From NCBI RefSeq assembly GCF_022271405.1, contig NZ_JAJNAL010000008.1, forward strand, positions 62,001-126,000: DNA of 64,000 nt, given 5' to 3'. The notes below the pieces were generated by a model. That model saw only the letters and a list, made by a program, of their open reading frames with translations. It was not told the DNA's origin and ran no database searches. Below, piece after piece: positions 1 to 64,000 of this stretch; the first letter of the stretch is position 1; each line of letters begins with the position of its first letter. Position numbers and translations under genes: made by a program. The DNA comes from Rhodopseudomonas infernalis (lineage in GTDB: Bacteria > Pseudomonadota > Alphaproteobacteria > Rhizobiales > Xanthobacteraceae).

Positions 1-236
1 AGCCGGTCAAGACGGTGCGCGCCGCGTCCAACATCCTGATCGCGTCGAGCGTCTCCAACGACGCGGCCTATACGATCGCCAAAACGCTGGTGGAGAACGC
101 GGCGGCGATGCCCCGGATCCACGCAGCTCTGGCCGACTTCGATCCCAAACTCGCCGCGGACCCCGCCCTCAACGGCAACTGCCCGATCCATCCGGGCGCG
201 GCGAAGTACTACCGTGAAGCCGGGCTGATGAAGTAA
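1..236 (+). CDS. TAXI-family TRAP transporter substrate-binding protein, C-terminal end
   Basis: This is the last 78 or so codons of a gene that begins before the window; the frame is open from base 3. The ending, with a GNCPIHPGAAKYYREAGL-type tail, is typical of the periplasmic TAXI (TRAP-associated extracytoplasmic immunogenic) binding proteins that hand a substrate to a fused TRAP permease. The fused permease follows 44 bp downstream on the same strand, which supports the call. Substrate cannot be told from this fragment. Confidence 0.75.
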   Translation, partial: PVKTVRAASNILIASSVSNDAAYTIAKTLVENAAAMPRIHAALADFDPKLAADPALNGNCPIHPGAAKYYREAGLMK

Positions 237-280
237 CAGCCGCCACTTCCGGATCCGGACCAACAGCCGAGAGCGAGACC

Positions 281-2200
281 ATGACGTTATCTGCCCGCAA
301 TGCGCGGTTTCTGGTAGGTCTGATCGCGATTGCGCTCGCGGTCGTGCAGTTCATCCCGGTGTTCGCCAGCCGGGCGATCTACGAAATATCACTGCTCTCG
401 GCACATGTCGGCGCGACGACCGCCATCGCCTATCTGGTGGTAGGACTTCGCGGCCGACGCAAGGAAGGGGACGACGTCCCATTGTTCGACGTGCTGTGCG
501 CCGGCCTGGCACTGGCCTGCGCAAGCTATTTCTACATGCAGGGCGCGCGCGTGGCCGAGCGGATCGAGGGCGTCGATCCGGTCTACACGGCGGACTATGT
601 GTTCGGCATCGTCCTGATCCTGCTGCTGCTGGAAGCCGCGCGCCGAATTGCCGGCACCGTCCTGATGTCGCTGGCGGTGCTGTTCATTCTCTACGTTTTT
701 CTGGGGCCGTATCTGCCCGCTCCATTCGACAACAGGGGGTTGTCGCTGAAGCGGTTCGTCGATCTCCAGCTTCTCTCCGGACAGGGCATCTTCGGCACAC
801 CGATCTCGGCCTCCGCCAATATGGTGTTCTACTTCGTCATCGTCGGCGCGTTCCTGGAGCGCTCCGGTGCCGGCCGCCTGTTTGTCGATCTCGCCTATTG
901 CGCCACCGGCCGGGCTTGGGGCGGAGCCGCCAAGGCGAGTATCGTTTCGTCGGGCTTGTTCGGCACGGTGTCGGGCAGCGCAGTCGCCAACGTGCTGATG
1001 ACGGGCGTGGTCACCATTCCGTTGATGCGCCGCACCGGCTTCAGCCGCAATTTCGCCGGCGCGGTCGAAGCCACCGCCTCAACGGGGGGGCAACTCGCCC
1101 CGCCGGTGATGGGCGCGGCCGCTTTCATCCTGGCCGACATCGTCGGCGTGACCTATGGGACGGTCGCCTACGCCGCGATCGTGCCGGCGGTGCTGTTCTA
1201 TCTGTCGCTCTACGTGCTGGTGGACAGCTATTCGCGGCGCTACGGCCTCGTTCCGACCCGCGATCTTCCGCTCGCGGAATCTTGGCGGGGCTTGAAAGAG
1301 CGCTGGCATGTGCTGCTTCCGCTCGGCCTCATGGTCTATTTGCTGACGTCGCAATATTCACTGATGCGTGTCGGCGCTATCACGGCGGTTGCGATCATCA
1401 TCATCAGCTGGCTGCGCGCGACGACGCGGCTGATGCCCCGCGATATTTATGCCGCCCTCGTGGCAGGAGCACGGAGCGCCGCCGAGGTGGCGATTCCGTC
1501 CGCCGTTGCAGGGATCATCGTCGGCATCCTGGTTCACACCGGGATGGCGCTGCATCTGGAGCGCTGGCTGCTGGACATCGCCGGCAACTCGCTGTTCGTC
1601 TCGCTGATCGGCGCCATGCTGCTGACGTTGGTGTTCGGCATGGGCATGCCCACCGCCGCCGCCTATCTGGTGGCTGCCATTCTGGTCGGACCCGCATTGC
1701 AGAATCTCGGCGTGCCGGCGCTCGAGGCTCACCTGTTCATCTTCTATTTCGCGGTGCTGTCGATGGTGACGCCGCCCGTCGCGCTGGCCGCCTATGCGGC
1801 CGCCGGCGTCAGCGGTGGGTCGCTGTGGACCACGGGACTGATCGCGTTCGGTCTCGCCATCCCGGGCTTCATCATCCCGTTCGCGTTTGTCGCCGATCCG
1901 GCGCTCCTGCTGCAAGGCAGTGCGCTGGACAATGTCCGCACCGTCGGCACCGCCGCCATCGGCGTCTGCGCAACGGCGGCGGCCTCGGGAGGATTCGCGC
2001 TGGGACGGCTCTCATTGGTGATGCGGGGGATCCTGTTCGCCGGCGGCGTCCTGCTGATCGTGCCCAACCTCACAGCCGAGATTATCGGCTTCATTCTGCT
2101 GGCGCTGGTCGGACTGTGGCAGATGCGGCCCGGCATCCGCTCCCGCGCCGCGGTGCCGCCGGAGACGACGTCCCAACCTTCCGAAGGAACAGCTATCTGA
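281..2200 (+). CDS. TRAP transporter fused permease (TAXI type)
   Basis: A 639-residue polytopic inner-membrane protein with the fused small (DctQ-like, about residues 1-150) and large (DctM-like) permease parts found in TAXI-TRAP systems. Hydrophobic segments run through the whole length, and conserved stretches such as GTVSGSAVANV, TASTGGQLAPPVMGAAAF and FGMGMPTAAAYL are DctM hallmarks. It should drive uptake of an organic acid-like solute using an ion gradient with the binding protein just upstream. The stop overlaps the start of the amidohydrolase (TGATG), so the two are translationally coupled and the imported substrate may be what that enzyme hydrolyses. Confidence 0.92.
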   Translation: MTLSARNARFLVGLIAIALAVVQFIPVFASRAIYEISLLSAHVGATTAIAYLVVGLRGRRKEGDDVPLFDVLCAGLALACASYFYMQGARVAERIEGVDPVYTADYVFGIVLILLLLEAARRIAGTVLMSLAVLFILYVFLGPYLPAPFDNRGLSLKRFVDLQLLSGQGIFGTPISASANMVFYFVIVGAFLERSGAGRLFVDLAYCATGRAWGGAAKASIVSSGLFGTVSGSAVANVLMTGVVTIPLMRRTGFSRNFAGAVEATASTGGQLAPPVMGAAAFILADIVGVTYGTVAYAAIVPAVLFYLSLYVLVDSYSRRYGLVPTRDLPLAESWRGLKERWHVLLPLGLMVYLLTSQYSLMRVGAITAVAIIIISWLRATTRLMPRDIYAALVAGARSAAEVAIPSAVAGIIVGILVHTGMALHLERWLLDIAGNSLFVSLIGAMLLTLVFGMGMPTAAAYLVAAILVGPALQNLGVPALEAHLFIFYFAVLSMVTPPVALAAYAAAGVSGGSLWTTGLIAFGLAIPGFIIPFAFVADPALLLQGSALDNVRTVGTAAIGVCATAAASGGFALGRLSLVMRGILFAGGVLLIVPNLTAEIIGFILLALVGLWQMRPGIRSRAAVPPETTSQPSEGTAI

Positions 2201-3702
2201 TGCGTACGAAGATCGAGGCCGGCTGGATCGTCGGGCACGACAAGGGACGTCACACGCTATTGCGCGACGCCGTGCTGGTGTACGAGGGCAACCGCATCGT
2301 TTACGTCGGCCGCGCTTTCGAGGGCGATGTCGACCGCACGATCGACGCAAAGGGCAAGCTGGTGACGCCCGGCTTCATCGACACCCATGTGCACTCCGGT
2401 CATCGCGCGTCGCACCGGTTGATCTCCGACACCGGCCGCCCGATGTATTACGGCCAACCGTTTCTCGAAATCAGCGTGCCCAAGGAGGGCAAGACGGTCA
2501 GCGGTGATCCCCGCTATCTGAAGCATGGCGATCCGGGCGCCGAAGCAGCTTTCGCGCTTAACGCCACCTTCACGGTGGCCGAACTGCTACGCAACGGCGT
2601 CACCACCTTCGTCGAGTTCGGCAGTCAGCTGAAGGTGCAGGATGCGTTGCTGGCGGAAGTGACGCGGCTCGGCACCCGCGCCTATCTGGCGCCCGGTTTC
2701 GACTGCGGCCGCTGGGTCGGCGACGAGCAGGGCCGTTTGAAACGGATCCGCGACGATCAGCTCGGCCTCGACGGCCTCGACGTCGCGGTCGATTGGATCG
2801 CCCGCAATGACGGCGCTGCAGAGGGCCGCGTCCGGGGCATCCTGGTGCCGCGCGAGGTCGAGACCGCAAGCCTGGACCTGCTGCGACGGACCCGCGAACT
2901 CGCCGACGAACTCGGGCTGCCGATGGCCACCCATGCGGCCTACAGCGTGATCGAATTTCACGAGACCGTGCGCGAATACATGATGACGCCGATCGAGCTG
3001 CTCGACAGCCTTGGCATGCTGCGACCGACGCTCAACATCGGCCACGGCAATTTCATCTCCGACAATGCCAACCTCAATTTCGCCCGCAAGGACGATCTGC
3101 GCCTGATGGGCGACGCCGGTGTCAGCATCTCGCACTGCCCGATCAACATCGTGCGGCGCTCGCGCACGCTGGACAGCTGGATGCGATATCGCGCCGCGGG
3201 CGTAAACATCTCGATCGGCTCTGATACTTATCCGCGCGACATGATCATGAACATGCGGACGGCATCCTATCTGGGCAAGATCATGAGCGAGACCTACCTT
3301 GCCGCGACCGCCGGCGAGGCGCTCGAGGCTGCGACGCTGGGCGGCGCCATTTCGGTCGGCCGCGACGATCTCGGGCGTCTGGCTCCCGGTGCGGTCGCCG
3401 ACATCGTGATCATCAACCTGTCCGGCGGCAATTCGCTGCGCTATGGCCCGGTACGCGACCCGGTCAAGAGCCTGGTCGAGTGCGGCGTGGGGGACGATGT
3501 CGAGACGGTGATCGTCGATGGCGTGATCCGGATGGAGAATGGCATCATTCCCGGGATCGATTTCGCCGAGCTGAACCAGCGCGCTCAATCGGCCGGGGAG
3601 GCCGTCTGGGACAGCCTGCCGGAATGGGATCCGCTCGGCCGCTCCGCCGAGCAGGCATGTCCGTGGTGCTATCCGTCCACCTTCGAGTGCGAACCGGTCT
3701 GA
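2200..3702 (+). CDS. amidohydrolase family protein (TRZ/ATZ, cytosine-deaminase-like)
   Basis: A 500-residue metal-dependent hydrolase of the amidohydrolase superfamily. The metal ligands are visible in order: HVH in PGFIDTHVHSGH (about residue 67), a His in MATHAAY, a His in NIGHGNF and the Asp in ISIGSDTYPRD. The C-terminal part (GRLAPGAVADIVIINL, then VDGV) rebuilds the small beta-sandwich. Family members deaminate or dechlorinate ring compounds or hydrolyse C-N bonds; the substrate here is unknown. The start overlaps the permease stop. An open frame extends upstream inside the permease gene, but that part is a shadow. The C-terminus has an unusual CPWCYPS stretch. Confidence 0.85.
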   Translation: MRTKIEAGWIVGHDKGRHTLLRDAVLVYEGNRIVYVGRAFEGDVDRTIDAKGKLVTPGFIDTHVHSGHRASHRLISDTGRPMYYGQPFLEISVPKEGKTVSGDPRYLKHGDPGAEAAFALNATFTVAELLRNGVTTFVEFGSQLKVQDALLAEVTRLGTRAYLAPGFDCGRWVGDEQGRLKRIRDDQLGLDGLDVAVDWIARNDGAAEGRVRGILVPREVETASLDLLRRTRELADELGLPMATHAAYSVIEFHETVREYMMTPIELLDSLGMLRPTLNIGHGNFISDNANLNFARKDDLRLMGDAGVSISHCPINIVRRSRTLDSWMRYRAAGVNISIGSDTYPRDMIMNMRTASYLGKIMSETYLAATAGEALEAATLGGAISVGRDDLGRLAPGAVADIVIINLSGGNSLRYGPVRDPVKSLVECGVGDDVETVIVDGVIRMENGIIPGIDFAELNQRAQSAGEAVWDSLPEWDPLGRSAEQACPWCYPSTFECEPV

Positions 3703-3717
3703 GGGCGGCATGCGTCG

Positions 3718-4329
3718 ATGACAAATCCATCAAAGCCGATCATCGTCGGCATCAGCGGCGCGTCGGGCATCATTCTCGGGGTCCGTCTGCTCGACATTCT
3801 GGCAACGCTCGGGATCGAGAGTCATCTGGTGATGACGCGCTCTGCACAGGTGACGCTCGCCCATGAAACCGATCTGAAAGTGTCCGATATCCGTGCGCGG
3901 GCCAGCGTGGTTCACCAGGTCGACGATATCGGCGCCTCGATCTCCAGCGGATCGTTCCCCACGGCCGGAATGATCGTCGCTCCCTGCTCGATCCGCTCGA
4001 TGTCGGAGATCGCCAGCGGCGTGACCTCCTCGCTGCTGACGCGTGCGGCCGACGTGGTGCTGAAGGAGCGGCGGCGGCTCGTCCTCCTGGTGCGGGAGAC
4101 CCCGTTGCACCTCGGTCATCTGCGCACGATGGCCGAGTTGACCGAGATGGGCGCCGTCGTGATGCCTCCGGTGCCGGCGTTCTACATTCGGCCGCGGAGC
4201 ATCGACGAGATCGTCGACCATACGCTGAGCCGCGCGCTCGATTTGTTCGGAATCGATGCCGGCATTTCGCGGCGATGGACCGGATCGAAGATGGACGTCG
4301 CCGCAAAACCGGCCGATCGCGACGAATGA
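3718..4329 (+). CDS. UbiX/Pad1-family flavin prenyltransferase
   Basis: A 203-residue flavoprotein of the UbiX family, which attaches dimethylallyl to FMN to make prenylated FMN for UbiD-type decarboxylases. The glycine-rich FMN loop GISGASGIILGVRLLD is at residues 9-24. MIVAPCSIRSMSEIASG and the C-terminal MPPVPAFYIRPRSIDEIVDHT are family signatures. It lies 15 bp after the amidohydrolase and overlaps the next gene by ATGA. No UbiD homologue is in the window, so the client enzyme must be elsewhere. It may be a paralogue dedicated to aromatic catabolism rather than to ubiquinone. Confidence 0.9.
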   Translation: MTNPSKPIIVGISGASGIILGVRLLDILATLGIESHLVMTRSAQVTLAHETDLKVSDIRARASVVHQVDDIGASISSGSFPTAGMIVAPCSIRSMSEIASGVTSSLLTRAADVVLKERRRLVLLVRETPLHLGHLRTMAELTEMGAVVMPPVPAFYIRPRSIDEIVDHTLSRALDLFGIDAGISRRWTGSKMDVAAKPADRDE

Positions 4330-4874
4330 CCCACGGACAATTGCCGATGACCGAACCGCCGGATCTCGACGGGCCGCATTGGACCTTCGCTCTCGATGTT
4401 TACGGCCGAGCCGGAGTGCAGCCGGCCTGTCTGCGGCTTCAAGACCGTTTCGGAGTCGACATCAACGTGCTGCTGGTCTGCCTGTTTGGCGGATCACGAC
4501 TCGGCATCGCAATCGGCGAGCGTGAAGTGGCATTGCTCGACGAGATGGTCGCGGCTTGGCGCACGGAGATCGTGCAGCCGCTGCGGACGGTCAGACGAAC
4601 GTTGAAAAGCATGCCGTCGTCGATCCAGCAGCCCAAAGATCTGCGCGAGACCGTCATGCGTGCCGAACTCCGCGCCGAACAGGTCGAACAGGCCATGCTC
4701 GCAGACCTGATCAGGACGTTGCCTCCGTCTCCGGCTCCCGACCTGCGGGCGGCGATGCACGCCGTGACGGCCTACTACGCGGCCCGCTGTGGCCAAGTCG
4801 GTGAGGACGCAACCACCGAGGCGGCGATCGAGACTGTTCTGAGCGCATTGTCGGCGGCGTCTGATCTGGAGTGA
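4326..4874 (+). CDS. TIGR02444-family protein
   Basis: A 182-residue soluble protein with the opening WTFALDVYGRAGVQPACLRLQDRFGVDINVLL split over residues 17-48, which I recognise as the TIGR02444 family of small proteobacterial proteins of unknown function. The rest is helical with many Arg and Glu. The start is taken at the ATG overlapping the UbiX stop (ATGA); the frame is open 51 bp further upstream but that lies inside ubiX. It closes the operon and is convergent with fliP after a 42-bp gap. Confidence 0.7.
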   Translation: MTHGQLPMTEPPDLDGPHWTFALDVYGRAGVQPACLRLQDRFGVDINVLLVCLFGGSRLGIAIGEREVALLDEMVAAWRTEIVQPLRTVRRTLKSMPSSIQQPKDLRETVMRAELRAEQVEQAMLADLIRTLPPSPAPDLRAAMHAVTAYYAARCGQVGEDATTEAAIETVLSALSAASDLE

Positions 4875-4916
4875 GACCGGACGACCCAGATCCGCGCCGT
4901 CCGCCGCGCGATGTGT

Positions 4917-5684
4917 CTATCCGCTGCCCGAATAGCTCTGCACCAGGCTCCCGGCCACCAGCGACCAGCCGTCGACCAGAACGAAAAAGATCAGCTTGAA
5001 CGGCAACGACACCACCACCGGCGGCAGCATCATCATGCCCATCGACATCAGCACCGAGGCGACGACGAGATCGATGATCAGGAACGGCAGGAACAGCAGG
5101 AAGCCGATCTCGAAGGCGCGCTTCAGTTCGGAGATCATGAAGGCTGGCATCAGGATGCGCAGCGACAAGTCCTCGGGCGTCGCCGGCGGCGCTTCGCCGG
5201 ACAGGTCGAGGAACAGCTTGAGATCCTTCTCGCGGACGTTCTTCTGCATGAAGATGCGCAAGGGACCGGTGGCGCGGACCAGTGCGTCCTCGACGGTCAT
5301 CTCGTTGGCGATCAGTGGCTTGATGCCGTCGTCGTAGGATTTCTGTAGCGTCGGTCCCATCACGAAGGCGGTGAGGAACAGCGCCAGCGCGATGATCACC
5401 GCGTTCGGCGGCGCGGTCGCAGTGCCGAGCGCGGTGCGCAGCAGCGACAGCACCACGACGATGCGGGTGAACGACGTCATCATGATCAGGATCGACGGCG
5501 CGATCGACAGCACCGTCAGCAGCGCAATCAGCTGGATCGCGCGCTCGGTGACGCCGGTGCCGCCGCCGGCGCCGAAATTGATGCTGACGTCCTGCGCATA
5601 CGTCGGTGCCGCCAGCGCGACAACGCTGGCGATCAGGACGGCGAGAAACTGAAAAACTCTACGCGGGTTGGTCGGCCGGCTCAC
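4917..5684 (-). CDS. fliP: flagellar biosynthesis protein FliP
   Basis: A 255-residue membrane component of the flagellar type III export gate, which forms a pentamer with FliQ and FliR. It has an N-terminal signal-like hydrophobic segment (residues 10-29), the early segment IQLIALLTVLSIAPSILIMM, and the family signature MMLPPVVVSLPFKLIFFVLVDGW near the C-terminus. Length matches FliP. It starts with GTG, and that codon overlaps the stop of fliO (GTGA), so the pair is co-translated. Confidence 0.96.
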   Translation of the reverse strand: MSRPTNPRRVFQFLAVLIASVVALAAPTYAQDVSINFGAGGGTGVTERAIQLIALLTVLSIAPSILIMMTSFTRIVVVLSLLRTALGTATAPPNAVIIALALFLTAFVMGPTLQKSYDDGIKPLIANEMTVEDALVRATGPLRIFMQKNVREKDLKLFLDLSGEAPPATPEDLSLRILMPAFMISELKRAFEIGFLLFLPFLIIDLVVASVLMSMGMMMLPPVVVSLPFKLIFFVLVDGWSLVAGSLVQSYSGSG

Positions 5685-6694
5685 GAAGGCGACTTCGGCC
5701 GCCCCAGTAGCGACGCCATCTCGTCTTCGAGGCTTTCGAAGCCGGATTTGGGAGCCGGAGCCGGAGCGGCAGTCGGGTCGGGACGGGGCTCGAGGCGAGG
5801 CTCCGGCGCACGAGCTGCGGGACGGGCCGGAGGCTCTGGCGCGGCGTCCGGCTTCGTATCGGTCGGGCGGCGCAGCGCGGCTTCGAGCCGATTGGCCATC
5901 TCGGCAAGATTCTGATCGGCAGCGGCCAAATCGGGAGAGGGCTGCGGCGCGGCGGCGGTCGGAGCCGGCGCGGCGGGAGCAAAGGGTGGGGCTGGCGGGG
6001 CGGGCGGTATCGGGCGCTCGGCACGAAGCGGCGGCGGCGCCTTCGGCAGTTCAGGCCGCGGCGGACGCGGCATCACCGGGTCGGGACGCGGGCGTGGCGC
6101 CGGCTCGAGCCGGGGCTCAGGGCGAGCTTCGGCCCGGGGCTCGGGACGAATTTCCGGCCGCGGCTCCGGACGGCTCACCGGGGCTTCGGGCCGCACCATC
6201 GGCTCCGGCGCCAGGCCGGCAAACGGATCGCTGGCGGGAAATTCGCTGGCGCGGCGCGGCGGCATCGCAGGCGGAACCGGGCGCCGTAGTTCGTCGGCGA
6301 AGGCGGGCCGCGAGGGGCGGGGCGGCAGCTCCAGCTCGGGCGCCTCGGAGCCGGTTTCTGTCTCCCAATCCAGCGGATTGAGTCGCGGTTCCACGCCGAG
6401 ACCGGGACGCGCTGCGTCCCGCGACGGATTGGCGCGGACGATATTGCTCTCGACCACGAGGTCGCTCGGGCCGCCGATCATCAACAGATGTTCGATATTG
6501 TCGCGGCGTACCAGCACCAGCCGGCGCCGGCCGTCGACCGCTGCGGCGTCGATCACCGCCAGACGCGGCATTCGTCCCGTCTTGGTACTCGCGCCGAGGC
6601 GGTTGCCGGCGAACCGACGGACCAGCCAGGCGGCGGCCCCGATCATCGCCAGGACGGCCAGAAACGCAAAAAAGAACATCAATGGCTGCTGCAT
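5681..6694 (-). CDS. fliO: FliO-like flagellar biosynthesis protein with proline-rich tail
   Basis: A 337-residue protein with one N-terminal membrane helix (MFFFAFLAVLAMIGAAAWLV), then a short conserved block (RLAVIDAAAVDGRRRLVLVRRDN...HLLMIGG) typical of FliO, the small chaperone-like factor that helps assemble FliP. The start is the ATG giving MQQPLMFFF. From about residue 100 the protein is a low-complexity tail rich in Pro, Arg, Glu and Ala, ending in a conserved-looking SGFESLEDEMASLLGR segment. Such long tails are usual for FliO in this family but of unknown role. Its stop overlaps fliP. Confidence 0.85.
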   Translation of the reverse strand: MQQPLMFFFAFLAVLAMIGAAAWLVRRFAGNRLGASTKTGRMPRLAVIDAAAVDGRRRLVLVRRDNIEHLLMIGGPSDLVVESNIVRANPSRDAARPGLGVEPRLNPLDWETETGSEAPELELPPRPSRPAFADELRRPVPPAMPPRRASEFPASDPFAGLAPEPMVRPEAPVSRPEPRPEIRPEPRAEARPEPRLEPAPRPRPDPVMPRPPRPELPKAPPPLRAERPIPPAPPAPPFAPAAPAPTAAAPQPSPDLAAADQNLAEMANRLEAALRRPTDTKPDAAPEPPARPAARAPEPRLEPRPDPTAAPAPAPKSGFESLEDEMASLLGRPKSPS

Positions 6695-6778
6695 GCTCGA
6701 TCCCCGGAGAAACGCATCGGTGGTGCCTGCTCGGCAGCGGCCAGAACGGGTCAACGCCGGCGACGAGCAGCGCGTTTC

Positions 6779-6792
6779 TTAACCCTTCTTAA
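6779..6792. promoter_or_regulatory. near-consensus CtrA-type site
   Basis: TTAA, six bases, TTAA. This is one base shorter in spacing than the alphaproteobacterial CtrA box (TTAA-N7-TTAA). It lies nearer to fliO than to flgB. Confidence 0.35.
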
Positions 6793-6937
6793 TAACCAGC
6801 GGCAGGAACCGCCATCCCGTTTTTCTTGTCGTCCACGAAACATGGGGACTGCGGCCGCAAATTCGGCCGCATTCCGGCGCCGGCGGGCGCCGCGTGAACG
6901 CCTTGGTAACGATATGGCAAGGCTTTCGTAACCAATC

Positions 6938-6953
6938 TTAACCGGCCGTTAAC
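6938..6953 (+). promoter_or_regulatory. CtrA-type box upstream of flgB
   Basis: TTAA-CCGGCCG-TTAAC is an exact match to the CtrA consensus TTAA-N7-TTAAC, 70 bp before the flgB start. In Caulobacter and relatives CtrA controls early flagellar genes, so direct activation of the flgBC-fliE operon is a reasonable inference. Confidence 0.65.
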
Positions 6954-7022
6954 CATGTGCCCGGCAAATTCTGCCTACTCCCGGGGGAGTCGCTCCACGC
7001 GTGACCGGGAGGGGGGACGGCG

Positions 7023-7433
7023 ATGGCGATCAACGATCTTCCGATGCTGGCGGCGCTGCGCACCAAGATGCAATGGCATCAGGAGCGTCAAAAGGTGCTG
7101 GCCGAGAATGTGTCGAACTCCGACACCCCGAACTTCCAGCCGCGCGACCTGGTCGCGCCGAAATTCGACGGTGGCGGTCATCTCACAGGTCCCACCGCGG
7201 GCGGCTCGCTGCCGATGATGATGACCAGCGCGTCGCATCTCAGGCCGACCGGCGGCACCACCTCGTTCGCGGATGATCGCCGCACCGGGTTTCAGACCCG
7301 GCCCGCCGGCAACGCCGTCAATCTCGAGGACCAGATGATGAAGGTCTCGGCCAACCAGATGGACTACGCCGCCGCGACCTCGCTCTACAGCCGCAGCCTC
7401 GGCCTGCTGAAGACCGCGATCGGCAAGCGCTGA
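7023..7433 (+). CDS. flgB: flagellar basal-body rod protein FlgB
   Basis: A 136-residue proximal rod protein. The N-terminal LAENVSNSDTPNFQPRDL (residues 28-45) is the flagellar rod/hook signature, and the C-terminal helix VNLEDQMMKVSANQMDYAAA carries the other coiled-coil half. It has no cleaved signal and is exported by the flagellar type III apparatus whose genes flank it. A GGAGG-like ribosome site precedes the ATG. It is first in the flgB-flgC-fliE cluster. Confidence 0.96.
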   Translation: MAINDLPMLAALRTKMQWHQERQKVLAENVSNSDTPNFQPRDLVAPKFDGGGHLTGPTAGGSLPMMMTSASHLRPTGGTTSFADDRRTGFQTRPAGNAVNLEDQMMKVSANQMDYAAATSLYSRSLGLLKTAIGKR

Positions 7434-7449
7434 CTTAGGAGATTGAACC

Positions 7450-7875
7450 ATGGCAGACGATGCAGGCGATTTCGCGAGGTCGATGGGTATCGCCACCTCC
7501 GGGCTGCGCGCGCAGGCCGGGCGGATGCGGGTGATCTCCGAAAACATTGCCAACGTCGATTCGACCGCACAGACGCCGGGCGGCGATCCGTATCGCCGCA
7601 AGGTGCCGACCTTCACGTCGGCGCTCGACCGCACTCTCGACGCGCGCACCGTCGCGCTCGGGCGGATCAAGCCGGACACCTCGGCCTTTCAGCTCAAATA
7701 CGAGCCGACCAATCCGGCCGCGGATGCAAACGGCAACGTCAAATATCCGAACGTCAATTCGGTGATCGAAATGACCGATATGCGCGCCGCGCAGCGGTCC
7801 TACGAAGCCAACCTTAACGTCATCAGCGCGACGCGCCGGATGATCCAGCGCACCCTCGACATCCTCAAGGCCTGA
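7450..7875 (+). CDS. flgC: flagellar basal-body rod protein FlgC
   Basis: A 141-residue rod protein. The signature GLRAQAGRMRVISENIANVD is at residues 17-36, and the C-terminal MTDMRAAQRSYEANLNVISA helix is typical of FlgC. It follows flgB by 16 bp with an AGGAG ribosome site. It forms part of the proximal rod together with FlgB, FlgF and FlgG. Confidence 0.97.
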   Translation: MADDAGDFARSMGIATSGLRAQAGRMRVISENIANVDSTAQTPGGDPYRRKVPTFTSALDRTLDARTVALGRIKPDTSAFQLKYEPTNPAADANGNVKYPNVNSVIEMTDMRAAQRSYEANLNVISATRRMIQRTLDILKA

Positions 7876-7909
7876 CCGGACCTGAGCCAGACGCCCCAGG
7901 AGACCACCC

Positions 7910-8215
7910 ATGGCATCCCCGATTTCCGCAGCCAACGCTTATGCGAGCCTCGCCCGGCTCGCCAATCCGGCCGGCGCCGGCAAGCCGACCGACAACGGCC
8001 CATCGTTCGGCGCGCTGGTCAAGGACGCGATGAGCAGCGTGCTCGACGCCGGCCGCAAGTCGGACGCCCAGACCGTGGCGATGGCCAACGGCAAGTCGAA
8101 CATCATGGACGTGGTGACCGCGGTCGCCGAAACCGACGTCGCGGTATCGACGCTGGTGTCGGTGCGCGACCGGGTGATCCAGTCTTACGAAGAAATTCTG
8201 AGAATGCCGATCTGA
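7910..8215 (+). CDS. fliE: flagellar hook-basal body complex protein FliE
   Basis: A 101-residue FliE, the adaptor between the MS ring or export gate and the rod. The C-terminal half (KSNIMDVVTAVAETDVAVSTL, then VRDRVIQSYEEILRMPI) is the conserved part. An AGGAG precedes the ATG and the gene follows flgC by 34 bp. A palindromic repeat separates it from fliQ. Confidence 0.95.
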   Translation: MASPISAANAYASLARLANPAGAGKPTDNGPSFGALVKDAMSSVLDAGRKSDAQTVAMANGKSNIMDVVTAVAETDVAVSTLVSVRDRVIQSYEEILRMPI

Positions 8216-8260
8216 TTGCAGCGCTGATCGCTCGCGCAACGCGGCTTCGGACAGAAGCCG

Positions 8261-8338
8261 GTCATTGCGAGCGCAGCGAAGCAATCCAGACCCGTGCAGC
8301 GAGCCGGATTACTTCGTCGCTTCGCTCCTCGCAATGAC
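8261..8338. repeat. palindromic intergenic repeat, family A
   Basis: An element of about 78 bp bounded by GTCATTGCGAGCGCAGCGAA on the left and its imperfect inverse ending CGCAATGAC on the right, with AAGCAATCCAG inside. The same ends recur at 27657-27735. It fits the dispersed REP-like palindromes common in Bradyrhizobium and Rhodopseudomonas genomes. It lies between fliE and fliQ. Confidence 0.75.
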
Positions 8339-8363
8339 GACAGACTTAACGAAGGAATTCGAC

Positions 8364-8627
8364 ATGACCGGCCCCGAAACCCTCGACGTCGCGCGCGATG
8401 CGATCTGGACGATCGTCATCGTCTCGGCGCCGCTGATGGTGGTCGGCCTCGTGGTCGGCGTCGCGGTGTCGCTGGTGCAGGCGCTGACCCAGATCCAGGA
8501 ACAGACGCTGGTGTTCGTGCCGAAGATCATCGCGATCTTCATCACCCTGGTGTTGACGCTGCCGTTCATGGCCGACCAGCTCCAGGCCGAGATGCTGCGG
8601 ATCTCATCGCGAATCACCGGCGGTTGA
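8364..8627 (+). CDS. fliQ: flagellar biosynthesis protein FliQ
   Basis: An 87-residue two-helix membrane protein of the export gate. IWTIVIVSAPLMVVGLVVGV and VFVPKIIAIFITLVLTLPFM are its two membrane segments, and the QALTQIQEQTLVF loop between them is the FliQ signature. The start is the ATG giving MTGPETLD; longer starts would read into the repeat upstream. Confidence 0.96.
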   Translation: MTGPETLDVARDAIWTIVIVSAPLMVVGLVVGVAVSLVQALTQIQEQTLVFVPKIIAIFITLVLTLPFMADQLQAEMLRISSRITGG

Positions 8628-8739
8628 CGCATGATCGGGATCCGCGCCTCGGGCCGGTGCGCAGCGTCCGCGGTGGCTCTCGCCGCTGCGCGCAGCCACG
8701 CCGGCGCGAAGGTTGCCCGTCCCGACGCAGAAGTTCGCC

Positions 8740-9507
8740 ATGCGCATCGACATCTCGTTCCTGCCTGCGCTCGGCGCCGCCTTCATGCTGGTGTTCGCCC
8801 GCATCGGCGCGATGGTGATGCTGCTGCCGACGCTGGGCGAGACCAACATCCCGACACGGGTCAAACTGTCGATCGCGCTGGCGCTGACGCTGATCATCCT
8901 GCCGCTGCACCGCGCCGCCTACCAGGTCGACATGTCGTCGCTGACGCCGCTGCTGGTGCTGATGGTGCAGGAGATCATCATCGGCATCGTGCTCGGCGCC
9001 ACCGCGCGCGTGACGCTGGCGGCGCTGCAGGTCGCGGGCTCCGTCATCGCCCAGCAACTCGGGCTCGGCTTCGTCACCGCGATCGACCCTACGCAGGGTC
9101 AGCAGGGAATGCTGATCGGCAACTTCCTGACAATTCTCGGCGTGACGATGCTGTTCGCCACGGATTCGCACTATCTGGTGATTCAGGCGCTGAGCGACAG
9201 CTACAAGATCTTCGCTCCGGGCGAACTGCTCAACAGCGGCGACGTCGCGGCGCTGGCGACGCGCGCATTCGCAGCGTCGTTCAAGATCGGAATGCAGCTC
9301 GCGGCGCCGTTCCTGGTGTTTGGTCTGGTGTTCAACATCGGGCTCGGCATCCTGGCGCGGCTGATGCCGCAGATGCAGGTTTATTTCGTCGGCGTGCCGC
9401 TCTCCATCATGATCGGCTTCATCATCTTCGCGGCGGTGATCACCACGATGATGGGCGTTTTTGTCGGCTATTTCGGCGGCGTGATGCGCGATCTGACGCC
9501 GGGCTGA
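8740..9507 (+). CDS. fliR: flagellar biosynthesis protein FliR
   Basis: A 255-residue polytopic export-gate protein. LALTLIILPLHR, the block VQEIIIGIVLGATARVTLAA and the segment AGSVIAQQLGLGF are conserved in FliR. The ATG giving MRIDISF was chosen because it matches the family start; an upstream TTG at 8713 is possible. It completes FliP-FliQ-FliR and precedes flhB by 26 bp. Confidence 0.95.
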   Translation: MRIDISFLPALGAAFMLVFARIGAMVMLLPTLGETNIPTRVKLSIALALTLIILPLHRAAYQVDMSSLTPLLVLMVQEIIIGIVLGATARVTLAALQVAGSVIAQQLGLGFVTAIDPTQGQQGMLIGNFLTILGVTMLFATDSHYLVIQALSDSYKIFAPGELLNSGDVAALATRAFAASFKIGMQLAAPFLVFGLVFNIGLGILARLMPQMQVYFVGVPLSIMIGFIIFAAVITTMMGVFVGYFGGVMRDLTPG

Positions 9508-9533
9508 GCCTCCTGGACCGGGAAGGCTGAGCA

Positions 9534-10610
9534 ATGGCCGACGATAACGACGAAGAGAAACAACAAGAACCAACACAAAAGAAACTCGACGATGCGCTGC
9601 AACGCGGCGACGTCGCCAAGAGCCAGGAGGTCAATACCTGGTTCGTCATCGCTGGCGCGACGCTGCTGGTTTCGTCGTTCTCGGGCTCGATCGGCACCGG
9701 CATCGCCGGGCCGATGAAGGCGTTGATCGAGAAGTCGTGGATGCTGAAGGTCGACGGCGCCGGCCTGATGGCTCTGACCAAAAGCCTGCTATACATGATG
9801 ATCTCGGTGCTCGGCGTGCCGCTGTTGCTGCTGGCGCTGGTCGCGATCGGCAGCAATCTGGTCCAGCATAGGCTGGTGTTCTCGACCGAGGGGTTGCAGC
9901 CGAAATTCAGCAAGCTGTCGCCGCTGGAAGGTGCTAAGCGGCTGTTCGGCAAGCAGGCGATCGCCAACTTCCTCAAGGGCCTGTTCAAGGTGATCGCCCT
10001 CGGCGTGATCATGGTGGCGGTGCTGTATCCGGAGCGCGACCGGCTCGACGCGCTGCTGCAGATGGACGTCGCCGCGCTGCTCGGCGTCACCGTGTCGCTG
10101 ACGCTGAAGCTGATGGGCGCGGTCGCCGGCGCGCTCGCCTTCGTGGCGGCCGGCGACTACTTCTTCCAGTATCGCACCTGGCACGAGCGGCAGAAAATGT
10201 CGCTTCAGGAGGTCAAGGAAGAGTACAAACAGTCCGAAGGCGATCCGCACATCAAAGGCCGCATCCGCCAGATCCGCTATCAGCGGATGAAGAAGCGGAT
10301 GATGGCGGCGGTGCCGAGCGCATCGGTGGTGATCACCAACCCGACCCACTTCTCGGTGGCGCTGAAATACGAGCGCGGCATGCAGGCGCCGATCTGCGTC
10401 GCCAAGGGCGCCGACGCGATCGCGTTCAAGATCCGCGAAGTCGCCAAGGCCAACAACGTGCCGATCGTCGAAAACGTGCCGCTGGCGCGCGCGCTCTATG
10501 CCACCGTCGAGATCGACGCGGAGATCCCGGTCGAGCACTATCAGGCGGTCGCCGAGGTGATCGGCTACGTCATGAACCTGAAGCGCAATCTGTTCGCACG
10601 GCGGACTTGA
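9534..10610 (+). CDS. flhB: flagellar export switch protein FlhB
   Basis: A 358-residue FlhB with four N-terminal membrane helices and a cytoplasmic domain. The autocleavage motif NPTH sits at residues 269-272, the usual position, in VVITNPTHFSVALKY. Cleavage there changes export from rod/hook to filament substrates. The charged N-terminus (DDNDEEKQQEPTQKKLDDA) is typical. It ends the plus-strand flagellar cluster. Confidence 0.97.
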   Translation: MADDNDEEKQQEPTQKKLDDALQRGDVAKSQEVNTWFVIAGATLLVSSFSGSIGTGIAGPMKALIEKSWMLKVDGAGLMALTKSLLYMMISVLGVPLLLLALVAIGSNLVQHRLVFSTEGLQPKFSKLSPLEGAKRLFGKQAIANFLKGLFKVIALGVIMVAVLYPERDRLDALLQMDVAALLGVTVSLTLKLMGAVAGALAFVAAGDYFFQYRTWHERQKMSLQEVKEEYKQSEGDPHIKGRIRQIRYQRMKKRMMAAVPSASVVITNPTHFSVALKYERGMQAPICVAKGADAIAFKIREVAKANNVPIVENVPLARALYATVEIDAEIPVEHYQAVAEVIGYVMNLKRNLFARRT

Positions 10611-10664
10611 AGCGGATCTTGATCCGAAGCGCCGCCGTGGTAGCGCTCCGGATCGAGGACGGTT

Positions 10665-11918
10665 CTATTTGCCGAACGTGCCGTAAGGGGCGAAGTGCGG
10701 ATCGTAAGCGTCGCTCTTGAGGATGCTGTGCAATTGGCGTCGCCGCGCCCCCATGTTGCCGCCGTCGTAGAGCGGAAAGCACATCGCGTCGTTCATGAGT
10801 TCAGCCAGCGGATGCATGTCGGTGTAACTGTCGACCCCGACGACCCGCATGGCGTCGTAGACGACATCCACACAGGTCTCCGAGCAGAACACCTTGGTCA
10901 TCACGGCGAGTTCCTGCTCCTGGCCTTTCGAGCGGTCGAACTGCTGGCAGGCCTTCCAGGTCAGGTATCTGCAGGCTTCGATCTTCATCTTCATGTCCGC
11001 GAGCATGTAGCCGACTGTCGGATAGTCGATGATCAAGCAGGGGCCGGAACGGGAGTCCTGCTTCGAGAAGGCGAGAGCATGGTCGAAGGCGGTTCGCATG
11101 ACGCCGACGCAGGCGGCGCCGATCAGTGCGGCCGTCCAGGCAAAGTTGGTGGATACGATCTTGATGCCGTCGCCCGGTTTGCCGATGATGTTGCCTGCCG
11201 GCACCCGAACGTTCTCGAATTTCATCCGAGGCGAAATCGATGCGCGATGGCCCACGGTGTCGAGTAGTCCGGTGACGGAGATGCCGGGCGTGTTGCCCGG
11301 GACCATGATGACTGCCAGCGATTCCGCGGCGTTCTTTGCGGGGTCGGTTCGGCAAACCACGGCGTACAAGTGGCAGTTGTTGCCGTCCCAGCCGGTCCCG
11401 TTCGTGGTGTAGTGTTTCTCGCCGTTGATGACCCATTCGTCGCCTTCGCGGATCGCGAACGTCCTCACACCAAAGCGGGGATCGGCGGCATCGAAGTTGG
11501 CGCCGCCAGTCACCTCGGTGAAAGCCAGCGCGGCGAGCCGCGTTCCGTCTTCGATGAAGTCCGGCAGGAATCGCTTTTTCTGTTCGTCATTGCCGTAGAA
11601 GATGATCGGCTTGACGCCGAGCCCGGTCCCGAGGACCGCGGAGGGAACGTTGACGTCCACCGCCGCCAGTTCTTCTGCTGCAAGCGCGAAATCGAGTGTC
11701 GAAACTTCGGTGCCGCCGTATTCTTTCGGAAACAGCCCTTTGAGAAATCCCGCCTCGACCGCCTTCGCGTGGAAGGGCCTGATCGAGTAGAACCGCTCAT
11801 CCGGCTTCTGATAGTTACGGATAGTCGGCCGAACGTCTTTCAGGACCGTGGTAGCGAAGGCGCGCGCGCCCTCCCGCAATGCAACCTGTTGCTCGCTCAA
11901 TTCGAATTCGATGCTCAT
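10665..11918 (-). CDS. acyl-CoA dehydrogenase family protein
   Basis: A 417-residue FAD-dependent acyl-CoA dehydrogenase. The N-terminal helical part (FELSEQQVALREGARAFA), the flavin-contacting LAALAFTEVTGGANFD block and the C-terminal helical domain (DMKMKIEACRYLTWKACQQFD) follow family order. The ATG at 11918 is preceded by a good AGGAG site and is preferred over the longer start at 11954. The substrate acyl chain cannot be told. It is divergent from an AraC-type regulator that may control it. Confidence 0.9.
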   Translation of the reverse strand: MSIEFELSEQQVALREGARAFATTVLKDVRPTIRNYQKPDERFYSIRPFHAKAVEAGFLKGLFPKEYGGTEVSTLDFALAAEELAAVDVNVPSAVLGTGLGVKPIIFYGNDEQKKRFLPDFIEDGTRLAALAFTEVTGGANFDAADPRFGVRTFAIREGDEWVINGEKHYTTNGTGWDGNNCHLYAVVCRTDPAKNAAESLAVIMVPGNTPGISVTGLLDTVGHRASISPRMKFENVRVPAGNIIGKPGDGIKIVSTNFAWTAALIGAACVGVMRTAFDHALAFSKQDSRSGPCLIIDYPTVGYMLADMKMKIEACRYLTWKACQQFDRSKGQEQELAVMTKVFCSETCVDVVYDAMRVVGVDSYTDMHPLAELMNDAMCFPLYDGGNMGARRRQLHSILKSDAYDPHFAPYGTFGK

Positions 11919-12176
11919 GTGGTCTCCTGCATGAAGATGATTAGCAGGTCGCAAGCAAATATCCGGGCCGGCGGCTTGTCTTGGACGGTAGTGACAATTC
12001 TCTTGTCCGCGAGCGACAACGCGGCTCTCCGGGAGAGCGACAAGCAGTTGGATTGCTTAGTTTGCTTGTTTGCAGTGCAGCGTTGCCCCACTTTTTGGGC
12101 TTGAACGGTAAAACAAAATATGCGGACCTAGCGTTTAGCGCGTGACTTTGTTGCTGATGCGGTTCCGGAGCTCGTC

Positions 12177-13130
12177 ATGCCGTTCTGGACGACTGAAGAT
12201 CTGCCCGCGCACGAGCAGTTCAGCTTCTGGCGCGAAGTTCTTTGCGAAGCCTACATCACACTCAATCCCGTTCGGCGTCGCCAAGGCCGGTTTTCCGGCA
12301 GCGTCACGGCGACGCTGATGTCGGACGTGAACGTCACGAGGTTGTTGACCGAGCGGCACGTCGTCGAACGGGGGCCGGCCGAAATCAGCAAGACACCGCT
12401 CGAGTATTATTTCGTCAACCTGCAGACCAAGGGCGACGTTGTCGCCCGGCAGAGGGGACGCGAGGTGTTGGTGCGGCCGAACGAGTTTTATCTCGTGGAT
12501 ACGACCGAGCCATACCATCTCGACTATCGGACGGATCCCGAGACTCGTTCGTTGAGGATTCCGAAGCGACTCCTCGATCCGTTGTTGAGAGATCCCGTGG
12601 CCTCGACCGCGATACGAGTCTCGCGCGAAACGGCGATGGGGGCGCTCGCCGTCGATTTCCTGCAGTCGGTGTTCGAACGCGCCCCGGTCATGCCGGTGTC
12701 GTCACACGATGCGATCGCCGGCATGGTGGTGGATCTGGTCGCGTTGTCGCTCGGTGGAAGCGCCGAGGCGGCGGACGTTGCCGTGGGATCGGCCCGGCAG
12801 GCGATGCTGAGCTCGGTTCTCAAACACGTCGACGACAACCTTCACGATCCGGCCCTCTCGATCGAAAGCGTGTGCCGGCAGTTCAGGATTTCGCCCCGCC
12901 AGCTGCATCGGTTATTTGCGGCAGCCGAGATGACGTTCGGCGAAACGATCCGGGCGAAGCGGCTCGAGCGGTCTGCGCACGCGCTGTCGCAGATGCCCGA
13001 TCAGGCGGTTTCCAGCGTCGCCTTCGCCTGCGGCTTCAACGACATCTCGTACTTCAATCGGTCGTTTCGGAAGAAATTCGAGGCATCGCCCACGGAGTAC
13101 CGGCGCGCGAACGGACGAAATATCGACTGA
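12177..13130 (+). CDS. AraC-family transcriptional regulator
   Basis: A 317-residue regulator with an N-terminal AraC_binding_2-like sensing domain (residues 1-175) and a C-terminal double helix-turn-helix (SIESVCRQFRISPRQLHRLF, then VSSVAFACGFNDISYFNRSF) ending in the usual KKFEASPTEYRR. The architecture resembles FeaR-type activators of catabolic genes. It has a GGAG ribosome site. It is divergent from the acyl-CoA dehydrogenase across about 260 bp, suggesting that enzyme as a target. Confidence 0.92.
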   Translation: MPFWTTEDLPAHEQFSFWREVLCEAYITLNPVRRRQGRFSGSVTATLMSDVNVTRLLTERHVVERGPAEISKTPLEYYFVNLQTKGDVVARQRGREVLVRPNEFYLVDTTEPYHLDYRTDPETRSLRIPKRLLDPLLRDPVASTAIRVSRETAMGALAVDFLQSVFERAPVMPVSSHDAIAGMVVDLVALSLGGSAEAADVAVGSARQAMLSSVLKHVDDNLHDPALSIESVCRQFRISPRQLHRLFAAAEMTFGETIRAKRLERSAHALSQMPDQAVSSVAFACGFNDISYFNRSFRKKFEASPTEYRRANGRNID

Positions 13131-13466
13131 ACGTCCGGTGACGATCGGCGGCGCGCCGATGAAGGCGCCGCCCGCGCGAAAACAGCCCGCAAGCCCAGCG
13201 GCTACAGTCCCGAGGCGAAAGCCAGAACAGTTGGCGGCGACCGGTTCGGCGGGGGCTATCCAATGCAATCGGCGCGTTCAGTTCCACGCCCCTGGCGCCG
13301 GACGCGGCGACGCGTCGGAAAGGGCGCTTTCCAGGCTGGTCGCTGCCCGCAAAGAGGGCGTTGGATGCTGTCCCCGGGATAGATTTGCTTGCGCGGTCGG
13401 CTCCGATTCAGGCAGGTGGATGCTGGCCGCCGCTGCGCCGGCAGGCAAGGGATCGGTTCGGTGACC
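13131..13466. other. gene-free stretch upstream of cckA
   Basis: About 336 bp with no convincing gene. Open frames here lack family-like sequence or a ribosome site. It presumably holds the cckA promoter, but I see no clear CtrA box or sigma-70 pair. Confidence 0.5.
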
Positions 13467-16016
13467 ATGACTATCAACGACCATCAGGCTTCGTCGACGG
13501 AGCCGGGGCGCCGCAGCGGCAGCATCGCGCTGGTGCTGCTGGTGGCGGGCGCCATCGTGGCCGCCGCAGTGGCGTTCATGACGCTCGGCCGGGCCGAGGC
13601 GCAGCCCTATATCCTCGGCCTGCTGGCGCTGCTGGCGATGGTCGGGCTGTTCATGCTGTTCGCCTTCGCGGCCGGCATCGTCGGCTTTGCCGATCGCGCC
13701 GCGGCCGATCCTGTGCTGCGGTCGATCTCCGAGGGCGCGATCGACGGCATCGCCGTCACCGATTCGCGCGGCCACGTAGTCTACGCCAATGCGGCCTATC
13801 TGGCGCTGACCGGCGCCGGCTCGATGCAGGATGTCCGGCCGGTCGAGCGGGTGTTCATCGGCAATCCGGATGTCTCCGAAGCGGTGTTTCGGTTGCTGAA
13901 GGCCTCGCGCGAGGGCAAGCGGCTGCAGGAAGAGGTGCGGGTCGCCGGCGCCGAGGGCGCGGCCGGCCGCTGGATGCGGCTGCGGGTGCGGCCGCTCGGC
14001 TCGGGCAAACGCGAGGCGAAGCAGACGGTGTGGTCGATCGCCGACATCACGCGCGACCGCGAGCACCAGGAGGACGTGTTCCAGGAGCTGCAGCACGCCA
14101 TCGAATATCTCGACCACGCGCCCTGCGGCTTCTTCTCGGTCGATGCCGGCGGCAACCTGGTCTACGTCAACGCGACGCTGGCGAACTGGCTGGACCACGA
14201 CCTCGCCGAGATCGGCTCGGGCGGATTGAAGCTCGGTGACATCGTGTCCGGCGACGGTTCGGCGCTGCTGACCTCGATCGTGCCCGAACCGGGCGAGGTC
14301 AAGACCGAAGTCTTCGACATCGACCTGAAAATGCGCAGCGGCAAGACCATGCCGGTGCGACTGTATCACAAGCTCGCCTTCGGCGCCGACGGCACGCCGG
14401 GCGCCTCGCGCACGCTGGTGATCAGCCGCGCCCGCGACGAGCGGCTCGATCCGCAGCGCGCCGCCGAGATCCGCTTCATGCGGTTCTTCGACCACACCCC
14501 GATGGCGATCGCCACGGTGGACAAATCCGGCGCGGTGGTGCGCGCCAACGCCCGCTTTGCCAAGCTGGCGCAGAGCCTCGATCCGTCCGGCGGCGCCGCC
14601 AAATCGATCCTCGCCGCCGTCAGCACCCGCGACCGCGCCACGTTGGGCGCCGCGATCGATCAGGCCGCGCAGGGCCAGGCCGACATCGCGCCGGTCGAGG
14701 TGATGCTCGACGGCGCCAAGGAGCGCTGGGGCCAGTTCTTCGTCACGGCGGTGGCGGACGACGGCGATGCCGAGGCGGCAATCGTCTATCTGCTCGAGAC
14801 CACCGAGCGCCGCGCGCTGGAGAACCAGGTCAACCAGGCGCAAAAGATGGACACCATCGGCCAGCTCGCCGGCGGCATCGCGCATGATTTCAACAACGTG
14901 CTCTCGGCCATCATGATGGCCAACGACTTCCTGCTGAACGCCCACAAGCCGACCGATCCGTCGTTCCAGGACATCATGCAGATCAAGCAGAACGCCACCC
15001 GCGCCGCGACGCTGGTACGGCAGCTGCTGGCGTTCTCGCGCAAGCAGACGCTGCGGCCGCAGGTGCTCGATCTCGGCGAGGCGCTTACCGATATCGACCG
15101 GCTGCTGAAGCGGCTGATCGGCGAGAAGATCACGCTGGAAATGCAGCACGGCCGCGACCTCTGGCGCACCAAGGCCGACGTCTCGCAGTTCGAGCAGGTC
15201 ATCGTCAATCTCGCCGTCAACGCCCGCGACGCGATGCCGGAAGGCGGCAGGCTGACGATCCGGACCTCGAACGTCGCCGCGGCCGACGTCGCGCAGCTTG
15301 CCCACAAGGGCATGCCGGCTGCCGACTACGTCCGCATCGACGTCAGCGACTCCGGCACTGGCATTCCGGCCGACATCGTCGACAAGATCTTCGAGCCGTT
15401 CTTCTCGACCAAGGAAGTCGGCAAGGGCACCGGCCTGGGGCTGTCGACCGTGTACGGCATCATCAAGCAGACCGGCGGCTTCGTTTACGTCGACAGCGTA
15501 GTCGGCAAGGGCACCACCTTCCAGATCTTCCTCCCGCGTCACGAAGCGGCCGCCGAGCCGCAGCCGGAAGCGCCAGCGCCGAGCGGCTCCGCTGCGGAGG
15601 CCGCCGCTGCGGCCGCGGCCGCCAAGCCGCGCGGCGACATGACCGGGCAGGGCACCATCCTGCTGGTCGAGGACGAAGAGGGGCTGCGCTCGCTCAACGC
15701 CCGCGGCCTGCGCTCACGCGGCTACCAGGTGATCGAAGCCTCGAACGGCATTGAGGCGTTGGAGGAGTTCGACGCCAATGGCGGCGCGGTCGATCTGGTG
15801 GTGTCCGACGTGGTGATGCCGGAGATGGACGGCCCGACGCTGCTGAAGGCGATGCGCGGCCGCAATCCGGACCTGAAGATCATCTTCGTCTCCGGCTACG
15901 CCGAAGACGCGTTCGAAAAGAGCCTGCCGGAAAACGAACAATTCGCCTTCCTGGCCAAGCCCTTCGCGCTCAGCGCCCTGGTCGCGAAGGTGAAGGAAAC
16001 GATGGCGCCGAACTAG
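13467..16016 (+). CDS. cckA: cell-cycle hybrid histidine kinase CckA
   Basis: An 849-residue membrane hybrid kinase. Two N-terminal membrane helices (about 18-40 and 50-72) are followed by PAS domains, a DHp domain with the phospho-accepting His473 in GGIAHDFNNVLSAIM, an ATPase domain (NLAVNARDAMPEGG, then DSGTGIP and GTGLGLS) and a C-terminal receiver with Asp781 in LVVSDVVMPEMDG. This order and the FNNVLSAIMMANDFLL motif are those of CckA, which phosphorylates CtrA through ChpT. The ATG at 13467 gives MTINDH; a GTG at 13461 is an alternative. An Ala/Pro linker of about 40 residues precedes the receiver. Confidence 0.93.
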   Translation: MTINDHQASSTEPGRRSGSIALVLLVAGAIVAAAVAFMTLGRAEAQPYILGLLALLAMVGLFMLFAFAAGIVGFADRAAADPVLRSISEGAIDGIAVTDSRGHVVYANAAYLALTGAGSMQDVRPVERVFIGNPDVSEAVFRLLKASREGKRLQEEVRVAGAEGAAGRWMRLRVRPLGSGKREAKQTVWSIADITRDREHQEDVFQELQHAIEYLDHAPCGFFSVDAGGNLVYVNATLANWLDHDLAEIGSGGLKLGDIVSGDGSALLTSIVPEPGEVKTEVFDIDLKMRSGKTMPVRLYHKLAFGADGTPGASRTLVISRARDERLDPQRAAEIRFMRFFDHTPMAIATVDKSGAVVRANARFAKLAQSLDPSGGAAKSILAAVSTRDRATLGAAIDQAAQGQADIAPVEVMLDGAKERWGQFFVTAVADDGDAEAAIVYLLETTERRALENQVNQAQKMDTIGQLAGGIAHDFNNVLSAIMMANDFLLNAHKPTDPSFQDIMQIKQNATRAATLVRQLLAFSRKQTLRPQVLDLGEALTDIDRLLKRLIGEKITLEMQHGRDLWRTKADVSQFEQVIVNLAVNARDAMPEGGRLTIRTSNVAAADVAQLAHKGMPAADYVRIDVSDSGTGIPADIVDKIFEPFFSTKEVGKGTGLGLSTVYGIIKQTGGFVYVDSVVGKGTTFQIFLPRHEAAAEPQPEAPAPSGSAAEAAAAAAAAKPRGDMTGQGTILLVEDEEGLRSLNARGLRSRGYQVIEASNGIEALEEFDANGGAVDLVVSDVVMPEMDGPTLLKAMRGRNPDLKIIFVSGYAEDAFEKSLPENEQFAFLAKPFALSALVAKVKETMAPN

Positions 16017-16174
16017 CTCGGCGCTCGCCTCATTCACCATCCGAAACGGGCTTGTCCCCGCGACCGAGGGCCGCAGGTTGCGACGGCCCCTGCGGCGTTG
16101 CGCATCCTTCACTTTTGTCCGCTGCTGCCCATTTTGAGAGAGCTTTCCCCCTGCCGGGGAATCGAGGGAAACCA

Positions 16175-17179
16175 ATGAACTTTTTGCATCGCACGCGTGG
16201 CGCTGTTGCCGCTTTGGCCGTGACCCTGTCGCTGGCCATGCCGCTGGCGCTCGCGCTGTCGTCGGCGGCAGAAGCCCGCATCGGCGGCGGCGGTAATTCC
16301 GGTTCGCGCGGCTCGCGCACCTTCTCGGCTCCCAAGGCGACCCCCACGGCGCCGGGCGCAGCGCAGCCGTTCAACCGCACCATGACCCAGCCGGGCAGCC
16401 CCGGCATGAACGCGCCGGCAGCCGGCGCGGCCGCCAAGGGTGGCTTCTTCAACCGGCCCGGCATGGGCATGCTCGGCGGCCTCGCCGCCGGCTTCCTCGG
16501 CGCCGGCCTGCTCGGCATGCTGTTCGGTGGCGGCTTCATGTCCGGCCTCGGCGGCTTTGCCTCGATCATCGGCCTGATCCTGCAGGTCGTGCTGGTGGTC
16601 GTCGTCGCACGGCTGGCGTGGTCGTGGTGGCAGCGCCGCAACAACCCGCAGCCCCAGCCGGCCTATGCCAACACCAGCGCCGGCGCTGGCCCGACCGTCG
16701 GTCCGGGTCCGGAACCGGCGCCGGCCTATCGCAGCGGCTTCGGTTTCGGCGGCGGCAGCGCCCCGAACCAGCCTCCGCTGGAGATCAAGCCGGAAGACTA
16801 TGAGGCGTTCGAACGCCTGCTGACCGACATCCAGGCGGCCTGGTCGAACGAGGACCAGGAGCGGCTGAACCAGCTCGCGACGCCGGAAATGGCTTCGTAC
16901 TTCGCCAAGGATCTGGCGGAGAACAAGGCGAGCAACGACATCAACAAGGTGTCGGACGTGAAGCTGCTGCAGGGCGACCTCGCCGAAGCTTGGCGCGAAG
17001 GCGATACCGACTACGCCACGGTGGCGATGCGCTTCTCGCTGGTCGACAAGACGCTCGAGCGCGGCACCAACCGGCTCGTCGCCGGCAGCGAGACGCCGAT
17101 CGAGGCCACCGAGGTCTGGACCTTTGCCCGTCGGCCGGGCGTTGACTGGGAGCTGTCAGCGATCCAGCAGACCACCTGA
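16175..17179 (+). CDS. Tim44-like domain membrane protein
   Basis: A 334-residue protein with an N-terminal signal or anchor (residues 9-33, ending AEARIGGGG), a Gly/Ser/Pro-rich stretch, a Gly-rich hydrophobic pair GMLGGLAAGFLGAGLLGMLF and GFASIIGLILQVVLVVVVARL, and a C-terminal Tim44-like (NTF2-fold) domain from about residue 200 (PEDYEAFERLLTDIQAAWSNEDQERL). The fold is shared with mitochondrial Tim44 and MRPL45; the bacterial role is not established. A strong terminator follows. Confidence 0.85.
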   Translation: MNFLHRTRGAVAALAVTLSLAMPLALALSSAAEARIGGGGNSGSRGSRTFSAPKATPTAPGAAQPFNRTMTQPGSPGMNAPAAGAAAKGGFFNRPGMGMLGGLAAGFLGAGLLGMLFGGGFMSGLGGFASIIGLILQVVLVVVVARLAWSWWQRRNNPQPQPAYANTSAGAGPTVGPGPEPAPAYRSGFGFGGGSAPNQPPLEIKPEDYEAFERLLTDIQAAWSNEDQERLNQLATPEMASYFAKDLAENKASNDINKVSDVKLLQGDLAEAWREGDTDYATVAMRFSLVDKTLERGTNRLVAGSETPIEATEVWTFARRPGVDWELSAIQQTT

Positions 17180-17204
17180 GCCTCGTCTCCCGCATGAGGC
17201 TTCC

Positions 17205-17235
17205 AGCGCCGCGGATTCTTCCGCGGCGCTTTTTT
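17205..17235 (+). terminator. rho-independent terminator
   Basis: A perfect 10-bp GC-rich stem (AGCGCCGCGG / CCGCGGCGCT) with a six-base loop and a run of Ts, 25 bp after the Tim44-like gene. Confidence 0.92.
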
Positions 17236-17352
17236 ATGTGCGGTTGATCCGCCGCCACGTCGCGGTTCCAAACGGTGAACCGGACCGACGCTTCCGCATT
17301 GACCTTGGATGATCGGCCAGACGATGGATGTCGCCGATCAAGACGAGGAGCG

Positions 17353-18066
17353 ATGCCGATGCATTACGAGCTGTATTACTGGCCCACCATCCAGGGACGC
17401 GGCGAGTTCGTCCGGCTCGCGCTGGAGGAAGCCAAGGCGAGCTATGTCGATGTCGCCCGGCAGAGCAAATCCGGCGTCCCCGCCATGATGAAGATGATGC
17501 AGGCCAGGACCGGCACGCCGTCCTTTGCGCCGCCCTTTCTGAAGGCCGGCTCGCTGATGATCGGCCAGACCGCCAACATCCTGCTGTATCTCGGTGACCG
17601 CCATGGCCTCGCGCCGAAGACCGAAGCCGGCCGGCTGTGGGTGCACGAGCTGCAACTCACCATCGCCGATCTGGTGCAGGAGGTGCACGACACCCATCAC
17701 CCGATCGGCACGTTGCTGTACTACGAAGACCAGAAGAGCGCCGCAAAGTTGCGCGCCGCGGCGTTCCGCAAGGAGCGCATGCCGAAATACTGCGGCTATT
17801 TCGAGCGGCTGATAGAGGGCGGCGGCCCGTTCGTCACCGGCCGAAAGTTGACCTATGCGGACCTGTCGTTGTTCCAGATCGTCGAAGGCCTGCGCTACGC
17901 GTTTCCGAAGTCCATGAAGAAGTTCGAACGCAAGATTCCGGGCCTGGTCGCGCTGCACGACCGCATCGCCGAGCGCCCCAGCATCGCCGCCTACCTCGCC
18001 AGCGACCGCCGCATCCCATTCAACGAAGACGGCATCTTCCGCCACTACAAGGCGCTGGACAAGTAA
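17353..18066 (+). CDS. glutathione S-transferase family protein
   Basis: A 237-residue cytosolic GST-like protein. The N-terminal thioredoxin-fold half starts YELYYWPTIQGRGEFVRLAL, as in sigma/mu-like GSTs, with a catalytic Tyr candidate early. The C-terminal helical half holds GGGPFVTGRKLTYADLSLFQIVEGL. The Ser-rich GSH-binding motif is represented by LMIGQTANILLYLG. The ATG with an upstream GAGGAG was chosen over an upstream ATG at 17275. Substrate unknown. Confidence 0.88.
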   Translation: MPMHYELYYWPTIQGRGEFVRLALEEAKASYVDVARQSKSGVPAMMKMMQARTGTPSFAPPFLKAGSLMIGQTANILLYLGDRHGLAPKTEAGRLWVHELQLTIADLVQEVHDTHHPIGTLLYYEDQKSAAKLRAAAFRKERMPKYCGYFERLIEGGGPFVTGRKLTYADLSLFQIVEGLRYAFPKSMKKFERKIPGLVALHDRIAERPSIAAYLASDRRIPFNEDGIFRHYKALDK

Positions 18067-18101
18067 GCAGCTTGGGGTCGGCGCGCATATCCTCTTCACG
18101 A

Positions 18102-18282
18102 GTCATTCCGGGGCGCGCCACCGGGTCCGGCCTTCGGCCGGCCAGATGACAGGCTCCGCGCGAACCCGGAATCTATATCACCTGGATTCCCGTTGAAGCA
18201 CCGAAGAGGATCGCGGATAAGTAACAGTCGCTGGTGGTTATGGATTCCGGGTTCGCGAGCTGCGCTCGCGCCCCGGAATGAC
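18102..18282. repeat. palindromic intergenic repeat, family B
   Basis: GTCATTCCGGGGCGCG on the left and the inverse ending CGCCCCGGAATGAC on the right, with GAACCCGGAATC and GGATTCCGGGTTCG facing each other around about 65 bp of centre. The same block occurs at 23684-23807, 54064-54293 and 56455-56590. Confidence 0.8.
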
Positions 18283-18306
18283 GAATGAGAGTTTGGCGAC
18301 GTCCTG

Positions 18307-18666
18307 CTACCTGCTCTTGCCATCGACGGGCGTCAGCTTCAGCGTAGCTAGATCGATGCCGTCGATGCAGGCGACGTTGAGGGCGATGACTTCGCTGCCG
18401 TCCGGCTTGGTTCCGCGCGCGAACACTTCGACGCCGCACTCGCCGCACTGCTGATGACGGATCGCCCGCTGGTTGAACAGATACTCCTTCAGGCTGTCCT
18501 GTCCGGCCCGCAGTTGAAAGCTCTGCGGTGGCAGGAAGGTCAGATGCAGGCCCTTCTTGGTGCAGATCGAGCAGTTGCAGGCCGTCACCATGGTGAGGTC
18601 GGTGGTGCATTCGAACCGCACCTGGCCGCAATGGCAGCCGCCGGTGCACACTTTCAGTCCGGTCAT
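18307..18666 (-). CDS. GFA-family zinc-binding protein
   Basis: A 119-residue protein of the glutathione-dependent formaldehyde-activating (GFA, Mss4-like) family. The Cys ligands appear in order: CTGGCHCGQVRFEC, CNCSICTKKG and CGECGVEVF. The fold binds zinc, and most members are not proven formaldehyde-activating enzymes. The start at 18666 gives MTGLKV, which fits the family; the longer frame upstream is not family-like. Confidence 0.88.
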   Translation of the reverse strand: MTGLKVCTGGCHCGQVRFECTTDLTMVTACNCSICTKKGLHLTFLPPQSFQLRAGQDSLKEYLFNQRAIRHQQCGECGVEVFARGTKPDGSEVIALNVACIDGIDLATLKLTPVDGKSR

Positions 18667-18771
18667 GATCGCGCTCCGCCGCCCGGCCGATCGGGCTTGT
18701 CTTGTCTCCTCTGTACCAGTGCGGAGACGGCGGGATAACGCCGGACTCTGAAAATAGGTGCGCCGGACGTG

Positions 18772-18795
18772 AAAAGCCCCGCGCAGGGCGGGGCT
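18772..18795 (-). terminator. rho-independent terminator of the 57-aa gene
   Basis: On the minus strand, AGCCCCGC, a short loop, GCGGGGCT, then TTTTC. It lies 43 bp after the stop of the small proline-rich gene. Confidence 0.75.
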
Positions 18796-18837
18796 GGTCA
18801 CCAAGTCTGGTCACGATGGCTGATCGCCCGCTCGCGA

Positions 18838-19011
18838 TCAGGCGAGCTGGTCGACCCGCGTTCCTTGTCCGGGCGGCAGAGCCGCCTTGACCGGCTGCGT
18901 TGTGGAGGAGTCGTCCTTGTCCTTCGGCGGGGGCGGAGGGGGCGGGGGGCTCGCTTCGACAGCCGGCTTCGAGACGGGCGTCGACGAGACGCTCGAGATA
19001 CTACTCATCAT
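18838..19011 (-). CDS. 57-aa proline-rich small protein
   Basis: A short gene of 57 codons starting MMSSISSVSSTPVSKP, with eight consecutive prolines at residues 22-29, then KDKDD and a polar tail ending TRVDQLA. A GAGG ribosome site precedes the double ATG, and a clear terminator follows the stop; both support a real gene. No domain is recognised and there is no signal peptide or membrane helix. The opposite strand has a longer open frame (18887-19429) with no coding character, which I reject. Confidence 0.65.
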   Translation of the reverse strand: MMSSISSVSSTPVSKPAVEASPPPPPPPPKDKDDSSTTQPVKAALPPGQGTRVDQLA

Positions 19012-19227
19012 CGATCCTCGTAGGTTTGCGAGTGTCTCCGACGACTCTCGGGGATGGTCGTTCGCCCTATGCGTTGGGCGGGACCGCGCCCGTCATCGGA
19101 TGATGCGAGCATCGCGCCTTCCAGTGAACTTTGCGCGCAACCGGGTGGTGGGATTTACTTCAAATGCCGTGCTTGCCCGGCGCCCCGATCCGCCCCGGCC
19201 GAGCTGCGCCGTGGAAGCGTCCGGCGC

Positions 19228-19695
19228 CTATTCGCTCTTGTCGCGCGACACCGCGATTGACGAATCCGTCTTGCCGCGGATGCAGCGCATGTCGAGCCGG
19301 CGAAACCGCGATTTGACGTCGTTGCCGCGCAACAAGCCGACCCGGCCAAAGCAGCGCTTCACCCCGCGCCGCGTATCGGCCTTGGGGATCGTGAACACGA
19401 TTGCCGAGGCGCTGGCGATCAGCTCCTGAAACTCCGCCGACGGCTTTCGCGCCGGCGCGATCCCGAAGACCTCGTTCTTCACCGTCCGGCTCGGACACCC
19501 CAGCCGCAACGACTTCGCCGCCGGATGCGCCAGATAGATCACATTCGCCACCGTCTTGCCGATCGTCACCCCGTCGATCTGTGACTTGAGCTGCTGCGCA
19601 AGGTCATCGCAGCGATCGGCATGGGCGGGGGAGGCGAGGGCCGTCAAGAGGGGGAGGACGGTGGCCACAGTCAAGCAGGGCAGTCGGATCGGCAT
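19228..19695 (-). CDS. conserved hypothetical secreted protein
   Basis: A 155-residue protein with a clear signal peptide (residues 1-26, PIRLPCLTVATVLPLLTALA then SPAHA). The mature part begins DRCDDLAQQLKSQIDGVTIG and has about four Cys residues that could form disulfides. The ATG at 19695 has a GAGGAG site and fits the signal peptide. No family function is known to me. Confidence 0.75.
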   Translation of the reverse strand: MPIRLPCLTVATVLPLLTALASPAHADRCDDLAQQLKSQIDGVTIGKTVANVIYLAHPAAKSLRLGCPSRTVKNEVFGIAPARKPSAEFQELIASASAIVFTIPKADTRRGVKRCFGRVGLLRGNDVKSRFRRLDMRCIRGKTDSSIAVSRDKSE

Positions 19696-19799
19696 CGACG
19701 ATTCTCCTCGGTACCTCCGCACTCAACCGTGGCACGAGGCGAGATGCAAGTATCGCCGCCAACACCCACCGGCCGGCTCTGGTTGTGTTAGGATAAGAT

Positions 19800-20057
19800 A
19801 TGGATCAAGACGATATCAAAGCGATTTTGGACCGCGTCCTGACATGGCCCCCCGAGCGCCAGAAGGATGCCGCCCAGCTACTATTGGTGATGGAGGAAGC
19901 GGATGCGAACCCTTATCACCTGACCGAAGCGCAGGCCGCGGAAGTTCGACGCCGGATCGCGATGAAAGGCGGGGCGGTGTTGACGCTCGACGAAGCCCGC
20001 CGACATTTCGAGCAGCTCTTCCGTGAGGGCTCGGGTGGTGAAACGGAAGAAAGATGA
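19800..20057 (+). CDS. 85-aa antitoxin-like small protein
   Basis: An acidic 85-residue protein of a type often found beside RelE/ParE-like toxins in rhizobia: ERQKDAAQLLLVMEEADANP, then YHLTEAQAAEVRRRI, then a short LTLDEARRHFEQLF tail. That resemblance is from memory. No toxin gene is adjacent; the next gene is another antitoxin-like protein, overlapping this one. Confidence 0.6.
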   Translation: MDQDDIKAILDRVLTWPPERQKDAAQLLLVMEEADANPYHLTEAQAAEVRRRIAMKGGAVLTLDEARRHFEQLFREGSGGETEER

Positions 20058-20265
20058 GATTGGTCGGGCGCGGATCGTCGGCGACGTCTTGCCGCCGCCG
20101 GATCGTCTCGTGCTACGCGAAGGCAGCGTCAAGGTAACCCTCAGCCTGTCGCGGCGCTCGGTGGATTTTTTCAAGCGCGCCGCGGCCAAACAGAAGGTGC
20201 CGTATCAGCACATGATCAGAGCGCTGGTGGACGGTTATGTGGAGGGCTCGGAGGGGCGGCGCTGA
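20038..20265 (+). CDS. CopG/BrnA-like ribbon-helix-helix protein
   Basis: A basic protein of about 75 residues. KVTLSLSRRSVDFFKRAAAKQKVPYQHMIRALVDGYV reads as a ribbon-helix-helix DNA-binding fold (beta strand, helix, turn, helix), as in CopG and BrnA antitoxins. I place the start at a GTG overlapping the previous gene (MVKRKKDEIG); a start at 20023 is also possible. With the 85-aa gene it may be the remains of a toxin-antitoxin locus whose toxin is lost or unrecognised. Confidence 0.6.
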   Translation: MKRKKDEIGRARIVGDVLPPPDRLVLREGSVKVTLSLSRRSVDFFKRAAAKQKVPYQHMIRALVDGYVEGSEGRR

Positions 20266-20398
20266 CGATAAGCGAATATCCTCGCATCCTTTCGCCATAG
20301 GCGTCGAACACACTTCAAACCAAAGCTCGATTTGCATCTTTCCCTTTTTTGTGGAGGATGCGATATTGTTATTTTAAATGAGTATTTGGGGTTGATCG

Positions 20399-21871
20399 AT
20401 GTCGGATATTCCAAGCTATTTGAGCCGAGGAGAACGGGCTCGGCTATTTCCGGTCTTAGCGGACACTTCTAAAGAAGGCCGTACAGCGTCGATCCTGCTC
20501 GCCTGCCTTGCGAATGTCGATGAATTCGGCCACTCGATGATGGGCACTGTCGGTCAGCGGGTAGGTCCTCGAACGAAAATTGAGACGTTCACTGAGATCT
20601 GTTTTTCATCGAAGGTCGACAAGATTCGTCCGGATGGGCTTATCGTGCTCACAACGGGCAGCCGGCAATGGCGAGCCCTTGTTGAAGCTAAGGTCGGAAA
20701 TTTTGATTTGGAGATAGGCCAAGTCGAGAGCTACCTGGCCCTTGCGCGTGAGAACGAGATCGATGCGCTGATTACTATTTCAAATCAGTTTGCTGCCGTT
20801 CCTGCGGTGCATCCTCTGCAGCTCGCTACGTCGGCCAGACGAAAGATAGAGCTATTTCATTGGTCTTGGATGCATGTGTTGACTGAGGCTAGTTTACTTC
20901 TCGCCAACGACGAGATTCTCGATCGGGATCAACGGTTCATTCTCAATGAGATGGTCCGTTTTCTGACGCATCCCAGCGCGGGGGTTCGGGGTTTCGATCA
21001 GATGCCGGCCTGCTGGACGGATCTGGTCGCCTCCATACAGGCGGGGGCGGTGCCTGCGGCGAGCTCTCCTTCCACTCGGGAAGTGGTAGGAGCGTGGCAT
21101 CAAGTTGTAAGAAATCTCTCTCTCACGATGAGTCGCCAGCTTGGAGTCGAAGTCTCGCCGCGGATTCCGAGAGAGCATCTGCGGGACTTGGATGCACGAG
21201 CGAAGGCTGATAGCTGCCTCTTGTGTGATGATCATACCTTGTCGGCGACATTGATCGTTCCAGACGCGGCGTCTCCTCTGGAAGTCACTGCTGACGTTAA
21301 GGCGCGATCGCTGACTATTTCCATGCACCTCCGCGCACCCGACGACAAAAAGGGGACAAAGGCGAGGTTGAACTGGTTGTTGCGCCAGTTGCCATCGACG
21401 ACAAATGAAAACTGGCACGTTCGACTTTACTGGCCAGGCAGAACAAGTAGCACTCAACGGCCTCTGAAGGTGCTCAGAGAGAACATCGATGACGCCGTGG
21501 ACGAGCGAGCTGGACAGGTTGTCACGTCTTTCGACGTGTTCCTTGTTCGCGATATTGGGGCTCGTTTCTCTCAACGTAAGAATTTCATTGTGGATCTCGA
21601 ATCGATTGTGCCTCAAGCCTACGATCAGGCCGGGCAGCATTTGCGCGCATGGCAACGCACAGCTCCCCGTCTGCCAGAAGAAAAAGCGGTTCCTGCAAGC
21701 GTCAGCACGGAGGCGATGCGAGACGCCGCCGAACTAGAGCTGACCGGGCCCGAGGAGAAGTCCGTTTGCTCTGTGGAGGCGAGCATGCTGCCAACTGAGG
21801 CCTTGGTCGGGGCGGTGCCCATTGAGCTTCCAGCAGACCCCACCCAGGATGCGGCCGACGGCGCCGCCTGA
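20399..21871 (+). CDS. PD-(D/E)XK nuclease-like protein of unknown role
   Basis: A 490-residue protein. The N-terminal 200 residues show a candidate PD-(D/E)XK core: Asp79 in KIRPDGLIVL, Glu96 and Lys98 in WRALVEAKVG, then a helix with GQVESYLALAREN. The middle has SLTISMHLRAPDDKKGTKARLNWLL and the C-terminus is an acidic low-complexity tail. I recognise no named family. Base composition and codon use are visibly more AT-rich than the flanking fumarase, and it sits beside antitoxin-like genes, so horizontal acquisition is likely. A defence or DNA-repair nuclease is one possibility; a regulatory protein using a dead nuclease fold is another. Confidence 0.7.
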   Translation: MSDIPSYLSRGERARLFPVLADTSKEGRTASILLACLANVDEFGHSMMGTVGQRVGPRTKIETFTEICFSSKVDKIRPDGLIVLTTGSRQWRALVEAKVGNFDLEIGQVESYLALARENEIDALITISNQFAAVPAVHPLQLATSARRKIELFHWSWMHVLTEASLLLANDEILDRDQRFILNEMVRFLTHPSAGVRGFDQMPACWTDLVASIQAGAVPAASSPSTREVVGAWHQVVRNLSLTMSRQLGVEVSPRIPREHLRDLDARAKADSCLLCDDHTLSATLIVPDAASPLEVTADVKARSLTISMHLRAPDDKKGTKARLNWLLRQLPSTTNENWHVRLYWPGRTSSTQRPLKVLRENIDDAVDERAGQVVTSFDVFLVRDIGARFSQRKNFIVDLESIVPQAYDQAGQHLRAWQRTAPRLPEEKAVPASVSTEAMRDAAELELTGPEEKSVCSVEASMLPTEALVGAVPIELPADPTQDAADGAA

Positions 21872-21998
21872 CAGAAGACTGCATCACGGGAGCTTCCAGA
21901 CGCGCCCTCGGCAAGTCTCCCGCCCATTTTGAACCCTTCAAAATCCCGCCGAAACCGCCTAGACAGGGCCCCGAATTTCCCCATTCGAGGCCCCGCCC

Positions 21999-23654
21999 AT
22001 GAACGCTCCCACCGCCATTCCGTCCGCCGCCACTCCGGTTCCGCCGTACAAGCACACGCCGCTGTTTCCGCTGGGAACGGACACCACGCCGTATCGAAAG
22101 ATCACCTCCGAGGGCGTGCGGGTGGAGAACGTGCTGGGCCGGGACATGCTGGTGGTCGAGCGCGAGGCGCTGCGGGCGCTGTCGGAGGCGGCGTTCGGCG
22201 ACATCAACCATTATCTGCGGCCGGGCCATCTCGCCCAGCTGCGCAAGATCCTCGACGACAACGAGGCGAGCCCGAACGACAAGTTCGTGGCGCTGGATTT
22301 CCTGAAGAACGCCAACATCGCCGCTGGCGGCGTGCTGCCGATGTGCCAGGACACCGGCACGGCGATCATCATGGGCAAGAAGGGCTGCAACGTCATCACC
22401 GCCGGCGACGACGAGGCGGCGCTGTCGGAAGGCGCGCGCGATGCTTATCTGCGCCGCAACCTGCGCTACTCGCAGGTCGCGCCGCTGACCATGTATGAGG
22501 AGAAGAACACCGCCAACAACATGCCGGCGCAGTGCGAGATCTACGCCGAGGGCGATGACGCCTACAAGTTCATGTTCATGGCCAAGGGCGGCGGCTCGGC
22601 CAACAAGAGCTTCCTGTTCCAGGCGACGCCCTCGGTGCTGACCCGCGACCGGCTGCTCGCGTTCCTGAAGGAGAAGGTGCTGACGCTCGGCACCGCGGCG
22701 TGCCCGCCCTATCACCTCGCGATCGTGATCGGCGGCACCTCGGCCGAGCTGTGCATGAAGACCGTGAAGCTCGCCTCGGCGCGCTATCTCGATGCGCTGC
22801 CCACGCAAGGCTCGGCGGACGGCAACGCCTTCCGCGACCTGGAGATGGAGCAGGAAATCCTCAAGATGACGCAAAGCCTGGGAGTGGGCGCGCAGTTCGG
22901 CGGCAAGTACTTCTGCCACGACGTCCGCGTCATCCGGCTGCCGCGCCACGGCGCGTCGCTGCCGATCGGGCTCGGCGTGTCGTGCTCGGCCGATCGTCAG
23001 GTGCTCGGCAAAATCACCAAGGACGGCGTGTATCTCGAAGAGCTCGAGCACAATCCGGCGCAGTATCTGCCGGAGGTCGAGCAGGCGCTCGGCGGCGAGG
23101 TGGTGCAGATCGATCTGGACCAGCCGATGAAGGACATCCTCGCCAAGCTGACGCAATATCCGACCAAGACCCGGCTGTCGCTGACCGGCACGATGATCGT
23201 GGCGCGCGACGCCGCCCACGCCAAGCTGCGCGAGCGCCTCGACAAGGGCGAGCCGCTGCCGGACTACTTCAAGAACCACCCGGTGTACTACGCCGGCCCG
23301 GCCAAGACCCCGGACGGCTACGCCTCCGGCGCATTCGGCCCGACCACCGCGGGGCGGATGGATTCGTTCGTCGATCAGTTCCAGGCGGCCGGCGGCTCGA
23401 TGGTGATGGTCGCCAAGGGCAACCGCGCGCCCGCGGTGCGCGAGGCGTGCAAGAAATACGGCGGCTTCTATCTCGGCTCGATCGGCGGCGCGGCCGCCAA
23501 CCTCGCCGAGCACTGCATCAAGAAGGTCGAGGTGCTGGAATATCCGGAGCTCGGCATGGAGGCGATCTGGAAGATCGACGTCGTCGACTTCCCGGCCTTC
23601 ATCATCGTCGACGACAAGGGGAATGATTTCTTCAAGGAACTGAATCTGGGCTGA
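21999..23654 (+). CDS. class I fumarate hydratase
   Basis: A 551-residue iron-sulfur fumarase of the single-chain FumA/FumB type, interconverting fumarate and malate in the TCA cycle. The N-terminal domain has [17 protein letters not shown] and the 4Fe-4S Cys candidates; the C-terminal domain has [29 protein letters not shown]. Length and order match the family. A 603-aa open frame on the opposite strand is a shadow. A family B repeat follows. Confidence 0.95.
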
Positions 23655-23683
23655 GGCGCCTCCGCGCGCCTGCCACCTGCTTC

Positions 23684-23807
23684 GTCATTCCGGGGCGCTC
23701 ACGAAGTGAGCGAACCCGGAATCTCGCCGTTCAGGGCACCCAAGCGGTTCAACGCAGAACATCTCGGGATTCCGGGCTCGCTCGCTGACGCGAGCGCCCC
23801 GGAATGA
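23684..23807. repeat. palindromic intergenic repeat, family B
   Basis: A second full-length copy: GTCATTCCGGGGCGCTCACG at the left, an inverse copy ending GCGCCCCGGAATGAC at the right, and facing GAACCCGGAATC / GGATTCCGGGCTCG arms. Confidence 0.8.
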
Positions 23808-23865
23808 CTGCTTGGGGCGGGTGCGCTGCCGCGCAGGCGGGGCGCTGCCGGGGAGGCGGGGTGCC

Positions 23866-24162
23866 TTACGCCCGCGTGCCGGTGAACGGGAATGAGCCCA
23901 TCGGGCCGATGCCCATTTCGCCCGAGATGCTATCGCCCGACACCTTGCCGGTGTAGGTCAGCGTCAGCGGGATCGGGTTGGTGATGTCGAGCTTCCAGGC
24001 GAGGTCGTCGCCGTTCACCGTGCCGTCGAAGATCTGGCCGGAATCGCCATCGGCGGATTGCGTGCCGGTGAGCGTGCCGCCATCGGCCTTCAGCGTCAGG
24101 TCGGCCTGCCGCTCGCCCATCGGCGTGCTCATGGTGATCTTCCAGTTTCCGTCGACTGCCAT
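23866..24162 (-). CDS. conserved hypothetical beta-rich protein
   Basis: A 98-residue protein made of alternating polar and hydrophobic strands: GNWKITMSTPMGERQADLTL, then DGGTLTGTQ, TYTGKVSGDSISGEM and a terminal GSFPFTGTR. The pattern suggests a small beta-barrel or lipocalin-like fold. No signal peptide. A GGGAGAAACAG ribosome region precedes the ATG. Proteins of this kind are common in this group and lack an assigned function. Confidence 0.75.
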   Translation of the reverse strand: MAVDGNWKITMSTPMGERQADLTLKADGGTLTGTQSADGDSGQIFDGTVNGDDLAWKLDITNPIPLTLTYTGKVSGDSISGEMGIGPMGSFPFTGTRA

Positions 24163-24463
24163 CTGTTTCTCCCTTGAGCAGGCCGTGGGACACGGCCGGC
24201 GACCCTGCTTTAATGCGTTTTCGCGCGAAGTGGAATTCGGCTCGGCTGCAGAAAGTTCGAGCTTTCAGAAAATGCCGACGCGCTTGCAGGATAATTCACA
24301 ACCACGATGCCGCCAGTAGGCAGGATGGCGCAGCAAGGGTGCGCGTCGCGCTGAACCATCCGCGCTTTTACGGATACAGATACCAGTGGTGCGGTATTGA
24401 TCAGGTGATAGGATGCTCGTCGGAGGACGTCCCGAGGTTCACCGCCAATGGTGGAGACTCGTT
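24163..24463. other. gene-free stretch
   Basis: About 300 bp between divergent genes. I see no gene, repeat or clear promoter motif in it. Confidence 0.4.
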
Positions 24464-25171
24464 ATGCGGATGTCATTCTGGCGAGCCCTGATTGGGGTTG
24501 CCGCGCTGGTCCTGATTGCACTGCCGGGCACGGCGCTCGCTCAATATGAAGTGCTCTCCGAGCGCACCACGATCGGCCTGACGGTGACTGTGGACCCGGC
24601 CGTGCCGGGGCGCGCCACACTGCGGGCGGAGGTCACCACGCCGTTCGGTGCCGGGGTTCCAGAGGGACGCATCACCTTCCACGACATGACCACCCAGCAG
24701 GTGCTGGGTTGGAGCGGCGTCGAGCAGCCGCAGATCATCATCGACGGGGTGTCGCCCGGGCGGCATATGCTGCGCGCCGATTACAGCGGCACCACCGCGT
24801 ATCTGCCGCTGATCATGCTGCCCAGCCAGTCGGCGCAGGTTCCGCTCAATATCCGGATGCAACCGGCGCTGACGCTGTCCTCGTCGAGCGAGCTGGTGGC
24901 GCCGGGCGATCTGGTGACCTTCAGCGTCACGGTGACCGGCCATGCCGGCGTGCCCTGCGGCCGTGTCACGCTGCGCGACGGCGACGAGGTGATTGCCGGC
25001 CATTTGCGGCTCGACCACGCCGGTGCGGCGGCGTTCACCACCTTGGCGCTGCCGCCCGGTCCGCACAGCATCGTGGCGGTCTACGAAGGCGACGAGCGCT
25101 ACGCGGCGGCGACGATCGAGATCGAACAACAGGTGACGTCGACGCTCGCTGCGGTTGCGCCGCAGCTGTAG
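24464..25171 (+). CDS. secreted protein with two bacterial Ig-like domains
   Basis: A 235-residue protein with a signal peptide (residues 3-27, LIGVAALVLIALPGTALA) and two tandem Ig-like repeats of the Big_3/Ig-like-3 type, each ending with a PG.H..VAVY.GD-like strand: SPGRHMLRADYSGTTAYLP and PPGPHSIVAVYEGDERYAA. It is probably periplasmic or surface-exposed. The ATG after GGAG was preferred to the longer frame beginning at 24413. Confidence 0.75.
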   Translation: MRMSFWRALIGVAALVLIALPGTALAQYEVLSERTTIGLTVTVDPAVPGRATLRAEVTTPFGAGVPEGRITFHDMTTQQVLGWSGVEQPQIIIDGVSPGRHMLRADYSGTTAYLPLIMLPSQSAQVPLNIRMQPALTLSSSSELVAPGDLVTFSVTVTGHAGVPCGRVTLRDGDEVIAGHLRLDHAGAAAFTTLALPPGPHSIVAVYEGDERYAAATIEIEQQVTSTLAAVAPQL

Positions 25172-25187
25172 ATCCCGGCCGGCGCGG

Positions 25188-25760
25188 CTATTCGGCCATC
25201 GACACAGCCGCGGCGGTTTCGGCGCGGCGGCGGCTGCGGATCGCCAGCCGGAACACCAAATACTGCGCCGCAAGCGCCGCCACCTTGGCGGCTGGCGCGA
25301 TCACCATCACAAAGAACGTCCAGGCCTTGATATCACCGGTCATCGCCGCGGCGATCACGCCGGCGCCGAGCGCAATCATCAGCACCGCCCAGAAATAACC
25401 GGACACCCGCACGTAGTCGGGGATCGTCGTGGCGACGATCGGCGGCACGTAGCGCAGCATCCAGTCCCGCCGCAGCATGATGGCGCCGACCGCGATGTGG
25501 CCGATGCTCGGCTTGATCAGCACGAAGCGCGGATCGTTGGTCAGCAGTGTCGCCCCGCCGAGCACCACCACCATGGCGACGCTGGCATAGGCCATGACGT
25601 CGAGCCGGAAGCCTTTGACGCGGGCATAGAGAAACTGGCCGACCGCGCCGATCACCGCCACGATCGTGGCCAGGGCGACGTTACCGGTCGAGAAATACAG
25701 CACCACGAAAAGGATGGTGGAGAAGAAATCGTTGCCGAGCTTGGCGAACGCGGCCTTCAT
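25188..25760 (-). CDS. septation protein A / YciB-like inner membrane protein
   Basis: A 190-residue membrane protein with five or so helices: FFSTILFVVLYFSTGNVALATIV, an ARVKGFRLDVMAYASVAMVVVLGGATLL segment split over two helices, and WMLRYVPPIVA. LTNDPRFVLIKPSIGHIAVG is the IspZ/YciB-family block. The ATG at 25760 is preceded by GGAGGAA; the longer frame upstream is not coding. Likely a cell-envelope protein of the IspZ family, although the terminal part differs from the classical members. Confidence 0.8.
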   Translation of the reverse strand: MKAAFAKLGNDFFSTILFVVLYFSTGNVALATIVAVIGAVGQFLYARVKGFRLDVMAYASVAMVVVLGGATLLTNDPRFVLIKPSIGHIAVGAIMLRRDWMLRYVPPIVATTIPDYVRVSGYFWAVLMIALGAGVIAAAMTGDIKAWTFFVMVIAPAAKVAALAAQYLVFRLAIRSRRRAETAAAVSMAE

Positions 25761-25911
25761 CGCGAGTTCCTCCCGGCAGCACCCGCGCCGCGGCGCGGAT
25801 CGATCGTCCCGATAGTGCGCGGGGCGGAACGTGAAGTAAACCGCGCAGCAGCGCGAGGCGATTGTCTCACGCCGGCGTGAAACCGGAAGTGCTGTGTGGC
25901 GTTGGTGCGCC

Positions 25912-26715
25912 ATGGCCAAATCGACGCGAAAAGCAGCACCTAAATCCTCCAGGACGAAGAGCGCCAAAAAGGCGCCGTGGTCGCGAAGCAACCCGCGCAA
26001 GCGCGCCGGCAAGGCGTCGAAGCATCTGTCGCCGGCCAAAAAGTCCGCCGCCAAGGCTCGCGCGAAACGCGCCGGGCGGCCCTATCCCAACCTGGTGGAC
26101 AACATGGCCCTAGCCTCGACGTCGAAATCATCCAAGTCCTCAAAGTTTAAATCATCCGCGTCGAAGGCGTCCAAGAAAGCCAAAACGGCCAAGGAGTCCT
26201 CAGCCAAGAAGTCAGCCAAGAAGAAGGCCACCGCCCGCAAAGGCTCTGCGGGCAAGAAGGCCTCGAAGAAGAAATCCTCGACCAGCAAAGCTTCAGCCAA
26301 GAAGAAAAGCACGCGGGCCACCCCGCGCAAGGCGGCGGCCGCCAGAACCTCTCCAGTCCGGAGGTCTTCCAGACAGCCGGCCGAGAAGGACCCTCGCGGC
26401 GGCCTGACCGCGGCGGGCCGCAAGGCCTTCGCCGAACGGGACGGCGCGCACCTCAAGCCCGGCGTGACGAAGACGGCGTCACAGATGTCGCCGGCCGAAA
26501 TGCGCCGCAAGGGAAGCTGGGCCGTGCGGTTCTATGGCCGTGCCAAGTTGCCGGCCCTCAAGGACAAGCAAGGTCAGCCGACCCGCTTCGCGCTGTCCGC
26601 CCACGCGTGGGGCGAGCCGGTGCCGAAGACCGAGGCGGCGGCCCGGCGGATCGCCGCCAAGGGCGAGCGCCTGCTCGAACGCTATCGCCAGCTGAAGGAC
26701 AAGGGCGCGGCCTGA
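25912..26715 (+). CDS. histone H1-like lysine-rich protein with DUF6321-type C-terminus
   Basis: A 267-residue very basic protein. Residues 1-150 are Lys/Ala/Ser-rich with many KK and AKK repeats, resembling eukaryotic histone H1 tails and bacterial H1-like proteins. The C-terminal 110 residues form a compact conserved domain (GGLTAAGRKAFAERDGAHLKPG, then MSPAEMRRKGSWAVRFYG) that I associate with DUF6321. It is predicted to bind DNA. The next gene encodes a SET methyltransferase with a similar Lys-rich tail, a suggestive pairing. Confidence 0.8.
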   Translation: MAKSTRKAAPKSSRTKSAKKAPWSRSNPRKRAGKASKHLSPAKKSAAKARAKRAGRPYPNLVDNMALASTSKSSKSSKFKSSASKASKKAKTAKESSAKKSAKKKATARKGSAGKKASKKKSSTSKASAKKKSTRATPRKAAAARTSPVRRSSRQPAEKDPRGGLTAAGRKAFAERDGAHLKPGVTKTASQMSPAEMRRKGSWAVRFYGRAKLPALKDKQGQPTRFALSAHAWGEPVPKTEAAARRIAAKGERLLERYRQLKDKGAA

Positions 26716-26797
26716 CCGCGGCAGCGTTGCCGATCTGGCTGGGGACGGCGCTGCGACGAGCCCTGAAACCCCTGCACATCGCGGCGGAATCGATCTA

Positions 26798-26819
26798 GAA
26801 GGGCCGCTTGCGCCCTTTC
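26798..26819 (+). terminator. weak terminator-like hairpin
   Basis: GAAGGGC, a seven-base loop, GCCCTTTC, downstream of the H1-like gene and 24 bp before the SET gene. The T-run is short, so partial read-through is likely. Confidence 0.35.
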
Positions 26820-26842
26820 ATCGTTCGTGACGTTCAAAGCTC

Positions 26843-27532
26843 ATGCCGGATCCTTCGTCCAAGCCCTATCGTGTCGGTCGCTCCAAGACGGGCCTCGGCC
26901 TGTTCGCCACGGAGCCGATCAAGAAGGGCACCAAGATCATCCGCTATTTCGGGCCGATGCTCGACTGCAACAAGAAGAAGGACGACGCGGTCGAGAACAA
27001 GTATCTGTTCCAGATCAGCAAGCGTTGGACCGTCGACGGCTCGGTGCGCAAGAATATCGCGCGCTACATCAATCATTCCTGCAAGCCGAACGCCGAGTCG
27101 GACGTCAGCGTCCGCAAGCGCAAGATCATGATCCGGGCGATCAAGAACATCGAGCCCGGCGAAGAGATCAACTACGACTACGGCACCGAGTACTTCAAAG
27201 AGTATCTAAAGCCGATCGGCTGCAAATGCGACGCCTGCGAGAAGAAGCGCCTGAAGAAGGCCGCCGAAGCCCGCGCCGAGAAGAAGCAGGACAAGCAAAA
27301 GGCGAAGGGCAAGGCGGATAAGTCAAAGGACAAGGAAGCTGCGAAGTCCAAGGCTAAGGCCGGCAAGCCAAAGGCTGAAAAGGTGAAGGCTGATAAGGTG
27401 AAGTCTTCCAAGGCCGACATGAAGTCGGCGAAGGCGAAGTCAGCAAAGGCCGGCGCCAAGGCTTCCAAGGCCAAGGCGTCGAAGACGCAGCCCAAATCCG
27501 CGAAGCCGAAGTCCGGCAAGGCCGCGGCTTAG
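26843..27532 (+). CDS. SET-domain protein-lysine methyltransferase with lysine-rich tail
   Basis: A 229-residue protein. Residues 8-115 form a SET domain: TGLGLFATEPIKKGTKI at the start, the pseudoknot motif RYINHSCKPNAES (NHSC at 77-80) and EEINYDYG (Tyr111-Tyr113). A post-SET-like cluster Cys127, Cys129 and Cys132 follows. Residues 134-229 are almost entirely Lys, Ala, Ser and Asp/Glu, like a histone tail. SET enzymes transfer methyl from SAM to lysine; the neighbour with a Lys-rich tail, or its own tail, is a candidate substrate. No strong ribosome site is seen. Confidence 0.88.
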   Translation: MPDPSSKPYRVGRSKTGLGLFATEPIKKGTKIIRYFGPMLDCNKKKDDAVENKYLFQISKRWTVDGSVRKNIARYINHSCKPNAESDVSVRKRKIMIRAIKNIEPGEEINYDYGTEYFKEYLKPIGCKCDACEKKRLKKAAEARAEKKQDKQKAKGKADKSKDKEAAKSKAKAGKPKAEKVKADKVKSSKADMKSAKAKSAKAGAKASKAKASKTQPKSAKPKSGKAAA

Positions 27533-27563
27533 TTCGCCCGGTCTTTCGTCTGCACAATCCTCC

Positions 27564-27594
27564 GTCATGCCCGGGCTTGTCCCGGGCATCCACG
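27564..27594. repeat. palindromic intergenic repeat, family C (single arm)
   Basis: GTCATGCCCGGGCTTGTCCC followed by GGGCATCCACG. The GCCCGGG-CTTGT-CCCGGGC core is itself a hairpin 30 bp after the SET gene and may act as its terminator. A two-armed copy is at 48479-48567. Confidence 0.65.
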
Positions 27595-27596
27595 CC

Positions 27597-28136
27597 TTAC
27601 GGCAGTTTTAGCAACAAACACGCGCTTGCCCTGAAGGCTTCGAACAGCTTCTCCGTGTCATTGCGAGGAGCGCAGCGACGAAGCAATCCAGCGCAGTGCT
27701 CGGCGCGTGGATTGCTTCGCTTCGCTCGCAATGACGGTTGGGCCGTCACCGCCGCGTGGCTCCGCTTCAGCCCCATATATTGCAGCTCCGCGAACACGCC
27801 GACGGCGATGGCCTGCATCACCACGAAGGCGAGGCCGAGCGCATTGGGCGCGACCGCGCTGCTGAGCAGCAAGGTGATGCTGCCAAGCGTCCACAGCGCG
27901 TTGCCGATGATCACCAGCAGCACCAACGGGCGCTGCAGCGCGGCGCGGCTGCCGAGCCAGCCGACGAACGCCGCGTAGGCAATCAGGAACAGGCCGGTTT
28001 CCAGCAGCAGCGGTTGCGGCAGCGCCAACAGCGGGGCCAGCATGCCGGCGCCGAGCGTCAGCAGCAGCGCCATGGCGCCGCTCACCAGCGCATCGGCCTG
28101 CAGTGCGCGGCGAAGCAGCAAGGACGGGTGAATCAT
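27597..28136 (-). CDS. small membrane protein with repeat-encoded C-terminus
   Basis: A 179-residue protein. Residues 1-125 hold four hydrophobic helices (SGAMALLLTLGAGMLAPLLAL, LFLIAYAAFVGWLG, LVLLVIIGNALWTLGSITLL and NALGLAFVVMQAIAVGVFA), typical of small rhizobial integral membrane proteins of unknown function. After the conserved-looking ELQYMGLKRS end, the frame runs through a family A repeat (SLRAKRSNP ... RRCAPRND), so about the last 45 residues are repeat-derived. It is divergent from an XRE regulator that may control it. Confidence 0.7.
   Translation of the reverse strand: MIHPSLLLRRALQADALVSGAMALLLTLGAGMLAPLLALPQPLLLETGLFLIAYAAFVGWLGSRAALQRPLVLLVIIGNALWTLGSITLLLSSAVAPNALGLAFVVMQAIAVGVFAELQYMGLKRSHAAVTAQPSLRAKRSNPRAEHCAGLLRRCAPRNDTEKLFEAFRASACLLLKLP
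27657..27735. repeat. palindromic repeat family A inside a coding frame
   Basis: GTCATTGCGAGGAGCGCAGC at the left, inverse ending TTCGCTCGCAATGAC at the right, GAAGCAATCCAG and GGATTGCTTCG arms facing each other. It matches the copy at 8261-8338. It lies in the 3-prime end of the minus-strand membrane gene. Confidence 0.8.
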
Positions 28137-28249
28137 GATCGTCTCCTTTGGTTCGATGGGCGATGTTCGAACCATGAGGGCGCCCGCCGCCGAATTCGAT
28201 TACCTCGCAGGTCATGGAAGCTGTGCCGGGCGCGTGCTAGTTTTGCCGC

Positions 28250-29071
28250 ATGAACACGTCCATCTCCTCGGCCCAGGCCGCCGCCGGCGCGCAACCGGTC
28301 CGCATCGGCGATTACTTGCGGCAATGGCGGCAGCGCCGCCGGCTGAGCCAGCTCGATCTCGCACTCGACGCGGAGATTTCCGCGCGTCATCTGTCGTTCG
28401 TCGAAACCGGCCGCGCCGCGCCGTCGCGCGACATGGTGATGCGTCTCGCCGAGCGGCTCGACGTGCCGCTGCGCGAGCGCAACGTGCTGCTGGTGGCGGC
28501 GGGCTTCGCGCCGGCGTTCCCGCTGCGGACGCTGGACGATCCGGCACTTGCCGCGGCGCGCGGCGCGGTCGAGCAGGTGCTGAAGGCGCACGAGCCCAAT
28601 CCGGCGCTCGCCGTCGATCGGCACTGGAACCTGGTCGCCGCCAATCGCATGGTGATGCCGCTGCTGGACGGTGTCGCGCCGTCGCTGCTGACGCCGCCGC
28701 TCAACGTGCTGCGGTTGTCGTTTCATCCCGACGGGCTGGCGGCGCGCACCGCCAATCTCGGCGAATGGTGCGCGCATCTCCTGGAGCGGCTACACCGGCA
28801 ATGCGAGGTGAGTGCGGATCCCAAGCTGCTCGAGCTGTATCACGAGCTCAAGACCTATCCGGTGCCGGCCCGCGCCGCGCCGGTCGCGGCCGATGCGGTC
28901 GCGGTGCCGTTCCGGCTGCGGCACGAAAGTGGAACACTAAGCTTCATTTCCACCACCATGGTGTTCGGCACGCCGGTCGATGTGACGCTGTCGGAGATCG
29001 CGATCGAGACGTTCTTCCCGGCGGATGAGGCCACCGCGGCCGTGCTCCGCGGCATGGCTGCAAACCTGTAG
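28250..29071 (+). CDS. XRE-family regulator with MmyB-like ligand domain
   Basis: A 273-residue regulator. Residues 15-75 are a helix-turn-helix (YLRQWRQRRRLSQLDLALDA, then SARHLSFVETGRAAPSRDMV). The rest is the MmyB-like ligand-binding domain (NPALAVDRHWNLVAANRMVM, then RLSFHPDGLAARTANL and FRLRHESGTLSFISTTMVFG). Such proteins usually act on a neighbouring divergent gene, here the small membrane protein. Confidence 0.88.
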   Translation: MNTSISSAQAAAGAQPVRIGDYLRQWRQRRRLSQLDLALDAEISARHLSFVETGRAAPSRDMVMRLAERLDVPLRERNVLLVAAGFAPAFPLRTLDDPALAAARGAVEQVLKAHEPNPALAVDRHWNLVAANRMVMPLLDGVAPSLLTPPLNVLRLSFHPDGLAARTANLGEWCAHLLERLHRQCEVSADPKLLELYHELKTYPVPARAAPVAADAVAVPFRLRHESGTLSFISTTMVFGTPVDVTLSEIAIETFFPADEATAAVLRGMAANL

Positions 29072-29144
29072 CGCCTTGCACGCAATTGCCCCGCGCCCAT
29101 CTGTATGGGACTGTGAGCCAGGGAAACGAAACCAGGAGGCGCCG

Positions 29145-29810
29145 ATGAGCGCGCTGAAGCCGCTGAAGATCGATGTCGTCTCCGACGTGGTCTGCCCGTG
29201 GTGCTATATCGGCAAGAAGCGGATCGAGCAGGCGCTGGCGCTCGCGCCCGACGTGCCGGTCGAGCTGACTTTCCGGCCGTTCTTCCTCAATCCCTCGGTG
29301 CCGCGCGAAGGCATCGAGCGCGACGCGTATCTCACTCAGAAATTCGGATCGCCGGAGCGCTACAAGGAACTCGCCAGCCGCGTCGTCGACGCGGCCGCGC
29401 AGGAGGGGCTGGAGTATCATCCCGACCTCGTGAAGCGGCAGCCCAACACGATCGATTGCCACCGCCTGATCCACTGGGCCGACGCGATCGGCAAGGGCCC
29501 GGCGATGAAGCAGCGGCTGATGGAGTTGTACTTCCGCGACGGCGGCGACCTGACGGATATCAACGTGCTGGTGCAAGCCGCGGCCGAGATCGGTCTGAAC
29601 CCCGACGAGATCCGCGCCAGGCTGGCCACCGATACGGATGTCGAACTGATCGCCGGGCAGGCCAACGAGGCGGCCGAGAAGGGCATCTCGGGTGTGCCGA
29701 CCTTTGTGTTCGCGCAGAAATACGCGGTGTCCGGCGCGCAGGATCCGGCACAGCTCGCCAAGGCGATCCGCCACATCTCGGAGGAGATCAACGCGCAGGC
29801 GGCGGAGTAG
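29145..29810 (+). CDS. DsbA-family oxidoreductase (FrnE-like)
   Basis: A 221-residue thioredoxin-fold protein without signal peptide, so cytoplasmic. The active-site motif is CPWC in VVSDVVCPWCYIGKKR (about residues 17-20). Later KRQPNTIDCHRLIHWAD and GISGVPTFVFAQKYAVSGAQ (cis-Pro loop GVPTF) are typical of the FrnE / 2-hydroxychromene-2-carboxylate isomerase-like DsbA family. A strong AGGAGG precedes the ATG; the frame upstream belongs to no gene. Confidence 0.92.
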   Translation: MSALKPLKIDVVSDVVCPWCYIGKKRIEQALALAPDVPVELTFRPFFLNPSVPREGIERDAYLTQKFGSPERYKELASRVVDAAAQEGLEYHPDLVKRQPNTIDCHRLIHWADAIGKGPAMKQRLMELYFRDGGDLTDINVLVQAAAEIGLNPDEIRARLATDTDVELIAGQANEAAEKGISGVPTFVFAQKYAVSGAQDPAQLAKAIRHISEEINAQAAE

Positions 29811-29813
29811 GCC

Positions 29814-30965
29814 TCAACGCTTCAGCAGCCGCTTTGCGGTCTGGCGCAATGCCTCGCGGGCGCGGAGCGCCGCGGTGATCGGCGCGAACAGCGGATCGCG
29901 GGTGCGCAGCGGGATCAGCACGTCGCCGACCGCAAACCGGCCGCGCCAGATCGGATCGATCATCGGGTGGTCGGGCGCGGCGGTGGAGTCGACCAGCCGG
30001 ATCGCCGGATCGGCGCACAGATGCCGCGTCAGCTCCAGCGTCAGCAGCACGCCGGGTGAGCTGCGCGCATGCTGTTCGGCTATGCCCAGCTTGAAGAAGT
30101 AAGCGCGATCGCCATGCCGCAGCACGATGCCGGCGGCGATCGCCTCGTCGCCCGCGTGCAGCAGCGCAATCTCGCAGGCGCCGCGTCCAGCCAAGGCAAC
30201 GGCCGCCTGCCGCAGCCGCGCCGCCAGCTCCGGCTGATGCAGCAGCGCGGTGCCGCGGCGGCCCTTCCAGCCGCTGGCTTCGAGCGCCAGGAACACGTCG
30301 TAGCCTTGCGCCACGTCGCCAGGCGTCTGCGCCACGCTGAAGCGCACTTCGCGATGATCGGCGAGGCGGCGCAGTAGACGACGATATTCCTTCAGCCGCT
30401 TGCCGCCGAGCGCATCGCGCAGCAATTCCTCGCTGTCGCGTGTCGCATCGAGGCAGGCGCGCGACCAGCCGCGCAACAGCACCGGCTCACGGCCTTCGGC
30501 CTGCGCCGCCTGCGTCAGCAGCCGCACCGCGTCACCGTCCCGTGCGACATCGCGCAGCAGCAGCGCCCGGGCGCCGGTGCCACGCGCCCCCGTCAGCAGC
30601 GTTGCGGCGGCCTGGATCCCGTCGGCACGGTCGAGCAGCGGTGTATCGAGCGAGCGGAACGGATCGGCCGAGACCAGCACCGGCAGCGGTAGCCGGTAGG
30701 CGTTCCAGCACGACAGCACGGGCAGCAGGCCGGTGAGGCGGCTCCCAGCATCAAACGCAGTCAGGGCGCGCGTCACGCTGCGGGCGCGGGCATCGCCGTT
30801 CGCGGCCAGCGTCCACTCCGGCAGATAGTAGCCGTTCGGCTCGATGACGCGCCCGGCCAGATCGCGCCAGGCCTGCTCATCGAGCGCGGCGAGCGACGGC
30901 AAGGCGCGGGGCGCCGCGTCCTGCGACGCGTTGCGAGCGGCCGGCGTTGCTTGCGAGATGTCCAC
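29814..30965 (-). CDS. GNAT N-acetyltransferase (BioF2/FemAB-like)
   Basis: About 383 residues from a GTG start. The C-terminal half shows the Acetyltransf_6 (BioF2-like) pattern: LGGKRLKEYRRLLRRLADH, FLALEASGWKGRRGTALL, and RAYFFKLGIAEQHARSSPGVLLTLELTRHL split over two stretches. Relatives are found with polysaccharide or cellulose synthesis loci. The frame is open to 31178, but the N-terminal extension looks non-coding; the exact start is uncertain. It is convergent with the DsbA-like gene (3-bp gap). Confidence 0.8.
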   Translation of the reverse strand: MDISQATPAARNASQDAAPRALPSLAALDEQAWRDLAGRVIEPNGYYLPEWTLAANGDARARSVTRALTAFDAGSRLTGLLPVLSCWNAYRLPLPVLVSADPFRSLDTPLLDRADGIQAAATLLTGARGTGARALLLRDVARDGDAVRLLTQAAQAEGREPVLLRGWSRACLDATRDSEELLRDALGGKRLKEYRRLLRRLADHREVRFSVAQTPGDVAQGYDVFLALEASGWKGRRGTALLHQPELAARLRQAAVALAGRGACEIALLHAGDEAIAAGIVLRHGDRAYFFKLGIAEQHARSSPGVLLTLELTRHLCADPAIRLVDSTAAPDHPMIDPIWRGRFAVGDVLIPLRTRDPLFAPITAALRAREALRQTAKRLLKR

Positions 30966-31206
30966 TACGGGTGCGTCCTGAATCCTCCGGGGCCGCGCCT
31001 TGCAGCACGGCCGTGCGTGCCGGAAGCTAGCGGAGCGGGTGTTCGATTCCGTAAGCTGAGGCGCGGATTTGCCGGGTAGTGTTAATCGAGCCTTACCCGG
31101 CTCGTTGAATGGCCATCCTCGCTGGCGCGGCGTCGGATTGCCGCGGGGGTGAACCGCAGTGCCGTGCGGGCCGACCAACGACGGGGATTGATCTGGAGGA
31201 CTATTG

Positions 31207-32670
31207 ATGCGCGCGATTTGGACGGCGGCGATGGCTGCTGTGCTGGTGCTGGGAGCGAAGGCCGCATGGGCTGAGAGCCGCGTTGCGCTGGTGGTGGGGC
31301 AGTCTGCCTATCGGGCGGTCCCGGCGCTGCCGAACCCGGCCAATGACGCCAAGGCGGTCGAGAAGCTGCTCGGCGAGGCCGGCTTCGAGGTCACCGCCGC
31401 CAACGACCTGACCCAGACCGAGCTGCGCCAGATGGTCGGCGACTTCGCCGCCAAGATCGCCGCCAAGGGGCCCGACACCGTGGCGCTGATGTTCTATGCC
31501 GGCCACGGCATCCAGGTCGACGGCGAGAACTATCTGATCCCTGTCGACATCGATCCGAAGCGCGAGACCGACATCCCGCTGCAGGCAGTGCGGCTCGACG
31601 ACGTGCTCAATACGCTGACTTCGGTGCCGACGCGCAGCCGCATCATCATGCTGGATGCCTGCCGTAACAACCCATTCCCCGAGATCCGCAAGACGACCGG
31701 GCAGGGGCTGGCGCTGGTCGATACCAAGACCGGTTCGCCCGGCACCTTCGTTTCGTTCTCGACCTCGCCGGGCGCCGAAGCCGAAGACGGCGGCGGCGCC
31801 AACAGCCCTTATACGACGGCGCTGCTGGAGGCCGGCCGCAAGAGCGGGCTGCAGATCGAGGACACGTTCAAGCGCGTCCGGCTGGCGGTCAACAAGGCCA
31901 CCGAGGGCCGACAGACGCCGTGGGACTCATCGTCGCTGATCGATGACTTCCGGTTCTTCGGCGCGAGCGAGGCCGCGGCGCAGCCGGAGAAGAAGCGCAC
32001 GGTGGAGGAATGGCGGAGCCTGCTCAAAGGCAAGAAGGTCGAAGAGGCGAACGAACTGATCGTCTCCGACGGCTCGGTCGACGCCTATGAGGCTTTTGTG
32101 TCGCTGTTCGCCGAGCCGCCGCTCGGCACCCAGGCGAAGCGCTGGCTCGATCGCCATCGCAGGATGCAGGCCTGGAACAAAGCGGTGCTCGCCAACACCG
32201 CATCGGCCTACAAGACGTTTCTCGATCAGTATCCCGAGAGCGATCTGACCGTCACCGCCAGGAAGCTGGAGCTGCGGCTGCGCAACAAGCCGGAAGTCGC
32301 GGTGGCTGTTCCGGTCGCCACGTCGCTTGGTCCCACGCCTGTCGCCGCGCTGACGCCGGCATCCGGCGCGACCTGCCCATGCGGCGCGCCGCCGGCAATC
32401 GAGAAGAAGGCCGATAAGAAAACCGAGAAGTCCAAACCGAAGCGCGCCGAGCGCGATGAGCCAAAGCGGACAGCGTCAAAGCCGCCGCGCGGCCGTGTGT
32501 ACTACGAGGATGATGTCGACGATGTCGTTGTCGTGCGTCGTCCGCCACCGGACTATTACGACGTGCCGCGGGGCCCCGGGATTTCGATCGGCGGCGGCTT
32601 CCGTGGCGGCAGTATCGGCCCGCGTGGGCCGACCGGCGGCAATATCGGCGGAGGGGGCGGACGCTACTGA
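31207..32670 (+). CDS. caspase-family (peptidase C14) protein
   Basis: A 487-residue secreted caspase-like protein. Signal peptide at residues 1-22 (ending KAAWA), p20-like domain from residue 24 (SRVALVVGQSAYRAVPALPNP) with the catalytic pair His100 in FYAGHGIQV and Cys152 in MLDACRNNP. Both catalytic residues are present. After about residue 250 comes a repeat-like helical region, a Lys/Pro-rich stretch and a C-terminal Gly-rich tail (GISIGGGFRGGSIG). GGAGG precedes the start. Family members (orthocaspases) cut after basic residues; the target is unknown. Confidence 0.88.
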   Translation: MRAIWTAAMAAVLVLGAKAAWAESRVALVVGQSAYRAVPALPNPANDAKAVEKLLGEAGFEVTAANDLTQTELRQMVGDFAAKIAAKGPDTVALMFYAGHGIQVDGENYLIPVDIDPKRETDIPLQAVRLDDVLNTLTSVPTRSRIIMLDACRNNPFPEIRKTTGQGLALVDTKTGSPGTFVSFSTSPGAEAEDGGGANSPYTTALLEAGRKSGLQIEDTFKRVRLAVNKATEGRQTPWDSSSLIDDFRFFGASEAAAQPEKKRTVEEWRSLLKGKKVEEANELIVSDGSVDAYEAFVSLFAEPPLGTQAKRWLDRHRRMQAWNKAVLANTASAYKTFLDQYPESDLTVTARKLELRLRNKPEVAVAVPVATSLGPTPVAALTPASGATCPCGAPPAIEKKADKKTEKSKPKRAERDEPKRTASKPPRGRVYYEDDVDDVVVVRRPPPDYYDVPRGPGISIGGGFRGGSIGPRGPTGGNIGGGGGRY

Positions 32671-32704
32671 TCGACGCCGGTCGCCGATGTGAGCCGGCGA
32701 TCGG

Positions 32705-32944
32705 CTACTCGAAGGCGACACCAACGCGCTGGGCGCTGCTCCAGACCGGGCGGCAGCGATGCATCACCTTGTCGCTTTCGATTACCAGCATGAAGTGCTC
32801 GGGCAGGCCCACAGGGCCCTCGAGGTCAATCCGCGCGCCGCTGGCCGACAGGTTGCGAACCGTGCATTCGAAGCCAGCGCTGTTGAACGCGACTGTGCCG
32901 CGCTTGTAGACTCGCTGGCGGGGGACGCTTCGTCTCTCGGTCAT
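32705..32944 (-). CDS. PilZ-domain protein
   Basis: A 79-residue single PilZ domain. RRSVPRQRVYKRGTV gives the RxxxR part and VRNLSASGARIDLEG the (D/N)xSxxG part, here NLSASG, of the c-di-GMP-binding motif; the final VGVAFE strand is typical. It probably senses c-di-GMP, but no partner is adjacent. Confidence 0.9.
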   Translation of the reverse strand: MTERRSVPRQRVYKRGTVAFNSAGFECTVRNLSASGARIDLEGPVGLPEHFMLVIESDKVMHRCRPVWSSAQRVGVAFE

Positions 32945-33159
32945 CGTCTCGGGTCCGCTCTATTGCGATGCTGGACCTTCGCATAGGAAAATTACGGAGA
33001 CTTTGATGCGATTGCGCTGCAAACGCGTGTGCTGTTTAGGATTCGTTTACCAGAGCGTCGCCCGTCTCCCCTCCCTGTTCCCCATTCCTCTCAGGCGCGC
33101 CGGCTGCGCACGCCGCAGGATTCTGTTCGGTTGAGTTCCGTAGGGCCGAAGGAGCAACC

Positions 33160-33361
33160 ATGAGGACCGTGTACGCGGCAGCTTGCGCCGCTGGATTGAT
33201 GACCTCGCCGAGTGCAGCGCAGGCCGACGCTCGAAGGCGAGTCGGACGGGGAGATCATCGACACCGAGGCGTTCGTGGAAACGCCAGGCAGGTCGGCGCT
33301 TGTCGCGGCCAACCTCACCGCCAGCATCGTCATCGCGGCCGCTAAGGTGCTCGGCCGGTAA
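33160..33361 (+). pseudogene. frameshifted small secreted protein
   Basis: An ATG with a GGAG site starts a convincing signal peptide (MRTVYAAACAAGLMTSPSAA then QADA). The frame then degenerates into Arg/His-rich sequence, while the +1 frame continues sensibly from about 33230 as LEGESDGEIIDTEAFVETPG to ...VIAAAKVLGR, stopping at 33361. A one-base indel in or near 33223-33230 would join both halves into a protein of about 66 residues. It may be a real mutation or a sequencing error. An internal GTG start for the second half is also possible. Confidence 0.5.
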
Positions 33362-33365
33362 GCCG

Positions 33366-33830
33366 TCACAGCATCGCAAACGCGCTCGACACCATGGCGA
33401 CGGGATTGCCTCCACCGGCTCCGTACAACGTGACGCGGCCGAAGCTCATGGTACGGCCGAGCCGCACCACGCGGGCTTCGGCGAGAACGTCGGACGAACT
33501 GACCGCTTTGAGGAAATGGGTGGTCTGATCGACAGTGGTCATCGGTCTGAAGCCGCGGTTGGCGGCGCTGATCGCGAACACCATTGCGGTGTCGGCGAGT
33601 GCCATCAGCGCCTGACCGCAGACGATGCCGCCGCTGCGGCAGATCCGCTCCGAGAACGCCATCCGCAGCGTCGCTCCGGGCTGCCAATCCGCGGCGGCGC
33701 CCTGCGGCGGATTGGTTTCGATCGTTTCGACCGAGAGCCTGAGGTCGAGCACCCAGGGCGCGAACATTTCATCCAGCATCCGACGCGCGTCCTCGAGCCC
33801 GAATTCCGCCGCCTGAGCGCTATCAGCCAT
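33366..33830 (-). CDS. PaaI-family hotdog thioesterase
   Basis: A 154-residue hotdog-fold protein. GGIVCGQALMALADTAMVFAI holds the helix with the family Asp, and MTTVDQTTHFLKAVSSSDVL and ARVVRLGRTMSFGRVTLYG follow the 4HBT pattern. It likely hydrolyses acyl-CoA thioesters. The ATG at 33830 has GGGAGAAACG before it; the longer frame is rejected. Confidence 0.88.
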   Translation of the reverse strand: MADSAQAAEFGLEDARRMLDEMFAPWVLDLRLSVETIETNPPQGAAADWQPGATLRMAFSERICRSGGIVCGQALMALADTAMVFAISAANRGFRPMTTVDQTTHFLKAVSSSDVLAEARVVRLGRTMSFGRVTLYGAGGGNPVAMVSSAFAML

Positions 33831-33979
33831 AACGTTTCTCCCTTGATGCATGTCGATACGTGACCGTCGCCTCCATCCGTGCGGAGGGCATGCCATTTGG
33901 TTGTATCGGACCCGATTCTGCACGGCTTGAAAACGCCACGGTCGTTCCCTTAAGGTCCGGCCGTTCAGTAGGGTGGCGT

Positions 33980-34111
33980 ATGGTAAAGCGTTCGGTGCTG
34001 GTGCTCGGCGTGGTTGTTGCGGCAATTTTTCTCAACGGCTGCACGCGTTGTGGTCCAATCTGGGACGATTGGATACCGTCGCCAAAATCCTGCAGATCCG
34101 ATCGCCTGTAA
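33980..34111 (+). CDS. 43-aa small lipoprotein
   Basis: A 43-residue protein with a lipoprotein signal: VLVLGVVVAAIFLNGC, lipobox LNGC with Cys22. The mature part TRCGPIWDDWIPSPKSCRSD is only about 21 residues with two more Cys that may pair. Similar tiny lipoproteins are, to my knowledge, conserved in Bradyrhizobium relatives. Function unknown. Confidence 0.65.
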   Translation: MVKRSVLVLGVVVAAIFLNGCTRCGPIWDDWIPSPKSCRSDRL

Positions 34112-34147
34112 TGCAGTCGCGGCCGCTGGGCCGCGTAGGAGTGTCCA

Positions 34148-34429
34148 ATGAAGTTGTTGCGCGGCGCTGCGGTGAGCATCCTGTTGGTCGGCCCGGCCTA
34201 TGCTCAAATGCCGAACGTGAACCTGATGCCCGAGGTTCAGCATAAGTCACCTGAGGAGAAGGCTCAGGACGCGATCAGAGACAAGGCTTATCGTGAATCG
34301 CTGCGCAAGATCCCCGATGCCAAGGCGCCGAACGATCCGTGGGGCGACGTGCGTAGCAACGAGACCACACCTTCCAAGCCGAAGACCGCGACTACGAAGT
34401 CGAAAAAGTCCGGGCCGGCAACAAACTAA
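34148..34429 (+). CDS. conserved hypothetical secreted protein
   Basis: A 93-residue protein with a short signal peptide (LLRGAAVSILLVGPAYA) and a polar mature part: NLMPEVQHKSPEEKAQDAIR, then PNDPWGDVR, then a Lys/Thr-rich tail. It follows the small lipoprotein by 36 bp with a GGAG ribosome site, and both probably form one unit. Function unknown. Confidence 0.75.
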   Translation: MKLLRGAAVSILLVGPAYAQMPNVNLMPEVQHKSPEEKAQDAIRDKAYRESLRKIPDAKAPNDPWGDVRSNETTPSKPKTATTKSKKSGPATN

Positions 34430-34585
34430 TTTCCGCAGATAAGTGCGACCACGCCGAGATCTCGTGTTCAAAACGGCACAGATTTTTCTATAGAATTGAT
34501 GTTGATGGTCCGCTGCGGCGACTGTTCGCCGCGCGGCTGCTCGCGTTCGACGGCAGACGGCGTTGAAGCGATTGCAGGATCACAC

Positions 34586-35272
34586 GTGAATTCTTTCGAG
34601 GCGGCATTCGACCCGATGGCGTTCCTAGGCAGTGCGGGGCCGGGCCGGACAATCCAGCAATTCCGTAAAAATCAACACATCTTCGCCCAAGGCGACAGGG
34701 CCGACAGCGTGTTGTACTTGCAGCACGGGCGCATCAAGCTCGTGGTGATGTCGGAGCAGGGCAAGGAAGGCGTCGTCGCCGTTCTCGAAGCCGGCCAGTT
34801 CTTTGGCGAGAGCGCGCTGATCGGGCGCCGCCGAGTCTCCACTGCGGTGGCGCTCGAAGACTGCACCGTCACCACGCTGACCGGCTCGACGCTGATCGCG
34901 ACGCTGCAGCGTGAATCGGGCATGTGCGAGTACTTCATGACGCACCTGCTGAAGCGTAATTGCCGGGTCGAGGAAGATCTGATCGATCAGTTGTTCAATT
35001 CGAGCGAGAAACGACTGGCGCGGCTGTTACTTCTGCTCGCCGACCTCGGCGAAAACGACACCGTCAAATCGCTCCCGGTCGATATCAGCCAGGAGACGCT
35101 GGCGGAGATGATCGGCACGACGCGGTCGCGCGTCAGCCACTTCATGAACAAGTTCCGCAAGCTCGGCTTCATCAACTATAATGGCCACATCGAGGTCTAT
35201 CCGGCGCTGCGGAGCACCGTGCTGCCCGACAGGGCGCGGCAGCCGGACCTCGACGTTCGTCGCTCTGAATAG
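34586..35272 (+). CDS. Crp/Fnr-family transcriptional regulator
   Basis: About 228 residues. An N-terminal cyclic-nucleotide-binding fold (FRKNQHIFAQGDRADSVLYLQ, then GQFFGESALIGRR) is followed by a C-terminal winged helix (PVDISQETLAEMIGTTRSRVSHFMNKFRK split over two helices). It lacks the N-terminal Cys cluster of FNR. The GTG at 34586 with AGGA upstream is preferred; an ATG at 34496 gives an N-terminus that is not family-like. Effector unknown. Confidence 0.88.
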   Translation: MNSFEAAFDPMAFLGSAGPGRTIQQFRKNQHIFAQGDRADSVLYLQHGRIKLVVMSEQGKEGVVAVLEAGQFFGESALIGRRRVSTAVALEDCTVTTLTGSTLIATLQRESGMCEYFMTHLLKRNCRVEEDLIDQLFNSSEKRLARLLLLLADLGENDTVKSLPVDISQETLAEMIGTTRSRVSHFMNKFRKLGFINYNGHIEVYPALRSTVLPDRARQPDLDVRRSE

Positions 35273-35364
35273 CGGTTCGATCCGCTCGGCGATTTGGTCA
35301 GGGTGAGTATCGATGCGGTCGCAGCACAAGCGCCCGTGACCGGCGCCGCAGGGCGTCCTCCGCG

Positions 35365-35538
35365 TCAGCTCTTGTCGCCGAGCAGTTTGCCGTCGGTGCG
35401 GTTGACGAAGTGCACCTGGGTGCAGGCCGGACAGCGGATCAGCTCGAATGTCGTCGCCGTCGGCGGCGTGATATCCTCAGCGACCCAGGCCTGAACCTTC
35501 ATGGCAGTCCGCGGGCATTTGTAGATCACATGGGGCAT
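35365..35538 (-). CDS. 57-aa zinc-ribbon-like small protein
   Basis: A 57-residue protein starting MPHVIYKCPRTAMKVQAWVA and ending DGKLLGDKS. KCP near residue 8 and CPACTQVHF in the middle suggest a small zinc ribbon with Cys8, Cys36 and Cys39 plus His. It is short of the usual gene-finding cut-off, but the sequence is protein-like throughout. An FNR/FixK-type palindrome lies 62 bp upstream. Confidence 0.7.
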   Translation of the reverse strand: MPHVIYKCPRTAMKVQAWVAEDITPPTATTFELIRCPACTQVHFVNRTDGKLLGDKS

Positions 35539-35599
35539 CGGAGAGGCCGGAGCTCCCGGGAAGTTTACGGGACGATTGCCGGCCCGAACCCTCGGCCCT

Positions 35600-35613
35600 T
35601 TGATCTAGATCAA
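35600..35613. promoter_or_regulatory. FNR/FixK-type box
   Basis: TTGATCTAGATCAA is an exact match to the consensus TTGAT-N4-ATCAA and is extended by one more paired base on each side. If the zinc-ribbon gene starts transcription near 35565, the box would be centred at -41.5, a class II position. No plus-strand gene lies close enough downstream. Confidence 0.65.
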
Positions 35614-35744
35614 AAGTAGTATAATTATACCTAAGAATGCATGCAGAATCTATCGACTTCGATGGCCTGCACCTCAGTCGGGGAACTGGATGCAGGTCGC
35701 CATCGGTCGGGGGACTCAGTACTGTCGCCGCGAGGCACGCTTCC

Positions 35745-36104
35745 TTATTGGCGCGCGCAGCTCAGTACGATGCTTGCTGCGGTCGGGCCGCAGCGCGCCG
35801 TCAGCACGCCGCGCTCGACCGCAATGGTGTCGCTGAACCGGGCCGAGGCGCTGCCGATGCACAGCGCCGACACCAGTGTCTCGCCGCTGTCGCAGGTCGT
35901 TGGGCAGCCATCGGACGAGCACGTCGTCGAGGTCACGGTGCGGAAATTGCTCGACGAAGCGCCGTCCTTGCCGGGAGGACCGGCCGGGCCAGCCGGGCCA
36001 GCGGGACCTTGCTCGCCTTGGGGGCCGGGCGTGCCCTGACCGAGGTCGCAGCCGGCCAGCGCCAGTGCTGCCGTTACCATCAAGATCGAACTGCCGAGAC
36101 GCAT
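35745..36104 (-). CDS. lipoprotein with collagen-like repeat
   Basis: A 119-residue lipoprotein. The signal LGSSILMVTAALALAGC has lipobox LAGC. The mature part opens with seven or so Gly-X-Y triplets (GPQGEQGPAGPAGPAGPPG, then KDG), then a Cys-containing domain with CSSDGCPTTC and more Cys near the C-terminus. GPP and GPA triplets are collagen-like, so trimerisation is possible. AGGGAG precedes the ATG; the frame further upstream is not coding. Confidence 0.8.
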   Translation of the reverse strand: MRLGSSILMVTAALALAGCDLGQGTPGPQGEQGPAGPAGPAGPPGKDGASSSNFRTVTSTTCSSDGCPTTCDSGETLVSALCIGSASARFSDTIAVERGVLTARCGPTAASIVLSCARQ

Positions 36105-36600
36105 TCCACACTCCCTGTGAGCTTGGGCCCGTCCGCGGACCCGTTGCGCTGGCCGCAAAGCTGCATCGGGGATGCTGTCGGGAGGCGTCATCGGCCTTTC
36201 CAAGGAAGCATCCCGCCGGCGGTGCAGACCACGGCTTCGCCAAGTTTACGCCGATTGCTGTCCGCCGAAATTGCGATGGCGCAAGCCCGCTGGCGCATCG
36301 TCGGGGCTGCCGCTCGCCGTCGATTGCTGGGGCGGAGACACCCTGGAATGAAGGAGCCCCGAACGAGGCCATGTTCGGGGCTCCCGTCAGCGTCGGAACT
36401 CCCCACCTCTAGAAAGCTCGGCAATGACGGCGGGCAGGCTATCCGGCCAGCTCGGGCTCGCATTGCGTGAAATCAAAAACTGATTTCCGCCGCTCTGACG
36501 CGATCTGTCTTCCCGGTACTACCCGCGGTACTCAAGCCACGGCGTGTTTGCCACGACTGCGAACTCAGGCGCGCCCGCGAGCCCGATCATCGCCCCGGGC
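36105..36600. other. gene-free stretch with a long hairpin
   Basis: About 500 bp with no convincing gene. The only clear element is the hairpin at 36353-36384. Confidence 0.5.
36353..36384 (-). terminator. 12-bp perfect hairpin, possible terminator
   Basis: GGAGCCCCGAAC, an 8-base loop, GTTCGGGGCTCC. On the minus strand it is followed by TTCATT, a weak T-rich tail. It could end a minus-strand transcript coming from 36.6 kb, or be part of an unrecognised RNA. Confidence 0.45.
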
Positions 36601-36744
36601 TTAGCGCACGCTGCGCATCTGCCGATCGCGATCGTTCAGGCTGGCCATCAGTTGCAGCAGCACGCGTCGCCGCTCTTCGTCTTGGGTTTCCGACAGCAGC
36701 CGTCGATACAGCTTGAGGTTCTCTTCGCGAACAAACTTCTCCAA
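36601..36744 (-). CDS. small conserved hypothetical protein
   Basis: A helical, charged peptide of about 47 residues: LEKFVREENLKLYRRLLSET, then QDEERRRVLLQLMASLNDRD. I recognise this as a small hypothetical family common in Bradyrhizobium. The start is uncertain: TTG at 36744 gives just this core, while an in-frame start at 36864 would add 40 less convincing residues. It lies downstream of the response regulator on the same strand. Confidence 0.5.
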   Translation of the reverse strand: MEKFVREENLKLYRRLLSETQDEERRRVLLQLMASLNDRDRQMRSVR

Positions 36745-36935
36745 GGAAGTGCCTGTTCGTTCCGGGATTGTTGGCCGGCCAAAGCCGACCCGCGCGATAC
36801 GACTGCCTGTCCGAATGGTGGAAAAATACAGCGATTGCGGCCCTCTGTCGACTGCCGGCCGCATCGCTGGATCAAGGGAAAGTACGGATGCTGTCAGGAA
36901 AACTCCTTGCAGCTTCAACGACCCATGTTCACCGG

Positions 36936-37334
36936 TCACGCCCCTGGCGGGAGACTTGCCGTCGGATTGTTCAAAAGCTGCGCGACTGCGGAGACGACCT
37001 GAGATGGTGCGAACGGCTTGGTGATCAGGAGGCTGTTTGGGACGCCGCGGGATGCCCACTCGGCGGCGCTGTCGCCGGTCATGTAGATCACTGGCAAGCT
37101 GGGATCGGTTTCTCGCGCCAGGCGCCCCACATCCCAGCCGTCCATGCGATCGCGGCCGAGATTGACGTCTGTGATTACCGCGCGGAAACGGTCCGGCTGC
37201 GCCAGCAGTTTCTCTGCGTCCTCGCCGGAAGCCACGGCCTCGACCTGAAACCCGCCTTCCTCGAGAGCTTCCTGCACAAGGCTCTGGATCATCGGTTCGT
37301 CTTCGACGACCAGCACCACGATCGAATTTTCCAA
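36936..37334 (-). CDS. single-domain response regulator
   Basis: A 132-residue CheY-like receiver. Acidic pocket in VLVVEDEPMI, phospho-acceptor Asp in RAVITDVNLG, Thr in VIYMTGDS and Lys in LITKPFAPSQ are all present. There is no output domain. The TTG at 37334 with AGGGG upstream best fits the family start. No kinase is adjacent, so the partner must act in trans. Confidence 0.85.
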   Translation of the reverse strand: MENSIVVLVVEDEPMIQSLVQEALEEGGFQVEAVASGEDAEKLLAQPDRFRAVITDVNLGRDRMDGWDVGRLARETDPSLPVIYMTGDSAAEWASRGVPNSLLITKPFAPSQVVSAVAQLLNNPTASLPPGA

Positions 37335-37500
37335 GACGAACCCCTGCCACAGGCATCGACTTCCAAGATCGACAAGTCCCGGATGATCTGGAAGTTCCGT
37401 TCCGCCTGGAACGAACACGCGAGATGCGTCCATGGGCGGATGGCATGGACACATCGGAGCGCGCTAAAGCTGCAGTCGAGTAACGCGCGGGAGTTGATCT

Positions 37501-37683
37501 ATGACTTGGTACGTGGACGCCATTCTGGTCGGGATCATCCTGCCCTGGATCATCGTGACCTATCGGCTGATCGCCGCGTTCCGCGTCGGCGCCGTCCCCG
37601 GGCTGATCGCCTGGGCGAAATGGGCGGTGCCCTGCGTGCCTGCGATGCTGCTGGTGATGTGGGGGCTGCAGAGCCTGCGCTGA
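37501..37683 (+). CDS. 60-aa small membrane protein
   Basis: Two hydrophobic helices: VDAILVGIILPWIIVTYRLIA and WAVPCVPAMLLVMWGL. GGGAG lies eight bases before the ATG. No family recognised; a real but unassigned inner-membrane peptide is likely. Confidence 0.5.
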   Translation: MTWYVDAILVGIILPWIIVTYRLIAAFRVGAVPGLIAWAKWAVPCVPAMLLVMWGLQSLR

Positions 37684-37713
37684 GGCGAAGCTCGGCGTGA
37701 CACGATCGCCCAA

Positions 37714-37995
37714 TCAGCCCGAGAAGCCGCCGTCGCCACGATTGATCGACAGCATCATGCCGTTCTTGATCCGGCGGACCTCGGTGAACGCCCGCTGCAC
37801 GCCCGGATCCGCCGAGTCGGTGGAAAAGGTGATCAGCTTGGTGCAGTTCGGACACTGCACCTGGAACCCCTCGCGAACGTTCTTGACCTTCTCGCGGAAC
37901 GGAACTCTGCATTTGCTGCAGAGAACTTTGACCTTGTCCGGCGGCTGAGGTGGGGCGAGCTGCATGCGCATGCTGCAGTTCTGCGCGGTAAGCAT
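37714..37995 (-). CDS. zinc-ribbon domain protein (MJ0042-like)
   Basis: A 93-residue protein with a zinc ribbon: VLCSKCRVPFREKV and FQVQCPNCTKLITF give two CxxC knuckles spaced about 20 residues apart, as in MJ0042-type finger domains. The C-terminal part (VQRAFTEVRRIKNGMMLSI) is helical. A start at the second or third Met is possible. Likely a nucleic-acid or protein-binding accessory. Confidence 0.75.
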   Translation of the reverse strand: MLTAQNCSMRMQLAPPQPPDKVKVLCSKCRVPFREKVKNVREGFQVQCPNCTKLITFSTDSADPGVQRAFTEVRRIKNGMMLSINRGDGGFSG

Positions 37996-38183
37996 TGATG
38001 AACCATGAAGGCCAACTCGGATTTGCTCGACCTGGCTTCACGCGCCCGCTCGTCGTCACGGCGAGCTTTGCGACGGTCGTCAGCGTTCAAGGAGCGTCGC
38101 GGTTGGTCTGCGCCCGTTTCGATTCGAATCGCGCGTAGCTGTCAGTGGTCCAGGCGCCGGCCCGGTGTTGATTCCGACTGTCT

Positions 38184-38384
38184 TCAGTCGGTGCCGAAGG
38201 CGATCGGCATCTGCGACAGTCGCCAGTGCGTCGGCCGGCGCGGTACGGCTTCGTGGGTATGGCAGTGGACCCATCCGCCGATCACGCGTCGGCATGGCTC
38301 CAGATTCCACTCGACCCGGCCATCGACGATCACGGCCAGTTCCAGACCAACGTCGTAGCTCTCGGTCCCAATCGGTTGCCACAT
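38184..38384 (-). CDS. 66-aa conserved hypothetical protein
   Basis: It starts MWQPIGTESYDVGLELAVIV and ends PTHWRLSQMP. The order WxPI...LELAVI...PCRRV..GW......PTHWR matches a small protein family that is very common in Bradyrhizobium and Rhodopseudomonas, without known function. The longer GTG-started frame upstream lacks that similarity. Confidence 0.7.
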   Translation of the reverse strand: MWQPIGTESYDVGLELAVIVDGRVEWNLEPCRRVIGGWVHCHTHEAVPRRPTHWRLSQMPIAFGTD

Positions 38385-38530
38385 ACGACTAAAGGTGCAT
38401 CGTGCCGGCAGCGCGGCATTGTCGCCGATCAAATCGCGAAGCCTATGCACCGGTTTTCAACAGCGTTTATCCCTCGGAAGCGTTGACTTCGGCTGTGGGG
38501 AAGACGAGCGGGCTGGCCCACCGGCGATCG

Positions 38531-38538
38531 CACCAAGA
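38531..38538. repeat. target-site duplication, left copy
   Basis: CACCAAGA immediately before the left inverted repeat; the identical 8 bp follow the right inverted repeat at 42803-42810. Confidence 0.9.
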
Positions 38539-38559
38539 GGTAGTGTCTCATTTTGAAAA
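38539..38559 (+). repeat. left terminal inverted repeat
   Basis: GGTAGTGTCTCA-T-TTTGAAAA. It pairs with 42782-42802 at 20 of 21 positions. Confidence 0.92.
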
Positions 38560-38630
38560 TATTCCCACTTGACGGCCGGTTTCGCTGGTCCTGCCACCGT
38601 GGTATGCTTAGCGGAAAGCAGGAGGCGTAG

Positions 38631-38834
38631 ATGGGCGATAGGTGGGTTAGGTGTACAGGACACGGCGGGCGCGAAGTGCTCGTAAATTTAGGCAATGCGC
38701 TGACAATTCAGCGTTTATCAGGCGCGGCCGGAAACGACTTCACCCGCATCAATTTCAGCATCGATGGCGATGGCAAGAACGGCCTCTCTGTTCAGGAGCA
38801 TCCGGACGAAATCCTCAAACTGAAGGCTCTTTGA
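38631..38834 (+). CDS. 67-aa hypothetical protein, transposon cargo
   Basis: It starts MGDRWVRCTGHGGREVLVNL and contains RINFSIDGDGKNGLSVQEHP. The pattern looks like a small beta-rich protein; no family recognised. AGGAGG lies six bases before the ATG. Its stop overlaps the next start (TGATG). It is 72 bp inside the left end of the transposon. Confidence 0.65.
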   Translation: MGDRWVRCTGHGGREVLVNLGNALTIQRLSGAAGNDFTRINFSIDGDGKNGLSVQEHPDEILKLKAL

Positions 38835-39067
38835 TGCCCAGAGGCCCCAAAGGCGAAAAACGCCCCGCCGACGTGATCGGCGCCGCCGTCATGGTTGCTC
38901 GGATCGCCACCGGGGAGATCGAGGAAGGCACCGAGCCGGAAACCAAGGCGGCAGCAGCCTTGGGCAAACGGGGCGGCAAAGCCCGCGCAGCCAGCCTCAC
39001 CCCCGAACAGCGCTCGGAAATTGCCCGAGTCGCTGCCGAGGCAAGATGGAAAAAAGGCGACCGTTAA
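38834..39067 (+). CDS. 77-aa basic hypothetical protein, transposon cargo
   Basis: It starts MPRGPKGEKRPADVIGAAVM and ends PEQRSEIARVAAEARWKKGD. Related small basic proteins with PRGPKGEKRPADVIG and KRGGKARA..L..E.R.EIA..AA..RW motifs are widespread as accessory hypotheticals; nucleic-acid binding is plausible. It is translationally coupled to the 67-aa gene and convergent with the 159-aa gene, sharing the last bases. Confidence 0.75.
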   Translation: MPRGPKGEKRPADVIGAAVMVARIATGEIEEGTEPETKAAAALGKRGGKARAASLTPEQRSEIARVAAEARWKKGDR

Positions 39068-39543
39068 GCCGCCTTATCGTCCCTGTCATCCGCGCTCTTA
39101 CGCAGCTCAATATCGAACGCCAGATCCAGAACCATCTGAATCGGCTCTTCGCTTGGGTGCGCCGCGTTCCAGTGATCTTGATCGTAGGTGAGCATCACAC
39201 CGTCGCTGACCATCTGCTCACGTCGGTTGTAGAGGGACATGTGCATCTGGGGCCGCGTCGCTTCTTCAATATCGACAAAGAAGTGCAGTTGCGTCCCGCC
39301 GTGAGCCTGCTTTACGGCGTGATAGACGCGATATGGCTTCCCCGTCGTCTTGTCATAACTAATGACTTCGCGAGCGTCGTCCGAGAACTGTTTAGTGAGC
39401 AAGTCAATCGGGTCTGGCGGCGTAGGAAGCGGCCAACCGCGCTTCACTGCCCACAACGCAACCTTACGCATGTCAATTTCAGTAACCTTCGTCTCTTCCT
39501 TATAAGCTCGGATGAGACGCTGCCGTTCCTTACGTCTAGACAT
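39064..39543 (-). CDS. 159-aa hypothetical partner of XRE-ImmA
   Basis: The N-terminus is strongly basic (SRRKERQRLIRAYKEETKV), then WAVKRGWPLPTPPDPIDLLT, then a strand-rich part with YRVYHAVKQAHGGTQLHFFV and an acidic-basic C-terminus. I recognise no family. It follows the XRE-ImmA gene by 18 bp with a GGAG ribosome site, so they form an operon. Position suggests the effector or toxin of a two-gene module controlled by the fusion protein; that is inference only. Confidence 0.75.
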   Translation of the reverse strand: MSRRKERQRLIRAYKEETKVTEIDMRKVALWAVKRGWPLPTPPDPIDLLTKQFSDDAREVISYDKTTGKPYRVYHAVKQAHGGTQLHFFVDIEEATRPQMHMSLYNRREQMVSDGVMLTYDQDHWNAAHPSEEPIQMVLDLAFDIELRKSADDRDDKAA

Positions 39544-39561
39544 CGAGGTATCTCCGTTTGA

Positions 39562-40704
39562 TCAATTGCCTAGCGGCACAACATCTCCCCAACCGTCCGT
39601 GATCGCGTTAGGCGTCACGATCGAACGGATCTTCACGATATGATTGCCGAACCGGTCATATCGACCGATGCGGCGACGCAATTGCCCTGCAATCAAACCA
39701 GGGTGAACGTTGATCATCTTGGCAAAAGCCAAGATGTCTCGTTCGGAGAACATTGGAGCCTTTCTTGCAACGAAGGCTTCCAACATCTTTTGTGGTACGC
39801 AGAACTCAGCGGCAGCGGCATTTGCTACGCGTTCTTCCTCAGCAATGCCTTCGCAAGTGCCGGCACTATCGCCTTCCAAATCGGAGTCCAGCATCATGCC
39901 ACCGGCGCCATGCCGCTGGTCGACGTGCTCCAATTCGTGTCTTAGGACAAACCAAAAATTATCGATCCGATCGAAGCGCATCGAAAGCGCGATCACCGGA
40001 GACCTCTCGTTCAGCCAAAAACATACGCCGTCGATTTTTGCCGAGGGAAGAGATTCGACGACTAAAAAACGGATGCCGTGCTCGGCGAGTATGCGAGGCA
40101 CTTTCCGCGCTTCCTCGGCAGATGAGAGTAACGGCCTAAGTTTTGAAATTGCAGATTTGGCGGATGCTGGGGAATAGCGCGCGACAAGCATTTCGCTCGC
40201 GATCTTTCGAACCCGGTAAAGCCATGCGAGTTGCACAGGAGTAGCTTCAGTATTGACCTGTGTTCTTTTAGCCGCGTGCGGAAGTATCTCGATGTCTTCG
40301 ACACGGTTGACGCCGAAGAAGCGCACTAGCTCCGGCTGGACCATCGGGTCTTTGAGGTCTTTAGCGTTTATCCACCCCCGTTTAATCATTTCCGAAACAG
40401 GCAACTTGCCAAAGAGATGCGCGCGGGTCTCTCGTACCGGATCATGCCGTGCGGCCAGTCGGGCTTGGGATAGGTCATAGCTTTGCTGAAGCTCAAGGAA
40501 GTGCTCGGCGGGGACGCAGAACGCTTCCTCCAAGACGACGGCTAGATCGGCATCGATGGCACGTTTGCCGTTGACGATCCGAGAAACGGCCGTCTCATCC
40601 ATCCCTAGCACCAGCGACAAAATCCTGTTCGTCCATCCTTTTTCCTTCAAAAGGGCGTCGATAAGCTGATCCGGGGAGCGAAATTGGCTGGAATCATCCA
40701 TCAT
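39562..40704 (-). CDS. XRE helix-turn-helix / ImmA-IrrE metallopeptidase fusion
   Basis: A 380-residue protein. Residues 10-75 form a HigA-like helix-turn-helix (RILSLVLGMDETAVSRIVNG). Residues 190-340 form an ImmA/IrrE domain with the zinc-protease motif HELEH at 256-260 and a downstream acidic helix with EEERVANAAAAEFCVP. Such fusions act as antitoxins or as repressor-cleaving switches of mobile elements. The promoter spacer holds a perfect palindrome, so self-repression is likely. It starts ATG-ATG with no Shine-Dalgarno site and may be leaderless. Confidence 0.88.
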   Translation of the reverse strand: MMDDSSQFRSPDQLIDALLKEKGWTNRILSLVLGMDETAVSRIVNGKRAIDADLAVVLEEAFCVPAEHFLELQQSYDLSQARLAARHDPVRETRAHLFGKLPVSEMIKRGWINAKDLKDPMVQPELVRFFGVNRVEDIEILPHAAKRTQVNTEATPVQLAWLYRVRKIASEMLVARYSPASAKSAISKLRPLLSSAEEARKVPRILAEHGIRFLVVESLPSAKIDGVCFWLNERSPVIALSMRFDRIDNFWFVLRHELEHVDQRHGAGGMMLDSDLEGDSAGTCEGIAEEERVANAAAAEFCVPQKMLEAFVARKAPMFSERDILAFAKMINVHPGLIAGQLRRRIGRYDRFGNHIVKIRSIVTPNAITDGWGDVVPLGN

Positions 40705-40710
40705 GGCCGC

Positions 40711-40738
40711 AGCTTAGCCGGTTTGCGCAAACTTGCAA
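40711..40738 (-). promoter_or_regulatory. promoter of the XRE-ImmA operon
   Basis: Minus strand: -35 TTGCAA (40733-40738), 16-bp spacer, -10 TAAGCT (40711-40716). The expected start of transcription is about 40704, the first base of the ATG. Confidence 0.55.
40721..40732. promoter_or_regulatory. palindromic operator GTTTGCGCAAAC
   Basis: A perfect 12-bp palindrome lying entirely between the -35 and -10 of the XRE-ImmA promoter, followed by a half-repeat TTGCAAAC. It is the most likely binding site of the XRE domain. Confidence 0.6.
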
Positions 40739-40752
40739 ACTGAACTTTATGC

Positions 40753-40781
40753 TTGACATCAAGTATGAAAATTTCATTATG
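40753..40781 (+). promoter_or_regulatory. transposase promoter
   Basis: TTGACA (40753-40758), 17-bp spacer, ATTATG (40776-40781). The start of transcription would fall at about 40787, the A of the transposase ATG, so the message may be leaderless. Confidence 0.6.
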
Positions 40782-40786
40782 AACGC

Positions 40787-41659
40787 ATGAACAAATTGCC
40801 CCTGCAGAAGCGTGTCCAGATCCTCTCGATGCTTTGCGAGGGAAGCTCCATGCGGTCGATCAGCCGGGTGGCTGACGTGTCGATCAACACGGTTAGCAAG
40901 ATGCTGGTCGATGCCGGACAGGTCTGCGCCGCCTATCATGACCAGTATGTTCGCGGCCTGAACTGCAAGCGCGTCCAGTGCGATGAAATCTGGTCGTTTT
41001 GCTACTCGAAGGACAAGAACGTAAAGGCCGCCAAGGCCGCTCCGAAGGGCGCTGGCAACGTCTGGACTTGGACGGCGCTGGATGCCGACACCAAGCTCAT
41101 CGTGACATGGAGCGTCGGCGACCGCGATGCTGACAACGCGGCGAACATCATGGAGGACTTGCGTGACCGGGTTAAGACCCGGATGCAGCTGACGACTGAC
41201 GGACTCAAGGTATATCTGGAAGCCGTTCAGGAGGCTTTTGGCGTCGATGGCATCGACTACGCCCAACTGGTCGAGATTTACGGCGCGGCCCCTGGAAAAG
41301 GCGACGAGAGCCGCTACAGCCCCGCAGAGTGCATTGGCTCAAAGAAGGTGAAGGTTGAGGGTGAGCCGGATATCAAGCACGTCAGCACGTCTTATGTGGA
41401 ACGCCAGAACCTCAACATGCGGATGGGAATGCGCCGCTTCACCCGACTGACCAACGCCTTCTCAAAGAAGCTCGACAACCACTGCCACGCGCTGGCGCTC
41501 TACTTCATGTTTTACAATTTCTGCCGTATCCATAAGACGCTAAGAGTGACACCCGCAATGGCCGCAGGAGTTACGGAAAAGCTTTGGAATACGGAAGGCA
41601 TTGTTGCGCTAATCGATGCGCGGGACGAAAGAAAACGCACGCGCCAACCGGGCGCTTAA
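40787..41659 (+). CDS. IS1-family DDE transposase
   Basis: A 290-residue transposase. An N-terminal helix-turn-helix (MRSISRVADVSINTVSKMLV) precedes the InsB-like catalytic core: first acid in KRVQCDEIWSF, second in LTTDGLKVY, third in SYVERQNLNMRM, the last resembling the IS1 block RIERHNLNLR. All three are present, so it looks active. It is encoded in one frame without the InsA/InsB frameshift of classical IS1. Its stop overlaps that of the convergent Abi gene. Confidence 0.9.
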   Translation: MNKLPLQKRVQILSMLCEGSSMRSISRVADVSINTVSKMLVDAGQVCAAYHDQYVRGLNCKRVQCDEIWSFCYSKDKNVKAAKAAPKGAGNVWTWTALDADTKLIVTWSVGDRDADNAANIMEDLRDRVKTRMQLTTDGLKVYLEAVQEAFGVDGIDYAQLVEIYGAAPGKGDESRYSPAECIGSKKVKVEGEPDIKHVSTSYVERQNLNMRMGMRRFTRLTNAFSKKLDNHCHALALYFMFYNFCRIHKTLRVTPAMAAGVTEKLWNTEGIVALIDARDERKRTRQPGA

Positions 41660-42636
41660 GGCGCAAGGCGCCATTCTTTTCTCTGTTTCCAGTCCTCGGG
41701 AAATCCCATAGACGTTAGGGGAATACGCGGGTGTGAATCGATGATCTTTCCAAGGGCTTCTGCCCAATGGTTGTTAGACCATATCTTTTGCAAAATGATC
41801 TGCATTGCTAGTAGTACCGAATAAATACGGTCATTCTGACCGTTAAACTGCACTCTACGAGCATTTGGAATTGTTAGCTTAATCGTTAAAACGCGGTTCC
41901 AGAGCCTCGAATGATGAGCACAAAGGTTTCTGACATATGAGATTGCGTGCAGCCAAGAACTTAGAATCTGGTGGTTGAGCCCAAACTTTCTGCAGACATC
42001 GCCGTATTCGGGGTGCTTTAGAAACTTGAAGCACTGAGAGATTGATCCAAATGATATTACCTCAAATGTCATCCAGCACGGCGGCAACTCCGGGCGATCG
42101 TATGAGTTGTAATAGTGCTTGATAAAGACATCACGTCTTGAAGCTTGGTTATGGCCAATTTGCCGTTTTAAATCTGCGATGAAATCGGCGTGCCATGCAT
42201 CAAGGTCAAATCGCTCATGCCGATGATAGAAGCCCGGTCTTCCGAATTTAGTTTTGTCCATGTACCAGTGCGGGCCATGTCTTGACGCGACCGAATTCGA
42301 TATAGCGGCGCGGGCAGCTATCTCAATTTTTTCAACAGCCTCTAGCACCAACATCCGAAGCTTGCGGTCGAAAATATATCTGTCGTGGACCAACTCAAAT
42401 GTCGTGCCCGGGTGGTAATACGCCGAACCGCCGTTAAGACCGGATTTGAAGGGGTGCAGATAGCCAGAGAACCTATAATAGCCAATGTGCTGTAAGTGGT
42501 CGAAGGAATCTGCCCAATTCTCGAAAACCAAGCCTCGGCTAGCGAGAAGTATGGCCTGCTCTTCCAATCCAAGAGCGGGCTTCGCAAACGTAATGCGCGC
42601 CAAAGTTGCGGCCCCAGACAAGGAAAACCCCACCAT
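41656..42636 (-). CDS. Abi_2 (AbiD/AbiF-like) HEPN abortive-infection protein
   Basis: A 326-residue protein with Abi_2 hallmarks: LASRGLVFENWADSFDHLQH, IGYYRFSGYLHPF, then EKIEIAARAAIS, and near the C-terminus RNLCAHHSRLWNR. The R-x4-H element in RNLCAHH (about residues 236-242) is the HEPN RNase-type motif. Relatives abort phage infection, some by cutting RNA. The ATG at 42636 with GGAAG upstream is preferred over a TTG at 42648. AT-rich relative to recA. It lies at the right end of the transposon. Confidence 0.88.
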   Translation of the reverse strand: MVGFSLSGAATLARITFAKPALGLEEQAILLASRGLVFENWADSFDHLQHIGYYRFSGYLHPFKSGLNGGSAYYHPGTTFELVHDRYIFDRKLRMLVLEAVEKIEIAARAAISNSVASRHGPHWYMDKTKFGRPGFYHRHERFDLDAWHADFIADLKRQIGHNQASRRDVFIKHYYNSYDRPELPPCWMTFEVISFGSISQCFKFLKHPEYGDVCRKFGLNHQILSSWLHAISYVRNLCAHHSRLWNRVLTIKLTIPNARRVQFNGQNDRIYSVLLAMQIILQKIWSNNHWAEALGKIIDSHPRIPLTSMGFPEDWKQRKEWRLAP

Positions 42637-42737
42637 ATGCGCTTCCAAGGAGAGGCGGGCGGGGTATTATTGATGGCGAACGTATAGTGCATGGGTGAAA
42701 AGTCAATTACTGAAGGTCAATCAATTGTAGAAAATCC

Positions 42738-42762
42738 GTTGTACGGGGGATGCCCGTACAAC
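42738..42762 (-). other. 10-bp perfect hairpin near the right transposon end
   Basis: GTTGTACGGG, a 5-base loop, CCCGTACAAC, 20 bp inside the right inverted repeat and about 100 bp upstream of the Abi start. It could block transcription entering from outside, or be a transposase-recognition structure. Confidence 0.55.
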
Positions 42763-42781
42763 CCCTAAGCAAAAAGTTCAG

Positions 42782-42802
42782 TTTTCAAAGTGAGACACTA
42801 CC
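42782..42802 (-). repeat. right terminal inverted repeat
   Basis: It reads GGTAGTGTCTCA-C-TTTGAAAA on the minus strand and differs from the left end at one position. Confidence 0.92.
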
Positions 42803-42810
42803 CACCAAGA
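42803..42810. repeat. target-site duplication, right copy
   Basis: CACCAAGA directly after the right inverted repeat, identical to 38531-38538. Confidence 0.9.
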
Positions 42811-42824
42811 ATGAGAAGAACATA

Positions 42825-42853
42825 TTGCGAACACGGAACGAACCGTGTACATT
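42825..42853 (+). promoter_or_regulatory. recA promoter
   Basis: -35 TTGCGA (42825-42830), 17-bp spacer, -10 TACATT (42848-42853). It overlaps the LexA box and starts 22 bp after the transposon end. Confidence 0.6.
42829..42843 (-). promoter_or_regulatory. LexA (SOS) box of recA
   Basis: GAAC-ACGGAAC-GAAC, the reverse complement of the alphaproteobacterial LexA consensus GTTC-N7-GTTC. It lies in the promoter spacer, the expected place for repression. Confidence 0.8.
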
Positions 42854-42919
42854 GGTTGCATCAGGTCTCGACCACCGCGGTTTGTCCCCTCGGCGAATCC
42901 CGTTCATAAGGAGCATCAC

Positions 42920-44014
42920 ATGGCTTCCGGCCCCACTGCCCTGCGTATCGTCGAAGGTTCTTCAATGGACAAATCCAAGGCGCTCTCTGCTGCGCTGTCA
43001 CAGATCGAGCGTCAGTTCGGCAAGGGCTCGGTGATGAAGCTCGGCAAGAACGATCGTTCGATGGACATCGAGACGATCTCCTCTGGCTCGCTCGGGCTGG
43101 ATATCGCGCTCGGCGTCGGCGGCCTCCCGAAGGGGCGTGTCGTCGAGATTTATGGGCCCGAATCCTCGGGCAAAACCACGCTGGCGCTGCATTGCGTCGC
43201 CGAGGCCCAGAAGAAGGGCGGCATCTGCGCCTTCATCGATGCGGAGCACGCGCTCGATCCGGTCTATGCCCGCAAGCTCGGCGTCAATGTCGACGAGCTG
43301 CTGATCTCGCAACCTGACCATGGCGAACAGGCGCTGGAAATCGCCGACACGCTGGTGCGCTCCGGCGCGATTGACGTGCTGATCGTCGACTCGGTGGCGG
43401 CACTGGTGCCGCGCGCCGAACTCGAAGGCGAGATGGGCGACGCGCTGCCCGGCCTGCAGGCCCGCTTGATGAGCCAGGCGCTGCGCAAGCTCACCGCCTC
43501 GATCAACAAGTCGCACACCATGGTGATTTTCATCAATCAGATCCGGATGAAGATCGGCGTGATGTACGGCTCGCCCGAGACCACGACAGGCGGCAATGCG
43601 CTGAAGTTCTACGCCTCGGTCCGCCTCGACATCCGCCGCATCGGCCAGATCAAGGATCGCGACGAAGTCGTGGGCAACCAGACCCGGGTCAAGGTGGTGA
43701 AGAACAAGCTGGCGCCGCCGTTCAAACAGGTCGAGTTCGACATCATGTACGGCGAGGGCATCTCCAAACTGGGTGAGATCCTCGACCTCGGCGTCAAGGC
43801 TGGTGTTGTCGATAAGTCCGGCGCATGGTTCTCGCATGACAGCCAGCGGCTCGGCCAGGGCCGCGAGAACGCCAAGGCATTCCTGCGCGCCAACCCGGAT
43901 CTCACCGCCAAGATCGAAGCGTCGATCCGGCAGAATTCCGGTCTGATCGCCGAACAGATTCTCGCCGGCTCGCCGGAGACCGACGCAGACGGCGAGGAGC
44001 CGGTCGAAGAGTAA
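42920..44014 (+). CDS. recA: recombinase RecA
   Basis: A 364-residue RecA, which forms filaments on single-stranded DNA, drives strand exchange and triggers LexA self-cleavage. Walker [10 protein letters not shown], Walker B in [15 protein letters not shown], and the L2 loop region [21 protein letters not shown] (in two parts) are intact. The ATG at 42920 has AAGGAG before it; a start at 42965 (MDKSKAL) is possible. The acidic tail ends [10 protein letters not shown]. Confidence 0.98.
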
Positions 44015-44541
44015 GTCCTCGCGGCCGGCGATCACGCCGGCCCGGTGGTCGTAACAGTTAAAGCCGGCGGGCGCCGCGAACCCCTGTTGCCGGGGAACCC
44101 GTAGCGCTCGCCGCACCTTTTTAAGATGATGAGTTGTTTGTCGCGCGGGTGCTCGGTGCCCGACCGTCATTGCACCGCTCGCACGATTCTCCGCCGTCAT
44201 CGCCAGCGAAGGGGGGCGCCCCAGCATTTTAGAGCGCGTGATAATCTGCATCGCCTCAAATGCTTTGCGGCATTTTGTCACCAGCTTTCTCGGGTGCCGA
44301 CGATCTGCTTTGTGCAAATCCATCTCTCAACACTTAGTCGCCCACGATTTGCACTGCCCGCCCGCGGGCCGACGCCGTCGGCGTCCGCTGGACCCACAAA
44401 TTGATTGTGCGCGCGTGGGGCGAGATTTCGGACGATCTTTGCATGAGATGGATTGTCGGGCGCTGTCAGATAGCGCTAATAGACCTAAAATGGGCTACTT
44501 TATTTGTTGCGTAGATCATTCTTAACTCGGCATAATTGTGC
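44015..44541. other. gene-free stretch after recA
   Basis: About 527 bp. Its start holds a GGCCGGCG-ATCA-CGCCGGCC hairpin (44023-44042) without a T-run that may end recA transcription. The remainder shows only short frames without ribosome sites. Confidence 0.5.
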
Positions 44542-45162
44542 ATGACAATTTTTAGTAAACTAATCTCTTGGATTTGGAAGGATCTCGGTAAGCTTGCGCT
44601 GTTGCTGGGGTGGGCATTGAGCTTCGCCCTTCCTGCATGGGCAACTTGGGCAATAACAGCCTTTCAGGAGTGGGCACCTCTTTCCTGGATAGCTGCCGGT
44701 TTCGTGGGCGTAACGATTACGGCAATTTTCTATGCAGTTTTTGCTAGGGCGCGGCTGTGGTTGGTGAATGCCAGTATCCAAGAACGATTTTACCAAGAAA
44801 CGGAGCGCATTAATCCACTTGAACAGACATTCCGAAATGTACGAATAAACGTTGCCGACCTAGTATCTCCGATCGAGCCGATAGTCAGAGGGAAGACGTT
44901 TATAGATTGCGAGATATTAGGTCCGGCGAACGCCGCTCTGTCAGCCACCAAGCCGGGCGCTGGAAGCATGAACGGGGTGAACTTCATTGGCTGTGACGCA
45001 TGCAAGGTCAAGGACGATGCTTTCACTGCAAACGGAATAATGTTCGAAGATTGTACTTTTCTCAGGGGGAAAATTTTCCGTATTACATTTTTCATTCCTG
45101 AGATCGGCTACGAGCACGTTAAGAGAAGTATGCCGGGAATGAACTGGCTTACGCCAGATTGA
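44542..45162 (+). CDS. hypothetical membrane protein
   Basis: A 206-residue protein with two N-terminal membrane helices (LALLLGWALSFALPAWATWA and LSWIAAGFVGVTITAIFYAVF), a short charged linker (ERFYQETERINPLEQ) and a soluble part of about 115 residues with loosely pentapeptide-like strands: VRINVADLVSPIEPIV, TFIDCEILGPANAAL, VNFIGCDACKVKDDAF, IMFEDCTFLRG. The pattern suggests a right-handed beta-helix. AT-richer than recA and gcvP, so probably acquired. Function unknown. Confidence 0.7.
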   Translation: MTIFSKLISWIWKDLGKLALLLGWALSFALPAWATWAITAFQEWAPLSWIAAGFVGVTITAIFYAVFARARLWLVNASIQERFYQETERINPLEQTFRNVRINVADLVSPIEPIVRGKTFIDCEILGPANAALSATKPGAGSMNGVNFIGCDACKVKDDAFTANGIMFEDCTFLRGKIFRITFFIPEIGYEHVKRSMPGMNWLTPD

Positions 45163-45496
45163 TCAGGCTGCATCCACGATGTTTGACTTCCCGCTTCGCT
45201 TTTAATCGACCAGCTTCGCCTCAAACCGCATTTCGGTCGGAAGGCCGATCACGAATCCACCAACGGGTAGTTCTCGAAATTCGAGTCGCGACACAAATCG
45301 CCTCGCTTTGGCTGAAGTAGTCATGCGCAACGAACAGGCGCTCGCCACGATATCATTACCAAGCTTTCTAGAGGATCGTTCGTCAAGTAAAGAGACGACT
45401 CGCGCGCCCGAGCTCGATCATGATCGGGAGTTAGAACGCTAAGGAGGGGCGATCTAACTCCTGACCAGTCGTTCCCTGCCCATCGTTGCTCCCGCT
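45163..45496. other. gene-free stretch
   Basis: About 334 bp between the membrane gene and gcvP. I see no gene, repeat or terminator. Confidence 0.4.
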
Positions 45497-48391
45497 TTAC
45501 TCCGCCGCCCGCGCGTGGTCCGCGGCCAGTGCGTAATCTTCGATCGGCGGGCAGGAACAGATCAGGTTGCGGTCGCCGTAGACGTTGTCGACGCGACCGA
45601 CCGGGCTCCAGTATTTATCCGTGCGCGAATGCGGCGCCGGGAAGCAGCCTTCCGTGCGCGGGTAGGGGCGCGTCCACTCTGCGGAGGTGACGTCGTGAAC
45701 GGTGTGCGGCGCGTGCCGCAGCGGCGATTGCTCGATCTTGAACCGGCCTTCCTCGACCTGCGCGATCTCGCGGCGAATCGCGATCATGGCGTCGCAGAAC
45801 CGGTCGATTTCGGCCTTCGATTCCGACTCGGTCGGCTCGATCATTAACGTACCCGGCACCGGGAAGCTCATGGTCGGCGCGTGGAAGCCGTAGTCGATCA
45901 GCCGCTTGGCAATATCGTCGACGGTGACGCCCGAGGTGGTCTTCAGCGGCCGCGGATCGACGATGCATTCATGCGCGACGCGGCCGCGGAGGTTGCGATA
46001 CAGCACGGGGAAATGCGGCTGCAGCTTGGCGGCGATGTAGTTGGCGTTGAGGATGGCGATCTCGGTGGCGCGCTGCAGCCCGGCTCCGCCCATCATCAGG
46101 ATGTAGATGTAGGAGATGGTCAGGATCGACGCCGAACCGTAAGGCGCCGCCGACACCGTGCCGCCGCCGTGCAGCACGCCGGAGGTCGGCTCGCCTTCGG
46201 CCGGATGGCCGGGCAGGAACGGCGCCAGATGCGCCTTGACGCCGATCGGCCCCATGCCGGGGCCGCCGCCGCCGTGCGGGATGCAGAACGTCTTGTGCAG
46301 ATTGAGGTGGCTGACGTCGGCGCCGTATGCGCCGGGACGGGCGAGGCCGACCTGGGCGTTGAGATTGGCGCCGTCGAGATAGACCTGGCCGCCATGGGCG
46401 TGGACGATGTCGCAGATGTCGCGGATATGCTCCTCGAACACCCCGTGGGTCGACGGGTAGGTGATCATCACCGCGGCCAGATTGGCCGAATGCGCCTCGG
46501 CCTTGGCACGCAGATCGTCGACGTCGACGTCGCCGTGGCTGTTGCAGGCGACCACGACCACATCCATGCCGACCATCGTGGCCGACGCCGGATTGGTGCC
46601 GTGCGCCGAGGACGGGATCAGGCAGATCCTGCGGTGCGGCTCACCGCGCGACAGATGATAGCCGCGGATCGCCAGCAGACCCGCATACTCACCCTGTGCG
46701 CCCGAATTCGGCTGCAGCGACACCGCGTCGTAGCCGGTGATCTCGGCCAGCCAGGCTTCGAGTGTCGCGAACATCGCGTGATAGCCTTCGGCCTGCGCGC
46801 GCGGCACGAACGGGTGCAGGCTGCCGAACGCCGGCCAGGTCAGCGGCATCATTTCGGTGGTGGCGTTCAGCTTCATGGTGCAGGAGCCGAGCGGGATCAT
46901 CGCGCGGTCGAGCGCGAGGTCGCGGTCGCTGAGCTTGCGCATGTAGCGCAGCAGTTCGGTCTCCGAGCGATAGTCCTGGAACGCGGCCTGCGTCATGAAA
47001 TCGCTGGTCCGCTTCAGACCGTTCGGCAGCGTATCGGCGGCGCCACGCTCGACGCTCGCATAGTCGAGCGAACCGCCGAACGCGCGCCACAGCGCCTCGA
47101 CGGTCGCCGGTGTGGTGGTCTCGTCGAGCGCGATGCCGAGCGAACTCGCGTTGATCCGCAGGTTGATCTTTTCGGCCTCGGCGCGCGCCACGATGGCGTC
47201 GCGCTTGTCGCCGACCTCGACGGTCAGCGTGTCGAAATACGTGTCGTTCGCCGGCGCGAAGCCGAGCTGCTTGAGGCCGGCGGCGAGCGTCGCGGTGCGG
47301 CGGTGAACGCGACGGGCCATCGCGGCCAGACCGTCAGGGCCGTGGTAGACCGCATACATCGAGGCGATCACCGCCAGCAGCACCTGCGCGGTGCAGATAT
47401 TCGAGGTCGCCTTCTCGCGGCGGATGTGCTGTTCGCGGGTCTGCAGCGCCAGCCGATAGGCCGGCTGGCCGTGGCTGTCGATCGACAGGCCGACGATGCG
47501 GCCGGGCAGGCTTCGCTTCAGGCTGTCGCGCGCCGACATATAGGCCGCGTGCGGACCGCCATAGCCCATCGGCACGCCGAAGCGCTGTGCCGAACCGATC
47601 GCGATGTCGGCGCCGAGTTCGCCTGGCGGGGTGATCAGCGTCAGCGCCAAAAGATCGGCGGCCATCACGGCCAGCGCGCCCTTCTCGTGCAGCTTGGCGA
47701 TCGCGGCGCGCGGATCACGAAGTGCGCCGGATGAGCCGGGATATTGCAGCAGTGCGCCGAACACCTCGGCGCCGTCGAGCTCGGTGTCCGGATCGCCAAC
47801 CAGAATCGTCCAGCCGAGCGGCTCGGCGCGCGTACGTAGCACCGCCAGCGTCTGCGGATGGGTGTCGCGATCGACGAAGAACGTCTTCGACTTCGCCGCG
47901 GCGGCGCGCTCCGCCAGCGCCATCGCTTCGGCCGCGGCGGTCGCCTCGTCGAGCAGCGAGGCGTTGGCGACGTCCAGCCCGGTGAGGTCGCAGATCATGG
48001 TCTGGAAATTGAACAGCGCTTCCAGCCGGCCCTGGCTGATCTCGGGCTGATACGGCGTGTAGGCCGTGTACCAGGCGGGATTTTCCAGAATATTGCGCTG
48101 GATCACGGTCGGCAGCACCGTGCCCGAATAGCCTTGGCCGATCAGCGAGGTGAATACTTGGTTCTGCGCCGCCAGCTCGGCCATGTGCGCCAAAGCTTCA
48201 GTCTCCGACAGCGGCGCACCGAGTGCCAGCGGCTCCTTGTTGCGGATCGCAAACGGCAGCGTCTCGGCCATCAGTTGCTCGAGGCTGCCGGCGCCGACGG
48301 TGGACAGCATCGCGCCGATATCTTGCGGCGAGGGCCCGATATGCCGTCGCACGAAGTCATTGGCGGCGTCGATCGGTCGGCGATGCGGCAT
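45497..48391 (-). CDS. gcvP: glycine dehydrogenase (decarboxylating), P protein
   Basis: A 964-residue single-chain P protein that decarboxylates glycine using pyridoxal phosphate. The PLP-lysine region is [20 protein letters not shown], and [19 protein letters not shown] and [10 protein letters not shown] are family blocks. Both halves of the internal duplication are present. The ATG at 48391 has an AGGA site. A 617-aa open frame on the plus strand is a shadow. It is the last gene of the gcvT-gcvH-gcvP operon. Confidence 0.97.
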
Positions 48392-48478
48392 GCTCAGGTC
48401 CTCGTTTCGAGAAGTCCAACTGGAAATGCGCGCTCGCACTTTTCGCGGCTTCGCAACTGTTCAAGTACTCATCAGCTC

Positions 48479-48567
48479 GTCATGGCCGGGCTTGTCCCGG
48501 CCATCCACGTCTTGCATCCGATGACACGCTCGAAGGCGTGGATGCCCGGAACAAGCCCGGGCATGAC
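48479..48567. repeat. palindromic repeat family C, two-armed
   Basis: GTCATGGCCGGGCTTGTCCC on the left and an inverse arm ending AAGCCCGGGCATGAC on the right, with ATCCACG and CGTGGAT facing. It lies in the gcvH-gcvP gap and is related to 27564-27594. Confidence 0.75.
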
Positions 48568-48577
48568 GGCTTTGGTA

Positions 48578-48943
48578 CTAAGCCGTGTGGGCCTTGTAGG
48601 CGGCTGCGTCCATCAGTCCGTCGAGTTCGCTCTTGTCGGCGATCTTCAGCTTGAAGAACCAGGCGGCGCCGTCGGCGTCGGAGTTCACCAGCGCCGGCTC
48701 GGTGCCGAGCGTCTCGTTGACTTCGAGCACTTCGCCGCTGATCGGCGCGTAGACGTCGGATGCCGCCTTGACCGACTCGACCACCGCGGCCGCTTCCGCC
48801 TTCTTGACGCTGCGGCCGACCTTCGGCAGTTCGACGAAAACCACGTCGCCGAGCTGTTCCTGTGCGTAGTTGGTGATGCCGATGGTGGCGACGTCGCCTT
48901 CGATCTTCAGCCACTCGTGATCGGAGGTATAGAGCGTGGTCAT
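48578..48943 (-). CDS. gcvH: glycine cleavage system H protein
   Basis: A 121-residue lipoyl carrier. The lipoylated residue is Lys59 in [32 protein letters not shown] is the family block. It shuttles the aminomethyl group between GcvP, GcvT and dihydrolipoamide dehydrogenase. It starts 9 bp after gcvT with a GAGGA site. Confidence 0.97.
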
Positions 48944-48952
48944 GCGGGGTCC

Positions 48953-50101
48953 TCAGCGCTTGTAGGTGTTCGGAACGAACGGCGTGGCGGCGACGCGCAG
49001 CGGCAGACGCTGCCCGCGCACCTCGGCAAAAACCTGCGTGTCGAGCTTGGCGTGCGAGCGCGGCAGATACCCCATCGCCATCGGCGCGTTCAGGCATGGG
49101 CCGAAGCCGCCCGAGGTCACGGTGCCGATCGTCTCCGCCGAGTCGGCGCTGGCGAACAGCGGCGCGCCTTCGCGCACCGGGGCGCGGCCCTCGGGCCGCA
49201 GGCCGACGCGGCTGCGCGAGCTGCCGCTATCGAGCTGCTTCAGAATGGTCGAATCGCCGAAGAAGCCGCCCGGCCGCGCACCGCCATTGCGACGGCTCTT
49301 CTGGATCGACCAGGTCAGCGCGCCCTCGACGGGCGTGGTGGTGGTGTCGATGTCGTGGCCGTAAAGGCAGAGCCCGGCTTCCAGCCGCAGACTGTCGCGG
49401 GCACCGAGCCCGATCGGCAGCACGTCCGGATCGGCCAGCAGCTTCTCGGCGAACGCCTCGGCGCCGTCCGCCGGCACCGAGATCTCGAAGCCGTCCTCGC
49501 CGGTGTAGCCGGAGCGCGAGACGATGCAGGGCAGGCCGTTCAGGCTGAGTTCGGCGACGTCCATGAAGCGCAGCGTGGTCACATCTGCACAGAATTTCGC
49601 CAGCACGCTCTCGGCTTTCGGCCCCTGCAGCGCCAGCAGCGCGCGCTCGGGCAGGGCGGTGATGTCGCAGACCTCCGAAAGATGCGCCCGCAGATGCGCC
49701 TCGTCCTCGACCTTGCAGGCGGCGTTGACGACCAGGAACAGCCGGTCACCGAGATTGGTCACCATCAGATCGTCGAGGATGCCGCCGGATTCATTGGTGA
49801 ATTGCGCGTAGCGCTGACGGCCGGGGGCAAGCGCCGCGATGTCCTGCGGCACCAGCCTTTCCAGCGCGTGCGCGGCGTCGTCGAGCTGGCCGGATTTGGC
49901 CCGCAGCTCGATCTGGCCCATGTGCGAGACATCGAACAGGCCGGCAGCGGCGCGGGTGTGGAGGTGCTCTTTCAGCACGCCGGGCGCGTATTGCACCGGC
50001 ATGTCGTAGCCGGCAAACGGCACCATCTTTCCGCCGCGCGCCAGATGCAGCGCGTGCAGCGGTGTCCGTTTCAAGGATTTTGAATCGTCGCGCGCCAGCA
50101 T
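48953..50101 (-). CDS. gcvT: aminomethyltransferase (T protein)
   Basis: A 382-residue tetrahydrofolate-dependent T protein. It opens with TPLHALHLARGGKMVPFAGY and contains DVSHMGQIEL, SGYTGEDGFEI and GARDSLRLEAGLCLYGHDID, all GcvT signatures. It produces methylene-THF and ammonia from the H-protein intermediate. It is the first gene of the operon, directly below a tandem glycine riboswitch. Confidence 0.97.
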   Translation of the reverse strand: MLARDDSKSLKRTPLHALHLARGGKMVPFAGYDMPVQYAPGVLKEHLHTRAAAGLFDVSHMGQIELRAKSGQLDDAAHALERLVPQDIAALAPGRQRYAQFTNESGGILDDLMVTNLGDRLFLVVNAACKVEDEAHLRAHLSEVCDITALPERALLALQGPKAESVLAKFCADVTTLRFMDVAELSLNGLPCIVSRSGYTGEDGFEISVPADGAEAFAEKLLADPDVLPIGLGARDSLRLEAGLCLYGHDIDTTTTPVEGALTWSIQKSRRNGGARPGGFFGDSTILKQLDSGSSRSRVGLRPEGRAPVREGAPLFASADSAETIGTVTSGGFGPCLNAPMAMGYLPRSHAKLDTQVFAEVRGQRLPLRVAATPFVPNTYKR

Positions 50102-50149
50102 TCACAAGGCTCCCACGGTTCCCGAGACCTATTTCTCGTCACCACTCGA

Positions 50150-50333
50150 GCCCCATCTGTCGCTGTGCCTGAGAGCATTATCCCGTCGGCGGACCTGCCC
50201 GGGACGCGCCCGGCAGGGTCTCTTTCCAGATGTCATCAAATCGCGCGGTCCGTTTGCCTGAGAGTTTCCGGGGCGGTTGCTCCTTCGGCGCCGGCCCCCT
50301 TCAATCAAGAATTGGGCCGATCTCTCCCGACGC
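50150..50333 (-). promoter_or_regulatory. tandem glycine riboswitch
   Basis: On the minus strand, two glycine aptamers in series ahead of gcvT. Aptamer 1 opens CGGGAGAGATCGG and contains GCCGAAGGAGCAACC and AACTCTCAGGCAAA. Aptamer 2 opens GGAAAGAGACCCTG and contains GCCGACGGGATAATGCTCTC then AGGCA. The spacing and conserved blocks are those of the gcvT element, which turns the operon on when glycine is high. Confidence 0.95.
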
Positions 50334-50556
50334 GACTTAGTCTAAGGTAGGTAGGACAGAAACACGGCCGCAGCAAGGCTGTCAACGCAGTGCAGCGAGC
50401 TATCAACGGAAGTTCGCTATCGTCCAGGTCAGTGGCAACCAACTGAATCCATGCCCACTTTCTGGACAGCGGCCGGCCCCCCGTCTAAAAGGCTGGACTC
50501 CGGGACAGTGGGGTCCGGCGGGCGTTTCGCGGGCATTCCGGACTGAATGGACGAAC

Positions 50557-53226
<2,670 letters not shown>

Positions 53227-53227
53227 C

Positions 53228-54031
53228 ATGACCAGCGGCATGGCGTGGCGGGCCGAGCAGGCCTGCCTCGACGCCTGGCCCAGCCTGCGCAGCGCGATGC
53301 GCGGCGACTGGCTGCTGCGGTTTGGCGAAGGCGTCTCGCGCCGCGCCAACTCGGTCAATCCGCTGCACGAGCGCGCGACGTCGATCGCGCCGCATCTCGC
53401 CGACTTCGCCGCGCTCTATCGACATCATGGCCAACCGCTGATCGTCCGCGTGCCGACGCTGCTGGCCGGCGCGGCGCAGATCGATCGCGAACTCGATCAG
53501 CACGGCTTTTCGCGCGAGGGCGAGACCTGCACGCTGCTGCGCGACTTTGCCGGCGAGCGTTTCGAAAGCAGTCCGCCTCTTTCAGATGCGTCAGCTGCAG
53601 ATGCGTCAGCTGCTGCGCCGGCCATCATCATCACCCCACGCGCCGACGCCTCCTGGCTCGCGGCGATCGCGCGGCTGCAGGCACAGTCGAGCTCGCATGC
53701 GGCTGTCTACGCCCGTGTCATCGACGCAATCGCTGTACCGACCGGCTTCCTCGCGCTCCACCAGCACGGCCACATCGTCGCCACCGCCTACGGCGCGCTG
53801 CACGGCGACCTGTTGGTGGTCGAGTCGGTGGTCGTCGACGAGTTGCTCCGCGGCCAGGGCTTGGGCCGGCGCATGATGCAAGCTCTCTTTGCCTGGGCCA
53901 CCAGTCACGGCGCCACAGCCGCCTGTCTGCAGGTCATCGCCGACAACACCGCCGGCTGCGCGCTGTATGCCAGCCTCGGCTTCGACCACGAGCTATATCG
54001 CTACCACTACCGCCGCGCCCCGGCGAGGTAA
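53228..54031 (+). CDS. GNAT-family N-acetyltransferase
   Basis: A 267-residue protein. The C-terminal GNAT fold is clear: GDLLVVESVVVDELLRGQGL, then GRRMMQALFAWATSHGATAA (acetyl-CoA loop RGQGLGRR), and LQVIADNTAGCALYASLGF. The N-terminal 100 residues (WLLRFGEGVSRRANSVNPL) match the two-domain GNAT proteins of this kind. It begins one base after the alaS stop, so it is co-expressed. Substrate unknown. Confidence 0.88.
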   Translation: MTSGMAWRAEQACLDAWPSLRSAMRGDWLLRFGEGVSRRANSVNPLHERATSIAPHLADFAALYRHHGQPLIVRVPTLLAGAAQIDRELDQHGFSREGETCTLLRDFAGERFESSPPLSDASAADASAAAPAIIITPRADASWLAAIARLQAQSSSHAAVYARVIDAIAVPTGFLALHQHGHIVATAYGALHGDLLVVESVVVDELLRGQGLGRRMMQALFAWATSHGATAACLQVIADNTAGCALYASLGFDHELYRYHYRRAPAR

Positions 54032-54063
54032 CAACCTCACTCCATGTCACACCGTCGCCCGCA

Positions 54064-54293
54064 GCGAAGCTACGCGACCCCGGAATGACAAGGGAAAGTG
54101 TCGGGCATGAAGGGGGCAGCGTTGTGCCTCCGCCTCTCCCCGCGTCATTCCGGGGCACGCAGCGAAGCTGCGTGAACCCGGAATCTCGAGGTTGTTACGA
54201 AGGCCGTACCCAACAGCTGTGAGATTCCGGGTTCGCGCTACGCGCGCCCCGGAATGACGAGGGGGAAGTGTGCTGCGCGCGCCCCGGAATGAC
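54064..54293. repeat. cluster of family B palindromic repeats
   Basis: A degenerate half unit (near 54064-54089), a full unit (GTCATTCCGGGGCACGCAGC at 54144, inverse arm ending GGAATGAC at 54258), and an extra right half (GCCCCGGAATGAC to 54293). It fills the gap between the GNAT gene and the convergent AI-2E-type gene. Confidence 0.75.
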
Positions 54294-54325
54294 GGTGAGG
54301 GGCCAACCCGCTTCGCCGGTACGCC

Positions 54326-56287
54326 TCACACCGCCACGCTGGACAGCGGTTGCTCGATGGTCTGCGGAGGCGGGGCGGCGGTGGCTTCGTCGAGACAGAA
54401 CGCGACGGCGTCGTGCAGGTTGAGCACGATCGTGTCAGCCTGTACGGAGCCTTGTCCGTCCTGTCCCGTCGTGCCGGTCGCCGACAGCAGCGCCACCATG
54501 ATCTTCGCCTGCGGCGCCTTGCGGCGGAGGCGGCGAACGGCGTAGCGGATGTGCGTGCTGTTCGGGATCTCCAGATAGGTCAGGCAAATCAGCGCGACGT
54601 TCGACACGTCGAGACCGAAGATGTTCTTGGTCGACAGCGCGCTCGGCGCGTCGGCCCGGGAGCCGAGGCCGTGTACGCGGCACAGATGCGACAGCATCAG
54701 GGCGGCGGCCTCGTCGAGCTCGGAGCGTGCGCCGATGCACAACACCGCGGCCGCGCCTTGCCATTGCGGTTCGAGTTCGGTCGGCTTCAGCGTCGGCAGC
54801 CCGTCATTGGCATGGTCTTCCGGCGTGTCGTCGACGGCGGCGGCCGCCTCGGCGTCCTCGGTCGATTGTTCGCCGTCCGGTTCGTGCTCGACCTCGTCGG
54901 TGAGGTCCTCGGTGAAATCCAGCACCGTCTCCTTGATCCGGGCCAGCCGCACCGTGTCGAGCGCGTCGCGTTCGAGATCCGCCTGTGCGAGTTGCAGGCC
55001 CTTCATCGCGACGTCGTCGTAGTACGATGACAGCGAGCGTTCCTTGAGAAACTGCTCGGCCTTTTCGGCGGCCTCGGTCGGGTCGCCGGCCAGCATCCGC
55101 TGATAGAAGATCTCCGGCGGAGAAAGCGCCGGCCGGTCGCCGAACATCACGTCGAGAAACGCCAGCCGCTCGACATGCCGTCCCAGAACGACCAGGCAGA
55201 CCGTCAGCGGCGTGGCAAGTACCAGCCCGATCGGTCCCCATAGCGCCGTCCAGAACGTTGCCGAAATCACCACCGCGACCGGTGATAATCCTGTGCTGCG
55301 GCCATACATCCACGGCTCTACGACATGTGCGATCGCCGGTTCGATGATGAAGAAAAGCGCTGCCGTCCAGATCAGCATCGACCAGCCCGGATCCACCGCC
55401 ACGGCCAGCGTCATCGGAAACGCCGCCGCGATAATCGAGCCGATGTAGGGCACGAAGCGCAGCACCGCGGCCAGGATGCCCCACAGTGCCGGGCTCGGCA
55501 CGCCGATGATCCACAGTCCGGTGCCGATCAGCACACCGAAGCCGGAGTTGAGCAGCAGCTGATTGAGGAACAGCCGGCTTAGTCTGCCGGCCGCATCGTC
55601 GAGTGCCGCGGTGGTGCGCTGCAGATCGCGGGTGCCGGCGAGACGGATCAGCCGGTTCCTCAGGTCTTCCTTCTGCAGCAGAATGAAAACGACGAAGATC
55701 ACGATGATGCCGGTCATCGCCAGCGGAGAGATCAGCGGCGCGATCAGCGAGCGAAGGTTGGCCAGCGTCCCCGGATCGGGCTGCAGCACCTCGACGGGGA
55801 CCGGTGCGACGGGACCTCCCGCCGACGTGGTCGGCGACGGGTTGCTCAGCGACGGCGTCGCTCTGTTGGGCTTGTTGAGCTCCTTGCTGAGATCCTGCAG
55901 CATGCCTTCGGCACGCTCCAGGGTGGAGGAGCCGCCGGTGACGCCGCGCAGCGAGGTGATCTTGGACTGGATCGTCGACTGATATTGCGGCAGGTCGTTG
56001 GCGAGGCGCGACAGCTGCGTGGCGATCAGGCTGCCGAGCGCGAAGATCACCACGAAGGCGAGCAGCACGGTTGTGATCGCCGCCACCGCGCGCGGCACCC
56101 GTATCGACTGCAGCAGATTGACCGGCCGTGCCAGCACGAAGCTGAGGAGGATCGCCAGCGCCACTGGCACGAACACCTCGCGGCCGACATACAGCGCCGA
56201 AATGATAATGACGGCCAGGATGGTGACGGCGCAGGCCCCGACCAGGCCGGCAACGTCTTCCAGGCTTTGCGCTTTCCCCAGCTTCAT
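54326..56287 (-). CDS. AI-2E-family transporter with long C-terminal domain
   Basis: A 653-residue protein. Residues 1-350 form the AI-2E/PerM membrane domain, with early helices AVTILAVIIISALYVGREVF and VPVALAILLSFVLARPVNLL and the late block LWGPIGLVLATPLTVCLVVLG. Residues 370-653 are soluble: an acidic linker, then an alpha/beta domain (GAAAVLCIGARSELDEAAAL, then VALICLTYLEIPN and AKIMVALLSATG) resembling a Rossmann or B12-binding-like fold. Typical PerM proteins are near 350-400 residues, so the tail is extra. Substrate unknown. Confidence 0.85.
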   Translation of the reverse strand: MKLGKAQSLEDVAGLVGACAVTILAVIIISALYVGREVFVPVALAILLSFVLARPVNLLQSIRVPRAVAAITTVLLAFVVIFALGSLIATQLSRLANDLPQYQSTIQSKITSLRGVTGGSSTLERAEGMLQDLSKELNKPNRATPSLSNPSPTTSAGGPVAPVPVEVLQPDPGTLANLRSLIAPLISPLAMTGIIVIFVVFILLQKEDLRNRLIRLAGTRDLQRTTAALDDAAGRLSRLFLNQLLLNSGFGVLIGTGLWIIGVPSPALWGILAAVLRFVPYIGSIIAAAFPMTLAVAVDPGWSMLIWTAALFFIIEPAIAHVVEPWMYGRSTGLSPVAVVISATFWTALWGPIGLVLATPLTVCLVVLGRHVERLAFLDVMFGDRPALSPPEIFYQRMLAGDPTEAAEKAEQFLKERSLSSYYDDVAMKGLQLAQADLERDALDTVRLARIKETVLDFTEDLTDEVEHEPDGEQSTEDAEAAAAVDDTPEDHANDGLPTLKPTELEPQWQGAAAVLCIGARSELDEAAALMLSHLCRVHGLGSRADAPSALSTKNIFGLDVSNVALICLTYLEIPNSTHIRYAVRRLRRKAPQAKIMVALLSATGTTGQDGQGSVQADTIVLNLHDAVAFCLDEATAAPPPQTIEQPLSSVAV

Positions 56288-56454
56288 CCGTTCGACGCTT
56301 TCGATGCCGTTGCGATCGGACGAAGCGCCGACCTCCCACGACCAGCCGCCTCGAACGAGGCAGCAGCCGCACCGATCGATAAGTAAGCTCGTGAAACTCC
56401 GTTCCGCTCGCGCAGCGGAACAGGCGCGCTCTCCCTAACGCACTGCCTCTCCGC

Positions 56455-56590
56455 GATTCATTCCGGGCCGCGCAGCGCACCTGCGTGAACCCGGAATCCC
56501 GAAGTTGCTGCGAAGGAAGTTGCTGCGAAGACTGTGCCCCCGACTACGAGATTCCGGGGCCGATGGCGCCCCCGGTCATTCCGGCGCGCC
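56455..56590. repeat. palindromic repeat family B, degenerate
   Basis: GATTCATTCCGGGCCGCGCA at the left, GAACCCGGAATCCCGAAG, then GAGATTCCGGGGC and a broken right arm near 56575. Tandem GAAGTTGCTGC units lie inside. Confidence 0.6.
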
Positions 56591-56705
56591 CGCGCGGCCC
56601 GCAAATCCGCACTTCGTTCGCGGCGGAATCAATGACTTCCGCACGGACTAGAACGCCGTCGATGGCTTGCTCGTTCGGGTTGGTAGATCGGATCCAAGTC
56701 TGGAA

Positions 56706-56722
56706 GGTAGAGGTATTCTATT
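56706..56722 (+). promoter_or_regulatory. possible iron control element (Irr box)
   Basis: GGTAGAGGTATTCTATT matches TTTAGAA-N3-TTCTAAA at nine of 14 defined positions, with TAGA and TTCTA intact. It is 81 bp upstream of the TonB receptor start. Irr governs iron genes in Bradyrhizobium relatives. Confidence 0.4.
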
Positions 56723-56802
56723 CCCACTCGGGTTCCGGGCATACGGAACTCTGGATATACCCCGTTGAGCAGGTCGACACGTCGACCTGTTGGGGGCGAC
56801 CT

Positions 56803-59112
56803 ATGAAAACAACAAGCCATGCGATGACGCGTGCTGCGATTTCCTGTGCCGCAGGCACGATGATTGTCGTCCTGATGGACGTCTCTCCCGCCTTCCCGCA
56901 AGGCACCGCAACGCCGCTTCCATCTGTCACCGTCGACGCGCCGCAGCAGGCACGTCGATCGACATCCGCCTCGCGCGGCCGTAGCAGTTCGTCGACGTTG
57001 CGGCGCATCGTGCGCGCACGCCAGCCGTCTAACCAGCTGCCGCAAGCTACGCGCACCGCGACTGCTGCGCGCGAGACTGCGTGGGGACATGTCGACGGCA
57101 TTGTCGCTACCCGCAGCGGCACCGGCACCAAGACCGATACGCCGTTGATCGAGACGCCGCAGTCGATCTCCGTCGTGACGCAGGATCAGATTCAGGCGCA
57201 GGCGTTCCAGAGCGCGGGGCAGGCGGTCCGGTACCTGCCGGGAGTGCGCAGCGAAGTCACCGGCGCCGATGCTCGCTTCGACGCGGTATACATTAGAGGC
57301 TTCCTCGGTGATCAGTATCTCGACGGCTTGCGGCTGCTGAATTTCGGCATCTACAACTACACCATCGTTGATCCGTTCAATCTCGAGCGCATCGAAGTGC
57401 TGCGCGGTCCGGCCTCGATTCTGTACGGGCAGGCGTCACCCGGCGGCATCGTCAATATGGTCAGCAAACGACCGAGCTTCGAGCCCAATCACGAGATGTT
57501 CGTGTCGACCGGCACGCGCGGCCGGATTCAGAGTGGCGTCGATCTCAGCGGCCCGCTCGACAGTAACAAGGAGCTTGCCTATCGGCTGACCGCGTCCGGC
57601 TTCGACGTCGGCAGCCAGGTCGACTACCAGGGCTATCAGCGGGTTTCCATCGCACCGTCCTTGACCTGGCGCCCGACCAACGACACCACGCTCACCGTCC
57701 TCGGCACCTATCAGCGCGATCCTAGGGCTGGATTCTACAATCAGATTTCGCCTTACGGGATCGGCACGATCTATCCCTATAAGGGGCAGACGATTCCGAC
57801 CAGCTTCTTCTCCGGCGAACCCGGGTTCGATCACACCTCGCGCAGCTACGGTTCGATCGGCTATCTGTTGGAGCACAATGTCGGTAACGGCCTGACGCTG
57901 AGGCAGAACTTGCGCTACATGGACAGCGACACCGACATCGCGGTGACATCGCCGAATTTTTCGACCGATCCGACCAAGCTGACGCGCGGCGCCTATACCA
58001 CGCGGGAGTACATCAAGTCGTTCTCCGTCGATACGCAGGCGGAGGGCAGGTTCCGGATCGGATCGTTCGAGCACACCACGCTGTTCGGCATCGATTATCG
58101 CAACGCTTCGGACAAGGCTTACAACGGCACCGGAACGGCGACGACGATCAATGCCTTCGCGCCCGTCTACGGCACCATTCCCGTCGTCAATCCGGTTTCC
58201 GCGAACGGCCAGAACGTCCAGCAGTTCGGCGTCTATGCCCAGGATCAGATCAAGGTCGACAACTGGGTCGCGCTGCTCGGCATTCGCCGCGATCAGGCGG
58301 ATTCTCAGACCAAAAATCTCTACAGCGGCGTTCAGACCGCTGACAAATCGGACTCCGCCATCACCAAGCGGGGCGCGCTCTTGTACAAGTTCGACAACGG
58401 CGTGTCGCCCTACGTTCAGTACACCGAGTCGTTCCAGCCCACGGTAGGAACGGATTTCTTCGGCAACGCCTTCGTGCCGACCCGCGGCCAGCAATACGAG
58501 GCAGGCGTCAAATACCAGCCGAATCCGAAATCGCTGTACACGCTGGCGTATTTCGATCTGACCCAGCAAAACGTGCTGACGACCGATCCCGACCCGACGC
58601 ATGTCGGCAAGAGCGTGCAGACCGGTGAGATCCGTTCGCGCGGCGTAGAGGTGGAGGCCAAGGCGGAGGTGAACGCCAACCTCACCGCGCTGGCGTCCTA
58701 CACCTATCTGGATCTCACCGTCACCAAGTCCAACAATGCGGCGCAGCTCGGCAAGCGTCCGATCGGTATACCCACCCATTCGGCGAGCGCCTGGGCGGAC
58801 TACACCTTCCACAGCGGCCCGCTGGACGGCTTCGGCGTGGCGGGCGGCGTGCGCTACATCGGAGAGAGCGCCGGCACCACCTCGAACTATCTGCCGAACT
58901 CCACGACGCCGTTCAACGTGCCGGCGGTGACGCTGGTCGACGCGGCGATCCACTACGACCTGAGCGCGCTCGGCAAGCAGTTCATCGGGATGAAACTGTC
59001 GGTCAACGCCACCAATCTGTTCGACAAAATCTATGTCGGCATCTGCCAGGATTTCGGCTGCTATTACGGCCTGCGTCGCGAAGTGATCGCGACCCTGCGC
59101 TATCGGTGGTGA
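56803..59112 (+). CDS. TonB-dependent siderophore receptor
   Basis: A 769-residue outer-membrane receptor. A signal peptide (ISCAAGTMIVVLMDVSPAFP) is followed by a Ser/Arg-rich stretch, the plug domain (TPLIETPQSISVVTQDQI, then RIEVLRGPASILYGQASPGG) and a 22-strand barrel ending with the aromatic YGLRREVIATLRYRW. The plug sequence matches FhuA/FoxA/FpvA-type ferric-siderophore receptors. Followed after 22 bp by a PepSY membrane gene. Confidence 0.94.
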   Translation: MKTTSHAMTRAAISCAAGTMIVVLMDVSPAFPQGTATPLPSVTVDAPQQARRSTSASRGRSSSSTLRRIVRARQPSNQLPQATRTATAARETAWGHVDGIVATRSGTGTKTDTPLIETPQSISVVTQDQIQAQAFQSAGQAVRYLPGVRSEVTGADARFDAVYIRGFLGDQYLDGLRLLNFGIYNYTIVDPFNLERIEVLRGPASILYGQASPGGIVNMVSKRPSFEPNHEMFVSTGTRGRIQSGVDLSGPLDSNKELAYRLTASGFDVGSQVDYQGYQRVSIAPSLTWRPTNDTTLTVLGTYQRDPRAGFYNQISPYGIGTIYPYKGQTIPTSFFSGEPGFDHTSRSYGSIGYLLEHNVGNGLTLRQNLRYMDSDTDIAVTSPNFSTDPTKLTRGAYTTREYIKSFSVDTQAEGRFRIGSFEHTTLFGIDYRNASDKAYNGTGTATTINAFAPVYGTIPVVNPVSANGQNVQQFGVYAQDQIKVDNWVALLGIRRDQADSQTKNLYSGVQTADKSDSAITKRGALLYKFDNGVSPYVQYTESFQPTVGTDFFGNAFVPTRGQQYEAGVKYQPNPKSLYTLAYFDLTQQNVLTTDPDPTHVGKSVQTGEIRSRGVEVEAKAEVNANLTALASYTYLDLTVTKSNNAAQLGKRPIGIPTHSASAWADYTFHSGPLDGFGVAGGVRYIGESAGTTSNYLPNSTTPFNVPAVTLVDAAIHYDLSALGKQFIGMKLSVNATNLFDKIYVGICQDFGCYYGLRREVIATLRYRW

Positions 59113-59134
59113 ACCAGGCTTGAGGACCGGAGCG

Positions 59135-60331
59135 GTGAGGCGGGCTACCCTGCTGAAATGGCTGTGGATACACAAGTGGAGCAGCCTGATCTGCACCGTG
59201 TTTCTGCTGCTGATCTGCGTCACCGGGCTCCCGCTGGTCTTTGAAGACGAAATCGCCGATCTGTTCGACGACGCGCTCCCTTACGCTGCCATGCCGCCGG
59301 ACGCGGCCCGCATCGATCTCGATCGGCTGATTGCGAAAAGCCGGGCCGCCTATCCGGACCAGACTGTGATGTTCGCGGTCGTCGGCGACGACGAGCCGAA
59401 GGTCGTGGTGTCGCTGGCGCCGTCGTGGGAGGCGTTTCAGGCCGACCGGCGGTCCATGCGCCAGATCCGGTTCGACGCGCGCACGGGAGACGTGCTCAAG
59501 AACGGGGCGCCCCTCGATGGGCGAGCAGCGTCGGTCATGAACGTGGTGCGGCAACTCCACGTCGATCTGTTCGCGGGCCTGCCGGGCGAACTGTTTCTGG
59601 GCGCGATGGGGCTGCTGTTCGTCGTCGCGATCGTCTCAGGCGCGGTGGTGTACGGCCCCTTCATGCGGCGGCTGGAGTTCGCCACGATCCGGTCGGGGCG
59701 CTCGCGTCGGCTGAAATGGCTCGATCTGCACAATCTGCTCGGTGTCGTTCCGCTGGTGTGGCTGCTGGTGGTCGGTGTCACCGGCGTGATCAATGAACTG
59801 TCGAAGCCGATGTTCTCGTTGTGGCAAATGACGGAGGTGCGGGCCATGCTTGCTTCGTTCGCGGGATCGCCGATCCCGGCACAGCCGTCATCGCCCCGCG
59901 CCGCGCTTGAGGTCGCAGAAGCCGCAACGCCGGGGATGACTCCGGTCAGTGTCACATTTCCGGGATCGCCGTTCGGTTCGCCCTATCACTACATCGTCTG
60001 GACCAAGGGGCACGACCCGCTGACCTCGCGGTTGTTCAAGCCGGTGCTGGTCGATGCGCGTAACGGCAAGCTGGCGGCGGTCGTGCAGATGCCGTGGTAT
60101 CTGACCGCGCTACAGGTCTCGCGCCCATTGCATTTTGGTGATTATGGCGGGATGCCGCTGAAGATCATTTGGGCGCTGCTCGATTGCGTCACCATCGTGG
60201 TACTCGGCAGCGGCTTGTATCTCTGGTGGGCGCGTCGCAGCGACTTCGCCGGCGCAGCCGAGATTGCTCCCGCCGCCGGCACAGCGGCCGCCGACACAGC
60301 GAATGTGCTGTCGCCGGGGCCCGCCGAATGA
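59135..60331 (+). CDS. PepSY-associated membrane protein
   Basis: About 398 residues with four membrane helices: LICTVFLLLICVTGLPLVF near the N-terminus, then LFLGAMGLLFVVAIVSGAVV, LLGVVPLVWLLVVGVTGVIN and IIWALLDCVTIVVLGSGLYL. This is the PepSY_TM family, often next to siderophore receptors and thought to reduce or release iron in the periplasm. A GTG at 59135 (GAGGA upstream) is chosen; a TTG at 59120 is possible. Its stop overlaps the next gene. Confidence 0.85.
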   Translation: MRRATLLKWLWIHKWSSLICTVFLLLICVTGLPLVFEDEIADLFDDALPYAAMPPDAARIDLDRLIAKSRAAYPDQTVMFAVVGDDEPKVVVSLAPSWEAFQADRRSMRQIRFDARTGDVLKNGAPLDGRAASVMNVVRQLHVDLFAGLPGELFLGAMGLLFVVAIVSGAVVYGPFMRRLEFATIRSGRSRRLKWLDLHNLLGVVPLVWLLVVGVTGVINELSKPMFSLWQMTEVRAMLASFAGSPIPAQPSSPRAALEVAEAATPGMTPVSVTFPGSPFGSPYHYIVWTKGHDPLTSRLFKPVLVDARNGKLAAVVQMPWYLTALQVSRPLHFGDYGGMPLKIIWALLDCVTIVVLGSGLYLWWARRSDFAGAAEIAPAAGTAAADTANVLSPGPAE

Positions 60332-60519
60332 GAGCGCAAACGCTGTTGCGGATTTGGCGCTGGCCGCTCGCGCTCGCGGCTCTGATCGCGGCGGGGCTCG
60401 CGGCAGCGTTGCTCGGCAACGATGCGATCTGGCGGTCGTTGTCCTGGGCGGCGCTTGCCGTCCCGCTGATCATTATCGTGATCGCGCTGTCGCGTGGCGG
60501 CTTCGGCCGCGCCCGTTAA
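60328..60519 (+). CDS. 63-aa two-helix membrane protein
   Basis: Helices at LALAALIAAGLAAALLG and WAALAVPLIIIVIAL. It overlaps the PepSY gene by ATGA and also overlaps the stop of the convergent antiporter. Small proteins of this kind commonly trail PepSY_TM genes. Function unknown. Confidence 0.75.
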   Translation: MRAQTLLRIWRWPLALAALIAAGLAAALLGNDAIWRSLSWAALAVPLIIIVIALSRGGFGRAR

Positions 60520-62294
60520 TCCACCGCTGCTATCCCCTCGCGGACCTGTTTCTTCCGCGTATCGCGCTCATCGTGGATGATGGCGATGACCTTGCCGACC
60601 GGGGTGCCGAGGGTCTGCAGCACGGTGGAGGCGATTTCGAAGCTGGCTTCGAGAACCTCGCGGACCACGTCGGTGGCGCCGAGCTTGAACAGCCGGCGCG
60701 CGTGTTCGGCGTCGCGGGCGCGGACGATCACCGGCAAGTCGGGGCGCTCGGCCCGCGCAGCGGCGACGACGTGCTCGGCCGCCACCGCATCGTGCATCGT
60801 CACCACCAGCGCCGGCGCTTCGGCGAGCCCGCATTTGCGCAGGAACGCGCGCTGCGTGGCGTCGCCGTAAACCAGATTGCGCCCGGCGCGGCGTGCCCGC
60901 CCCACCGTCTCGGGATCGATCTCGATGCCGATGAACGGCTTGTCCTGCTTAGTCAGGATGTCGCCGAGGATGCGGCCGACGCGGCCATAGCCGACGATGA
61001 TGATGCGGCCCTCCTCGGCGGGGCCTGGATCAGCGTGACCATCGGCCAGCGCGGTCGCGTTGCGGACGCGCTTGCTGGCCTTGCGCGCCAGCCGCGCCAG
61101 ATATGGCGTCAACATCATCGTGCCCGACGACACCAGCAGCATGAACTGCTCGACCTCGTGAGTGACCAGTCCCGACGAGCTGGCGAGCCCGAGCACCAGG
61201 AATGCGAATTCGCCGCCGCCGGCGAGCAGCAGGCTCGCTTCGGCCACCACCGGCCAGGACAGGCCGAACGCGCGGGTCAGCCCGGCGACCAGCGCCGCCT
61301 TCAGCGTCACCATGCCGAACACCGAGGCCGCCACCATCAGCGGGTAGCGCGCGACTTCGGCGAGATCGATCCGCATCCCGACCGAGATGAAGAACAGCCC
61401 GAGCAGCATGCCCTTGAACGGCTCGATGTCGACTTCGACCTGGCGGCGAAACTCCGTCTCGGCCAACACCAGCCCGGCCAGGAAGGCGCCGAGCGCCATC
61501 GACAGCCCGGCGACGTGAGTCAGCAACGAAGTGCCGACCACCACGAACAGGATGGTGGCCATGAACAATTCGCGGTTGCGGGTATGCGCCACCAGTCGGA
61601 ACAGCCGTCGCAACACCAGACGTCCGAAGCCGACGATCAGCAGGACCGCGGCGATAGCCTGGATCAGCGCCATCGCCAGACCGAACCATACCGAGCTGGC
61701 GGCGTTCGCGCCTTGCACGGCCCCGCCATTGGCGTTGCCCAGCACGACGATCAGAAACAGGATTGGCACCACCGCCAGATCCTGAGCCAGCAGCACCGCG
61801 AAGATGCTGCGCCCCGCCAGCGTCGTCAGCCGCTTCTGCTCCGCGAGAAGCTGCAGCACGATCGCGGTCGAGGAGAGCGCCAGACAGGCGCCGATCACCA
61901 GACTGGCCTCGACCGTGTTGCCGAAGCCGATGGCGATGCCGGCGATCGCCGCGGTGGTCAGCACCACCTGCAGCATGCCGAGTCCGAACACCAGCCGGCG
62001 CATCGTCCAAAGCCGGTCGAACGACAGTTCGAGCCCGATGGTGAACAGCAGAAAGGCGACGCCGAGTTCGGCGAGCCGATCGACCGCTTCCTGCGAGGTG
62101 ATGGTGATGGCCTGCAGCCAGGGTATTCCGTCGCCGAGTCGTCCAAGGCTATAGGGGCCGAGCACGAGGCCGGCGACCAGAAAGCCGAGGACCGGGCTGA
62201 TGCGCAGCCGCGTCATCAGCGGAATCACTACGCCGGCGGTCCCGAGAAACACCAGGGCTTCGCGGTAGACGCCGATATCGCTTGCAGTTGTCAT
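60516..62294 (-). CDS. CPA2-family cation:proton antiporter (KefB/KefC-like)
   Basis: A 592-residue antiporter. About 12 membrane helices form the Na/H exchanger domain (LVFLGTAGVVIPLMTRLRIS at the start, LVLGPYSLGRLGDGIPWL, and the AFLAGLVLAETEFRRQVEVD block). Residues 405-590 hold a TrkA-N domain with the nucleotide loop IIIVGYGRVGRILGDIL. Expected to move K+ or Na+ against H+. A 725-aa plus-strand frame here is a shadow. Confidence 0.92.
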   Translation of the reverse strand: MTTASDIGVYREALVFLGTAGVVIPLMTRLRISPVLGFLVAGLVLGPYSLGRLGDGIPWLQAITITSQEAVDRLAELGVAFLLFTIGLELSFDRLWTMRRLVFGLGMLQVVLTTAAIAGIAIGFGNTVEASLVIGACLALSSTAIVLQLLAEQKRLTTLAGRSIFAVLLAQDLAVVPILFLIVVLGNANGGAVQGANAASSVWFGLAMALIQAIAAVLLIVGFGRLVLRRLFRLVAHTRNRELFMATILFVVVGTSLLTHVAGLSMALGAFLAGLVLAETEFRRQVEVDIEPFKGMLLGLFFISVGMRIDLAEVARYPLMVAASVFGMVTLKAALVAGLTRAFGLSWPVVAEASLLLAGGGEFAFLVLGLASSSGLVTHEVEQFMLLVSSGTMMLTPYLARLARKASKRVRNATALADGHADPGPAEEGRIIIVGYGRVGRILGDILTKQDKPFIGIEIDPETVGRARRAGRNLVYGDATQRAFLRKCGLAEAPALVVTMHDAVAAEHVVAAARAERPDLPVIVRARDAEHARRLFKLGATDVVREVLEASFEIASTVLQTLGTPVGKVIAIIHDERDTRKKQVREGIAAVD

Positions 62295-62488
62295 TTTGAT
62301 TCCAGATCACGCGACCGGTGTTTCGGCGCGGGGCTCGATCAAATTCCACCGGCGTGCGTCAAAAGATCGCAATGCCCCATGCGCGTCGTCGGCCGGATCT
62401 CGTTCGGCGCGGAGCCCGCATGCGACGCGGCGATGAGTTGAAGCGCGGCGGGTGGCACCTCTCGTCGTCATGTCGAAGAACGGTTGAT

Positions 62489-62626
62489 ATGGAACATAGC
62501 ACGCCGCTGATTTCGACCATCGTCGCTGGCGTGGTGCCGGCGTTTATTTTCAGCGGTGTGGCACAGCGGATCCGTCCGGTCTGGCGCGATCGTCCGTCCA
62601 AACGCTCTGTTGTGTCGTCCGCCTAG
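62489..62626 (+). pseudogene. truncated N-terminus of a YbaL/KefB-type antiporter
   Basis: MEHSTPLISTIVAGVVPAFI then FSGVAQRI closely resembles the first 28 residues of YbaL-type CPA2 antiporters. Afterwards similarity ends and the frame stops 17 codons later. All remaining membrane and TrkA domains are missing. It lies beside, but opposite in strand to, an intact CPA2 antiporter of another subfamily, and is the stub of a lost gene. Confidence 0.6.
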
Positions 62627-62629
62627 AGA

Positions 62630-63745
62630 TTATCGGTCGCGCCGCCGTCGCCGGCGTGCGAGCCACAGCCAGAGCCCGGTCAGATAGAGCGTCGGCAGCG
62701 CGATCCCGCACAGCAGGACGATGATGCTCCCAGGCAGGCCGAGACGCAGATCGGCATGCAGCGGGCTCAGCCAGTCTCGTCGCAGGGCCGGGACCGTATC
62801 TGCTGCCTCGACTACCGGACTGGTGCATCCGGTTCTCACGGCTATCGCGAGGTCACCGCGCCGAGAGGATGGCGAGCGCATATTGACCTGGTAAGCGCCA
62901 TCGGGTCCTCGCGGAAGAAGGACGCCGACGATCTCGGCATCTGGATGCGCCAGAGCTGCGGCCGCAAGTGCGCCGCGCAGATCCGAGCCGGCGGGACAGA
63001 CAATCGCCGCAGACCGGCCGGAGACCGATTTCGTCGGCGCCGCGCCCGACAAGCCCAGCCATTGCGGCTTGGTGAGCGCGAGGCCTGTCGTCGCCAGCAC
63101 CAGCAACGGTGCCAGCAGATACGCCGCCGACACGCCGTGCCATTCGATCAGACGGCGCTGGCCGGCGGCGGATCCACCGATCCACAACGACCGCCACCAT
63201 TTGCGCTGCCGCGGCCACCACAGATACGCGCCCGACAGCAGCGACAGCGCCAGGGCGACGCCGCAGCAGCCGACCACGCTGGCGCCCAGCGGGCCCGGCA
63301 GCAGCAGCCGGCGATGCAGATTCACTGCCGCGGCGAACCACGATCGATCGAACGCGAACAGCCCGAGCGGCTCGCCGCTCTGGCGCTGCACGAACACCAC
63401 GCCGAGGTCGCCTTCGGGCAGGCGGCCGAACACGATCGCGGCGTCGCCGGGCAGGAATCCCGTACCCGGCGCGTTGGCTCCGATCACCTTGAGCTCCGGA
63501 TACCGTTCGCTCGCCCGCGCGATCCAGACGTCCGCGCCGGCATCCGGCCGCCCCGCGATGTGCGGCGGCTTGACGATTTCCCGCCCGACTTCGAGGGCGA
63601 CCAGCGGCTCCTTCAGCACCAGCAGCGCGCCGCTCGCGCCGATCAAAGCGAGGCCGGTACCGACGGTGAGTGCGAGCAGAAGATGCAGCGCACGCCAGAT
63701 GCGGCGAGCCGACAGCCGCGCGGCGTGATCGGAACGCTTCGTCAC
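62630..63745 (-). CDS. PepSY-associated membrane protein
   Basis: A 371-residue PepSY_TM protein. It has four membrane helices (ALHLLLALTVGTGLALIGASG, ASVVGCCGVALALSLLSGAY, AYLLAPLLVLATTGLAL and IIVLLCGIALPTLYLTGLWL) and a periplasmic domain with PEGDLGVVFVQRQSGEPLG. The WHGVSAAYLL and LHRRLLLPGPLG His residues suit heme or iron handling. It starts with GTG overlapping the stop of the upstream gene. Confidence 0.85.
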   Translation of the reverse strand: MTKRSDHAARLSARRIWRALHLLLALTVGTGLALIGASGALLVLKEPLVALEVGREIVKPPHIAGRPDAGADVWIARASERYPELKVIGANAPGTGFLPGDAAIVFGRLPEGDLGVVFVQRQSGEPLGLFAFDRSWFAAAVNLHRRLLLPGPLGASVVGCCGVALALSLLSGAYLWWPRQRKWWRSLWIGGSAAGQRRLIEWHGVSAAYLLAPLLVLATTGLALTKPQWLGLSGAAPTKSVSGRSAAIVCPAGSDLRGALAAAALAHPDAEIVGVLLPRGPDGAYQVNMRSPSSRRGDLAIAVRTGCTSPVVEAADTVPALRRDWLSPLHADLRLGLPGSIIVLLCGIALPTLYLTGLWLWLARRRRRRDR

Positions 63746-64000
63746 TGCGACAGCAGCTTCAACGTGCCGTTACGATAGATCGGCCCCTGCACCTTGCCGC
63801 CGGTGAGCACGTTGGTCTGATATTGCTGGCTGACGCCGTCGAGGGCCGTCGACAGTTCGGCACGAAAGCTGGCGAAGCCGGCCGAATCGATCTGCTTCGG
63901 CACTTCACCTTTCGCAAACAGCCGCTGCTTGGCTTCGTCGGGCGCCTGTGCGCGGATCCCGCCGCTCACCATGAGGTCGACGATCAGGCGGTCGCCCCGC
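63742..64000 (-). CDS. hypothetical protein, C-terminal part
   Basis: The frame is open to the window edge, so only the last 85 or so residues are seen, ending VQGPIYRNGTLKLLSQ. There is no family I recognise. Its stop overlaps the GTG start of the PepSY gene, so the two are coupled and a role in the same iron- or metal-related process is possible. Confidence 0.6.
   Translation of the reverse strand, partial: RGDRLIVDLMVSGGIRAQAPDEAKQRLFAKGEVPKQIDSAGFASFRAELSTALDGVSQQYQTNVLTGGKVQGPIYRNGTLKLLSQ

What the first reader, a model, noticed from the sequence alone, without database searches (positions are those of the whole stretch)
38539..42802. Large IS1-type transposon carrying a candidate defence cargo
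Seen: 21-bp inverted ends matching at 20 of 21 positions, a perfect 8-bp duplication CACCAAGA, one intact DDE transposase, and five further genes, all inside 4,264 bp. Known: IS1-family members are normally under 1 kb, start GGT and make 8-9 bp duplications. Inference: this is a self-mobile carrier whose cargo (XRE-ImmA fusion, unknown partner, Abi_2/HEPN) serves host or element defence. Near-identical ends suggest a recent insertion.
Basis: partly seen in the sequence, partly recalled or inferred. Interest (0 to 1): 0.88.

Follow-up and report, generated by a model that had tools for sequence, protein, structure and literature searches.

The report
Compact transposon with swappable defence cargo
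A bacterial jumping gene carries toxin-antitoxin-like and anti-virus-like genes beside the gene that moves it, and its relatives in many other bacteria keep the same few core parts while the passenger genes between them differ from copy to copy.

Summary
It belongs to a wide, mostly alphaproteobacterial group of IS1-related elements. In 107 elements with ends and duplication, four blocks recur: left end with a hairpin leader, a 77-aa 'KGG' protein (97 of 107), the transposase, and the right end. Between them lie three slots whose content is mostly unrelated even between close relatives; the shortest element is 1.8 kb. Cargo is enriched for toxin-antitoxin/defence genes: RosmerTA antitoxin models match 17 of 121 cargo ORFs against 0 of 121 flank ORFs. 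The window's XRE-M78 + 159-aa pair is scattered over the transposase tree (7 changes for 7 rows; 4 forced by well-supported branches), and in 9 of 9 genomes of the order where the 159-aa protein was found (the window's own included) a 77-aa homologue lies beside it. Mobility as a unit is supported by identical 3.3-kb copies at two sites in one Sphingopyxis chromosome and an uninterrupted site in a sister species. Defence function is inferred. Nearly identical ends do not date the insertion.

The parts
38531..38538 (.). left copy of the 8-bp target duplication CACCAAGA
38539..38559 (+). left terminal inverted repeat (IRL)
   Evidence: GGTA starts 96 of 107 elements
38603..38625 (+). conserved leader TATGCTTAGCGGAAAGCAGGAGG: short hairpin (TGCTT/AAGCA) then a ribosome-binding-like AGGAGG
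   Evidence: ATGCTTAGCG with at most 1 mismatch in nt 21-140 of 49 of 107 elements (36 exact), 0 after shuffling; elsewhere in the elements 19 of 107 with at most 1 mismatch, 2 exact
38631..38834 (+). slot-0 passenger ORF, 67 aa, unknown; stop overlaps the start of the next gene
   Evidence: no Pfam, NCBIfam, PADLOC or PHROG match; no homologue by tblastn in the other elements
38834..39067 (+). core gene: 77-aa basic KGG protein; predicted three helices
   Evidence: homologue in 97 of 107 elements; 15 invariant residues in 58 rows; model mean pLDDT 82.6
39064..39543 (-). slot-A cargo: 159-aa partner of the XRE-M78 protein (putative toxin or cofactor)
   Evidence: in 7 of 107 elements, each time beside a divergent M78 gene; 9 of 397 genomes of the order (own included), all 9 beside M78 and 77-aa homologues
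39562..40704 (-). slot-A cargo: XRE HTH + ImmA/IrrE-type M78 metallopeptidase fusion (HELEH), 380 aa
   Evidence: Pfam HTH_3 and Peptidase_M78; PADLOC PD-Lambda-2_B E 1.7e-43
40721..40732 (.). palindrome GTTTGCGCAAAC in the divergent promoter region: candidate XRE operator
   Evidence: sequence; inference
40753..40780 (+). promoter-like TTGACA-16-CATTAT; start of transcription would fall on the transposase ATG (leaderless)
   Evidence: 3 such sites found in the region, 2.2 expected by chance; weak-to-moderate cTtgac consensus at this distance in 105 elements
40787..41659 (+). core gene: IS1-related DDE transposase, 290 aa, D66/D138/E205
   Evidence: Pfam DDE_Tnp_IS1 31.4 bits (cut-off 24.1); D66 and D138 in 107 of 107, E205 in 105 of 107
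41656..42648 (-). slot-B cargo: Abi_2/AbiD-like protein, 330 aa, with RNLCAH (RX4H) HEPN-type motif
   Evidence: Pfam Abi_2 188 bits; PADLOC AbiD E 4.1e-71; PHROG abortive infection E 1e-54
42738..42762 (-). 10-bp-stem hairpin next to the right end; may stop transcripts entering from the recA side
   Evidence: 8 terminator-like sites found, 5.0 expected by chance
42782..42802 (-). right terminal inverted repeat (IRR)
42803..42810 (.). right copy of the 8-bp target duplication
42818..42832 (+). GAAC-N7-GAAC, LexA-type SOS box of recA (motif recalled), 7 bp beyond the duplication; host sequence
   Evidence: sequence; same bases in the sister species L083
42920..44014 (+). recA, host gene, not part of the element
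   Evidence: ORF; named from its sequence

Best explanation
A cargo-carrying IS1-related transposon. Shown from sequence: IRL, leader, 77-aa KGG protein, transposase and IRR form the core; cargo sits in slot 0 (leader to 77-aa gene), slot A (77-aa gene to transposase) and slot B (transposase to IRR), and slot contents differ independently of the core. Inferred: the transposase moves everything between the ends by DDE chemistry and makes the 8-bp duplication; the 77-aa protein is an accessory or regulator of transposition or expression; cargo pays for the element's upkeep. In this copy the XRE-M78/159-aa pair acts as a RosmerTA- or PD-lambda-2-like toxin-antitoxin in which the M78 protein senses infection or stress and frees a toxic activity, and Abi_2 is a HEPN-type abortive-infection RNase. 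The insertion lies just upstream of the recA SOS promoter and leaves it whole.
For: Ends and duplication (controls). Transposase with invariant DDE residues. Uninterrupted site in the sister genome G013; none of the 15 same-genus genomes held has the transposase. Identical 3,316-bp element at two places in the Sphingopyxis sp. PET50 chromosome with different duplications, CGGAGCCG and CAATGCGC. 77-aa homologue in 97 of 107 elements. Nearest relative L002 (Afipia; transposase 85%) shares with the window element only nt 1-86, 296-518, 2203-3090 and 4215-4264; 24 of the 28 closest pairs printed share only such blocks. Cargo: M78 with HExxH in 29 of 107 elements; PADLOC RmrA 17 of 121 cargo ORFs against 0 of 121 flank ORFs, Fisher p 8e-6; L013 carries a plain RosmerTA pair. 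Cargo shuffled relative to the transposase tree: c159+M78 needs 7 changes for 7 rows (4 forced by starred branches), M78 of any kind 26 changes against 25.8 by shuffling.
Against: No function was tested. The window's XRE-M78 fits PD-Lambda-2_B (1.7e-43) and only weakly RmrA (6.1e-6), its 159-aa partner matches no defence model and no solved fold (weak model, pLDDT 70). Many cargo ORFs have no assigned function, and the ORF calls are mechanical. The uninterrupted site is in another species whose flanks are 78% identical, so a single CACCAAGA is not seen there. 10 of 107 elements show no 77-aa homologue at E 1e-3. Not every comparison shows exchange: the window element and L155 are collinear over 77-aa gene, cargo and transposase at 65% DNA identity, and 4 of the 28 closest pairs share DNA beyond the blocks. 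15 of 40 strong 77-aa matches in the family had no listed transposase match within 6 kb.
Confidence: 0.82

Rival explanations
1. The XRE-M78 protein is a regulator of the element (ImmR/ImmA-like switch that represses the divergent transposase promoter and is relieved by DNA damage), not a defence module.
For: It is transcribed divergently from the transposase over 82 bp holding a palindrome GTTTGCGCAAAC and a transposase promoter-like site; ImmA acts on the repressor ImmR of a conjugative transposon (PMC10440598, passages).
Against: Only 29 of 107 elements have an M78 gene, 16 of them co-directional with the transposase; the others fill the slot with other genes, so it is not needed to move. 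A sister element, L013, carries a plain RmrT-RmrA pair there.
Confidence: 0.2
2. The cargo is addiction: toxin-antitoxin-like modules that punish loss of the element, with phage protection incidental.
For: RosmerTA-type toxin-antitoxin genes are the most frequent recognised cargo.
Against: The window's Abi_2 and the NYN/HEC-09 gene of L006 come without a recognised antidote. The two roles do not exclude each other.
Confidence: 0.3
3. A chance grouping: an ordinary short IS that landed beside unrelated genes, with false outer ends.
For: IS1 members are normally near 1 kb (recalled).
Against: Ends plus duplication in 109 of 178 transposase places against 0 of 178 in both controls; G+C 53.6% inside against 64.0% for the window (63.2% and 58.3% in the 3-kb flanks); identical whole copies at two sites in a relative.
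Confidence: 0.01

Closest known systems
IS1 family (NCBIfam NF033558, Pfam PF03400)
   Same: DDE transposase with the IS1 C-terminal region, ends beginning GGT, 8-bp duplication; four of the eight plasmid relatives are annotated 'IS1 family transposase'
   Different: single 290-aa ORF without frameshift, NCBIfam score 74.3 below its cut-off 100, near-universal 77-aa partner gene, 4.3 kb with cargo. From memory ISfinder lists an ISMhu11 subgroup with sizes up to about 4.6 kb; this could not be checked (no paper in the library names it)
Cargo-carrying insertion sequences ('transporter IS', recalled) and Tn7-like transposons rich in defence cargo (PMC8649781, abstract and outline seen)
   Same: one transposition core with exchangeable passengers, among them defence and toxin-antitoxin genes
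   Different: a few kb, three fixed slots around one transposase and one small protein, no Tn7-type targeting proteins recognised
RosmerTA (RmrT/RmrA; PMC10440598, passages)
   Same: XRE-M78 protein with a partner gene beside it; true RosmerTA occurs in a sister element (L013)
   Different: partner here is a 159-aa protein without RmrT similarity, and the M78 gene comes first
PD-lambda-2 (PMC9519451, passages)
   Same: component B, HigA-like HTH fused to a peptidase, E 1.7e-43
   Different: no match to A or C components among the element's proteins
AbiD / Abi_2 abortive infection
   Same: Abi_2 domain over residues 51-251, HEPN-type RX4H
   Different: carried in slot B of a transposon; no other element here has a homologue by tblastn

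Membership tests
IS1 family | IS1-type DDE transposase | tested here: met
   PF03400 31.4 bits above cut-off 24.1; D66, D138, E205 conserved
IS1 family | NCBIfam IS1 equivalog cut-off | tested here: not met
   NF033558 74.3 bits, cut-off 100; IS1595 model 27.9, cut-off 75
IS1 family | inverted ends starting GGT, 8-9 bp duplication (recalled) | tested here: met
IS1 family | two frames joined by a programmed frameshift (recalled; single-frame members are also recalled) | tested here: not met
   one open frame of 290 aa
IS1 family | length about 0.7-1.2 kb without passengers (recalled) | tested here: not met
   4,264 bp; the 107 elements span 1,791-6,552 bp
RosmerTA | M78-domain antitoxin | tested here: inconclusive
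   RmrA models E 6.1e-6 at best; PD-Lambda-2_B E 1.7e-43
RosmerTA | RmrT toxin beside it | tested here: not met
   159-aa partner has no PADLOC match at E 0.1; RmrTs are diverse, so a new one is not excluded
RosmerTA | toxicity, neutralisation, phage protection | not testable with these tools
   bench work
PD-lambda-2 | three components A, B, C | tested here: not met
   only B matched among the six element proteins
AbiD/Abi_2 | Abi_2 domain above the gathering score | tested here: met
   188.1 bits, cut-off 25.6
AbiD/Abi_2 | HEPN R-X4-6-H motif | tested here: met
   RNLCAH read directly from the translation; motif recalled
cargo-carrying transposon | whole unit including cargo moves | tested here: met
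   met in the family, not in this copy: identical 3,316-bp element at two sites with different duplications in Sphingopyxis sp. PET50; the window's genome has one copy

The most novel reading that the evidence does not exclude
These elements are a dedicated cassette-swapping system: conserved core blocks (left leader, 77-aa gene, transposase, right end) serve as fixed joints through which three cargo slots are exchanged, and the 77-aa KGG protein takes part in that exchange or in making cargo-laden elements transposable. The element family would then be a very small, self-moving counterpart of a defence-island hotspot and a source of unknown defence genes, the 159-aa/XRE-M78 pair among them.
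Probability: 0.2. Interest if true: 0.85.

Novelty: new variant of a known kind. Interest (0 to 1): 0.62.

Why it matters
Cargo IS elements and defence-rich transposons are known, but a 2-6 kb element with a fixed core, a near-universal small partner protein and three cargo slots that turn over independently of the transposase did not turn up in the literature searches made here. Its ends can be found by pattern, so the slots can be read off exactly. That gives a clean way to mine for new toxin-antitoxin and anti-phage genes, and a small system in which to ask how transposons trade cargo and whether defence genes pay for a transposon's stay.

Tried and rejected
Rejected: short IS beside unrelated genes (controls). 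Rejected: near-identical ends as a sign of recent insertion. Considered and left open: M78 as an element regulator; addiction instead of defence. Dropped while checking: an Xre/RES pair on an Acidiphilium plasmid (L136) as cargo; the ends found stop at 6900, so the pair lies outside that element. Led nowhere: structure of the 159-aa protein (pLDDT 70; no PDB match at E 0.001, best 0.42) and of the 77-aa protein (no PDB match); 159-aa homologues in viral contigs (none confirmed); transposase in the phage collection (1 distant match in 50,697 records); plasmids (8 of 72,556 records, 5 of them nearly full length); literature on this group (nothing on point in the listings, which for 23, 24 and 81 show at most 20 papers). 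The alignments of the site were poor for distant relatives; one search used the wrong stretch of L083, and only the L083 row is used here (rows L085 and L087 had been taken on the wrong strand).

Limits of the counts. The 107 elements were made distinct by exact sequence; L148 and L149 differ by one base, so they are probably one insertion seen twice. The 121 cargo ORFs of A3 are mechanical ORFs of at least 110 aa from 64 elements, the window's left out; 4 of the 121 were dropped and 4 trimmed ones (L009, L059, L069, L123) put in before any scan. The set scans tally families, not members, and show 25 families at most, so the number of cargo ORFs with any defence match is not known. The tree is the quick kind, with 46 of 103 inner branches under 80.
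Full report
Check. The ends 38539-38559 and 42782-42802 match at 20 of 21 positions and are flanked by CACCAAGA on both sides. The element is 4,264 bp, G+C 53.6% against 64.0% for the window and 63.2% and 58.3% for the 3-kb flanks. The transposase (40787-41659, 290 aa) is open; Pfam gives DDE_Tnp_IS1 31.4 bits over a cut-off of 24.1, NCBIfam IS1 74.3 bits under its cut-off of 100. The genome has one copy of it.

Host and site. None of the 15 same-genus genomes has the transposase; 77 of 296 genomes of the family have some match, many partial. With the two flanks joined as query, sister genome G013 matches over positions 8-451 in one piece of 446 bp at 78% identity, so its site is uninterrupted. 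At that divergence the target octamer itself is not preserved. The element sits upstream of recA: the right duplication ends 7 bp before GAAC-N7-GAAC (42818-42832), by recalled consensus an alphaproteobacterial LexA box, and the presumed recA -35/-10 (TTGCGA/TACATT, read by eye) lies beyond it, so the recA control region is whole. Afipia sp. Root123D2, with the closest transposase (85%), appears to be genome G270 of the same family: L002 and L107 hold an identical element.

A family of elements. The transposase has at least 548 relatives in the genome collection (80 kept) and 72 loci in viral contigs. I looked around each transposase for GG-ends next to a perfect short repeat. 107 distinct elements passed; 65 begin GGTAGTGTCTCA. 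Controls gave 0 of 178 against 109 of 178. In a sample of 398 genomes of the phylum 15 had a match at E 1e-40, all in the window's class; relatives with ends and duplication also occur in metagenome bins titled Nitrospirales and Deltaproteobacteria (L058, L067, L078). Two identical 3,316-bp elements lie in one Sphingopyxis chromosome with different duplications: the unit moves with its cargo.

Anatomy. Of the 28 pairs with the most similar transposase genes (82-100%), 24 share only short blocks: the left end to about nt 90, the 77-aa gene, the transposase with 20-50 bp before it, and the right end (not every block reaches the threshold in every pair). The four others are L148/L149 (one base apart) and L013/L020, L185/L188, L185/L189, which share some DNA beyond. 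For the window against L002 the blocks are 1-86, 296-518, 2203-3090 and 4215-4264 of the element. Against L155, which has the same cargo, the window element is collinear at 65% from 458 to 3034. The left block holds a leader with a small hairpin, TATGCTTAGCGnnAAGCAT, before a ribosome-binding-like GGAGG: ATGCTTAGCG with at most one mismatch in nt 21-140 of 49 of 107 elements, 36 exact, none after shuffling; elsewhere in the elements 19 and 2. The 77-aa protein (MPRGPKGEKRPADVIG...GGKARA...RW) is found in 97 of 107; 15 residues are invariant in 58 rows and three helices are predicted at mean pLDDT 82.6. A Mesorhizobium copy is annotated histone H1. In L046, L073 and L162 the match is inverted. 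Of 77 elements with a full forward copy, 13 have it within about 110 bp of the left end; in the other 64 more DNA lies between (slot 0), and among the first 65 elements 44 have a small ORF that ends at or near its start. Slot A, between the 77-aa gene and the transposase, is not empty in any of these 77 (369-2,345 bp). Slot B: in 60 of 105 elements the transposase stop is 124 bp or more from the tip; in the other 45 it is nearer, in 38 of them 9 bp from the tip, inside the inverted repeat. The shortest element is 1,791 bp (L206, a distant one without a 77-aa match), so no bare IS form was seen.

Cargo. 121 cargo ORFs of 64 other elements were scanned as one set, with 121 length-matched ORFs from the flanks of the same group of loci as control. 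PADLOC: cargo matched 263 models, led by RmrA of RosmerTA (17 of 121); flanks matched 8 models, none in more than 2 ORFs and none RmrA (Fisher p 8e-6). Pfam: HTH_3 in 21, M78 in 17, P63C in 8, NYN in 5, PemK in 2; the listed flank matches were mostly housekeeping families, none in more than 3 ORFs, though only 25 of 136 are shown. Single scans of chosen proteins show a plain RosmerTA pair in L013 (RmrT 9.5e-29, RmrA 5.7e-134), P63C proteins, AAA/STAND-like ATPases and a NYN/HEC-09 nuclease, while others, such as the slot-A proteins of L006 and L041, match nothing. By profile 29 of 107 elements carry XRE-M78, all 29 with HExxH.

The window's own cargo. XRE-M78 (39562-40704, HELEH) fits PD-Lambda-2_B, E 1.7e-43. 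In PD-lambda-2 the corresponding protein is toxic when overexpressed alone and is rescued by A (PMC9519451, passages); in RosmerTA the M78 protein is the antitoxin of varied toxins (PMC10440598, passages). Which way round it works here is open. I found no relative of the 159-aa partner outside these elements: 7 of 107 elements have it, each time next to a divergent M78 gene; among 397 genomes of the order 9 have it, the window's own included, and all 9 have 77-aa and M78 homologues beside it, 8 of them the transposase too. Of the 8 other loci, 4 showed both ends with a duplication. It therefore looks element-bound. Slot B holds an Abi_2/AbiD protein (188 bits, PADLOC 4.1e-71) with RNLCAH.

Exchange. 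On a transposase tree (quick method, 46 of 103 inner branches weak) the c159+M78 cargo needs 7 changes for 7 rows, of which starred branches force 4; M78 of any kind needs 26 changes against 25.8 for shuffled labels. Cargo and core thus have largely separate histories. How cargo is exchanged is not shown; recombination through the shared core blocks is the simplest inference.

Stray 77-aa genes. Of 40 strong matches in 296 family genomes, 25 lie within 6 kb of a listed transposase match. Of the 15 others, fetched, several end near contig ends or look like remnants, and one, L221:3781-5587, is a 1,807-bp element with ends and duplication but no transposase. Five full-length transposases had no 77-aa match nearby; two or more of these contigs are short or broken.

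Expression. The divergent gap between XRE-M78 and the transposase (82 bp, 42.7% G+C) holds GTTTGCGCAAAC, a candidate XRE operator, and TTGACA-16-CATTAT, which would start transcription on the transposase ATG. Such promoter-like sites are no more frequent in the region than expected (3 found, 2.2 by chance), but a cTtgac consensus of weak to moderate strength stands at this distance in 105 elements, so a leaderless transposase transcript is plausible.

Verdict. Real, mobile by comparative evidence, defence cargo likely but unproven. It is a new variant of a known kind, the cargo-carrying IS, with an unusually regular core-and-slot design. No paper describing this group turned up in the listings, in a library without most subscription journals; ISfinder was not available.

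Noticed in passing
window 40753-40787: The transposase promoter-like site would start transcription on the ATG itself; a cTtgac consensus stands at this distance in the family, so a leaderless transposase mRNA is predicted.
   Followed up: partly
L221:3781-5587: A 1,807-bp element with matching ends (18 of 20), 8-bp duplication GAAGAACG and a 77-aa homologue but no transposase, in a genome (G027) that has a full-length transposase elsewhere: a likely non-autonomous derivative.
   Followed up: partly
38 of the 45 elements whose transposase stop lies near the right tip: The transposase stop codon lies inside the right inverted repeat, 9 bp from the tip, so the end sequence is also coding.
   Followed up: partly
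L013:8210-9954: A complete RosmerTA pair (RmrT and RmrA) as slot-A cargo.
   Followed up: no
L136:6883-7721: RES-domain and Xre antitoxin genes just after the transposase on an Acidiphilium plasmid; the ends found stop at 6900, so this pair lies outside that element.
   Followed up: no
L003, L022, L046, L049 slot A: P63C-domain proteins of 339-365 aa recur as slot-A cargo; function unknown.
   Followed up: no
window 42738-42762: A hairpin with a 10-bp stem about 20 bp inside the right inverted repeat, oriented as a terminator for transcripts entering from the recA side.
   Followed up: no
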